Assembly: GCA_014730115.1 (NCBI GenBank)
Contig: WJIU01000026.1
Location: forward strand, 1-43,318
Direction: 5' to 3'
DNA length: 43,318 nucleotides
Source of the DNA: Microcaldota archaeon
Lineage (GTDB): Archaea > Micrarchaeota > Micrarchaeia > Anstonellales > Bilamarchaeaceae
Part shown: positions 1 to 43,318 of the stretch, one piece after another
Layout of the letters: each line of letters opens with the position of its first letter
Numbering within the stretch: the first letter of the stretch is position 1
Notes under the pieces: model-generated
The model's input: the letters and a program-made list of their open reading frames with translations, nothing else
Databases searched by the model: none
Told to the model about the DNA's origin: nothing
Position numbers and translations under genes: made by a program

Positions 1-149
1 GTTTATAAATGACCTCAGCAGTTTTATTCTCATGTATGTACAGGCCACAGTCTTAAAGTTCCTTATTCCAGCGCAACGCCGACCTTAATGCTTCCTTCAA
101 TCTGATGGAACGGGCAAACGCATTGCGTACTGTCCCGGGGCATTTCTAA
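1..149 (+). pseudogene. Remnant of the 3' end of a TnpB (IS200/IS605-type OrfB) gene, frame-disrupted
   Basis: Frame ending at TAA 147-149 reads ...FQRNADLNASFNLMERANALRTVPGHF*, matching the TnpB C-terminal 'NADLNAAxNI' region. A different frame just upstream reads YSHVCTGHSLK, resembling the TnpB zinc-finger 'CxxCGHxx'. Stops break every continuous frame. Confidence 0.6.
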
Positions 150-164
150 ATCCCCAGCGACAAG

Positions 165-184
165 CCCACGACTTTAGCCGTGGG
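165..184 (+). mobile_element. IS200/IS605-type right-end hairpin (CCCACG-ACTTTAGC-CGTGGG)
   Basis: Imperfect palindrome 16 bp downstream of the TnpB-like stop; the CCCACG(R)CTTTAG(Y)CGTGGG form is typical of IS605-family right ends. Confidence 0.6.
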
Positions 185-257
185 TGATTGACAAATGAAA
201 AGCGTTTACTGCCGCTGGCAAAGAGCATTTTAATATGATTGCTGCTGAGAGTGGAGC

Positions 258-1616
258 ATGAAATATTCATTGTTGGTCCTGCTTGCCTGTGCTCTGCTTC
301 TGGCCGGCTGCGCACAGGCTGATGAAGAGGTTTTGGAAAACCAGACCGGGCCGGAAGAGCCTGTTTATGTTTCTCCTGAAGAGGGGCACCCGCCAGCATC
401 CCTGCCGGCGGAGCTTGTGCAGCCCGAAGACCTTGAGTATGTGGGTGCCTTCCGGCTGCCCGGCCCGTCCGGGGGCTCAAACTGGGGATACAGCGGCTAT
501 GCAGCTGCATTTTACCCTGAAGGCGACCCTTACGATCCTGACGACGGCTTCCCCGGCTCTCTTTTTGCAGTGGGCCATGACCACCACCAGATGGTTTCGG
601 AGATAAGCATCCCTGTCCCGGCGGATTCCGGCAATCTGGAGAACTTGAATACTGCTGCCACTCTCCAGCCTTTCGCGGACATTAACCGTGAGCTGTTTGA
701 TTACCTGGAAATCCCGAGGGCCGGCCTTGCCTATCTTCCTCCGCAGGGCGGGCAGTCATCTGAAAAGCTTTACTTTGCCTGGGGCCAGCACTTTGAATTT
801 GCGCATACGCCTACCCACGGATGGGCTGAAACCGACCTTTCCTGTCCAGACCCCCGGGGGCTCTGGCATGTTGGCGGCTACACCAATTATGCAGTCAATG
901 ATTACATGTTTGAAATTCCGCAGGAATGGGCTTCGGCAAATGCCCCCGGCAAGAGGCTTGCAACCGGCAGGTTCAGGGACGGCGTGTGGTCGGGCCTGGG
1001 GCCTGCACTGTTTGCGATAGGGCCATGGAATGCAGGGAACCCCCCTTCCAACGGAACAGAGCTTGACACTGTGCCCCTGCTGCTTTACGGCGAGCAGATA
1101 GAAGGCGTGCCTGAAATCTCAATCAACCGCTCCAGGAAAATGGAGGGGTTCAGCGAATCAGACGAATGGTCAGGAGGGGCCTGGCTGACTTCAGGAAACA
1201 AATCCGCGGTGATGTTTGTGGGAACCAAGGCAGTGGGGGACACGTGGTATGGCTTCTCAAACAGAGTGGTGTACCCGACCAGCGGAGACCCGGAAGAGAC
1301 ATATCCAGACGTGCCGGACTGGCCCCATGATTCAAGGGGCTGGTGGTCGGAAGACATCGATGCGCAAATTATCTTCTACGACCCTGCGGAGCTTGCAATG
1401 GTCGCAGAAGGAGAATTGGAGGCATGGGAGCCCCAGCCCTATGCAGTGCTCAGCATCAATGAATACCTTTACGACCCAGGATTCGACTATGGGAGGGGAA
1501 AAAGGTATTCAGTGGGGGCAGCGGCCTTTGACAGGGAGAATGGCCTTTTGTACATCTTTGAAAGGATGGCCGGGGATGATGAGAAAAGCATAGTGCACGT
1601 CTTCAGGCTCTCATGA
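258..1616 (+). CDS. Secreted lipoprotein of unknown function
   Basis: 452-aa ORF, signal peptide with lipobox LLAGC, start preceded by GAGAGTGGAG. Confidence 0.85.
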   Translation: MKYSLLVLLACALLLAGCAQADEEVLENQTGPEEPVYVSPEEGHPPASLPAELVQPEDLEYVGAFRLPGPSGGSNWGYSGYAAAFYPEGDPYDPDDGFPGSLFAVGHDHHQMVSEISIPVPADSGNLENLNTAATLQPFADINRELFDYLEIPRAGLAYLPPQGGQSSEKLYFAWGQHFEFAHTPTHGWAETDLSCPDPRGLWHVGGYTNYAVNDYMFEIPQEWASANAPGKRLATGRFRDGVWSGLGPALFAIGPWNAGNPPSNGTELDTVPLLLYGEQIEGVPEISINRSRKMEGFSESDEWSGGAWLTSGNKSAVMFVGTKAVGDTWYGFSNRVVYPTSGDPEETYPDVPDWPHDSRGWWSEDIDAQIIFYDPAELAMVAEGELEAWEPQPYAVLSINEYLYDPGFDYGRGKRYSVGAAAFDRENGLLYIFERMAGDDEKSIVHVFRLS

Positions 1617-2225
1617 CCTGAATTTCCCTTCCATCACGATTTCTTCCAGGGGCCTCCTGCCCTTGGGGAATTCCTTTTCCTGCATGTCCTCCGGAAGCGC
1701 GTCCTTTGGCGCCCTTCTCCCTATGGCGCACATGGCCATAACCCCGAATTTTTCAGGAATCCCAAGCTCTTCCCTGGCCCTTTCGTAGCCAAACCCGCTC
1801 ATGCCGTGCACAACCAGGCCTCTGGCAGTGCCTTCCAGGGCCAGGTTTTCCCAGGCTGCGCCGCAGTCAAATGCGCAGGTGCGGGACGGCTTGTCATTGT
1901 ACTCAAAGAGCTTTCTGGTGACTATAACCACCAGCACTGCTGCATTCCTGCACCAATTCTGGTTCCATTCCCCGAGCAGGGCGAAAATCCTGTCCCAGTG
2001 TCTGGTATCTCTTTTTGCATAGATAAAACGCCACAGCTGCCCGTTGAATGCAGAGGGCGCCCACCGTGCGGCCTCAAAAAGGGCCATCAGCTCACCGTCG
2101 TCAATCTTTTCTCCGGTCATGGCCCGTGGGGACCATCTGTTAACCAGCAGGGGAGTGATGCCATAATCAGGCTTCCTGTGCTTTTTTACCTCATCGGTCA
2201 GTCCTTCCATGCTTTCCATCATCAT
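1611..2225 (-). CDS. Nitroreductase family protein
   Basis: RWSPRAM...ALFEAARWAPSAFNGQLWRFIYA and later motifs typical of nitroreductases. Confidence 0.88.
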   Translation of the reverse strand: MMMESMEGLTDEVKKHRKPDYGITPLLVNRWSPRAMTGEKIDDGELMALFEAARWAPSAFNGQLWRFIYAKRDTRHWDRIFALLGEWNQNWCRNAAVLVVIVTRKLFEYNDKPSRTCAFDCGAAWENLALEGTARGLVVHGMSGFGYERAREELGIPEKFGVMAMCAIGRRAPKDALPEDMQEKEFPKGRRPLEEIVMEGKFRS

Positions 2226-2252
2226 GTGAATTTTTATAAAGTATTAGTGCAA

Positions 2253-2597
2253 ATGCTTTCCATGGTTCCCGAAGCTATCATTCCCTATATAGAAGGAGTT
2301 TCGCAGATTATCTCCTTTCTGGGAATCATCCAGGTGGTATACGCGGTATTCCTGACGGTGTACCGCGTGGTTAGGATTGAGGTCCTGCACGAAAAGAGAT
2401 TTCACCAGTATGAGCATACCAAGAGGGTGCTTATACAGAAGATTATCCTTGCCCTGGACTTTTTCGTGGCCGCAGACCTTATACTGCTGTCAATAGCCAC
2501 CGAGCTTGATGAGATATTTGCCATTGCGCTCATCGTAGCGATAAGGAGCATACTCAGCTGGTCGCTTAGCAGGGAGGTACATCTTCACAAGGAGTGA
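2253..2597 (+). CDS. DUF1622-like membrane protein
   Basis: In-frame ATG at 2253 within ORF 1806..2597; hydrophobic; FFVAADLILLSIA...ALIVAIRSILSWSLSREV pattern. Confidence 0.75.
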   Translation: MLSMVPEAIIPYIEGVSQIISFLGIIQVVYAVFLTVYRVVRIEVLHEKRFHQYEHTKRVLIQKIILALDFFVAADLILLSIATELDEIFAIALIVAIRSILSWSLSREVHLHKE

Positions 2598-2601
2598 TGT
2601 T

Positions 2602-3036
2602 ATGGAACTGACAAGTACTGCCTTCAGGAATGGAGGAAAAATACCAAGGAAATACACGTGTGAAGGGGAGGACATCAACCCGGACCTTACTATAGTTGAC
2701 CCCCCTCCGAGGACCCAGTCATTTGCGCTGATTGTGGACGACCCGGACGCTCCGATGGGCACCTGGGTCCACTGGGTAGTGTGGAACATACCTGCACAGA
2801 TTACTGAAATCAGGGAAAGTGAAACCCTTGGAGAGCGGGGGGTCAATGATTTCAAGAATCTCGGCTACGGCGGCCCGTGCCCGCCTCCCGGAGACCCCCA
2901 CACCTACAGGTTCAAGCTTTACGCCCTTGACATGGAGCTGAAGCTTGAGAAGGGGGCCACCAGGCAGGAGCTGGAAAAGGCAATGGAGGGCCACATTCTG
3001 GACCAGGCCGAGCTGGACGGGGAGTTCCAGCGTTAG
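2602..3036 (+). CDS. YbhB/YbcL-type PEBP (Raf kinase inhibitor-like) protein
   Basis: IPRKYTCEGEDINPDLTI, DDPDAPMGTWVHWVVWNIP, GGPCPPPGDPHTYRFKLYALD. Confidence 0.93.
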   Translation: MELTSTAFRNGGKIPRKYTCEGEDINPDLTIVDPPPRTQSFALIVDDPDAPMGTWVHWVVWNIPAQITEIRESETLGERGVNDFKNLGYGGPCPPPGDPHTYRFKLYALDMELKLEKGATRQELEKAMEGHILDQAELDGEFQR

Positions 3037-3125
3037 CTTAATAAATTGCTTTTTTTATTGTTTTTCAGACAGGCTTACGGCCTGTTATGAATTCAGACAA
3101 AAATCGTCTGGACAGGTGAAGATGG

Positions 3126-3278
3126 ATGAATGAAGAACAGGGTGAAGAGCAGCCCGCTGAAAGCCGCCCGATGTGGGATGCTGTATGCTCCAAGTGCGGC
3201 CAGCCGTGCCAGGTGCCCTTCAAACCGGCAGAGGGAAGACCTGTGTACTGCAGGAACTGCTACAAAAGAAGATTCTGA
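3126..3278 (+). CDS. Small zinc-ribbon protein with CxxC-x17-CxxC spacing (not in ORF track)
   Basis: Translation MNEEQGEEQPAESRPMWDAVCSKCGQPCQVPFKPAEGRPVYCRNCYKRRF*; RBS-like AGGTGAAG upstream. Confidence 0.85.
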   Translation: MNEEQGEEQPAESRPMWDAVCSKCGQPCQVPFKPAEGRPVYCRNCYKRRF

Positions 3279-3317
3279 TATCAATCTATTTGGGAAATCC
3301 CAAGATAATTATTGATT

Positions 3318-4218
3318 TTATTCGGTTTTTTCCAGAATGTCGAATACCCCCTCCACTGATTTGCTTTTCATTGTTTTTTCCCTGATTGAAGCTGCTTTTT
3401 TTACTCCTGCCATGAAGTGTATCGCCTTCATGCGGACATCCTTCTGCTCAGGCTCCCCGCGGTATCTGCGGTGTATCGAGACGTACTCCTCCAGCAGTGA
3501 TATCCTGTCCCCAAATGAGTCCGCCTTCCGGTTGCAGAATACAGGCGGGTTGGACATGGCAGCCCTTGCAATCATGAAGCCGTCGCAATAGCCCTGCTTT
3601 ACCATGTTTTCCCCCTGCCGGGAGGATGCAATGTCCCCGTTTCCCATTACTGGGATGTCAATGTTTTCCCTAATGATTCTGATGGTTTCCCAATCCGCGC
3701 TGTCCCGGTATCCCTGCCCAGTGGTTCTTGCATGGACAATTGCGAAGTCGGCGCCTGACTCCTGCACAGCCCTGCACAGCCCTGCACAGCTCCAGGGTTT
3801 CTCCCTGCCTGCCTGAAATTCTCAGCTTTACAGAAACCTTCCTGCTGGTGGCGTTTTTCATGCTTCTGACCGACTGCCCCACCAGCTCCGGCTCTGTCAT
3901 CATCGCACTTCCTGCCCCGCATTCTGTGATGCGTTCGGAGGGGCAGCCGCAGTTCAGATTGAACCAGGAGACAAAAGGGAAAGTCTCGTCAAGCAGGGCG
4001 GTGGCCCTGCCCAGCTCTTCCGGGCTGATTCCAAAGAGCTGGATTCCCAGGTTTTTTTCCTGCGGATGGGCATCAATTCTCTTCAGCTTGGAAATGTCCC
4101 TCAGGACCGAAGTGGAACTGACCAAGGGAATGCACGCTGCCTGCGCTCCGTATTCCTGGCAGAGCATGCGGAATGCAAAGTCAGAATACCCATGAATCGG
4201 GGCAAGGAATGCCTTCAT
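3318..4218 (-). pseudogene. tRNA-dihydrouridine synthase (Dus), frameshifted by a 10-bp repeat unit
   Basis: N-terminal part (4218 to about 3790) has PIHGYSDFAFRMLCQEYGA and NLNCGCPS; C-terminal part (3767-3318) has IVHARTTGQGY, IPVMGNGDI and DGFMIARAAMSNPPVF in another frame. The junction is the 10-bp triplicate at 3761-3790. Confidence 0.88.
3761..3790. repeat. Three perfect tandem copies of CCTGCACAGC inside dus
   Basis: cctgcacagc x3 read directly. Confidence 0.97.
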
Positions 4219-4250
4219 GCCAACAATAAAGAAAGAAAATTAGTAAAAAG

Positions 4251-4358
4251 CTACATCGGGAGCCTGTTCAAAAAGGGGGGTTTAAGGATGTAGTATCTGA
4301 GTCTGCGGTAACCGGTTTCTCGGACATGAGGCCCTATTGAAAGTATCTCAACATTCAT
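4251..4358 (-). CDS. Microprotein B, cassette 1 (35 aa)
   Basis: MNVEILSIGPHVRETGYRRLRYYILKPPFLNRLPM*; its ATG overlaps the stop of microprotein A as ATGA; homologous to the 7724-7849 ORF. Confidence 0.6.
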   Translation of the reverse strand: MNVEILSIGPHVRETGYRRLRYYILKPPFLNRLPM

Positions 4359-4459
4359 TGAGTTACCTCTGGTTCCTCGTATGCCCTGACCACCTTTCTG
4401 AGCTCTCCCATAACTCCGGTGACCCGGCTTATCATATTCACGGACTCATCCTCTCTCAT
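4355..4459 (-). CDS. Microprotein A, cassette 1 (34 aa)
   Basis: MREDESVNMISRVTGVMGELRKVVRAYEEPEVTQ*; GGTGG leader; same length as the paralogue at 7822-7926, 15/34 identical, with synonymous codon differences. Confidence 0.65.
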   Translation of the reverse strand: MREDESVNMISRVTGVMGELRKVVRAYEEPEVTQ

Positions 4460-4492
4460 CCAAACCACCCCGTTCTAATTAGGGGGTGTTTC

Positions 4493-4501
4493 ATATTTAT
4501 A
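4493..4501 (-). promoter_or_regulatory. TATA box of cassette 1 (TATAAATAT)
   Basis: 33 nt upstream of the 4459 ATG; identical 9-mer 32 nt upstream of the 7926 ATG. Confidence 0.6.
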
Positions 4502-4706
4502 TTTTATTGTGATTCCACTGTTCCAAAAGAACACCAATATTTAAACTTCACTGTAATAAATAACACAGAAATTGGATTTTATAATATCTACCACACTTTT
4601 TTTGTGACATCAAGCAGCAGAAATGTTTCATTCTGGACAACACAAACGTTTTAATGTTTTAATGTGACTTTTAAACCTGCAAATTTTTCAGCGAGAGGTG
4701 AAACAC

Positions 4707-5114
4707 ATGGAAGAAGCAAAACCTGAAACAGTGGAAGAAATCAAACCTGAAACATCTGGAGCACCAGAGCCTGAAGCAGCTGAAGCACCAAAACCTGAAA
4801 CAGCTGAAGAACCAAAACCCCAGCAAGTGGCAGAGGCACCGAAGAGGGATGACAACACCGTCTTTATCGGCAAGAAGGGCACAATGGGATATGTGCTTGC
4901 AGTTGTCACCCAGTTCAACAACGGTGCCAGGGAGGTTGTTGTGAAGGCCAGGGGAAAGCTCATTTCCAGGGCCGTTGATGTCGTAGAAATCGTAAGGCAC
5001 AGATTCCTGCCCGATGCGAAAATCGACGACATTGCAATCGCAACCGAAGAGCTTACCTCTGAGGACGGCTCCAAGAGCAAGGTATCCTCAATCGAGATAA
5101 AGATTGTAAAGTAA
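4707..5114 (+). CDS. Alba-family DNA/RNA-binding protein with Glu/Pro/Ala-rich repeated N-terminal extension
   Basis: [65 protein letters not shown] is the Alba fold; RBS GAGAGGTG. Confidence 0.92.
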
Positions 5115-5741
5115 GTGGTTGATTTGAGAGGGGTCCTTGACGCAAAGGGCTTGTCGCTCGCACTTTTTTTTGGTGCGGTCCTATTTTTCCTAGGGGGCCC
5201 CGATTTTCTTATTCTTATGCTGATTTTCTTTTTTCTGGCGATTACTGTCACCAAGTACGAGTATGGGCTCAAAAGGGACATGGGGATTTACGAGCATGAG
5301 AGGGGCTGGGAGAATGTCCTTTCCAACGGCCTTCTTCCATCCGTCCTTGCGGCACTTTCCCCTCTTACCGGACCAGTTCCGTTCATTGCTTCCATGGCCG
5401 CAGTCACCGCCGACAAGTTCGGCTCCGAAATAGGGGTGCTGGATTCAGAGGACCCAATTACAATAGGCTTTCAGAAGGTGAAGCCCGGAACCAGCGGGGC
5501 AATAAGCAAAATGGGCACGGTCGGCTCCCTTGCCGGCTCTGCCGCAATCGCACTTTCTGCGATAGTTGTGTTCGGGCTCACTCCCTCCGAGGCCCTGGTT
5601 GTCGCCTTTGCCGGGCTTGCCGGTTCTATAGTTGATACTCTTTTCGGTGTGCTGGAGGAGCAGGGCCTGGGGACAAAGGGAACAACCAACTTTATCTGCT
5701 CCCTGACCGGAGCAATTATAGGATATCTTCTGATTTCTTAA
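5115..5741 (+). CDS. DUF92 family (VTE6-like) membrane protein
   Basis: AAVTADKFGSEIGVL...TIGFQKVKPGTSGAISKMGTVGSLAGSAAI, multiple TMs; GTG start directly after the alba stop. Confidence 0.85.
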   Translation: MVDLRGVLDAKGLSLALFFGAVLFFLGGPDFLILMLIFFFLAITVTKYEYGLKRDMGIYEHERGWENVLSNGLLPSVLAALSPLTGPVPFIASMAAVTADKFGSEIGVLDSEDPITIGFQKVKPGTSGAISKMGTVGSLAGSAAIALSAIVVFGLTPSEALVVAFAGLAGSIVDTLFGVLEEQGLGTKGTTNFICSLTGAIIGYLLIS

Positions 5742-5790
5742 TAGACACATTTCTTTTAAACTTTTATCACTATTTGTAATAACAGGTAAT

Positions 5791-6945
5791 ATGAAACTAA
5801 AAAAACCAAGGCTTAGAGAAATTCCAAAGCAGCCGGAGCCGAAAAAGAAAAAATGGCCGGCGGGCAAACTGTTGCTGTCCTTAGGGTTAGCTGCTACTGT
5901 AGGAATCTTGTCTCAAATTGGAAAATGTGACACAGGCCGAATACATACCGGAGAACAACCAAAAAAGGCTGAAAGCTCAACTCTGGTTGTTAAAAAACCA
6001 GAAGTCAAAATTCCACCAGCAAAAATTCAATTGGAGATGAAAGAACTAAATGCTGGCCTGCCCAATTTTAAAGAAGTTGATGTTCTAGTCGAGTCTTCAT
6101 TGAGAAAGACTGGTTCTCCTGCCTGTCCCTTCTCTTTAGGACCAAAAGAAACAGTGCCGGTAGTTCTTAAGGAGATAAAAAAGAAGTTAAATGACCATGG
6201 GTTTGATATAGCCTCTGCTAATAAAAACCCAGAAGAAATTTTTTACAGTCTGTTTTCATTCTATATGAAAAACAACGCCTGGATGATGATAAGGACTGCA
6301 AAAGTACGTAAGAGAGGGGCGCTCATCAGAACAGTTGGTTGTCTATTCAGGTTTCCCATAACCCGGAAGGCATCCCTCTCTTTTTCGTATTTTGATGGAA
6401 AGTTGTCTGCCACGAATGTACCTGTATTTTTCTTGGCAGGACAGGGCATACCAGAGCAAGGAGCATTTATGAGAGGCGTTGCCGTGAGACGCGGACTAAT
6501 GGTATTCCCGGAACTTCCAGAGCTGGGCGCTAAAATTGATCGGGAAAAACTCGCCTTTGACCTTACCATACACGAAGGTATCCATTATCATACTATGACT
6601 GGGGATAATGATTGGGGGTATGGTGAGTACGATTATGACAGGGGTGCTGATGCACCAGAACCAAAGTCGAAAACTCTGGCACGCCAAAGGGACGAGCTTA
6701 GGGCCTTTCTTATACAAACCATGTATGGTAATTATCCAGAGATGGCTTTTATGGCGATGTTGAATTCGGATTTCGAACAGTATGCCATCATTCGGAAATC
6801 CCTTCATGATTCTCTTGAGCATATCTTTAGCAGGAATCCCAGAAAATTAAGACTTTATAGGCTTGGACGTTTATCTAATAAACAAATAACTCCAGAGGAA
6901 ATGCGTGCAATTGCTTATGACGCTTATCTGAGGAACAAACTATGA
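5791..6945 (+). CDS. Membrane-anchored putative zinc metallopeptidase (HExxH)
   Basis: 384-aa ORF, N-terminal TM (KLLLSLGLAATVGILSQI), LTIHEGIHYHT motif; lower GC than its neighbours. Confidence 0.65.
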   Translation: MKLKKPRLREIPKQPEPKKKKWPAGKLLLSLGLAATVGILSQIGKCDTGRIHTGEQPKKAESSTLVVKKPEVKIPPAKIQLEMKELNAGLPNFKEVDVLVESSLRKTGSPACPFSLGPKETVPVVLKEIKKKLNDHGFDIASANKNPEEIFYSLFSFYMKNNAWMMIRTAKVRKRGALIRTVGCLFRFPITRKASLSFSYFDGKLSATNVPVFFLAGQGIPEQGAFMRGVAVRRGLMVFPELPELGAKIDREKLAFDLTIHEGIHYHTMTGDNDWGYGEYDYDRGADAPEPKSKTLARQRDELRAFLIQTMYGNYPEMAFMAMLNSDFEQYAIIRKSLHDSLEHIFSRNPRKLRLYRLGRLSNKQITPEEMRAIAYDAYLRNKL

Positions 6946-7027
6946 TATCTTTATCCGCTTACAATTCTCAGGCTTTTGAGTCCTAACATCTTTAAAAGTC
7001 TGCTGGGGAATTATTTGGTGATTCTTT

Positions 7028-7732
7028 ATGAAAGTATTTGTATTGGCAGGAGGAGAAGGAACCAGGCTGAAGCCTTATACATACAATACCCCCAAGCCCA
7101 TGCTGGTGCTGGGAGGCAAGCCGATTCTGGAATACGTGCTGCAGAACATCAAGAAGGCAGGGTACAACGAAGTGGTCCTGACCGTAGGATACAAGCACGA
7201 GCAGATACAGTCCTATTTTGAGGACGGCAGCAGATTCGGCATGAACATAGAGTATGCGGTGGAAGGGGAGAGGCTGAATACCGCCGGCTCAATCCTGCCC
7301 CACAAGGACAAGGTTGATGATACCTTTGCGGTGGTCATGGGCGACCATCTTACCAACCTGGACCTTTCCGACATGTTTGAGCACCACAAGAAAAGCGGGG
7401 CGGCGGCCACCATTGCCCTGTTCAAGGATTCCATTCCTTTGGAATACGGTGTAGCTCATGTGGAGAACGGCAGCATCAGAGGATTCCAGGAAAAGCCCCT
7501 GCTGGAGAAGCTCTACAACACTGCCATCTACATTTTTGAGCCGGAGATATTCGAGCACATTCAGCCAAAAGAGGATTTTGCCAAGAACGTGATACCCCGC
7601 CTGCTTGCTGAAAACAGGAAAGTGTCTGCGTACGTTTTTGACGATGTGTGGTTTGACATAGGAAGGGTAAGCGATTACGAAAGATTTTCCGAGCTTTTCA
7701 GGGTAATAAAGCTGGTTGACGACCTACAGTAG
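7028..7732 (+). CDS. Sugar nucleotidyltransferase (NTP_transferase; glucose/mannose-1-P type)
   Basis: MKVFVLAGGEGTRLKPYTYNTPKPMLVLGGKPILEYVLQ signature. Confidence 0.93.
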   Translation: MKVFVLAGGEGTRLKPYTYNTPKPMLVLGGKPILEYVLQNIKKAGYNEVVLTVGYKHEQIQSYFEDGSRFGMNIEYAVEGERLNTAGSILPHKDKVDDTFAVVMGDHLTNLDLSDMFEHHKKSGAAATIALFKDSIPLEYGVAHVENGSIRGFQEKPLLEKLYNTAIYIFEPEIFEHIQPKEDFAKNVIPRLLAENRKVSAYVFDDVWFDIGRVSDYERFSELFRVIKLVDDLQ

Positions 7733-7849
7733 GTATTTTTCAAAGCCAGGATGCTGGACATGCAGCCTCAGCCACCTGAATGCGGAGTGCTTTGGCCTGA
7801 AAGAAGCCCTTACCTCCACATTCAGGGGCTTTCTGCCGTTTCCCCGCAT
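7724..7849 (-). CDS. Microprotein B, cassette 2 (41 aa from ATG 7849; homology begins at CTG 7825)
   Basis: MRGNGRKPLNVEVRASFRPKHSAFRWLRLHVQHPGFEKYLL*; aligns with cassette 1 ORF B from NVE onwards; overlaps ORF A out of frame. Confidence 0.55.
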   Translation of the reverse strand: MRGNGRKPLNVEVRASFRPKHSAFRWLRLHVQHPGFEKYLL

Positions 7850-7926
7850 TTTCTTGCCACCATCCCAAGCTCACCCATGATGCCTTTAACACGCCTTATG
7901 AGCCTGACCTCGTCCTCCTCTCTCAT
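7822..7926 (-). CDS. Microprotein A, cassette 2 (34 aa)
   Basis: MREEDEVRLIRRVKGIMGELGMVARKCGETAESP*; conserved leader CGGGTGGTTTG. Confidence 0.65.
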   Translation of the reverse strand: MREEDEVRLIRRVKGIMGELGMVARKCGETAESP

Positions 7927-7958
7927 TCAAACCACCCGTATATAATATGCAATATGAA

Positions 7959-7967
7959 ATATTTATA
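7959..7967 (-). promoter_or_regulatory. TATA box of cassette 2 (TATAAATAT)
   Basis: Identical to the cassette 1 box, near-identical spacing to the ATG. Confidence 0.6.
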
Positions 7968-8118
7968 TGTTTTTCCAAAAATACAGTGAAAATTACGTAT
8001 TTTTTCTCTAGATATTGTGAAATAAACATATGCTACAGAATTTTCCTAAGAAAGCAACCAACCAGAACCAGGATTTATCCTCAGTAGAATTATAAAGTGT
8101 TTTATTTAATGGTATATC

Positions 8119-8841
8119 ATGAAAAAATTTCTTTGCGCAGCAGCGCTGGCTGTGTCAATGGGCACAATGTCCTGCTATACTGTCATGGTCGAGCCGCTTA
8201 GGGCAGACAATATGAATACCCTGGAATCCCGGCAGCTTGGGCTCCGCAAGGGGAGGACAACCTTTGCGATGGCCGAGCAGATGATGAAGAAAAAAGGCCT
8301 TACCGGCATTGCCAGCGACCTGTACATACGTGACGGTCCTCTTTATCATGCACTTGCTGCCGATTACCAGGAAAAAATCCACATATTCCGGGATAACCGG
8401 TATGTGCAGTCCGTTCTTCTTGAGTCACAGGATACCCTGCCCTACGGATTTTCCCTGAGGTTCGCAGACAAGGGCGAACGCCTTTTTCTCATAGCATTGC
8501 ACCGCGACCCCATCGGATTTACCGAATTGTCCCAGAAGGCGGGGCCCCCCAGGATTGAATTCTTCCAGCTTTCGAACGGCTCTTTCCGCCATTCCCACAC
8601 CTATGGCATCGGGGCACTCTCCCGGAAGATGGGGGGGCTGACCCACCCCCATTTCGTGGGGCACAGCCTGGATGACGGCGTCCTTTTCATTGCCAGGACA
8701 AAGGAAGGCAGGGTGTGGGAATCAGCATTCAGGCTGAAGCTGGAGAATGAAAAGACGGGGATGTCCCCTGTTCCGCTAAGGGAGGCTGCGCGATGCTCGT
8801 GCATCCAGAATTATATTTACGGCCTAGATGTAGAGGAATAG
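8119..8841 (+). CDS. Putative lipoprotein, unknown function
   Basis: 240-aa ORF, signal peptide with GTMSC lipobox-like end. Confidence 0.75.
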   Translation: MKKFLCAAALAVSMGTMSCYTVMVEPLRADNMNTLESRQLGLRKGRTTFAMAEQMMKKKGLTGIASDLYIRDGPLYHALAADYQEKIHIFRDNRYVQSVLLESQDTLPYGFSLRFADKGERLFLIALHRDPIGFTELSQKAGPPRIEFFQLSNGSFRHSHTYGIGALSRKMGGLTHPHFVGHSLDDGVLFIARTKEGRVWESAFRLKLENEKTGMSPVPLREAARCSCIQNYIYGLDVEE

Positions 8842-9786
8842 CACTATTCCTGCAAACAGGGCTTCCAGCCCTATGAAAAACAGCACCAGGCTCCTTTCGG
8901 TTATTCCGTTGAAGGACTTCATCACAATGTGCACCAGACCCTTTATCTTCCCGCCTTTCGGGTAGAGCTTGCCATCCCTTAACTCCTGGTAGGTGTGCGG
9001 GAACTTCTTGTAGAGCTTGACGAACCAGTCAATCACATAGGGTATTGCCAGTATCGCCCCCGCACTCTCAAGGTTGCCGATAATCACGGTTGCTGCAAGC
9101 ACTGTCCCTATGCTCAGGTTGCCCACGTCACCAGGGAAAAGCTTTGCAGGATAGAAGTTAAAGAAAAGAAATGCAAGCAGGGCTCCCAGCATGGAAACCG
9201 ACATCACTGCCATCTCCGGAGATGCATGGGACACTGCCAGAATTGTCATTGCCCCGAACATAACTGCGCCCATTCCCGCTTCCATCCCGTTGAATCCTGC
9301 AAGCATGTTGGTAAGGTTGGAGGGTATCGCAACGCCCAAGGGAATAAGTGCCAAAATGTAGATTATTCCGAAGTCCACCGCCCCTATGAGCGGCACAGTT
9401 ATTACGGTGCTTCCGGCTGCATTCACCGCTACAAGCGGGATTGCTGCAAAAAGGGGGAGCACCGCCTTCAGCCACTGGGGTATGCTCAGCAGGTCATCGG
9501 TGATGCCGATGACTGCTATGATGTAGATGGTAATGATTGCGGCCAGCAGGCCGGGGAGGTTCAGCTGGAATGCAAAAAAGGAGCTGAAGAAAATTGCCAG
9601 GAGAAGCCCGGCACTCTGCCCGGCAATGATGGAGATTCCCCCCATCTCCGGAATTTCCGGCGCGCCCTCCTTGTTCTCGTCCTTTCCGGTGATGCCTGCC
9701 TTCCTGAGCTTGGGGATCAGGACCTTGGCAAGAATGAACGTTATTGTGAAAGCCAGAATGCCGCAGGCTGCGTACAGCTCAATCAT
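8824..9786 (-). CDS. Polyprenyl-phosphate GlcNAc/HexNAc-1-phosphate transferase (GT4/MraY-WecA-AglH family)
   Basis: Multi-TM; EMGGISIIAG, ITDDLLSIPQWLKAVLP, NLTNMLAGFNGMEAGMGAV, FPGDVGNLSIGT. Confidence 0.92.
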   Translation of the reverse strand: MIELYAACGILAFTITFILAKVLIPKLRKAGITGKDENKEGAPEIPEMGGISIIAGQSAGLLLAIFFSSFFAFQLNLPGLLAAIITIYIIAVIGITDDLLSIPQWLKAVLPLFAAIPLVAVNAAGSTVITVPLIGAVDFGIIYILALIPLGVAIPSNLTNMLAGFNGMEAGMGAVMFGAMTILAVSHASPEMAVMSVSMLGALLAFLFFNFYPAKLFPGDVGNLSIGTVLAATVIIGNLESAGAILAIPYVIDWFVKLYKKFPHTYQELRDGKLYPKGGKIKGLVHIVMKSFNGITERSLVLFFIGLEALFAGIVLFLYI

Positions 9787-11042
9787 TCTTCGCGCACCCT
9801 CTCAAGCACCTCTTTTGCACGCTCCACATTGAAGTTCTTTTCCTCGGTCAGGATTTCGGCGACCCGGTCTATTTCCTGATTTGTCCTGGCCCCGGCATAG
9901 GCTGCAATGTTTCTTGCGTGCAGTTTCATGTGGCCTTTCTGGATTCCAACCGTGCCCAGCGCGGAAAGTGCTGCAAAATTATTTGCGAGCCCCACAGATG
10001 CCATCACCATGGCCAGTTCCTGGGAGCTGCCCACATCCATTATCTTGAGGGAGGTTCCGGCGGTGGGGCTGCTGCTTATTGCAGGCCCGACTGTGGCAAC
10101 AGCAAGGGGAAGCTCTATCTCCCCAACCAGGTCGCCATTCTCATTTTTGTAGTAATGGGTCAGTGGCTGGTACCTGCCCATTGCGGCAAAGGTGTGGGCC
10201 CCGGCCTCCACCGAGCGCCAGTCATTGCCGGTGGCAACAGCGACTGCATCAATGCCGTTCATTATTCCCTTGTTGTGGGTCGAGCAGCGGTAGATGTCTC
10301 TTTTTGCGAACTCATGGGCATCAAGAACGCCCTCAATGGCTGCCTTGCCCACCAGCTCCTTTTTCCAGACTGCGGATGCCTTTGCCTTCCGCTCGCTGGC
10401 AAGGTTGCTCACAATCCTGAGCTTTGCCTTCCCTTCAGTCAGCTGCTCCAGGATGGGCGAAACGCCTTCCAGGGTGGTGTTGACCATGTTGGCTCCCTGG
10501 GCATTGCCCACATTTATGTGGAAATTGACGATTATCATTGCACCGCGGTCAGTCTGGACTGCCTTTGCCCCAAAGTCCCTCGCCCCGCATCCGTACTGCT
10601 CCACGTGCTTCATGTATTCCGAGGCCTTGTTCAGGACCTCCTTTTTGTTGACTTCCAGGTTCTTCAGGGATGTGTTTATGTCCTCTATCCCGGTTATCTG
10701 CACCTGGCCTATCATTATGGATTCATCTGCCTCTGCTTTGAAGCCGTCGGGAAGGGTTTGTTTTGCAGCCCGGGAGGCTGCAGCAACTACCGATGGCTCC
10801 TCCACTGCCATGGGCACCAGGGTTTCCTTTCCGTTTATCACAAAATTGGTTGCAATTCCCAAGGGCAGGTGCACCGCCCCGATGACATTCTCTATGGCCC
10901 GGTCAGCCTTCCCCATCTCAAGAGCACCGCTGTCGGTGAGAACCTTTGTTTCATCACCGGTAAGGCTCCTTTCCTGCTTGACCAGCCTCAGCCTTTCTTC
11001 TGGGCTGAGCCTGTAGAATCCTGAAAACTTGCCCATCTTCAC
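9783..11042 (-). CDS. mvaA: Hydroxymethylglutaryl-CoA reductase, class II-like
   Basis: SGFYRLSPEERLRLV, ENVIGAVHLPLGIATNFVINGKETLVPMAVEEPSVVAAAS, NDWRSVEAGAH; class II-type N-terminus. Confidence 0.94.
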   Translation of the reverse strand: MKMGKFSGFYRLSPEERLRLVKQERSLTGDETKVLTDSGALEMGKADRAIENVIGAVHLPLGIATNFVINGKETLVPMAVEEPSVVAAASRAAKQTLPDGFKAEADESIMIGQVQITGIEDINTSLKNLEVNKKEVLNKASEYMKHVEQYGCGARDFGAKAVQTDRGAMIIVNFHINVGNAQGANMVNTTLEGVSPILEQLTEGKAKLRIVSNLASERKAKASAVWKKELVGKAAIEGVLDAHEFAKRDIYRCSTHNKGIMNGIDAVAVATGNDWRSVEAGAHTFAAMGRYQPLTHYYKNENGDLVGEIELPLAVATVGPAISSSPTAGTSLKIMDVGSSQELAMVMASVGLANNFAALSALGTVGIQKGHMKLHARNIAAYAGARTNQEIDRVAEILTEEKNFNVERAKEVLERVREE

Positions 11043-11497
11043 ACCTTCTTGTATCCGTTTTCCAGCTTGTCCAGCGCCTTTCCTATCCTGGAAAAGGCGT
11101 TCTCTGTCTTTCTGAGATATGTCTTCCGGAAAATCTCCTTCAGGCTGCTTTCCTCCCCGTCTCCGAGGACGTACCTTCCCTTTTTCCTGCTGATAATGCC
11201 GTTGTCTTTAAGCTTCTGAAGGTGGTAGTAGACAGCCTTGGGATTCGGCCCCTTTTTTGTCTTCTGCTCCAGCCTGGCAAGGATGTCCCTGGTGGTGGGG
11301 CTTTCATTTTTTGCACTGAACTCAAAAAGGACATCCAGTATGTCCAGAAGCAGGGTCCTGCTTTCATTGGGCGATACCATGCCCAGGGAAAGCGCCACCC
11401 ACCTGAGCAGCGACTTCCGCGCCAGAAGGACATCATCAGGAAGGGTGAGCCCCCTGATTGTCAGCTCTGACTGTATCAGTCTGGACTCCGGAATCAT
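11039..11497 (-). CDS. Winged-helix transcriptional regulator
   Basis: TTRDILARLEQKTKKGPNPKAVYYHLQKLKDNGIISRKKGRYVLG wHTH; overlaps the HMGR start. Confidence 0.75.
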   Translation of the reverse strand: MIPESRLIQSELTIRGLTLPDDVLLARKSLLRWVALSLGMVSPNESRTLLLDILDVLFEFSAKNESPTTRDILARLEQKTKKGPNPKAVYYHLQKLKDNGIISRKKGRYVLGDGEESSLKEIFRKTYLRKTENAFSRIGKALDKLENGYKKV

Positions 11498-11500
11498 GGA

Positions 11501-11929
11501 GTGATTTCTATGACAAATATTATAAGTATGTTTGTGGATTTAACAGCGGTTATCTTCATGGTAAACCTTAGCCTCAGATATCACCCTGATGTTCTTTTCG
11601 GCTATTCCTCCAGCCATGTGCAGCTTATAATAAGGGTGGAGAATTCCGGGGAGCATCCGGTATGGAGCGAAGCGGACATAAGCATTCCCGAGCACGTCTC
11701 CCTTGCCCCCAACACCGAGCTGAGAAAAGGAAGGGTAAGGGTTGGCATTGTTGAAGGCAAGGAGTTTCTGGAGAAGGCAGTGAGGGTGTATGCCAATGCC
11801 TACACCAATCCCCAGATGTACCGCTGCAATGTCACGCTCTACACATTCAACAAAAACGGCATCATTGAAAGCAGGATGGAAAAATCGGTGGACATCCGCT
11901 GCGAATTAAAGAAAGAAGCCAGTTTCTGA
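11501..11929 (+). CDS. Conserved-type hypothetical protein (beta-rich, N-terminal hydrophobic segment)
   Basis: 142-aa ORF; VQLIIRVENSGEHPVWSEADISIPEHVSLAPN resembles CARDB/Ig-like domains; likely start 11510. Confidence 0.65.
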   Translation: MISMTNIISMFVDLTAVIFMVNLSLRYHPDVLFGYSSSHVQLIIRVENSGEHPVWSEADISIPEHVSLAPNTELRKGRVRVGIVEGKEFLEKAVRVYANAYTNPQMYRCNVTLYTFNKNGIIESRMEKSVDIRCELKKEASF

Positions 11930-11956
11930 TACTCCAAGAAAAAGCAATTCTTCCTT

Positions 11957-12427
11957 TCAAATAAGCTTGATATGCTGGTCCGCGGCAAGATGGGAAAAGT
12001 AGCCAAGGAACCCCGCAACCCCCAGCTTCTCGCCGGTGAACAGAAAGGCAAGGATTCCGAAGGCCGCGCATGCGGCAAGGGTATGGGTGACCCCGCGGTG
12101 GGCCGGCTTGAAGAACCTGAAGAACAGGAAATAAACCCCCAGGAACGCAAAGAATATCAGGGCCATCCTGGAAACCGCATCAATGTTCGGTATGCAGATG
12201 CCGCTTCCGCAGTTGGAAAAGTACACCAGGAAAAACGCAACTGAAATAAAGGCAAGGTCAAGGATTTCCTTTCCCTTGCTTGCATGGTGGTCAATGTCCG
12301 GAACAAGCGCGGCCATTGCGCCGAAAAAGGCTATCACAATAAGCTCTATAACGTCCCCGGTTCCCAGAAAATACAATACGGCTAAAGCTAGGGTTCCGCC
12401 TATGACAGCATGGGGGCGCCAGTTCAT
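11957..12427 (-). CDS. DUF457/YdjM-type membrane-bound metal-dependent hydrolase family
   Basis: HAVIGGTLAL, LVPDIDHHASKGK, HRGVTHTLAA, GYFSHLAADQ. Confidence 0.85.
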   Translation of the reverse strand: MNWRPHAVIGGTLALAVLYFLGTGDVIELIVIAFFGAMAALVPDIDHHASKGKEILDLAFISVAFFLVYFSNCGSGICIPNIDAVSRMALIFFAFLGVYFLFFRFFKPAHRGVTHTLAACAAFGILAFLFTGEKLGVAGFLGYFSHLAADQHIKLI

Positions 12428-12457
12428 AAAAGAAAAAGGAAAAGAAATAATAAAAAG

Positions 12458-13291
12458 CTAGCCAATCTCAAAGCCCGCATTCACGGTGGCGCTCACTTCC
12501 ATCTCGCCGGGAGACAGCTCGGTGGGGGGCGCTCCTGCTTCTGCCATGGGCATGGCCATGTCATAGCCCCGGTATCCGTAGGAATACGGGTAATAGACGG
12601 ATTCGCTTGCGCTCACTGCCTTGCCCAGGGTCTCTCCAAGGCCCGCAGCTATTTTCCCAGCCTTTTCCTTTGCGGCTGATGAAGCATCCTCCAGAAGCTC
12701 TTTCTCGAGCTCTTCCCTGGTATCTCTCTGGAGGGTGAAATCAATTGAGTCCACAAAGGTTTCATTGACTCCTACCCCGGTTGCCGCATCCAGCACATCA
12801 CCTCCCTTGTCAAGGTCGGTCATGCTCAGGGCAAGGGAGTGCACCGTCCGGTAGCCCACAACCTCATATTCATAATGGCAGTTGTACCCCTCCTTGTTGC
12901 ATACGTATTCGCTTTCCCTTACCACTTCCACGCGGTAGCCGCTGCTCTGGATTTCATCCTCCGGCACCCCAAGGCCCTCAAGCTCGTCCCGGAGCTCGGA
13001 CATGACCTCTGCATTCCTTTCCTGGGAATCCTTGGCATCGGTATCCTGGGTCTGTACCCGGAGCCGTATCGCCAGCAGGTCCGGGGCAACCTTTTCGTAC
13101 ACCGTTGCCGATGCAGTAATCACATGCTCAGGGGGGTTGCTGGATACATAGACATTGGGAGTTGAAGTAATGTCGGAGACATTCACTTCAGGAGAATAAT
13201 CAGCCTGGGACAGCAGATAGGAGCCTGCCACCACCCCAAGGGCGAGCAGCAGCGCTGCAGCCACAATCATACTTCCGGTTTTTTCAGCCAT
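12458..13291 (-). CDS. SIMPL (DUF541) domain protein
   Basis: ITASATVYEKVAPDLLAIRLRVQTQDTDAKDSQERNAEVMSELRDELEGLGVPEDEIQSSGYRVEV. Confidence 0.9.
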   Translation of the reverse strand: MAEKTGSMIVAAALLLALGVVAGSYLLSQADYSPEVNVSDITSTPNVYVSSNPPEHVITASATVYEKVAPDLLAIRLRVQTQDTDAKDSQERNAEVMSELRDELEGLGVPEDEIQSSGYRVEVVRESEYVCNKEGYNCHYEYEVVGYRTVHSLALSMTDLDKGGDVLDAATGVGVNETFVDSIDFTLQRDTREELEKELLEDASSAAKEKAGKIAAGLGETLGKAVSASESVYYPYSYGYRGYDMAMPMAEAGAPPTELSPGEMEVSATVNAGFEIG

Positions 13292-13436
13292 AAAATCACC
13301 TGTTCTGGCATCTGCAATGAATAATTTAAACGGTTCTGCCTTTTATGCGGAAAAAACCGAAATCATGCAGTTTCCCCTGCTGGCATATTCAAGGGCGCTG
13401 CCCGCAAGTTCTGGGTTTCTTTCAGAGAAAAGTGCA

Positions 13437-13857
13437 TTACATTCTCACCGCGTGAATCAGATTGTCTGCATCGGCACCAATCCCTTCTGCTTCCCTTCTA
13501 AGCCCTGTAGTTGTCAGCTCACCTGCGAATGTGTCTGATGTGCACATTCTTCCTCTCTGCCATTCAAAATCTACAAGACCTTCAACCAGCCTTTCGGTTG
13601 AAAAATCGCCTTCTCTTCCTTCGCGGAATGCTGAATTCAATCCATTTTCAGATCTGCTGCCCTTGATTCTTCAGCAGTGCCATGGGAAAGTTCCGGCACG
13701 AAACCGGGCCTCTCCCGCTGCCTTCAGGGAACCGGATGCTGGTTATGAATCTGACCAGGAAGCCCGGGTCTGCCATTTGCCCAATCTGCTCTTCCTGGTG
13801 TGCAGCCAGGGTTACTGTCTGCTCAGCTGCCTTAGGAGCCCTCTGTCTAAATGCCAT
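13437..13857 (-). pseudogene. Possible split gene of unknown function (69-aa ORF 13648-13857 then ORF 13437-13640)
   Basis: Two consecutive same-strand frames with genome-like codon usage, first ending KNQGQQI*, second SENGLNSAFREGREG...; no family recognised. Confidence 0.3.
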
Positions 13858-13949
13858 GGATGATATTCAACAGGAGGAATTAACAGCCTTCCACCATGGT
13901 TGAAAAAATTTGATACTTATTTAAATTTTTTGCATGAAGAAAATGAGAC

Positions 13950-14363
13950 ATGGACCGAATTGTGAAAGAAAAAAGCCCGAGAGCTATTGCTGAAGCTCTT
14001 GCCGTTAGGGAGTCACTGGGGAAACTGGTAATAGCTGACGCTCACTCAACTTACGAAAAGCTGAATGACCCTGAGTTCCTGAGAGAAGCCATGAGCAAGG
14101 CCGCGGAGGCGGGGAAGCTAAACATCCTTGATGCTGATGTCCACCGCTTTGAGCCACACGGCATCAGTGCCATACTGGTGCTGCAGGAATCTCACTTTTC
14201 TGTTCATACCTGGCCTGAGCACGGCTATTTCGCGGTTGATGTATTCTCCTGCGGAAATGAGGGCGACCCTGTCAAAGCCATGGATGCGTTCCTTGAAGCC
14301 ATGGGCGCCACTGAAAAAAAGGTGATGCGGTTTGACAGAGGCGTTCTTCGAAAAGCTGAATAA
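13950..14363 (+). CDS. speD: S-adenosylmethionine decarboxylase proenzyme
   Basis: LQESHFSVHTWPEHGYFAVDVFSCG with self-cleaving Ser context. Confidence 0.92.
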   Translation: MDRIVKEKSPRAIAEALAVRESLGKLVIADAHSTYEKLNDPEFLREAMSKAAEAGKLNILDADVHRFEPHGISAILVLQESHFSVHTWPEHGYFAVDVFSCGNEGDPVKAMDAFLEAMGATEKKVMRFDRGVLRKAE

Positions 14364-15243
14364 TTTCTATTATCGTATTTTTTCCCCTCACGAGGTAGTC
14401 GTATCTGAAAAAAGCGACTACCAGGAAATTGACATCGTCCGGACCGCGGACGGAAACAAAGCCCTGATTCTTGATGGAACAATACAGTTCTACACCGCAG
14501 ATGAATTCATATACCATGAGATGGTGGTACACCTTCCTTTTGTCCACCACCCTAAGCCCGAACGCATACTGGTCCTGGGCGGAGGGGACGGCTTCCTTGC
14601 CCGGGAGGCACTGAAATACAGAAGCGCCAAGGAAATCACCATTGTGGACCTGGACGAAAGGGTGGTGGAGCTCTGCAAAAAGCACTTTGCCGAAGAGACC
14701 AGCCAGAGCTTCCAGGACCCCAGGGTAAAAATCATATCAGACGATGCAATGAAATTTGCGGAATACTGCAAGGACAAGTACGACGTTATCATCATGGACC
14801 TGGTGGACCCCTATGGTCCCGGAGCAGAGCTTTATTCCGAAGGCACAATAAAAAAATTCGCAGGCCTGCTAAAGGAGGACGGCATCCTTGCCACCCATTG
14901 CGAGGATTCATCCTACCCATATTTCGTGGGCCTCAAGATTTACTCCCGGCTTTCAAAGATGTTTCCATTCCACAAGCCGGGGCTTGCCTATGTCAAATCC
15001 TTTGACGGCCTCTGGACATTTGCAGTCCTGTCCAACAAGGAGCTGAAAGCCTGCAACCCCGAGACCGGCTCCCTGGAGCTGAAATTCTTTGAGCCGGAAA
15101 AGCTGGAGTGCTACACAAAACTGCCGCCCCATCTGAAGAAGAAGCTGGAACAGTTCCGGGAAAAGGGATTTGAGAAGCTTGCGGAGGGCATGGTCCTGAT
15201 GAGGAAGATATCCCCTTCCGACAGGGTAAAGGACCTGCTCTGA
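14332..15243 (+). CDS. speE: Polyamine aminopropyltransferase (spermidine synthase)
   Basis: LDGTIQFYTADEFIYHEMVVHLPFVHHPKPERILVLGGGDGFLAREAL; overlaps the end of speD. Confidence 0.95.
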   Translation: MTEAFFEKLNNFYYRIFSPHEVVVSEKSDYQEIDIVRTADGNKALILDGTIQFYTADEFIYHEMVVHLPFVHHPKPERILVLGGGDGFLAREALKYRSAKEITIVDLDERVVELCKKHFAEETSQSFQDPRVKIISDDAMKFAEYCKDKYDVIIMDLVDPYGPGAELYSEGTIKKFAGLLKEDGILATHCEDSSYPYFVGLKIYSRLSKMFPFHKPGLAYVKSFDGLWTFAVLSNKELKACNPETGSLELKFFEPEKLECYTKLPPHLKKKLEQFREKGFEKLAEGMVLMRKISPSDRVKDLL

Positions 15244-15281
15244 TTCGCTATTTTTTTAATTGTGCCCTGAGCTATCCCTGC

Positions 15282-16337
15282 ATGAAAGCCGAGCCCCTTG
15301 TAAAAAAACAGGAGAAGTACATTGAATGCTATGCATGCAACCACCGGTGCAAAATTCCGGAAGGCCGGGTTGGCATCTGCGGAGTGCGCGCCAACAAGGG
15401 CGGAGAGTTCGACCTGGTGGTCTACGGCAAGCCCTGCGCTGTGTGGGCCGACCCTATTGAAAAAAAGCCGCTTTTCCATTTCCTTCCGGGAAGCTCCAGC
15501 TTTTCCATAGGCACGTATGGCTGCAATTTTTCCTGCAAGCACTGCCAGAACTGGGACATATCCCAGGCGCCTCATGACGCCAAGGAAAAAAATCCTGAGA
15601 AATGGAGGGAATATTTTGCCGGCATTGTGGAAAAGTGCTCCACCCGGATGCCGGAGGATGTGGTCAGTGCCGCGGAAAGGGAAAACTGCAAATCCATTGC
15701 ATTCACCTACAACGAGCCAACCATCTTCACTGAGTATGCCCTGGATGTGATGGAGATTGCCCGGAAAAAGGGCATGAAGGGCGTCTATGTCACCAACGGC
15801 TATGAGACAAAGGAATGCTGGGAGCGCCTGGACGGCTACATCCATGCAGCCAATATAGACCTCAAGGCCTACACGGATGAGTTCTACCGGGAGATATGCA
15901 ACGGAAGGCTGGAGCCGGTGAAGGAATCCATAAGGATTGCCAATGGCATGGGGATATGGACAGAGGTGACCACCCTTGTAATCCCCGGGGAAAACGACAG
16001 CGATGAAGAGCTTAAGCAGATAGCAGAGTTTCTTTGCAGTGTGGACCCTGAGATGCCCTGGCATGTTACCGCGTTCACCCCTGCGTACAAGATGATGGAC
16101 AAGTCCCGCACTTCTCCGGAAACACTGGTCAGGGCCAGGGAAATCGGAAAGCAGGCGGGCCTGAAGTACGTCTACTGCGGCAACCTTCCGTTCTCTTATG
16201 CAGACTATGAAAAAACATCCTGCCCTGAATGCGGAAAGCCGCTTGTCACGAGAACAGGGTTTGCAATAAGTGAAAACAATATCCAGGACGGGAAATGCAG
16301 ATTCTGCGGAAAGGAAATAAGCGGGGTATGGGAATAG
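15282..16337 (+). CDS. amrS: AmmeMemoRadiSam system radical SAM enzyme
   Basis: CYACNHRCKIPEGRVGICGVRANKGG, YGCNFSCKHCQNWDISQ, FTYNEPTIFTEYALD. Confidence 0.95.
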   Translation: MKAEPLVKKQEKYIECYACNHRCKIPEGRVGICGVRANKGGEFDLVVYGKPCAVWADPIEKKPLFHFLPGSSSFSIGTYGCNFSCKHCQNWDISQAPHDAKEKNPEKWREYFAGIVEKCSTRMPEDVVSAAERENCKSIAFTYNEPTIFTEYALDVMEIARKKGMKGVYVTNGYETKECWERLDGYIHAANIDLKAYTDEFYREICNGRLEPVKESIRIANGMGIWTEVTTLVIPGENDSDEELKQIAEFLCSVDPEMPWHVTAFTPAYKMMDKSRTSPETLVRAREIGKQAGLKYVYCGNLPFSYADYEKTSCPECGKPLVTRTGFAISENNIQDGKCRFCGKEISGVWE

Positions 16338-16368
16338 AGATAAAAAAGCTTCAGTTCCATTCAGGGAT

Positions 16369-17157
16369 ATGATAAGACAGCCTGCCGTGGCAGGTGCATT
16401 CTATCCTGCTGATCCTGAAGAGCTAAGGGAAATGATAGAAAAGATGCTGGAAGATGCAGAAGTTGAAGCTGAAGGCATGCCCCGGGGGCTGGTGGAGCCC
16501 CATGCCGGATATGTATACTCCGGGCCGGTTGCCGCATATGGATACAAACTTCTCTCCGGCTATTCCCGCCAGATAAAAAAGGTGTTTCTTCTTGGGCCTT
16601 CGCATTACGGCGCATTTTTCGGGGCAGTGGAATCAGGGGCGGAAAAATGGAAGACTCCGCTTGGAGAGGTGGATGTAGGAAGCATCCGTAAGAATGCTGA
16701 AAACAAGGAGCTTTTCACGGTGAATGAAAGGGCCCATTCCCAGGAGCATTCCCTGGAGGTCCAGGTGCCTTTCCTGCAGGAGGTGCTTGGCGATTTTACC
16801 TTATACCCACTGCTTGTCTCTGATGCTGTGCCCATGGTGCTTGCGGACGAGCTTTCAAAACACCTTGATGAAAACAGCATAGTCATCGCAAGCTCTGACC
16901 TGAGCCATTACAATGACTACAATACTGCAGTCAGGCTGGACAGCGTGGCCAATGAAACCGTTCCCGCCCTGCAGACCGAAAGGTTCAAGGAAAGCGGCGA
17001 TGCCTGCGGAAAGATTCCCATCCTGGTGCTGATGCACCTTGCAAAAAAGATGAAATGGGGGGGAAAGCTGCTTGACTACCGCAATTCCGGGGATACCGCA
17101 GGGCCAAAGGACAGAGTGGTCGGCTACGGCTGCTACGCATTTTTCGAGGGATTATGA
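16369..17157 (+). CDS. amrB: AmmeMemoRadiSam system protein B (MEMO1 family)
   Basis: RQPAVAGAFYPADPEEL, VEPHAGYVYSGPVAAYGY, LGPSHYG, SSDLSHYNDY. Confidence 0.95.
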   Translation: MIRQPAVAGAFYPADPEELREMIEKMLEDAEVEAEGMPRGLVEPHAGYVYSGPVAAYGYKLLSGYSRQIKKVFLLGPSHYGAFFGAVESGAEKWKTPLGEVDVGSIRKNAENKELFTVNERAHSQEHSLEVQVPFLQEVLGDFTLYPLLVSDAVPMVLADELSKHLDENSIVIASSDLSHYNDYNTAVRLDSVANETVPALQTERFKESGDACGKIPILVLMHLAKKMKWGGKLLDYRNSGDTAGPKDRVVGYGCYAFFEGL

Positions 17158-17720
17158 TGCTGAGCTCAGAATCAAAGAAATATCTGCTTAAGATTGCAAG
17201 AAAAGCGATAAACCATTACCTGGAGACCGGGGAAAAGCTGCAGCCGGACCCCGCTTCCGTTCCTTCCCCGGACCTCATCGGGGACGGGGCATGCTTTGTG
17301 ACCCTTTATTACGACGACAAGCTGAGGGGCTGCATAGGCACCCTGAAAGCCCACCGCCCCCTGGTGGAGGACGTGGTGGAAAACGCTTTGGCATCCGCAT
17401 TCGGAGACCCCAGGTTCACCATGCTCACCAAGTCGGAATTCCAGGGGACCAGAATCAGCATCTCCGTGCTTTCCAGGCCCGAGCCGCTGGAGGCTTCCGG
17501 GCCGGAGGAGCTTCTGAAAAAGCTTATCCCCAACGAGCATGGCCTGATAATGGAAAGAGGCATTCACCGGGCAACCTTCCTTCCGGCAGTCTGGAAGGAA
17601 ATTCCTGACAAGCAGGAATTCCTAAGGCACCTGAGCATGAAGGCAGGCCTTTTCCCCGAAGCCTGGAAAGAGCCCGGAGTCAAGTTCAGGGTATACACAA
17701 CCGAGGAATTCTCGGAATAA
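17154..17720 (+). CDS. amrA: AmmeMemoRadiSam system protein A (AMMECR1 domain)
   Basis: GACFVTLYYDDKLRGCIGTLKAHRPLVEDVVENALASAFGDPRF; start overlaps the amrB stop. Confidence 0.95.
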   Translation: MMLSSESKKYLLKIARKAINHYLETGEKLQPDPASVPSPDLIGDGACFVTLYYDDKLRGCIGTLKAHRPLVEDVVENALASAFGDPRFTMLTKSEFQGTRISISVLSRPEPLEASGPEELLKKLIPNEHGLIMERGIHRATFLPAVWKEIPDKQEFLRHLSMKAGLFPEAWKEPGVKFRVYTTEEFSE

Positions 17721-17755
17721 TCAATTTTTTATAACTTTTGCAACAATACTCTTCC

Positions 17756-18904
17756 ATGGGAAGGTCTCTATTTATTGTAAATTCCAGAAACACTGATGCC
17801 GTCCGGGCCCAGTTCAGAAGATTCTCCAAGGATTTCAAAGGCACAGGCCTTTCGGTGGAAGGGCCCTTCTCCGACCGGCGCTTATCGGTGGAATCAATAG
17901 CCGAGCATGTGAGAAAAAGGATGCACTTCTGCAAAATAAACAGGCCGGCGGAAACAGTGGTTTCCACGGTAGCTCCCCAGAACATGAGAACAAGCTTCCG
18001 CTCGTGGCTGGAGGTTCCATTCATCCTTGACGAGCTGGGGCTTGAGCCTTTCCCGGTAGGTTGCGCGGGCGACATACCCCTCATTGAGCCGGTGGACTAC
18101 AAGTCTGCAGCAGCAATCCCTGCATCCCTGCAGGACCTGAATCTTCTGGCGGTGTCGGTAATGCGCAGGCTTGGGGTGCCCACCCATTATGCATACCTTC
18201 ATTATGACGAAGGCATCTGCCCCGCAACACTGCGGCAGCAGGTTTCATCTTTTTCCGGAGTGCCCTTTGAGATTCCCCTTCCCTGCTTTGTGGTGCAGGG
18301 TGATGGGACCGGAATCCACAGCCTGCAGCATCCTTTCAAACTGAAGTATCCCAACAGCATCAGCGGGAATGCGGTGGAGATACTAGACGATGATGCGGTG
18401 TCCGCAATTCTCAGGCTCAGGCAGGCCAGAAGGCTGCGAACCTCCCTGCTTTATGATGCAATGTTCAGGGATTATGCCGTCGTAGCCCTGACCGGGCACC
18501 TCAAGGCCATGGAAATGGGCCACCTCATTTATGAAGGCGCCATGCTGTGGAAAAGGCACGATGTCATGAAAACAATCGACACCATGTTCAGCCTGGCGGG
18601 GGACCAGCCAAGGTTCACCAGCATAAGGGAGATTGCCGAGGACAGGTATGTGTTTGACATCACTTCAGTGGACAAGCACGCCCTTGACGCTGCCAACTGC
18701 CTGCTCTCTGAAGGCTCAAGGGAGAAGCTGTTCGACTTCCTTTACAAGAAACCCGGAATGGGCGTGGCGGAAGGCGCTGAAAAGGTACTTTCCGGAGAGC
18801 CGGACTATCCCAGCTTCGCCTATTATACCGCAATGATTGACATGATTCTGTTCCACATCCATCCTGAATCGGAATGCATTGAGCTTAAGTCAATGCAGAA
18901 CTAG
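17756..18904 (+). CDS. Unknown protein, tandem paralogue 1
   Basis: 382 aa from ATG 17756; homologous along its length to 19385..20494 (DRR..I...V..RM, SWL(E/D)(V/I)PF, LGVxxHYxxxH, AVEILDD, GHLxYEG). Confidence 0.8.
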   Translation: MGRSLFIVNSRNTDAVRAQFRRFSKDFKGTGLSVEGPFSDRRLSVESIAEHVRKRMHFCKINRPAETVVSTVAPQNMRTSFRSWLEVPFILDELGLEPFPVGCAGDIPLIEPVDYKSAAAIPASLQDLNLLAVSVMRRLGVPTHYAYLHYDEGICPATLRQQVSSFSGVPFEIPLPCFVVQGDGTGIHSLQHPFKLKYPNSISGNAVEILDDDAVSAILRLRQARRLRTSLLYDAMFRDYAVVALTGHLKAMEMGHLIYEGAMLWKRHDVMKTIDTMFSLAGDQPRFTSIREIAEDRYVFDITSVDKHALDAANCLLSEGSREKLFDFLYKKPGMGVAEGAEKVLSGEPDYPSFAYYTAMIDMILFHIHPESECIELKSMQN

Positions 18905-19089
18905 CGCTTATCCTGGAAATGCAGCTTAACGACCCTCACCTTTATCTCTTCATCCTTTTCAGGCTGTTTTTCCGGCTGCCACAGCGGTACAAACTTTTCA
19001 GGCGGAAGAACACCGTGCTTTCTAAGGATGGCAGGCAGGGTGGTTCGTTGTGCATCCGTGTCTCTGGCTGTCTGTTTTTTTCTTTTCAT
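18901..19089 (-). CDS. Small basic/charged protein (62 aa), unknown
   Basis: MKRKKQTARDTDAQRTTLPAILRKHGVLPPEKFVPLWQPEKQ...; AGGAGGAGG RBS and TTTATAAA TATA upstream. Confidence 0.7.
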   Translation of the reverse strand: MKRKKQTARDTDAQRTTLPAILRKHGVLPPEKFVPLWQPEKQPEKDEEIKVRVVKLHFQDKR

Positions 19090-19164
19090 TTCTGGCCTCC
19101 TCCTGGTTAATTGTCGTATAAAATGTTTATAAATCAATTGCTTTCCCGGCCGGAGGAGCCTTTC

Positions 19165-19299
19165 CTATGGAAATGCGTGAGCCCCCGGGCAGTCCATCAG
19201 GGGGCACCTGCCCTTGATGCTTTTGCAGATTTCCCCTGCATGCCTTCCGGTGGAGCCCATCCTTTTTCCCCTTACAACTGCATTTCCGCCTCTTGCCAT
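19165..19299 (-). CDS. Possible 44-aa Cys-containing microprotein
   Basis: MARGGNAVVRGKRMGSTGRHAGEICKSIKGRCPLMDCPGAHAFP*; genome-like codons; no clear RBS at the first ATG. Confidence 0.35.
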   Translation of the reverse strand: MARGGNAVVRGKRMGSTGRHAGEICKSIKGRCPLMDCPGAHAFP

Positions 19300-19384
19300 G
19301 CAGTTTATCTGGCGCAATCAGGTTAAAAAGTTGCCGTACGTGTAGATTAATAATTTAAATAAATTTCCATTTGGAATAACACTA

Positions 19385-20494
19385 ATGGGCAAGTCAGTAT
19401 TCCTGAAGCCGGTAGAGAGAAAACGGGCAGTTGCAGCCCAGTTCCGGAAACTCCGGGACGAGCTTGAGGGCCAGTCCCTTATGCTTGACGGAGCGTGCTC
19501 GGACCGCAGGGGAAGGATAAACGAGATAACCGGCAGTGTAAAAGACAGGATGAAAATAATCAAAAACTCCCACCCGGTGCAGGCCACCCTGGCAACCATG
19601 ATGCCCTCCAACCTTCCCAGCAGCGAGCACTCCTGGCTTGACATTCCGTTTGCGGTGGGGTCCAGCTGCAATGCACTGGATGCCGGCGGGGTTGCCTGCA
19701 CAGAGAGGAAGGCAGGCGAGCTGGGGCCGGTAAGGGCGGCAGACCTCCAGGAGCTGACTCTCCTCTCAATGGCGGTCATGAGAAACCTGGGCGTGGAGGC
19801 ACACTACGGGTTCATGCACCTGGACCACGAAAGCCCTTCGGTGCGGTTTGCAATGAGTCTGATTGGCGACTCTTCGCCGCTTTCCAGCCCCTGCATCATT
19901 CTTCCCGAATCCGGACCGGTGATAGCAACCCTGGTCCCTCCATACGTAATATCTCCGGTATCCCAGTGGAGGTCTTCCGCCATTGAAGTTCTTGACGACC
20001 GGGCGCTGCTTTCCCTCTTGAAAATAAAGGCAGCGCTGGGAGGAGCGGTTGAGCTTATGGAAGACATGGGCAGCCGGCCGCCTGCCTTTGAAGATGAAGG
20101 AAGGCTGAGGGCAATTTCAATCGGCCATCTTTTGTATGAGGGAATTACGGACTGGACGCTGGAAGAGGCAGGGCACGGATGCAAATCTGCACAAGCAGTG
20201 TTCAATACTTCATTCCAGAGCATCAGGGCGATTTTTGAAAAAGAATACGTGCACGGGCTCACCTGCCCGCTCTGCCACAGCCGGATGGCAGGAGGGGCTA
20301 TTTTCTGCGATGAGCTAAAGGGTGAGCTCGGCAATGCGCTGAACCACCTTGAAGTTGACCTCCAGCAGCTTTCCGATACAATAAGCGACCATGCCTGCAT
20401 GCTAATTTATCAGCAGTACATGGGACTGGCTGCGGTTATGCAGGAGCACATCCACCCTGCGGGAAACTGCAAAGAGATGGGCCCTGTCCACTAG
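19385..20494 (+). CDS. Unknown protein, tandem paralogue 2 (with CPLC knuckle)
   Basis: 369 aa; homologous to 17756..18904; contains LTCPLCHSRM. Confidence 0.8.
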   Translation: MGKSVFLKPVERKRAVAAQFRKLRDELEGQSLMLDGACSDRRGRINEITGSVKDRMKIIKNSHPVQATLATMMPSNLPSSEHSWLDIPFAVGSSCNALDAGGVACTERKAGELGPVRAADLQELTLLSMAVMRNLGVEAHYGFMHLDHESPSVRFAMSLIGDSSPLSSPCIILPESGPVIATLVPPYVISPVSQWRSSAIEVLDDRALLSLLKIKAALGGAVELMEDMGSRPPAFEDEGRLRAISIGHLLYEGITDWTLEEAGHGCKSAQAVFNTSFQSIRAIFEKEYVHGLTCPLCHSRMAGGAIFCDELKGELGNALNHLEVDLQQLSDTISDHACMLIYQQYMGLAAVMQEHIHPAGNCKEMGPVH

Positions 20495-21135
20495 GCAGCC
20501 TGCTTCTCTTTCTCAAGCTTCCTCTTGATTGTCTTCAGGGATACAAAGCTGTCCCTTTCCATTTCCTCCAGCTGGAATGAAATGTTCCTTTTCTGCTGCT
20601 CCAGCCTTGGAATAAGGACATACTCCAGTGCATTTACCCTTCTCTTGGTCTTTTCAATTTCCAGGATAAGCCTCTTCATTGCAGTCTCGGTCTCGGCAAG
20701 CTTGATTACCATGCCGAGTATCTCGGTAAAGTCCTCCACTGCTGCGTCAATCTTGGCCGAGGTTCCTGCCACCGAATAGGTTGGCACCTCCAGGAAATGG
20801 GTGGTGTCCACATCCGCGGTTATGTTCGGTATATTTACTCCCATCACATTCCTGACCTCAATGTCCACTTCAATGTCCTTCCTGAGGTCCAGGGATACCT
20901 TGCCGATTTCCTGCAGGGGATGGTAGGTCTCGGCAAGGGCCAGGGACTGGTAGCCCTCTCCCATCTTTGCTGCGAGCTGCCCCCTGAGGTCCTTTGCCTT
21001 TTTCATGATTTTAAAGAACTCAAGGATAAGAGCGTCCCTTTTCTGCTTCAAAAGCTTGTGCCCCTTTCTGGCCAGCTTTATTCTATCCTTGGTCTTTATC
21101 AGTTCCATCCTTGTGGGGACAACGTCCACAGCCAT
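20491..21135 (-). CDS. atpD: A-type ATP synthase subunit D
   Basis: VVPTRMELIKTKDRIKLARKGHKLLKQKRDALI... RRVNALEYVLIPRLEQ. Confidence 0.96.
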   Translation of the reverse strand: MAVDVVPTRMELIKTKDRIKLARKGHKLLKQKRDALILEFFKIMKKAKDLRGQLAAKMGEGYQSLALAETYHPLQEIGKVSLDLRKDIEVDIEVRNVMGVNIPNITADVDTTHFLEVPTYSVAGTSAKIDAAVEDFTEILGMVIKLAETETAMKRLILEIEKTKRRVNALEYVLIPRLEQQKRNISFQLEEMERDSFVSLKTIKRKLEKEKQAA

Positions 21136-21141
21136 TTTTCT

Positions 21142-22524
21142 TCACTCCTTTTTCCTAAGGTACCTGTCAATGTGCTTCTGCTTTACCCTTTTGAGCTCTT
21201 CCTCGGGCAGTATTGAAAGCAGGTCCCACCCTATTGACAGCGTTTTTTCTATTTCCCTGTTCTCATAGGAGCCCTGCTGCACGAACTGTTTCTCGAACTC
21301 ATCGGCAAGCTGGAGGTACTTCCGGTCAGTGGCTGAAAGCGCCTCCTCACCCACAACCGCGCTCAGGCTTCTCAGGTCCCTTCCGGTTGCATAGGCGGCA
21401 TAGAGCTGGTCGGAAACACCCTTGTGGTCCTCCCTTGTCTTCTCATCGCCGATTCCTGCATTCATCAGCCTGGAAAGCGAAGGCAGTACGTCCACCGGCG
21501 GATAGATATTCTTCCTGTGGATGTCCCTGCTCAGCAGAATCTGGCCCTCGGTAATGTATCCGGTAAGGTCGGGAATGGGGTGGGTCTTGTCGTCTCCGGG
21601 CATGGTGAGCACCGGAATCTGGGTGACCGAGCCCTTGCTTCCCTTCACCCTTCCTGCCCTTTCATAAATCATGGAAAGGTCGGTGTACATGTAGCCGGGG
21701 TAGCCCCTTCTTCCCGGAACCTCCTGCCGTGCGGATGAAATCTCACGCAAAGCCTCGCAGTAGTTGGTCATGTCAGTGATAAGGGTGAGCACATGCATGT
21801 CCTGCTCATAGGCAAGGTACTCTGCAGTGGTAAGTGCAAGGCGCGGCGTAATGATACGCTCAACCGAAGGGTCGTCCGCAAGGTTCAGGAACAGCACCGC
21901 GTTCTCCAGTGCGCCGGTCTTTTCAAAGTCTTTCATGAAGAACGACGCCTCCTCGTGGGTGATTCCGATTGCCGCAAACACAACCGCGAACTTCTCCCCG
22001 GTTCCCAGGACCTTTGCCTGCCTTGCAATCTGCACCGCAAGCTGGTTGTGGGGAAGCCCTGCACCTGAAAACAGGGGCAGCTTCTGGCCCCTGACCAGTG
22101 TGTTGGTGCCGTCTATTGTTGACACCCCGGTCTGGATGAACTCATTGGGCGATTCACGCGAATAGGGGTTTATCGGAAGCCCGGTGATGTCAATCTTTTC
22201 CTTGGGGATAATCCTGGGCCCCTTGTCCCTGGGCTCGCCAAGTCCGTTGAACACCCTTCCGAGCATCTCCGGGCTGAGCCCCAGCTTCATCGTCTCTCCC
22301 AGGAACCTTACTATGGTCTTCTCGGTGCCTATTCCTGTGGTGGAGCCGAATACCTGGACCACCGCAACATTGTGGCCTACATCAAGCACCTGCCCCTTTC
22401 TTTTTTCCCCGTCCGGGGTCATGATTTCAACGATTTCGTTGTATCCCACTCCGCTGACATCGGAAACAAAGACCAGCGGTCCTGCGATTTCAGTTACTGT
22501 TTTGTATTCCTTCATGACAATCAC
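21142..22524 (-). CDS. atpB: A-type ATP synthase subunit B
   Basis: [59 protein letters not shown]. Confidence 0.97.
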
Positions 22525-24275
22525 CCTTTGGAAAGAGAGTCAAAGCTGCTGCCAATCTCCTTCTGGAGATTTTTCACATCCTTTACATCAGCCATCTCCT
22601 TCATCCTTCCTATCTTTCCTATTTCCGGAAGCTCCTGAATCCTCTTGAGCTGGATGCCCAGGTCAAGGGCGTCCTTGGTCTTTTCATGGAATTGCAGAAT
22701 CGTCTTGAGCATCTCATACTGCTTGTCCATTTCGCATCTTGCATCAACATCGCTGAATGCGTTCTGCTGAAGGAAGTCCTCCCTGAGCATCTTGGTTATC
22801 AGCAGGATTGCCTGCTCCTTTTCCGGAAGCGCATCCGGCCCTACCAGCTGAACCACTTCTTCCAGCTCCGCCTCCTTCTGGAGCAGGCTCATGGATGTAT
22901 TCACCTGGTCCAGAAAGTCGGAAGACACATTCTTTGTGAACCAGTCTTCCAGGTTGTCGGGATAAAGGGAATAGCTCTTCAGCCAGTTGATGGCCGGGAA
23001 GTGCCTGCGGTAGGCAAGGGGCGCATCCAGCGCAAGGAATACCTTGGTGACACGCAGGGTGTTCTGGGAAACCGGCTCGGAAAGGTCACCTCCGGGCGGG
23101 GAAACCGCGCCGATAATTGACACCGAGCCGTACCTTTCCCTGGAGCTCTGGCACCTCACCCTTCCGGCCCTTTCATAGAACTCGGCCAGCCTTCTTGCCA
23201 GGTAGGCAGGGTACCCCTCCTCACCGGGCATCTCCTCAAGGCGGCCGCCTATTTCACGCATGGCCTCTGCCCACCTGGAGGTGCTGTCCGCCATCAGGGC
23301 AACGTCATACCCCATGTCCCGGAAGTATTCCGCAATCGTAACCCCTGTGTAGATGCTTGCCTCACGGGCGGCCACCGGCATGTTGGATGTGTTTGCTATC
23401 AGCACTGTCCTCTGCATAAGCGGCTTTCCGGTATTGGGGTCCTCCAGGTGGGGGAACTCCTTGAGCACCTCGGTCATCTCGTTTCCACGCTCCCCGCATC
23501 CTATGTAAACAACTATCCTTGTGTCCGAATACTTGGCAAGGGACTGCTGGGTAACCGTCTTTCCTGACCCGAACGGCCCGGGGATGCATGCGGTGCCTCC
23601 CTTTGCAATCGGGAAGAACGTGTCGATGATTCTCTGCCCTGTTACCAGGGGAATATTCGGCGGGAACTTTTCAATAACCGGCCTTGATTTTCTTACAAAC
23701 CATTTCTGGTAGAGCTTCACCTGCTCCTTTTTTCCCTTGTGCGATGCAACGGTTGCAACCACGTCTTCAATAGTGTATTTGCCGGACTTGATGCTCTCAA
23801 TCTTTCCTTCCACCGGGCTCATTATCCGGTGCTCAATCAGCTCGGTTTCCTGGACTGTTCCAATGATGTCTCCCGCCTTTATCTTGTCTCCTTTCTTTGC
23901 AGTCGCCTTGAAGTCCCATTTCTTTTTCCTGTCCAGTGCATTTACCACTATGCCTCTGGCTATGTAGGCGCCCTGTGACTTTTCTTCTATTACCTTGAGC
24001 GGCCTCTGGATTCCGTCGTAAATGCTTTCCAGCAGCCCCGGCCCGAGCTCTACAGAAAGGGGCTCTCCGGTGGAAGCTGCCTCTTCTCCGGGCTTCAGCC
24101 CGGAGGTGTCTTCATAGACCTGGATGACTGAGATGTCCCCCACAATCTTGATAATCTCGCCCAGCAGCCCTGCCTCGCCCACATGGACAACGTCATAAAG
24201 CTTTGCATCGGGAAGCTTGGCTTCCACGACGGGCCCGCTGATTCTTACTATCCTTCCTTTTTTTGCCATCATCAT
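22521..24275 (-). CDS. atpA: A-type ATP synthase catalytic subunit A
   Basis: [22 protein letters not shown]-loop, [17 protein letters not shown]; no intein seen. Confidence 0.98.
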
Positions 24276-24281
24276 CTCCTC

Positions 24282-24605
24282 CTATTCCTTTGCTCCCAGG
24301 TCAAAGCCGAGGGCCCTCTTGATAAGCCCCCTTATCTCATCCCCTTCCCCGCTTCCTCCGGCCTGGTCCGGAAGCGGTATGATAACAGGGTAGGCTATGC
24401 TGTCAAGCTTTTTCTTAAGCCTCCAGTCAATGCCCTTCAGCATCCTTTCATTTGTGATTATGATTCCGTATTCCTCTTTGCCGAGGTACTCCTCAAGCTT
24501 CTGCTGGTAGTTTTCCTCCTCCACAATCTCATAGTGCTCCAGGCCGGCAAGCCTGAATCCCATCACAAGGGGCGCGTCCGCAACAACTGCTATCTTGGCC
24601 TTCAT
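24282..24605 (-). CDS. atpF: A-type ATP synthase subunit F
   Basis: Position and KIAVVADAPLVMGFRLAGLEHYEI...IIITNERM...PVIIPLPD. Confidence 0.92.
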   Translation of the reverse strand: MKAKIAVVADAPLVMGFRLAGLEHYEIVEEENYQQKLEEYLGKEEYGIIITNERMLKGIDWRLKKKLDSIAYPVIIPLPDQAGGSGEGDEIRGLIKRALGFDLGAKE

Positions 24606-25714
24606 ACTATCACCAGCATTTTCCTGACATCCTCTTCAGGAATGCCGAACTCCTTGGCCTTGGCAATCTTTCTGAGGTTGCTCATCTCCTCCTCCTTCAG
24701 CAGCAGGAACCCGGTGATTACGCCAACAGACAGGTTCACCCGGTGAAAGGCCAGTACTTTACGGGCCGCAATGGATTTCTCCAGGGCAATCTCCAGGTCG
24801 GTCAGGCTTATCTCCCCTTCCCCGAGCTCCAGATGCCTGAACTTGGGGCGGATGAGCTTCACCACGGCCTGCAGGTCCTTTGCCTCTATGATGCGGTCCA
24901 GCATCCTTCTGCCCAGGGTGCCTCCCCTGATTAGCGTTTCCTTTATTCTCTTCTTGTCTGCACCGTATTTTTTGAGCCGCTCTATAATCATTATGTTCTT
25001 CTCGTCAATCTCCATCCTGAGCAAATCCCGGACATAGAAGGCGACATCCCCTCCGGTTTCGCCCAATGCCTTTTCCATCAGCATGTAGCTGTAGGCATCT
25101 ATGATGGTCTCGGTCTGGGTGAACGTGTCCAGGTTCTTCAGGGCATTGTTGAAAGTCTCCCACATGGTCCTGCTGAACTGCTCGGTGCTTGCGGAAAGCA
25201 TCTTCTCTCCAAGGGTTGTCCTCTTTATCTCCCTGAGTATTTCGCTTTCCTCGGCCTTCATAATTCTCTTGAAATCATCATCGGTCAGCCCCCCTACTGA
25301 GAACAGCTGGTGCTTGATATCGCCATAGCCCCTGCCCATTTTCTTGGCATGCATCATGGTCTTCAGGTTGAGAAGGTCCCATTTCATGAGCAGGGCCTCC
25401 ACCAGAGGCCTGTCCCCATCCGGGGTCACGCGAAGCAGCTTTTTCACAACCCTGGCAAAGTTCAGGGAGGCGGCCATCTCAATGATGTCCGAGCCGGAAT
25501 GGTATACCGAGGCCTCGCCAAGGTCGTTCTTGTACCCGGTCCTCTGCAGGACCTCCACCATGGCACTGATGCTGCTCACCCGGATAAGCTCGTCCAGGGT
25601 ACTCTGCCTGAGCAGAAGGCCTTTCATTGCCTTTACCCTTGCATTGGAATACCCGTACTTCAGGGCACGGCTCTCTATCCGGGGCAGCTTAAGGCTGCCC
25701 AGAAAACCATTCAT
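24602..25714 (-). CDS. atpC: A-type ATP synthase subunit C
   Basis: ALKYGYSNARVKAMKGLLLRQSTLDELIR; likely ATG at 25714. Confidence 0.93.
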   Translation of the reverse strand: MNGFLGSLKLPRIESRALKYGYSNARVKAMKGLLLRQSTLDELIRVSSISAMVEVLQRTGYKNDLGEASVYHSGSDIIEMAASLNFARVVKKLLRVTPDGDRPLVEALLMKWDLLNLKTMMHAKKMGRGYGDIKHQLFSVGGLTDDDFKRIMKAEESEILREIKRTTLGEKMLSASTEQFSRTMWETFNNALKNLDTFTQTETIIDAYSYMLMEKALGETGGDVAFYVRDLLRMEIDEKNIMIIERLKKYGADKKRIKETLIRGGTLGRRMLDRIIEAKDLQAVVKLIRPKFRHLELGEGEISLTDLEIALEKSIAARKVLAFHRVNLSVGVITGFLLLKEEEMSNLRKIAKAKEFGIPEEDVRKMLVIV

Positions 25715-25715
25715 C

Positions 25716-26294
25716 TCATTTTCCTCCGAAAAGCTTGTCTGAAATGCTCTTCCTGAGCTCGTCGCGCCTGCTTTCAAAGAGCGTTTCCAGCGTAAGGTCA
25801 ATCCTTATGCTGCCGCCGGGACTTTCCACAAGCGCCCCTCCCAGGCCCTTCAGGTCTTCCTTTACCTTTGCGCCGGTGATTTTCGGCAGCTTTGCCTTGT
25901 CGCCCTTCACCACGTGCACAACAGAGCCTTTTCCCAGCTCCTTTGCAGCGGAAGGCACAGACTCCTTGAGCAGCTTTTTGTAGTCTGCGCTTTTCCTCAC
26001 ATTCTTCAGCTCCTGAAAGAACTGGTCGATGACGCCGGCTATTGTGTCCTCCCTTGCTTCCGCTAGCACGCGCTTCGCTTCGAGGCGCGCCCAGGCAATG
26101 CGCTCATTGCGCTGCTCCTCCAGGGTTTTTTCTACTTCCTCTTCAGCCTTTTCCCTGAGGGCAGAAAGCTTTGCCCTCTCTGTGGAGAGCATCGCTTTGG
26201 CATCTGCCTGTGCTGTTCCCACTATCTTCTCGGCTTCAGCTTCGGCCTCGGAGAGAAGAGAACCCTTTAGTTTCTCTATCTCCATCTTAAGCAC
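25716..26294 (-). CDS. atpE: A-type ATP synthase subunit E
   Basis: Peripheral stalk coiled coil, EAEAEKIVGTAQADAKAML, GGALVESPGGSIRIDLTLETLFESRRDELR. Confidence 0.93.
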   Translation of the reverse strand: MLKMEIEKLKGSLLSEAEAEAEKIVGTAQADAKAMLSTERAKLSALREKAEEEVEKTLEEQRNERIAWARLEAKRVLAEAREDTIAGVIDQFFQELKNVRKSADYKKLLKESVPSAAKELGKGSVVHVVKGDKAKLPKITGAKVKEDLKGLGGALVESPGGSIRIDLTLETLFESRRDELRKSISDKLFGGK

Positions 26295-26296
26295 CT

Positions 26297-26557
26297 TTAG
26301 TGCGCTGCTGGTGCTGAATTAAGCCATAGAAGCACTGCCACAAGGAAACCGAACACAGCCAGAACTTCCGGAAGCACAATATATATCAGGATGTTCTTTT
26401 CGAACTCGGGCCTTTCCGCCACTACGCCCATTGCGGACGAGCCCAGGGTTCCCTGGGACCATGCTGCTGCAAAGGCGCTGAGCCCCATAGCCATACCGGC
26501 TCCAATAGCCATTGCTCCTTCGGCCGTCAAAAACGGTCCGCTTACTGGATCTGCCAT
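26297..26557 (-). CDS. atpK: A-type ATP synthase subunit K (proteolipid)
   Basis: Two-TM 86-aa protein, IVLPEVLAVFGFLVAVLLW. Confidence 0.92.
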   Translation of the reverse strand: MADPVSGPFLTAEGAMAIGAGMAMGLSAFAAAWSQGTLGSSAMGVVAERPEFEKNILIYIVLPEVLAVFGFLVAVLLWLNSAPAAH

Positions 26558-26569
26558 TTCATTTTCACC

Positions 26570-28468
26570 TCAATCTTTTTTCAACGCGAAGGGAGAGAAT
26601 GTCTCCCCGCCACCATGAAGGAATTTTGACCTGAACTCCACAATGTTGAGCCTGCCCCCCTGCACCAGGGATTCAAACATCGCAAGAAATGCATTTGCAA
26701 CATGGAGCACCAGGAATATTGGAATAAGTGCTATTGCCAGAAGCCCCTGCTCCGGGCTTGGAATCAGGAACTGGTTGAGAAGGAATTCCGCAATTACTAT
26801 TCCCACGATTCCTATTGCCGCAATACGGGTATAGGACAGTATGTTTCCCAGAAGACCGGGAAGTTCTATGATTCCCAGGATGCCTTCGGTCGCTGCCAGG
26901 GCTATCACTGATATTCCCAGAAGCACCAGCCCGGCCTGGAGCAAAGCAGGCTCGGCGACCAGCCCAATCACCGGAAGCAGGGTGAGCAGGATTCCCAGCT
27001 CCACCCCAATCCAGGCAATCTTTGCAATCGCATGCTTCCTGTTGTGCCTCCATTCGTTTACAGCTCCCAGGGCAAAGCCTGCACCAAGGTGGAGCATTCC
27101 CACGAATGCGGTCATGCCAACGAGGGTAAGTATATTCTGCATCCTGAGAAATCCGGTGTAAAGCGGCTGGCTCAGCACCTCCTTCATTCCTATCCATGAG
27201 CCCAGCCAGTTCAGAAGCATCTGGTGGGTGAATCCGCCCCACTCGTCATAAATCACACCGAATATCAGGGTGACGAATCCGGAGTAAAACCAGATTCTGG
27301 AAACATTGTACATGGTGTAGCTTTTCCTGAACTTCTGCATCAGGAAATAGCCCAGCAGTATTGATATTATGCCGTAAAAGAAATCGCCCACAATCATCCC
27401 GTACAGGATGGGAAGCCCTATCATGTATGGAAGGGTGGGGTCAAGCTCAAAGTAATTGGGAAGCGAATAGCTTTCGGTAAGGAACTCAAACGGGCCCGCC
27501 GCCTTTGGGTTGTCGAGCACGGTGGGCGGCAGCTCTCCATGGCCAAACGGAACATCCTGCAGTACTGCCTTTCCGGAATATCCCCGTACAATCCCATCCA
27601 GCTTTCCGAATCTCTCTGCAAGTATCCAGCCTTCAAGCACGTACAGGGTGCTGGACTCCGAGAAGCGCGATGCAATCTCCGCCCTTTCCGCATCTACCTG
27701 CAGGGATGCAAGCAGGGCTGCCACCCTGTTGTAATTCTCGGCAGCAATTGCTGCCATCTCCTTTCTGGCAGCCTCCAGCTCTTCGGCAGCAGCCTTCTCC
27801 TCTTTTTTCAGCCGTTCCAATGTTTCGGCAGGAGTGCTCATTCCTTCAGGCAGCACTATCTCGGTGAAACCCGCCTCGGCAAGGATGTTGTCAACAACTC
27901 CCACGCTCTTTTCTTCATATAATACCAGTGTAATATTGGACGAGGGGTCGGAAACCAGCCTGCAGTGGGCCTTTGCCTTGTCCATCTTTCGGTGAAGCGG
28001 GTCAATCTTTACCTGGGGAATCTCCCCCACTTTAAGGCTCACTGTCTTGGTGTCAAGCCTGCCGAAGTTCACACCGCTGAAGTGCATCAGCTTCTGCACT
28101 GTCCCGGCCCGGGACTCCAGGTTCTTCAGTTTTTCATTGAGCTGGTTTGCCTTTTTGTTCAGCTCCCGGAGGGGCCCTCCGATTTCAAGCTCACGGGCTT
28201 CCTTTATCGCCCTGCCCCCCTCAATGATTGCGGGCCTTTCCACTGCTTCCGGTGCATAGGGGGAGATAAGCGTCATTACCGAGCGAAGCTCAAGAAGAAG
28301 GGATGAAATCTCGTCAAATGAGGGGAGTGGCCTTCCCTGGTCCAGGCCTTCGTACCTTGTTTTCCTGATGTCCACCAGCCCGGCCAGGTGAAGGTCTTTC
28401 AGTAATTTTTCTGCCGCTGATTTGAGTACTATTATTCTGGCCTTTTTCATTTTCTTGGGCTTCAACAT
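26570..28468 (-). CDS. atpI: A-type ATP synthase subunit I
   Basis: Long N-terminal soluble domain then multi-TM domain; GLPILYGMIVGDFFYGI, GNILSYTRIAAIGIVGI. Confidence 0.95.
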   Translation of the reverse strand: MLKPKKMKKARIIVLKSAAEKLLKDLHLAGLVDIRKTRYEGLDQGRPLPSFDEISSLLLELRSVMTLISPYAPEAVERPAIIEGGRAIKEARELEIGGPLRELNKKANQLNEKLKNLESRAGTVQKLMHFSGVNFGRLDTKTVSLKVGEIPQVKIDPLHRKMDKAKAHCRLVSDPSSNITLVLYEEKSVGVVDNILAEAGFTEIVLPEGMSTPAETLERLKKEEKAAAEELEAARKEMAAIAAENYNRVAALLASLQVDAERAEIASRFSESSTLYVLEGWILAERFGKLDGIVRGYSGKAVLQDVPFGHGELPPTVLDNPKAAGPFEFLTESYSLPNYFELDPTLPYMIGLPILYGMIVGDFFYGIISILLGYFLMQKFRKSYTMYNVSRIWFYSGFVTLIFGVIYDEWGGFTHQMLLNWLGSWIGMKEVLSQPLYTGFLRMQNILTLVGMTAFVGMLHLGAGFALGAVNEWRHNRKHAIAKIAWIGVELGILLTLLPVIGLVAEPALLQAGLVLLGISVIALAATEGILGIIELPGLLGNILSYTRIAAIGIVGIVIAEFLLNQFLIPSPEQGLLAIALIPIFLVLHVANAFLAMFESLVQGGRLNIVEFRSKFLHGGGETFSPFALKKD

Positions 28469-28476
28469 CTGCTTAC

Positions 28477-28812
28477 CTACAAACTGCCTAAGAATTCCTT
28501 TACAAGCTTGCTGACCTCCTTTTTCTCAAGCTTTTTCTTTTTGATGTTGGAGGCTTCATTTCCTGCCTTTTTCAGCATGTCTGTGACCTTTTTCTCAATC
28601 TCCTTGCTTCCACTGCGGATTTTCTCGTTTTTGTAATTCACGATTTCTTTTTCGGTCTCTTCACGTTCCTGGTGGGTTTTTTCCTTGGCCTGGCGTATTA
28701 CTGTCTCCGCTTCCTTTTTTGCATCGGATATGATGCGGTCGTACTGCTGCTCAGCGCCGTGGATATCCTCAATCGTCTTCACGAATTCGGGGCTTCCTGA
28801 GGTTTTATTCAT
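28477..28812 (-). CDS. atpH: A-type ATP synthase subunit H
   Basis: Coiled-coil peripheral stalk protein at operon start, DAKKEAETVIRQAKEKTHQEREETEKEI. Confidence 0.85.
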   Translation of the reverse strand: MNKTSGSPEFVKTIEDIHGAEQQYDRIISDAKKEAETVIRQAKEKTHQEREETEKEIVNYKNEKIRSGSKEIEKKVTDMLKKAGNEASNIKKKKLEKKEVSKLVKEFLGSL

Positions 28813-28918
28813 ACTAACCATCTGCAAAACAAGTTGATGGAATAATAAAAAAGAAGTCTTTAAAAACTTGCGCCGAACAATTCATTTACCGTTTTCTATT
28901 ATTCAGAGGATGATGCAA

Positions 28919-29599
28919 ATGGGTGCTTACAAGTATATATCAGAAACCCTTCAGAACGAGTACAAAAAGCGCGATGAAAGACTGAGGAAAAAAGTAATCC
29001 GGTGGAGAAAGGAGCCGGCAGTGGTAAAGGTAAACAGGCCGAGCAACATTTCCAGGGCAAGGACCCTGGGCTACAAGGCAAAGCAGGGATACATAATAGC
29101 AAGGGCGAGGGTCAACAAGGGACGCCGCACCAGGAGAAGGCCGACCAAGGGAAGGAAACAGAAAAGCTATTACTTCTTCAAGCAGCCCCAGATGTCGCTG
29201 CAGGCAACTGCAGAGCAGAAAGTCAACCGGCTGCACAGCAACATGGAGGTGCTGAATTCCTACTGGGTCGGCGATGACGGCAACTACCATTACTTTGAGG
29301 TAATCCTTGCGGACCCGGCAAAGCCGTCCGTGAACATCAGCTCAGCAATCAGGCAGGGCAAGTCATTCCGCGGGCTTACGTCTGCAGGAAATTCAAGAAA
29401 GCAGAGCAAGAAAAAGACTCCCAACAAAAAGCGCAGGAGAAAGGCCAAAGCCAGAAAGCCCTATGCCCCCCCCAAGAAGCCGGAAAAGAAAAACGGCCGC
29501 AAGCCGGACAAGCCGGATAAGCCGGACAAGCCCAAGCCCAGGAGAATCAAGGGCTCAAAATCAAGGAAGAAATCTCCCAAGAAAAAACCAAAGGAATAA
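28919..29599 (+). CDS. rpl15e: 50S ribosomal protein L15e with long Lys/Pro-rich C-terminal tail
   Basis: MGAYKYISETLQNEYKKRDERLRKKVIRWRKEPAVVKVNRPSNISRARTLGYKAKQGYIIARARVNKGRRTRRRPTKGRK. Confidence 0.96.
   Translation: MGAYKYISETLQNEYKKRDERLRKKVIRWRKEPAVVKVNRPSNISRARTLGYKAKQGYIIARARVNKGRRTRRRPTKGRKQKSYYFFKQPQMSLQATAEQKVNRLHSNMEVLNSYWVGDDGNYHYFEVILADPAKPSVNISSAIRQGKSFRGLTSAGNSRKQSKKKTPNKKRRRKAKARKPYAPPKKPEKKNGRKPDKPDKPDKPKPRRIKGSKSRKKSPKKKPKE
29501..29527 (+). repeat. 9-bp tandem repeat AAGCCGGA(C/T) x3 encoding KPD in the L15e tail
   Basis: aagccggac aagccggat aagccggac. Confidence 0.95.
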
Positions 29600-29601
29600 T
29601 C

Positions 29602-31107
29602 TCATCTGCTGTAGCCTGCCCTGAAAAGGAAGAACGGCTCAGCAGTAAGCGGGGAGGCTCCTCCGGCCGCACCGATGCCGAATCCTGAAACCGATGCCTC
29701 AATTGAGCCGCCCAGCTGGAAATCAAGGTTGTTTACTTCTTCTCCGGATGCATCAAGGTTTCCTGCAACAAGCACTGTGGGAATTATGGTTGCCCTTCCC
29801 GCATTTATTGCCCAGACCGGAATGCCCAGGGTCAGCCTGGCATGAACGTTGTCCTCATCTATCAGCACACCATCGCCCCGCTCTGTTTCGGCGGGCGATG
29901 GGAGCTGAAGGTAAAACACATCCAGCTGTGCCCAGGGGTTTGCCCCGTCAGCCCAGCCCACCGGCAGCCTTCCGTAAATTCCAGCTGAAAGCGGCATCAC
30001 CGTGTTGCTGCTGCCAGTTATCCTGATCCTAACCAAATTGCCAAAGCTGTAGCCGAACTGGCCACCGTATTCAAACAAATGGTTGGAGACATCTCCCTGG
30101 CCGGCATCCAGGAATACCCCGTTGTAGCCGACAGTCCCTGCGACGTGCACCCGGTGCCTTCCTGAAGCAAAAGACGGGCCTGCCATGAACGTCCCCCCAT
30201 ATGTCCTGACGTTTCCCTCTATCAGTTCGGAATCAAGCGAAAGCCCATAGGATGAGAAGGCCAGGCCTGTGAAAATGCCCGCATGCTCACCAATCCCGAC
30301 ATCTGCAAATGCGGTGATGCTGTTCAGGTCCCCTGCAATATCCCATGAGCCTGCATTATGGATGCTGTGCCGGTACCCGTCAATAAGAAATGAGAGCCTT
30401 CTCTCCTCAGGTTCCTCCTGCCCCACCCCAGGCTCAGGCTGTTCTGCCGGTGCAGGTTCCTCCTGCTCCGCAGGCTCTTCCGGTTCCCCTGCCACAGGCT
30501 CCTCAGGCTCAGCTTCCATGGCTAATGGCTCTGCCCTGAATTCAGCAAGCCCGTTGGGGGAAACCAGCCTGATGGTGTGGCGGCCCTCCGGTATTTCTAT
30601 TGTTTCTTCAATGGACGTTCCAATGGCAAGCGGGTTCAGCCGCTCTTCCCCGCTCTCATCTGCAATGTACCCGGGTATGTCCGGGCTCACCGCTTCGGAC
30701 AGTGACGTTTCACCGGAAAATACCTGCTCCCTTCCTTCTTCCCCGTTTTCCATCCTGTATCTTACCGTCCTTGAAACTTCAGGATTCCCTTCGTCAAACC
30801 ATTCCCTGAGCACTGCAGGATGGAATGTTATTGTCAGGCTGGCCGGACCTTCCACCTCCAGTTCAGGGAAATGGCCAAGCTGCCTGCTTACAATATACAC
30901 TTCCCTGGATTCCTCTCCCTGCTCCATGACTGTTGATGCCCCGCGCACGGCAAGCCGGGGCTCGGCCTCAATGGCCTGCTCGGCGGCGGCTATGCCCTCA
31001 AACTGGGGGGCAGTGAGTGCAGTGAGGCCGGAAAATGCAATGGCCGCAAGCCTCTTTTTTATGCCAGGTTTCCCAGCCCTTGCTCTGGGGCTCTGTAATC
31101 GTTTCAT
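29602..31107 (-). CDS. Secreted protein with Glu/Pro linker and C-terminal beta-barrel-like domain
   Basis: 501 aa, N-terminal signal-like segment, EPEEP linker, then alternating Gly/aromatic beta-strand pattern ending FFLFRAGYSR. Confidence 0.65.
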   Translation of the reverse strand: MKRLQSPRARAGKPGIKKRLAAIAFSGLTALTAPQFEGIAAAEQAIEAEPRLAVRGASTVMEQGEESREVYIVSRQLGHFPELEVEGPASLTITFHPAVLREWFDEGNPEVSRTVRYRMENGEEGREQVFSGETSLSEAVSPDIPGYIADESGEERLNPLAIGTSIEETIEIPEGRHTIRLVSPNGLAEFRAEPLAMEAEPEEPVAGEPEEPAEQEEPAPAEQPEPGVGQEEPEERRLSFLIDGYRHSIHNAGSWDIAGDLNSITAFADVGIGEHAGIFTGLAFSSYGLSLDSELIEGNVRTYGGTFMAGPSFASGRHRVHVAGTVGYNGVFLDAGQGDVSNHLFEYGGQFGYSFGNLVRIRITGSSNTVMPLSAGIYGRLPVGWADGANPWAQLDVFYLQLPSPAETERGDGVLIDEDNVHARLTLGIPVWAINAGRATIIPTVLVAGNLDASGEEVNNLDFQLGGSIEASVSGFGIGAAGGASPLTAEPFFLFRAGYSR

Positions 31108-31195
31108 GGAATGACATTAATTAAAACAGTTTAAAAATCTGCTTTCAAAATCCCTGCAAATATCATTTTAAATACTTTCTAACATAAAATGCAAC

Positions 31196-32980
31196 ATGCA
31201 AAACAAGTCCTCCAAGCCTGCAGATAAAAGGGAGACTGTGAAACCCGGCCGGAGCAGCCCGTTCCAGAGCATTTCCCGCACGGTTGCAAGGGACACGGTG
31301 AGCTCTTCCAGCCGTCCGGTTGCAACCATGGTTACAAGGGTGGGCAGGTTTGCCGCAAAGGAAACCCTGCAGGAGCCCCCTGCAGATTCCCTTACCGACC
31401 GCGAAATCCAGAGAGGCAGCGGAAGCACCCTTACATTCGGAAGGCTTATTGGAAAAGGAGGAATGGGCAGGATATACTGGGGCCGGATGGTTGACAGGTC
31501 CAGCGGGGGGGAAATCATGGTGGACAACCAGGTCGCGGTCAAGGTGATAAGCTTTGAAAAGAACAGCAGGGAGACCGGCGAAGAGAGAAACGACAGGATT
31601 CAGAGCTTTTTCAGGGAAGTAAAGCTGGCCTCCCGCCTCAAGCACGACAATATTGTCAGGATTCTTGCATTCGGGGAAACCGAAGGAAAAGAGCCTTATT
31701 TCGTAATGGAGTTCCTCAGGGGGGAGAGCCTGGAGGAGCGCATTGCCAGGAAGGGAAGGATGGCATGGGATGAGCTGCGGCCCCTGGTGCTCCAGACCTG
31801 CGACGGGCTGGAGGCCGCCCACAACTACATTGATGGGGAAACCGGCCTTAAGCTGCCGATTGTGCACCGGGACATAAAGCCTGCAAACATCTTTGTGACA
31901 AAAGACAGCAGGGGAAGGGACATGGCCAAGATTGTGGACTTCGGCCTTGCCAAGACCGTGAACCCTGCCGGCCAGGAAAGTGTGCAGGGAAACACAGTGG
32001 TGGGCACTCCTGAATACATGTCCCCCGAGCAGATTATGAACAAGGCAATAGACCACCGCTCCGACATCTATGCACTCGGGGTTCTTATGTATGACCTGCT
32101 TTCCGGGGAGCCGCCGTTCCCGCTTGGCGAAGGCGGGGTGGTCAGGATGTGGAACAGGATGCTCAAGGAAAAGCCGGTGCCGCTCAGGGAAAAGGGCATT
32201 GACATCCCCCCTGAGCTGGATGGGATAATATCCATATGCCTGGAAAAAGACCCGGATAAGCGCTTCCAGTCCGCCCGGGAGCTCAGGAAAGCAATCATGG
32301 AGTCTGACGGGGACGTAATCGACCTGGACCATCTCTTTCCTGATGAAAGCCCCCCGGACACCCCGCTTCCGTCATTTGTGCCTGAACTCCCGGAGAGGAG
32401 GGCCAGCGGGGACGACCTTACCAGGGTTTATGATTCATCAAAAGCCAGCGGCATGGCCAGGAAGGGCAGGATGAAAAAATGGATAGCGGCAGGCTCCCTG
32501 CTCCTTGCCACAACCATCGCCGGAGGAACGGTGGGCATGGTCTACCATCTTTCCGGGGAAAGCCAGGGGAGGGTTGCAGAGCCCCGGGCACCGGAGAAGG
32601 AGCGCAAGCCTGCAGATGTAGCTGCCGAGCCCGTGGCCGCTTCGCCCGCACCTGTGCCTATTCCCGCAGATGCCGCTCCTGATGCTGCCCCGGAAGTGGT
32701 TGAGCACGACATTACCTTCAGGACCAATGTTTCCGGGGCATCTGTCATCATTGAAGGGGAGGAGCGCTGCACTACCTCCCGGGACGGCACCTGCACAATC
32801 AGCCTTACCCACGGAACAGAGGGAGTGAGGGTCATGCTGGAAAGAAGCGGCTTTGAGGATGAAACAGTATCGGTTGTGCCTGACGAGGAGCAGACCCGTC
32901 CGGTGCGCATGAGCAGAATCCAGCCAAGGGAGCGCGAACCTGCCAGGAGGCAAACCCCCAGAATCCTTTCACCGGACTGA
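31196..32980 (+). CDS. Bacterial-type (Hanks) Ser/Thr protein kinase, one TM, C-terminal PEGA-like domain
   Basis: LIGKGGMGRIYWG, VAVKVI, VHRDIKPANIF, VDFGLAK, GTPEYMSPEQ; TM WIAAGSLLLATTIAGGTVGMVYHL; ITFRTNVSGASVIIEGEERCTTSRDGTCTISL. Confidence 0.92.
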   Translation: MQNKSSKPADKRETVKPGRSSPFQSISRTVARDTVSSSSRPVATMVTRVGRFAAKETLQEPPADSLTDREIQRGSGSTLTFGRLIGKGGMGRIYWGRMVDRSSGGEIMVDNQVAVKVISFEKNSRETGEERNDRIQSFFREVKLASRLKHDNIVRILAFGETEGKEPYFVMEFLRGESLEERIARKGRMAWDELRPLVLQTCDGLEAAHNYIDGETGLKLPIVHRDIKPANIFVTKDSRGRDMAKIVDFGLAKTVNPAGQESVQGNTVVGTPEYMSPEQIMNKAIDHRSDIYALGVLMYDLLSGEPPFPLGEGGVVRMWNRMLKEKPVPLREKGIDIPPELDGIISICLEKDPDKRFQSARELRKAIMESDGDVIDLDHLFPDESPPDTPLPSFVPELPERRASGDDLTRVYDSSKASGMARKGRMKKWIAAGSLLLATTIAGGTVGMVYHLSGESQGRVAEPRAPEKERKPADVAAEPVAASPAPVPIPADAAPDAAPEVVEHDITFRTNVSGASVIIEGEERCTTSRDGTCTISLTHGTEGVRVMLERSGFEDETVSVVPDEEQTRPVRMSRIQPREREPARRQTPRILSPD

Positions 32981-33012
32981 TTTTATAACATTTCAGTAGC
33001 TAATTACAATCC

Positions 33013-33465
33013 ATGTTTGACATTGTCAGGTGCGGGGCAGAGCCTTCTGAATACGGTTTCAAAGAGCTTTACAGGTACGAAAATGCAAAGGGCAGCATTG
33101 CATGGGTGCCGGGCCCCAGGGATGCTGTGAAGTTCAGGAACAAAATGAAGCTCATCATGCTTGAAGACTATTCCTTTGACGAGGGGGCGCTTAAGCTGAT
33201 TGCAGAAAAGAAAAAGGCATGCTTCCTTATCGACATGGGCAGGCTGGTAAAGACAAAGGGGATTCACCGGTCGATTCTTATTTCAAAGCTCAGGACCTTC
33301 CTTGGCCTGTGCGCAAAACACAGCGCTCTTTACACCTTTGCGACATTTTCGGAAACGGAAATGCAGATAAGAACCCCCTGGGAGATGGAGAACATCGCCA
33401 TGCTTCTGGGGCTGGACCGGGGGCAGGCAAAGCTTTCCCTGAAGCTCCTCCCCCATTATGTCTGA
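33013..33465 (+). CDS. Putative RNase P protein component 3 (Rpp30-like)
   Basis: Short TIM-barrel-like C-terminal pattern ...FSETEMQIRTPWEMENIAMLLGLDRGQAKLSLKLLPHYV resembling archaeal Rpp30 ends. Confidence 0.5.
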   Translation: MFDIVRCGAEPSEYGFKELYRYENAKGSIAWVPGPRDAVKFRNKMKLIMLEDYSFDEGALKLIAEKKKACFLIDMGRLVKTKGIHRSILISKLRTFLGLCAKHSALYTFATFSETEMQIRTPWEMENIAMLLGLDRGQAKLSLKLLPHYV

Positions 33466-33503
33466 AGAATATTTATAAACACTTTGTTACATATTCCATA
33501 ACC

Positions 33504-33965
33504 ATGAGAAAACTCACTGCTGCAGCACTCATGCTGGCAGGCGCAACTGTAATGGGCGCAGAGGCCCACAACGCAGCAACCAGGTATTCCAGCGAAAGGA
33601 TATGGCAGAGGCAGTCTCCGGTCATTGAAAGGGCCATGCGCAGGGACCCTGGGGCAAAGCAGGTTAAATACAATGAGCTGCGAAGGGAGCTGCGCAGGCT
33701 GGATGATTCCTCCGTCAGGGAAAAGTGCATATTTGAGACGCGCTTCGAGGCCGTGCTGCGGACCAACGGGGATGAGGAAGAAGCAAACAAGCTCATTTCC
33801 AGGGCAAGGTTTGAGCCGTTCTCCCACTGCAGCACCTCAAGCCAGTTCCAGAAATCTGCAAAGAAATGGTACTCAATCGCAGGGGCGGCAGCGTTCCTGC
33901 TCGGACTATACGGCATGGTAAGGTCGGCCTTCAGGAGAAAAGAAGGGGAGCATTCACCGAACTAG
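33504..33965 (+). CDS. Secreted/membrane protein of unknown function (signal peptide plus C-terminal TM)
   Basis: 153 aa from ATG 33504; MRKLTAAALMLAGATVMGAEA; C-terminal WYSIAGAAAFLLGLYGMVRSAFRRK. Confidence 0.75.
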   Translation: MRKLTAAALMLAGATVMGAEAHNAATRYSSERIWQRQSPVIERAMRRDPGAKQVKYNELRRELRRLDDSSVREKCIFETRFEAVLRTNGDEEEANKLISRARFEPFSHCSTSSQFQKSAKKWYSIAGAAAFLLGLYGMVRSAFRRKEGEHSPN

Positions 33966-35090
33966 CCGCCTTGGCTTGGCCGGAGCCTGCATCCTTTTTT
34001 TGAAATAATTCCTGAAATGCCCGTAGTCAACTTCTGCAACCAGCCGGTGCTTTTTTCCGGGCCGGGCATTCATGATGCCCAAATCATCAATTCGGAGCTC
34101 TGCCTGTTCGGTTTTGATTTTTTTAGGATGCTCAATCGCATAGATTGCAAAGGCATCAGAGACCCGCATCTTTTTCAACTCCCCCAGCCTGAATGCATTG
34201 AGCACATGGCTGTAGGGCTGTGCGCCGGGATTTTCCCCCGCCAGCTCCATGACATTCTGGAAGATGCGGTAATGCCGCACCGGGTCTTCCCTGAAGTTTT
34301 TGGAATTGCAGAGCATGGCAAGAAGGCTTCTGAACCTTTCCAGCCGGCCAAAGTCCTCATGGCTCATCCTTTTTCCCGGCACTAAGGGAAGCATGTGCCT
34401 GGTCTCCCCCACCAGCTGGGGGGTGAAAATATTGCTGGTATCATGGAAGAGCTTCCAGCAGGATGCCATGCATGCGATGAAGCCCTGGGCCCTGGAGCCC
34501 TTCAGGCCGGTAAGAAAGCCGGCTTCAGGCCGGAAGCCCCCGCACACGCCGGCAGGCACCACCACCATGTCCATGCCTGAGTTGAGGACTTCGTCTGCCG
34601 CCAGGCTGTCGTGGGAGAAGTTGTGCTCGGGCTTTCCTTCCCTTCCGCCCATTATGTAGAGCGTCCTGATGCTTTTCACTGCGCCGGGCTTTTCGCGGAG
34701 CAGCCTTGCGATGTTTGTAAGCGGCGCTATGCTCGCAACCACTGCATCCTTGAGCCTTTCCAGCTGGCCGGCCATCATGGAAAGCCAGTCTTCTTCAGCA
34801 TCAGGCTGCCCCTTCCCTGGTGCCATGAAATGCTCTGCGCCGGTGGTGAAGCGCGGGAGCCGGCTGAACATTGCCTCAGCCTCCCCCACTCCGACAACCG
34901 CGCCATGGCCCCCCAGCTCCAGCAGGTGCCTGGCAATCCTGGCCCTTTCCCCGACAGGGCCGTTGGTGACATAAACACCTTTCAAATCAATTGCAGGCGA
35001 ATTCATTGCAAGGTAGAGTGCGGCCGCATCATCAATGTCAGTGCCGATGTCGGTAGAAAGCAGCAGGTTCTTTTTTATTTCAGGCACCAA
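33954..35090 (-). CDS. Inosine/uridine-preferring nucleoside hydrolase family
   Basis: LLSTDIGTDIDDAAALYLAM, ASIAPLTNIARLL, LYIMGGREGKPEHNFSHDSLAADEVL. Confidence 0.9.
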   Translation of the reverse strand: MVPEIKKNLLLSTDIGTDIDDAAALYLAMNSPAIDLKGVYVTNGPVGERARIARHLLELGGHGAVVGVGEAEAMFSRLPRFTTGAEHFMAPGKGQPDAEEDWLSMMAGQLERLKDAVVASIAPLTNIARLLREKPGAVKSIRTLYIMGGREGKPEHNFSHDSLAADEVLNSGMDMVVVPAGVCGGFRPEAGFLTGLKGSRAQGFIACMASCWKLFHDTSNIFTPQLVGETRHMLPLVPGKRMSHEDFGRLERFRSLLAMLCNSKNFREDPVRHYRIFQNVMELAGENPGAQPYSHVLNAFRLGELKKMRVSDAFAIYAIEHPKKIKTEQAELRIDDLGIMNARPGKKHRLVAEVDYGHFRNYFKKRMQAPAKPRRLVR

Positions 35091-35934
35091 GCCTCACCTT
35101 CAGCCTCTGCAAATCCTTTCTGCGCTCCCTGAAATCCGTCTCCAGCGCCATCCTTTTCCTTACCGGCTTCCCGATGCTCATGAAGCTGTCCACCACGCAC
35201 CTGCCTTGTTTTGTCATTCCCAGAAACTGGCCGTCGGCAAGCCTGTCCTTTATCCTTTGGAAGTATTCAGGGGTCAGGTGCGAATACCTTGTAATCAACA
35301 GCAGGTCTATCAGTTTTGGGCTGGATTTTTCCATCAGTGCCTCGGTGAGCCCGGCAACCGAGCCCCCGGTTACTGAATCATTGTCAAAGACCAGTATCCT
35401 CTTCCCGTCCAGGGAGCCTGAGCGCAACCTGTCCATTGGGCAGGTCAGCCGGTGGTTTCCTTCCCTGTATACAAGGATGTCGTAGGCCTCCATTCCAAAC
35501 AATGAGAACACAAAGGAAGTCCACATCCCCTTCTTTGCAATCCCTATTCCCACATCGTAGTCGCTTTTCAGCTGCCGGGCGGCATGCACGGCCCTTGCCA
35601 GGTAGCCTGAAAGATGGGTAAATGTGCTTATCTCACCGGGGTCTGCAAGAAGATGAATGCCCGAAAGCAGCCTCTGCAGGGGGTCGGCCCTGGCAATGCC
35701 TGCTGCCTGTTCCACCGGCACAACCGCAATGCCTGGCCCATCCCGTGAATTTACCAGCACAGGAAACAGCTTGGTGCATATGTGGTTGTGGAATGCAATC
35801 TGGAATGCGGAAAAAACAGCCTTCAGCTCCCTGCCAAGATTGTCAAAGTCATAATGGGCCGGGGCAGCCGGCAGATTGGAATCATCCATGCCCTGAATTA
35901 GCTGAAATCTATTTTTAAATACTACTTCTGCCAT
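35080..35934 (-). CDS. Phosphoribosyltransferase-like protein
   Basis: KRILVFDNDSVTGGSVAGLTEAL PRPP-loop-like motif; overlaps the nucleoside hydrolase start. Confidence 0.65.
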   Translation of the reverse strand: MAEVVFKNRFQLIQGMDDSNLPAAPAHYDFDNLGRELKAVFSAFQIAFHNHICTKLFPVLVNSRDGPGIAVVPVEQAAGIARADPLQRLLSGIHLLADPGEISTFTHLSGYLARAVHAARQLKSDYDVGIGIAKKGMWTSFVFSLFGMEAYDILVYREGNHRLTCPMDRLRSGSLDGKRILVFDNDSVTGGSVAGLTEALMEKSSPKLIDLLLITRYSHLTPEYFQRIKDRLADGQFLGMTKQGRCVVDSFMSIGKPVRKRMALETDFRERRKDLQRLKVRLGA

Positions 35935-35949
35935 TCTTTATAACAGGTA

Positions 35950-36819
35950 TTACAGCTCCTCCCCGGCAATCATCCTGTAAGCCTTGAGATACCTCTCCGA
36001 GGTTTTCTTTATTATCTCATCCGGCAGGTCCGGAGGGGGAGGCGCCTTGTCCCAGCCTGTCTCCTCAAGGTAGTTTCTCACAAACTGCTTGTCCAGGCTT
36101 TCCAGGATTCCCTCATCATATTTGTCCTTGAGCCAGTACCTGGAAGAATCAGGGGTGAGCGCCTCATCAATCAGGATGGCCTTTCCGCCAATTGTGCCGA
36201 ACTCAAACTTTGTGTCTGCAAGCACCAGGCCTGCGTCCAGTGCGTAGTTTTTTGCAAACTTGTAAAGCTCCAGGCTCTTCTGCTTGATAGTTGCATATCT
36301 TTCCTCCCCTGCAATTTCCTTTGCCTTTTCCTCGGGTATGTTCTCGTCGTGCCCTGTTTCTGCCTTGGTGGCAGGGGTGAATATGGGCTCCGGAAGCTCG
36401 CTGCCGTTCTTCAGCCCTTCCGGAAGCTCAATTCCGCACACCGCGCCGTTTTTCTGGTAGTCCTTCCATGCGCTTCCGGTGATATAGCCCCGGACCACGC
36501 ACTCCACCGGTATTGGCTCGGTTTTCTGGACAATCATGCTGCGGCCCTGCACGTAACCGGGAAGGTTCTCCGGAATCATGTCAGTAACAAAGTGGTTCTC
36601 TATAATGTGCCCGGTGTTGTTGAACCAGAACTTGGAAAGCCGGTTGAGCACCTCTCCCTTGCGGGGAATCCCCTGTTTGAATACAACATCAAACGCGCTC
36701 AGCCGGTCGGTTGCCACCATGAGCAGCCGTCCGTCAATCTTGTAGGTGTCCCTCACCTTGCCTTTTTTCAGAAGCTCCAGGTCCATGTCTGTCTCGGTTA
36801 ATGTTTCCATAATTATCAA
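35950..36819 (-). CDS. purC: Phosphoribosylaminoimidazole-succinocarboxamide synthase
   Basis: LLKKGKVRDTYKIDGRLLMVATDRLSAFDVVFKQGIPRKGEVLNRLSKFWF. Confidence 0.97.
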   Translation of the reverse strand: MIIMETLTETDMDLELLKKGKVRDTYKIDGRLLMVATDRLSAFDVVFKQGIPRKGEVLNRLSKFWFNNTGHIIENHFVTDMIPENLPGYVQGRSMIVQKTEPIPVECVVRGYITGSAWKDYQKNGAVCGIELPEGLKNGSELPEPIFTPATKAETGHDENIPEEKAKEIAGEERYATIKQKSLELYKFAKNYALDAGLVLADTKFEFGTIGGKAILIDEALTPDSSRYWLKDKYDEGILESLDKQFVRNYLEETGWDKAPPPPDLPDEIIKKTSERYLKAYRMIAGEEL

Positions 36820-36893
36820 CTTTCAGAGAACTGTACAGTATTCTTTAAATATGCTACCGATAAGGCCGTTTCCGAGTTATTAAAGGTGTTTTT

Positions 36894-37389
36894 GTGTTTA
36901 TACAAAGCATGGCAATGAAGAGGCGGCTCTCCACAGGCCCAATGGAAACCCCTGGCCGGCTTTTTGATAAAAGCAAGCCAGGCTCCAATCACAGGCCTTT
37001 AATCAATATGGCCAGGCATTTCATCAGGGCCGGGAACCATGATGACGCAGGGGACTGCCTGCAGGAAGTGCTTTCCGAGAATCCGCAGAACAGGTTTGCG
37101 ATAAGCCTGATGATGCGGCTTTATGGCCAAACCGGGGAAACGCTGAAGGCCGCTGCTTGACCCACATATCGTAAACTCTGCAATCAGCACATATGCCAGG
37201 GCCGAAAAGCTGGGAAAAGCCAGGAATGTATTCGATTGCGCCAGCAGGCGGGGGCTGTGCGACCCCCATGTCTTCAATACCATGCTCAGGGCCTGCGGAA
37301 GGGTGGGCATGGAAACGCAGGCAAGGCAGATTTACGCGCTTGCAAACACCAACGGCTGTGCGGACGCATTCATGAAAAAGCTTTTCTAG
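36894..37389 (+). pseudogene. Split TPR/PPR-like repeat protein
   Basis: Frame 1 (36894-37160): ...NMARHFIRAGNHDDAGDCLQEVLSENPQNRFAISLMMRLYGQTGETLKAAA*. A second frame (open 37147-37389): LLDPHIVNSAISTYARAEKLGKARNVFDCASRRGLCDPHVFNTMLRACGRVGMETQARQIYALANTNGCADAFMKKLF*. Confidence 0.7.
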
Positions 37390-38282
37390 CCCATTATTTC
37401 AAAAAGCTGCTTAAGCATGCCTATGTTCAGCACCGGCTTCCCGAACCTCTCCTGGTCGTCGGCAACCCTGGGGCAGGCGGTATTCACATAGCACTCAAAC
37501 CCCATGTAGTTGTTGATGCTCATGGGGTCAAGCTCATGGGAGACAAGTATTTCCGCTTCCAGGTTTCTTTTCTCCAGCTCCTTTTTTGCCCATTGGGCAT
37601 GCCCGGGGTTGTACTGGCCGGTCTTGGTGCTCAAAAGAACCCCGAACTTCCTGCACCCAAGGGCCTTTGCAATCGCGCCCTTTCTCCTTTTTTTCAGCCT
37701 TTCTATCTCGCTGCCCAACTCCCTTACTTCATTTCCGGAAGGATTGCAGACGAACACCGGCCTGTCTATTCCCAGCCCCAGGGGGTGGAACACCCCGGTT
37801 CCCACAAACACGACCGCGTCAACCCTGCCTGCAACCTTTTCCACCGCGCCTGCATCGCACCCCAGCACCTGGCCCCTCTCCAGGGCGCGCTCCCCCGCCT
37901 CTGCAAATACATTTTTTCCGTTTCTTTCAAAGAATTTTTTCATGTCCTCAAACTGGTGGATGTGCTGGACGGTTGTTGCAAGCGCGATGTTTTTGAAATC
38001 CTTCAGATAAGGAAGGACCGCCTCCAGCTTTTCAATGTCAATATCTATGTAATAAGGAACATACTCCACAGGAATGGGCAGCTCCGAGCGCATGAAGCGG
38101 TTGTGCCCCACGTGCACAATCTTGTCTGCATTTATCTTCCTTGCCTCGTCCAGCGCAAGGTCGCATGCGCCGTAGCACGGGGATGCGGAAAAAAATACCT
38201 CGTGGCCCTCCTCCTGGTATTTTTTTGAAATCTCAAGGCCTTTCTGCTTTAGGCCTTCCGGAAACTGAAGAAGTATTCTCAT
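37386..38282 (-). CDS. dph2: Diphthamide biosynthesis enzyme Dph2
   Basis: MRILLQFPEGL, ASPCYGACDLA, VHVGHNRF, NTACPRVADDQERFGKPVLN. Confidence 0.95.
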   Translation of the reverse strand: MRILLQFPEGLKQKGLEISKKYQEEGHEVFFSASPCYGACDLALDEARKINADKIVHVGHNRFMRSELPIPVEYVPYYIDIDIEKLEAVLPYLKDFKNIALATTVQHIHQFEDMKKFFERNGKNVFAEAGERALERGQVLGCDAGAVEKVAGRVDAVVFVGTGVFHPLGLGIDRPVFVCNPSGNEVRELGSEIERLKKRRKGAIAKALGCRKFGVLLSTKTGQYNPGHAQWAKKELEKRNLEAEILVSHELDPMSINNYMGFECYVNTACPRVADDQERFGKPVLNIGMLKQLFEIMG

Positions 38283-38286
38283 CTGA

Positions 38287-38586
38287 TTACCTGAAAAGGA
38301 AGCAGCTTATGGGCAGCCTCTTTTTACTGCTAAGCACTGACCGGAGCTCGCTCTCAAGCCTTCCCTTGGCCCTTTCGCGGTCCATGCCCCGGAGGGTGCT
38401 CTGGAGGTTCCTTTTCTGTATCTGCAGAATCCTTTTTGACCTGCCGATTTCAACAAAATCAGGAATCTCCCTTTTCTCCCTTGGATTGTCCAGCACGCGG
38501 TTGATGAATGCAAGCTCCAGCTGGTTGATGTCCATGTAGGATGTGGCCGATGCGCTGCTTCTTTCACGGGCGGTTTTTCTCGCCAT
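38287..38586 (-). CDS. Hypothetical protein, 99 aa
   Basis: MARKTARERSSASATSYMDINQLELAFINRVLDNPREKREIPDFVEIGRSKRILQIQKRN... Confidence 0.65.
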   Translation of the reverse strand: MARKTARERSSASATSYMDINQLELAFINRVLDNPREKREIPDFVEIGRSKRILQIQKRNLQSTLRGMDRERAKGRLESELRSVLSSKKRLPISCFLFR

Positions 38587-38681
38587 GGAAAAACCTCTCA
38601 ATGGCAGTATATAATCCTTACTCAAAGGGAATCCCACTGCCGCGATTGTATTTTATCGATTTCCCCGCATCTTTTGGGCCC

Positions 38682-39476
38682 ATGAACAAAATTTTACTTC
38701 TTATTGCAGTTGCTGGATTGCTTTTATCGGGATGTGCTGCCCCGGAGCAGGAAGCTGTGAACCAGAATGACAGCAGCGTGCCGCTTAACAGGACCGAAGA
38801 ATTGCAGGACGGGACAGGAAATTATACCAGTGAAACAGAAAATGAACCTGGGGAAAGCATGCCTGCACCGCAGGAAGAAGGCCAGGATGCGGATGTGCTC
38901 GTTCTGGGCCGCTCTGTTGCATATGGGTGGCTGGATGGCTACATGGGGCTTCCCTGGGAGTGCTTTGACGAGGAATGCCATAATGGGACCCTGGCCGGTG
39001 AGTACCGGGGCTACCATTTCACCTACCATGAGCTTGACATCCCACCCGCAATAGCAGATTCTGCCGGAGACGGGATGGACAGGTATGGAGCAGAAACTGT
39101 TTTCTTCAAGCTCTGCTTTGCAGACTTTGAACCGGATGAAAGCGGTGCCAATGCGGAAAGAAACAAGGGATATGTGCAGGAAGTATACGAAGATGCAGTA
39201 GCCGGCAGGAACAGGAAGCTGATAGTTGGCAATGCCCTTCCAAAGGTTTCGGAACAAACAGACAGTGCCCTGGTTTCAAACCACAAGGTATACAATGCAT
39301 GGCTTGATGACTTTGCCGCCACCCGCGAAGGCATCGGGGTTCTTGACCTTTACGGTATTCTTGCGGACGGGAATGGAAGCCTGAAAGCGGAATATGCCCT
39401 GGGCCCGCACGACTCCCATCTCAGCAATGAAGCCTATGCCGCCATAACGCCTGAGTTCCTGGAACTGCTGGAGTGA
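38682..39476 (+). CDS. Lipoprotein with SGNH-hydrolase-like features
   Basis: MNKILLLIAVAGLLLSGCAA lipobox; VLVLGRSVAYGW near N-term and DSHLSNEAY near C-term. Confidence 0.6.
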   Translation: MNKILLLIAVAGLLLSGCAAPEQEAVNQNDSSVPLNRTEELQDGTGNYTSETENEPGESMPAPQEEGQDADVLVLGRSVAYGWLDGYMGLPWECFDEECHNGTLAGEYRGYHFTYHELDIPPAIADSAGDGMDRYGAETVFFKLCFADFEPDESGANAERNKGYVQEVYEDAVAGRNRKLIVGNALPKVSEQTDSALVSNHKVYNAWLDDFAATREGIGVLDLYGILADGNGSLKAEYALGPHDSHLSNEAYAAITPEFLELLE

Positions 39477-41840
39477 TCATTCATCCTCAAGCTTTACCTG
39501 CTTTGTTGAATCAGCCAGCCCCTCGGTCAGCCTGGAGAGCTTGTGCAGCACTATCTTTTTCTCCGCGCTGGAGACTATCCTCCTGGTCCTTTCAATCGCA
39601 TCAGGGTTCACCGACATGGAGGTGGTCCCGTATTCCACCAGCCTTTCCGCGAATTCAGGGTAAACAGAAGGAGCCTGCCCGCAGAGCGAGGTGGTGACAC
39701 CGTACTTCTTGCAGGTGCTTATTACCTGCTTCAGTGCCCTGAGCACTGCCTCGTTCCTTTCGTCAAACCCTTTGGCCATGGTGGCATTGTCGCGGTCGAT
39801 TCCCAGTATGAGCTGGGTGAGGTCGTTGGTCCCCACCGAGATGCCGTCAATGCCCTCCTCGCAGAACTGGTCAATTAGGAACACCGTGCTGGGCACCTCC
39901 ACCATTATCCACAGCTTGAAGTCCCTGGTCCGGTAGATGCCCACTTCATGCAGGGCCTCCTTGATTGCCCTGAGCTCACCAATCCTTCTTACAAAGGGAA
40001 CCATCAGCCACAGGTTGGGGAGGTGGAACTCCTCCCTCACCTTCTTTAATGCCTGGAGCTCCATCTTGAAGACTTCCGGCTCGGAGAGGTATCTTGCCGC
40101 GCCCCGGAATCCCATCATGGGGTTTGCCTCCTCAGGCTCATATTTTTCCCCGCCCTCCAGGTTGCGGTATTCATTGGTCTTGAAGTCGGTTGCCCGGTAG
40201 ACCACCGGCCTGGGGAAGAATGCGGCAGCGAATTTCCTCAGGTCCCCGGCAAGCTTTTCTATGAACTCTTCCTGGCGCCCCTCCTCAATCATCTTCCTGG
40301 GATGGGAGCCTATCTCTGCAATCATGAATTCAGCCCTGAGCAGGCCCACTCCGTCGCAGGGCAGCTGGGCGACCTTCTCTGCCTGGTCCACATCGGCAAG
40401 GTTCACGTAAATCTTGGTTCCGGTGATTGGCGCCTCCGGGGCCCTGGCCATGCCTTCCTCGGCCCTCTTGGCCGCTGCTTCCGGCGCAGACACCAGCCCC
40501 TCGTATACCAGGCCGTGGCTTCCGTCAACAGAGACCTCCATCCCGTCCTTCAGGACGGTGGTGGCATCCTGGGAGCCTACAATGCACGGGACCCCCAGCT
40601 CCCTGCTCACAATCGCTGCATGGCTGGTCATTCCGCCTGTGTCTGTAACTATTGCCGCCGCCTTTTTCATCGCAGGCACGAAATCAGGGGTGGTCATCTC
40701 AGTAACAAGTATGTCCCCCTTTTCCATCTTGCTGGTCTCCTTGGCTGTTTCAACCAGCCTCACCTTCCCCATGCCTATGCCCGGGGAGGCCCCAAGGCCC
40801 TTGACCAGCACCTTGGCCTCGCTTACGTCCTTTCTTTCCTCTTCCCCTTCCTTTTCTTCGCCCTTCTCCATTCCCTTGAGCGTGGTTATGGGCCGGGACT
40901 GCACCACATAGAGGTTGCCCCTTTCAAAGGCATATTCAATGTCCTGGGGGAAGTTGTAGTGCTCCTCAATCTTTTTGCAGATTCTGGCAAGGTCCTTGAT
41001 TTCCAGGTCGGAAAGCTTCTGCTTTCCCCTTGCCTCTTCCTTGATTTCCACCTTTTGGTTCTCCCCGTCCATCTTGATTATCATCCAGGGCTGCTCCACC
41101 ACGGACTTGTCAATAATCTTCATTGAATTCTTGTCCACCCGGTAGGTGTCAGGAGTTATCTGCCCGCTGACCACAACCTCACCCAGGCCGTAGGCGGCCT
41201 CAATTGAGAGTATGTCCGGGTCGTTGTAAAGCGGGTCCACGGTGAATGTTACCCCTGCCTTCTCGCTCTGGACCATCATCTGGACCACTGAGGAAAGCCC
41301 CACCTTCATGTGTTCGAACTTGTTTTCGGTCCGGTAGAAAATTGCCCTGGGCTCGAAGAGCGATGCCCAGCATTCCTTTATGGCCCGGAGAAGGTTTTCC
41401 TCTCCATGTATGTTCAGGAACGTGGACTGCTGGCCTGCAAATGAGGCAGTGGGCAGGTCCTCTGCAGTGGCACTGCTCCTTACTGCCACATACACTTCCC
41501 GCCCCACCATCTCGTTGAGCTCTTTGTAGGCCTGGACAATGTCATCACGGATGTCGGTGGGCATGTTGCCCTCCAGAATCATCTTCTTAATCTTATCAGA
41601 GGCTTCCACCAGCGCTTCATGGTCATTGACATCAAGGTTCTCCAGGAGCTTTGTGATTGGCTCCTTGATGTCATTTGCCTCCAGGTGCTTGAAATATGCA
41701 CCGCTTGTTGTCACAAAGCCGTTCGGAATCGGGAATCCGTTCCGCAGCATCTCTCCCAGGTTTGCACCTTTTCCCCCTGCTTCCGCAAGACTGTTCCGGT
41801 CCAGCTCCTTAAACCACAATATGTTTTTCATGACGACCAC
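39477..41840 (-). CDS. ppsA: Phosphoenolpyruvate synthase
   Basis: GGKGANLGEMLRNGFPIPNGFVTT, TDTGGMTSHAAIVSRELGVPCIVGS, SVGTNDLTQLILGIDRDN, SLCGQAPS. Confidence 0.98.
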   Translation of the reverse strand: MVVMKNILWFKELDRNSLAEAGGKGANLGEMLRNGFPIPNGFVTTSGAYFKHLEANDIKEPITKLLENLDVNDHEALVEASDKIKKMILEGNMPTDIRDDIVQAYKELNEMVGREVYVAVRSSATAEDLPTASFAGQQSTFLNIHGEENLLRAIKECWASLFEPRAIFYRTENKFEHMKVGLSSVVQMMVQSEKAGVTFTVDPLYNDPDILSIEAAYGLGEVVVSGQITPDTYRVDKNSMKIIDKSVVEQPWMIIKMDGENQKVEIKEEARGKQKLSDLEIKDLARICKKIEEHYNFPQDIEYAFERGNLYVVQSRPITTLKGMEKGEEKEGEEERKDVSEAKVLVKGLGASPGIGMGKVRLVETAKETSKMEKGDILVTEMTTPDFVPAMKKAAAIVTDTGGMTSHAAIVSRELGVPCIVGSQDATTVLKDGMEVSVDGSHGLVYEGLVSAPEAAAKRAEEGMARAPEAPITGTKIYVNLADVDQAEKVAQLPCDGVGLLRAEFMIAEIGSHPRKMIEEGRQEEFIEKLAGDLRKFAAAFFPRPVVYRATDFKTNEYRNLEGGEKYEPEEANPMMGFRGAARYLSEPEVFKMELQALKKVREEFHLPNLWLMVPFVRRIGELRAIKEALHEVGIYRTRDFKLWIMVEVPSTVFLIDQFCEEGIDGISVGTNDLTQLILGIDRDNATMAKGFDERNEAVLRALKQVISTCKKYGVTTSLCGQAPSVYPEFAERLVEYGTTSMSVNPDAIERTRRIVSSAEKKIVLHKLSRLTEGLADSTKQVKLEDE

Positions 41841-41935
41841 ATTTGCCAGTGGAGCATTGCCTTTGAAACCTCTCCGCTGGATTTGACCTAAAATAGCATA
41901 TATTCTTTATAAAACTTCTCAGCGATTCAGGGCAT

Positions 41936-42748
41936 ATGGAACTAACCGGTGCCGCCGCAGCGATGCCCTGCTGCCTTTTTTCAGCGGTACTTGGCTTGGT
42001 GGGGGCAGGGATAGCATACTCGGGCGTAAAGGAATACCTGCTGGTCCAGAAGATAAAGAATACGCCCACTTCAAAGGTGCGCTCGGCCGCCGCCGGCCTG
42101 GTTGAGCTTTTCGGAAAGGCAGCAAAAAAGGAGGAGCTGTCCAGCCCGGTTACCAGAAAGCCGTGCGTGCTGTGGAAGGTTCTCGCAGAGTACAGATACA
42201 AGAAAAAGCACGGCCATGGCTGGAGAAAGTTCTTTTCTGACGGCTCAAAGGAGCGCTTTTTCCTTGACGACGGCACCGGCAGAATGCTCGTAGACCCGCT
42301 TGGCGCGGAGGTGCGTGTGAAGCCCGATTTCAGGTTTACTGGAAAGCTTTCCGACCGGCAGTTCTTCGGCCTGCTGCCGGCAAAGCAGCTGGACAAAAAA
42401 GTGCTTGACTACCTGGAGGAAAACCCGAAGGCGAAAAAGGCCTTTGAAAGAGAGCGCCACAGGACCATCAGGATGCGCGAATACATTGTTGAGGAACGGG
42501 ACAAGGTATACGTGCTTGGGACCGCGTCCCCGCTGGAAGGCGCAGGCAGCGATGTGGCTCACAGAAACCTGGTGGTGAAAAAAGACAATATTGACAGGAT
42601 AATGTTCATTGCGGATTCAAAAGAGGAGCAGGTTGCCCTGTCTATGGGCATAAAAAGCTGGGTGTCCATGTTCATTGGGCTGATGCTTCTGCTTGGCTCC
42701 ATGTTAGGGGGCCTTCTCATGCTTATGCACCTAAATTCGTTTGCGTGA
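41936..42748 (+). CDS. GIDE-domain (MUL1-like) membrane protein
   Basis: Two TMs flanking a GIDE-like core (VLWKVLAEYR...FFLDDGTGRMLVDPLGAEV...YIVEERDKVYVLGTA). Confidence 0.8.
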   Translation: MELTGAAAAMPCCLFSAVLGLVGAGIAYSGVKEYLLVQKIKNTPTSKVRSAAAGLVELFGKAAKKEELSSPVTRKPCVLWKVLAEYRYKKKHGHGWRKFFSDGSKERFFLDDGTGRMLVDPLGAEVRVKPDFRFTGKLSDRQFFGLLPAKQLDKKVLDYLEENPKAKKAFERERHRTIRMREYIVEERDKVYVLGTASPLEGAGSDVAHRNLVVKKDNIDRIMFIADSKEEQVALSMGIKSWVSMFIGLMLLLGSMLGGLLMLMHLNSFA

Positions 42749-42752
42749 TATT

Positions 42753-43318
42753 ATGGTATTTGAGCTTGTCTGCTGCGGCGGCGTTGCCGCCCTCGGGATT
42801 CTTTCAGTATTCTACCTGTTTACTGTCTACAACGGCCTTGTTGAAATAAGGAACAACACAGAGAAGGCATGGCACAATATAGACGTGGTGCTCAAGCAGC
42901 GCTCCGACCTGATACCCAATCTTGTGGATACGGTGAAAGGCTATATGAAGCACGAGCGCTCCACCCTGGAGCAGATAACAAGGCTGAGGGCAGAGATAAT
43001 GGCATATGAAAGCCCGGCAAAGAAGGCAAAAGCCAGCGAGGCGCTGACGGAAGCCCTGAAGTCTGTGTTTGCAGTTGCGGAGAACTACCCCCGGCTGAAG
43101 GCAAGCGACAACTTCATGGAGCTGCAGAAGCAGCTCTCTGCGATGGAAAACCAGATTGCAGACCGCAGGGAGTTCTACAACCATTCCGTCCTGCTTCTCA
43201 ATACAAGGATTAATACATTCCCGGACATGATAGTTGCCAAGCCCCTGGGCTTCAGGGAAAAGGAATACTTCACTGCATCAGGGGAAGAGAAAAAGGCGGT
43301 GGAGGTTGAGTTCGGGGA
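42753..43318 (+). CDS. lemA: LemA family protein (truncated by window edge)
   Basis: VYNGLVEIRNNTEKAWHNIDVVLKQRSDLIPNLVDTVKGYMKHE...LNTRINTFPDMIVAKPLGFREKEYF; start ATG 42753; not in ORF track. Confidence 0.95.
   Translation, partial: MVFELVCCGGVAALGILSVFYLFTVYNGLVEIRNNTEKAWHNIDVVLKQRSDLIPNLVDTVKGYMKHERSTLEQITRLRAEIMAYESPAKKAKASEALTEALKSVFAVAENYPRLKASDNFMELQKQLSAMENQIADRREFYNHSVLLLNTRINTFPDMIVAKPLGFREKEYFTASGEEKKAVEVEFG

Follow-up and report, generated by a model that had tools for sequence, protein, structure and literature searches.

The window, by which we mean the whole 43,318-nucleotide stretch of DNA analysed here, carries a short two-ORF cassette (cassette 1) on its minus strand. A TATA-type promoter (TAAAATATAAATAT; 4493–4506, minus strand) was read from the sequence; on this strand, TATAAATAT at 4501–4493 is followed by a 33-nt gap containing CGGGGTGGTTTG and then by the start of ORF A. 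ORF A (4355–4459, minus strand) encodes 34 aa plus a stop, with its ATG at 4459 and its TGA at 4357–4355, and is preceded by GGGGTGG. ORF B (4251–4358, minus strand) encodes 35 aa plus a stop in the -1 frame, with GAGGT as its SD; it runs from an ATG at 4358, which overlaps the end of ORF A as ATGA, to a TAG at 4253–4251, and was recognised by a profile search with an E value of 6e-16. The SD energies given throughout are those of duplexes with the 3' end of archaeal 16S rRNA, and they were -10.7 kcal/mol for ORF A and -7.2 kcal/mol for ORF B. A T-rich tract (4221–4250, minus strand) lies 3' of B, before dus, and may be an archaeal-type terminator.

All of the elements listed for this cassette in a preliminary description (the TATA box, the 33 nt, the 34-aa and 35-aa ORFs and the ATGA) match our reading of the minus strand. 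It had also stated that both ORFs are missing from the ORF list; ORFs of the length of A and B fall below a cut-off of 60 aa. In a shuffle control, two ATG-initiated ORFs of at least 34 codons occurred in 209 nt of the same composition at a frequency of about 2.5%. Since such a two-ORF layout arises in 2–3% of shuffles, the single locus is weak as proof, and the case rests on comparison.

A second homologous cassette, expected from the preliminary description about 3.4 kb away, was found at 7724–7926 on the minus strand, about 3.47 kb from cassette 1. Its promoter (AAACATATAAATATTTCATATTGCATATTA; 7943–7972, minus strand) is a conserved 30-nt element with a single match, at the cassette, in each of G000, G001, G005 and G012. 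ORF A of cassette 2 (7822–7926, minus strand; 34 aa plus a stop) has a dN/dS of about 0.15 against its counterpart in cassette 1. ORF B (7724–7849, minus strand) begins at an ATG inside A, in the -1 frame; it is much diverged and has lost the ILSVGP motif, and it was identified by the profile search (E 8.6e-10) together with its SD (-10.9 kcal/mol). The 3' ends of this ORF and of a convergent nucleotidyltransferase gene overlap at 7724–7732. A genome search detected no DNA-level copies in the window genome other than cassettes 1 and 2.

The preliminary description had proposed a search for homologues, and we searched 17 genomes of the genus with peptide A and 84 order-level and 302 phylum-level genomes with profiles. 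Family members were present in 13 of the 17 genus genomes, the window genome (G000) included, and none was found in G003, G004, G009 or G016; alba and dus adjoin in G009 with no cassette between them. The profile search of the 302 phylum genomes did not find the family outside the genus. Named contigs recovered through the neighbouring alba gene assign the window to Candidatus Micrarchaeota, and alba neighbourhoods in other Micrarchaeota contained neither A nor B. An order-level match in G053 (E 0.02) was treated as chance and disappeared with a larger profile, and a phylum-level match in G273 (E 0.002) was antisense to an ORF resembling a nucleoside diphosphate kinase. The family matched nothing in Pfam, NCBIfam, PHROGs, PADLOC, Rfam or annotated phages and plasmids, and a PDB sequence search gave no convincing match. 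Within the reach of these searches, the predicted product is an orphan microprotein confined to one Micrarchaeota genus; for this DPANN phylum, itself poorly understood, it is an additional protein family that had gone unannotated.

Comparison among these genomes revealed three forms of the gene. In the fused form, found in G001, G002, G005, G006 and G014, A and B make up one ORF of 59–72 codons (for example, MREEESVRMVSRVMGIQGQLGRVYEKPINVEILSVGPHYRETDYRSIYAELAKTPFGKKIPM in G005). In the split form, found in cassettes 1 and 2, G010, G012 and G013, the frame of B is shifted by -1 from that of A. Three of these copies, both cassettes and G010, have an A of exactly 34 codons, with a stop directly adjoining the B core. 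The third form retains a single half: G007, G008 and G015 have B with its own ATG and no recognisable A, and G011 has kept A without B. The latter locus (L036, 3885–3989) consists of segment A alone (MIRMVSRVNGIGGQLGRR...) upstream of dus, the converse of the B-only genomes. The segment A consensus is MREEExVRMVxRVxGVMGELG, followed by a variable linker, and that of segment B is NVEILSVGPxFRExDYRRLYxxIxxPPFxKxxPM. Because five relatives encode both segments in one continuous ORF, A and B are, on this comparative evidence, the N-terminal and C-terminal halves of one microprotein. This identity of the pair as a single microprotein in two parts is the new finding here, and the preliminary description had missed it.

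The start of B differs among the split copies. In cassette 2, G010, G012 and G013, a B-frame ATG is located at +77 or +74 from the ATG of A, inside A; cassette 1 has ATA at this site and an ATG at +101, so that the B starts of the other copies sit 24–27 nt upstream of the position in cassette 1. The ATGA overlap, whose conservation had been put forward as a check on the pair, is thus confined to cassette 1.

We then compared codons across the A core (22 codons) and the B core (32 codons). Mean pS exceeded pN in both (0.70 vs 0.33 for A and 0.78 vs 0.35 for B), and the difference vanished in the other two reading frames of the same DNA. Substitutions are thus mostly synonymous in both frames, in agreement with the earlier observation that differences between the cassettes are often so; together with the homologues, this supports the claim that two frames are translated. 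Individual dN/dS values are rough, as the sequences are short and the pairs are not independent; cassette 1 and G010 gave 0.21 for both A and B, and G012 and G013 gave 0.13 for B. Between G012 and G013, A gave a dN/dS of about 0.94 over 22 codons, which indicates no constraint; in this lineage, A may have begun to decay once the gene had split. Purifying selection on both halves was therefore found in the cassette 1/G010 lineage, with A unconstrained in G012/G013. Cassette 1 contained no Rfam family and no unusually stable RNA fold (z-score -1.3), in line with the earlier preference for coding sequence over a noncoding RNA.

Translation signals followed the form of the gene. The SD duplex before A ranged from -8 to -16 kcal/mol in all A-bearing copies. 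In the eight copies that are split or B-only, the values before the B ATG were -6.3 to -15.0 kcal/mol, and they were moderate in cassette 1 and G010. The downstream half thus has both a start codon and a ribosome-binding site of its own. In the five fused copies, the energies before the nearest in-frame internal ATG were only -1.7 to -5.4 kcal/mol and did not overlap the split and B-only range, and no SD was present at the former start of A in the three copies that retain B alone (+1.0 to -1.4 kcal/mol). The contrast between the split or B-only copies and the fused ones is what would be expected if B initiates independently in the split copies.

A TATA-like box was present upstream of A in every aligned homologue. 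A search for the 30-nt promoter element AAACATATAAATATNTCATANTGCATATTA, with up to 3 mismatches allowed, gave a single match in each of G000 (cassette 2), G001, G005 and G012, always at the cassette, and none in G011. Most homologous cassettes had T-rich tracts 3' of the stop. Wherever alba shares the contig, the cassette is on the strand opposite the alba-DUF92-nucleotidyltransferase cluster and points away from it; cassette 2 is located past this cluster and has the orientation of cassette 1.

One alternative is a leader peptide or attenuator of dus, the tRNA dihydrouridine synthase gene just downstream, as 7 of the 14 copies precede dus in the same orientation at a distance of no more than about 80 nt. 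However, the downstream gene is a different one (protein kinase-like, response-regulator-like or convergent) in G001, G007, G008, G013, G014 and cassette 2, T-rich tracts separate the cassette from dus in most copies, and conservation is at the codon level of a protein, which makes this explanation very unlikely. Given the conserved extended promoter and the variable downstream gene, the cassette is best seen as a small stand-alone gene of its own, vertically inherited, and not as a dus leader. The preliminary description had suggested a toxin–antitoxin-like pair. Like type II toxin–antitoxin modules, the cassette has an overlapping pair of small ORFs on one transcript (here predicted), and the cassette 1 products are acidic (A, pI 4.8) and basic (B, pI 10.4). 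B is, however, acidic in G012 and G008. Unlike those modules, the family occurs as a single chain in five genomes and as A-only and B-only forms; Pfam, NCBIfam and PADLOC yielded no match for it, and its constant chromosomal position and its absence from phages and plasmids give no sign of mobility. The coexistence of fused, A-only and B-only forms leaves the suggestion unsupported, and we regard a toxin–antitoxin function as extremely unlikely.

Two other explanations start from the fused gene itself. Programmed -1 ribosomal frameshifting could join A and B into the single protein of the relatives, with no separate B. The joined product would be a natural one, judging by the fused relatives, and B is at -1 in each of the five copies that are clearly split into A and B, yet none of these five contains a slippery X_XXY_YYZ heptamer where the ORFs overlap, the sequence of this overlap is not conserved, and B has its own ATG and SD, a start that is also found in the B-only genomes. 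We therefore consider frameshifting improbable. Slightly less improbable, though still unlikely, is that a fused gene has become a pseudogene in the split copies and is decaying there. Patchy retention (no member in four genus genomes and A alone in G011), the diverged B of cassette 2 and the unconstrained A of G012 and G013 would fit decay, but constraint acts on both frames between cassette 1 and G010 and on B between G012 and G013. Start codons, SD and promoter are also retained, and the exact 34-codon length of A in three split copies is not what decay would predict.

We consider gene fission the probable explanation, in which B restarted from its own ATG and SD, the two halves come from one mRNA and act together, and B is the core. 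An indel in the linker would have moved B to the -1 frame in the window species and some relatives, and B would then initiate at an ATG of its own, with its own SD, either within A or where A ends. One short mRNA would yield both halves; in cassette 1, termination–reinitiation at the ATGA may couple A and B, and elsewhere internal initiation would serve. As relatives make the two as one chain, A and B presumably act jointly as two chains of the same protein. B may be the core, indispensable part, as it survives alone more often than A. AlphaFold2 produced poor models of two fused members (13 and 18 sequences; pLDDT 56 and 50).

In an RpoB tree, G000 and G010 formed a clade (support 100/97) separate from that of G012 and G013 (100/99), and the fused G005, G001, G002, G006 and G014 were placed on other branches, with a weakly supported backbone. 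Single-gene trees of Alba and Dus gave no resolution. The simplest reading would be a fused ancestor of ~60–70 codons that was split two or more times, with a shift to -1 in both known cases. The fused form is likely to be ancestral, by parsimony rather than proof, and the weak RpoB backbone makes re-fusion possible, for example in G014. A fuller history, in which the gene split independently at least twice, the halves reassemble and some lineages later lost one half, is possible but rather less likely than not. The series in these relatives from fused gene to two overlapping ORFs to a single half makes gene fission at the smallest scale directly testable.

A GeneTack survey explained conserved frame-transition genes by translational coupling and documented this for larger genes (PMC3711429). 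As in those coupled genes, two parts of one family lie here in adjacent overlapping frames, and the downstream part has its own ribosome-binding site; unlike the named examples, which are ordinary-sized enzymes and transporters (PMC3711429), the whole protein here has 59–72 residues and the halves about 34 and 35–51. The family shares with archaeal small proteins of <70 residues, such as the Haloferax volcanii micro-proteins (PMC10716476), a size class that annotation misses. The characterised zinc-finger micro-proteins carry two C(P)XCG motifs (PMC10716476), whereas the present family lacks conserved cysteines and matches nothing in Pfam. Our results also call for caution, as short adjacent ORFs can be the halves of one protein and not a toxin–antitoxin pair.

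Beside or between the cassettes lie two ORFs with no Pfam match, at 5791–6945 (plus strand, 384 aa) and 8119–8841 (plus strand, 240 aa). The dus gene 3' of cassette 1 shifts frame at a tandem 10-bp repeat (3760–3799, minus strand), in which CCCTGCACAG occurs at 3770 and 3780 together with a partial copy; this is either a slip in the assembly or a genuine repeat that breaks the frame.

Follow-up and report, generated by a model that had tools for sequence, protein, structure and literature searches.

The window, by which we mean the whole analysed stretch of 43,318 nt, carries two small gene cassettes of the same layout on its minus strand, cassette 1 (4501–4251) and cassette 2 (7967–7724). Each comprises a TATA box, a leader, a first short ORF (A) and a second one (B) that overlaps A in the -1 frame. 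The ORFs are referred to as A1 and B1 for cassette 1 and as A2 and B2 for cassette 2. The individual features are:

4493..4501, minus strand: TATA box of cassette 1
4355..4459, minus strand: A1, 34 aa
4251..4358, minus strand: B1, 35 aa, with Shine-Dalgarno (SD) sequence GAGGT and an ATGA 4-nt overlap with A1
7967–7959, minus strand: TATA box of cassette 2, TATAAATAT
7928..7936, minus strand: leader GGTGGTTTG including the SD sequence GGTGG for A2 (anti-SD duplex -8.2 kcal/mol)
7926–7822, minus strand: A2, 34 aa, MREEDEVRLIRRVKGIMGELGMVARKCGETAESP, supported by profile and codon-position evidence
7861–7857, minus strand: SD sequence GGTGG for B2, within A2 (-10.9 kcal/mol)
7724..7849, minus strand: B2 as read from an internal ATG, 41 aa, MRGNGRKPLNVEVRASFRPKHSAFRWLRLHVQHPGFEKYLL
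7823..7825, minus strand: CTG, an earlier candidate for the B2 start, unsupported here
7819–7817, minus strand: GTG in the frame of B2
7784..7810, minus strand: rewritten centre of B2, RASFRPKHS, where the family has the motif LS[VI]GPxxRE
7724–7732: 9-nt overlap of B2 with the convergent nucleotidyltransferase gene (NTP_transferase)
7733..8823: block with cassette 2 and an orphan gene (8119–8841, plus strand), missing between the nucleotidyltransferase and glycosyltransferase genes in the genome G010 and several other relatives

All ATATAAATAT sites (two) and all GGTGGTTTG sites (two) of the window belong to these cassettes. The TATA box and the ATG of A2 are separated by 32 nt, as the preliminary description of the locus had given, and the spacing in cassette 1 is 33 nt. 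We also reproduced the 34-aa length of A2 with 15 of 34 residues identical to A1, the 9-nt run of B2 into the nucleotidyltransferase gene and the correspondence between the CTG at the A2 stop and the ATG of B1. In the genome assembly (1.15 Mb, 46 contigs) a profile of A, built from both rows, matched the two cassettes only, with E-values of 3e-23 and 8e-23 (8.5e-23 for cassette 2). With two copies in the whole genome, a multicopy mobile element was rejected. A viral origin was rejected as well, given that viral contigs held no relatives and PHROG gave no match.

Two further ORFs of the window were examined by eye. The 384-aa protein encoded at 5791–6945 (plus strand) has no Pfam match; it shows an N-terminal membrane segment and a HEGIH motif (HExxH, zinc-protease-like). 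The ORF at 31196–32980 (plus strand) is protein kinase-like with an apparent C-terminal PEGA-type repeat, as read from the translation only.

The family was traced in 301 genomes of the class, 17 of them from the same genus, employing a profile of A+B and then a profile of B alone. The B profile detected B in 12 of the 17 genomes of the genus, and neither profile yielded anything convincing outside the genus among the 301. Convincing homologues of A were likewise confined to the genus (G010 at 1e-11). Together with the codon-position differences between A1 and A2 given below, these profile E-values place the similarity beyond chance. Five species (G001, G002, G005, G006 and G014) encode A and B as a single ORF of 59–72 aa. 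In this fused form, module A (..RVxGxMGELG..) lies at the N-terminus and module B, with the consensus NVEILSVGPxFRELDYRxLYxxIxxPPFxKxxP, at the C-terminus; the linker between them is variable. The module RVxGxMGELG is also found in cassette 2, as judged by the third-position excess and by the two-row profile, which includes cassette 2 itself. A block similar to AAAACATATAAATAT precedes most homologues. Searches of Pfam, NCBIfam, PHROG and PADLOC with the A/B proteins returned non-significant or short partial matches only, and a sequence search of PDB structures gave short partial matches, none of them convincing. An AlphaFold2 model of the fused protein L062 had a pLDDT of 43 and was uninformative. 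The A/B gene is a small protein family restricted to one Micrarchaeota genus and previously unlisted.

B lies outside the frame of A at eight loci: both cassettes of the window, G010, G012, G013, G007, G008 and G015. The offset of B is -1 at seven of these eight, the exception being G015. The split in G010, G012 and G013 matches that of both window cassettes, B being in the -1 frame. At G007, G008 and G015, B is intact and the A frame has decayed, with leader and promoter kept; G011 retains A and has no B. A tree of the dihydrouridine synthase (Dus) alone was unresolved. The combined tree of Dus and two V-type ATPase subunits resolved only G000 with G010, the latter being the sister genome of the window's genome (support 100/99), and the group of G007, G008 and G015. 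On this tree with its two resolved clades, the gene is likely to have changed between split and fused state at least twice.

The ancestral site of the gene is between alba and dus, the position of cassette 1. In G009 alba adjoins dus directly with nothing between them. The dus gene of the window is itself broken into two ORFs (3670–4218 and 3318–3767), both matching Pfam Dus, and three 10-nt repeats GCTGTGCAGG follow each other in a run at the break (3761–3790, minus strand). In 14 relatives dus is one open frame. The break could be either a slippage mutation or an assembly error.

The surroundings of cassette 2, which is carried by one genome only, differ from those in related genomes. In the window, the nucleotidyltransferase gene is separated from a glycosyltransferase gene by 1.09 kb holding cassette 2 and the orphan gene. 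In G010 the two flanking genes overlap directly and leave no room for the cassette; they abut or overlap also in G012, G013, G002 and G009. Because these genes are contiguous in G010 and other relatives, cassette 2 was probably inserted in the lineage of the window. Sequence comparison thus identifies it as a probable inserted, diverged paralogue, and its source was probably a duplication of the copy between alba and dus. A2 is about equidistant from A1 and from A of G010, which implies that the duplication was not recent or that evolution was fast. The orphan gene inserted together with cassette 2 encodes 240 aa with a lipobox-like N-terminus (MSCYT). Its homologues occur in G005 and G008 only, in the latter directly beside dus.

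Codon-position differences were used to judge both halves of the gene. For A, we counted 4/4/15 differences at codon positions 1/2/3 between the two cassettes and 5/4/17 between G010 and G005. Judged by this third-position excess, A is coding in cassette 1, cassette 2, G010 and G005. For B, the counts are 8/11/21 between cassette 1 and G010 and 2/5/18 between G012 and G013, and by the same measure B is coding in these pairs. The A sequences of G012 and G013 differ by 6/5/4 without bias. With position bias in B and none in A, B is the constrained half in this pair. A seems to lose constraint after the split at these two loci (L020/L019). A subsequent decay of A is seen in G008, G015 and G007 (L050–L052), where B is conserved and has a common C-terminal extension.

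The codon bias also bears on a reading in which the A region is no protein but a structured RNA leader that regulates B. The loss of the A frame in G007, G008 and G015, with leader and promoter persisting, would suit such an element. However, the bias in both cassettes, G010 and G005 is clear, the folding z-scores at 14 loci range from -1.95 to +0.79 with no common structure, and Rfam gave no match. With z-scores near zero, an RNA leader or riboswitch is largely refuted, and we give this reading very little credence.

For the start of B2, the preliminary description had listed three options, namely initiation at the CTG, use of an upstream ATG within A2, and ribosomal frameshifting that joins A and B. 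The upstream ATG at 7849 was correctly named, yet as only one of three in spite of its strong SD sequence, and the B-frame GTG at 7819–7817 was overlooked. Seven bases separate ATG 7849 from the preceding GGTGG (7861–7857). The anti-SD energy of this ATG, -10.9 kcal/mol, is equalled or bettered by 1.2% of the window's ATGs, in a window where this energy discriminates poorly (median -3.8 for gene ATGs vs -3.3 for other ATGs). The same arrangement recurs in relatives: at seven of the eight split loci, the frame of B contains an ATG 27–33 nt ahead of the conserved core (27 nt in cassette 2 and G010, 33 nt in G012 and G013, 30 nt in G007, G008 and G015), with SD energies from -6.3 to -15.0. Cassette 1 alone starts B at the ATGA, 3 nt ahead of the core. 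When the codons of A were reshuffled with its protein unchanged, an ATG preceded by an equally good SD sequence arose with P = 0.046 (cassette 2), 0.044 (cassette 1), 0.083 (G010), 0.059 (G013) and 0.009 (G012), values that are individually modest and mutually non-independent. Taken as a whole, the SD argument for a start at 7849 is suggestive. The eight residues of B2 ahead of the core show no conservation with G010. Since relatives have the in-frame ATG upstream of the core and the ATGA occurs in cassette 1 only, cassette 2 keeps the common arrangement; the altered coupling start ascribed to it belongs to cassette 1.

A start of B2 at CTG 7825 or GTG 7819, by termination-reinitiation at the stop of A2, would place initiation where cassette 1 has its ATGA overlap, and the codon matching the GTG is GTG in G010, too. 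In archaea, translational coupling is favoured where stop and start overlap by 1 or 4 nt, and termination-reinitiation requires that overlaps or distances be very short (PMC6728339, PMC10666635). Cassette 1 has such a 4-nt overlap and cassette 2 does not: there, only the CTG overlaps the stop of A, whereas the best start at 7849 overlaps A by 28 nt. With this long overlap and an internal SD sequence, de novo internal initiation fits cassette 2 better than reinitiation at the stop. The SD energies of CTG and GTG (-3.5 and -2.6 kcal/mol) are at background level. CTG is a rare start codon, and the codon matching it is ATG in cassette 1 but TTA in G010. We thus regard a start at either codon as improbable. 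A programmed -1 frameshift that fuses A and B into a product of about 66 aa would agree with the truly fused form in five species, with the -1 offset at seven of eight split loci and with a C run shortly before the A stop of cassette 2. However, no in-frame X XXY YYZ heptamer is present in the overlaps of cassette 1, cassette 2, G010, G012 and G013, the C run is found in cassette 2 only, and a B-frame ATG with a recognizable SD sequence exists at all split loci. In a test of pseudoknot-free folding, the leader folds no better than shuffled sequences. A frameshift is hardly to be expected here.

A more serious competitor concerns B2 itself, which the preliminary description had taken as a copy of the B of cassette 1. 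It shares 11 positions (34%) with B1 across small gaps, but its central 9–10 residues have been rewritten. The core LS[VI]GP was replaced through what appears to be a deletion of 8 nt, together with compensating indels. B2 is absent from the B-profile matches in its own genome at E ≤ 0.01, and its amino-acid divergence is the highest in the family (pN 0.42–0.54, with pN/pS near 1 in several pairs). By sequence, B2 is altered or decaying and may be non-functional. Cassette 2 could therefore be a decaying duplicate, in which A2 is perhaps still made and B2 is a pseudogene with a leftover open frame. Decay of A (G007, G008 and G015) or loss of B (G011) is known elsewhere in the genus. Indels in B had been named beforehand as a sign of a decayed locus, and frame-changing indels are indeed present; they restore the frame, however, and the C-terminal half of B2 with its PxF..P tail still matches the family profile, only 1 of 2000 shuffles scoring as well. 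Promoter, both SD sequences and A2 are intact. We consider decay unlikely on the whole, albeit well ahead of the other alternatives. As the best overall explanation we favour, with reasonable though not high confidence, a split genus-restricted gene present as a diverged paralogue, with B2 initiated at the internal ATG 7849.

Based on these comparisons we propose the following scheme. In the lineage of the window, a frame change in the linker would have turned A and B into overlapping ORFs on one transcript. Transcription of cassette 2 is predicted to start from its TATA box, and A2 would be initiated at 7926 via GGTGG. B2 would be initiated at its own ATG 7849 within A2, in the -1 frame and via a second GGTGG, yielding a basic protein of 41 aa; ribosome entry would probably be helped by translation of A2, which opens the mRNA. 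The CTG at the stop of A2 would then be an internal codon of B2. Cassette 1, with its ATGA 4-nt overlap and GAGGT, appears suited to termination-reinitiation. A and B may reassociate into an equivalent of the fused protein, and the function of B2 has presumably been changed or reduced. B2 has a net charge of about +7, and alba and the ancestral copy are divergently oriented; on these grounds we venture the weak bet of a small protein that associates with nucleic acids or has a regulatory role. As a tentative and still doubtful generalization, a microprotein gene of one genus may have undergone at least two splits into ORFs that overlap out of frame. In each case the second half would owe its own start to the MGELG codons, which are conserved and, together with those following, happen to spell a Shine-Dalgarno sequence; the first half would then have been free to decay.

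The puzzle of a start codon thus leads to a concrete annotation, a small Micrarchaeota protein family with one-ORF and two-ORF forms. Cassette 2 would need no unusual decoding, neither a CTG start nor a slip of the reading frame. The set of loci can be used for testing how overlapping, translationally coupled genes originate and, if the gene was split at least twice, it would be a natural series for the birth of overlapping gene pairs from one gene.

Among known systems, taxonomically restricted (orphan) small-protein families are alike in having no database match, here with one genus among 301 class genomes; the A/B family is not categorically different from them and is unusual only in its split architecture and second copy. 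Gene fission and fusion of small ORFs is paralleled by the single ORF in five species and the two ORFs in other members of the genus. The A/B gene differs in the out-of-frame overlap of its parts and in the location of the second part's SD sequence inside the coding sequence of the first. With archaeal coupled overlapping pairs (ATGA/TGATG; PMC6728339, PMC10666635) the cassettes share the arrangement of two overlapping ORFs in the same direction behind a single promoter, and cassette 1 also shares the classic 4-nt ATGA overlap. Cassette 2 differs by its 28-nt overlap and its own internal SD sequence, and both cassettes differ from such pairs in that the two ORFs are tiny and are fused in other species.
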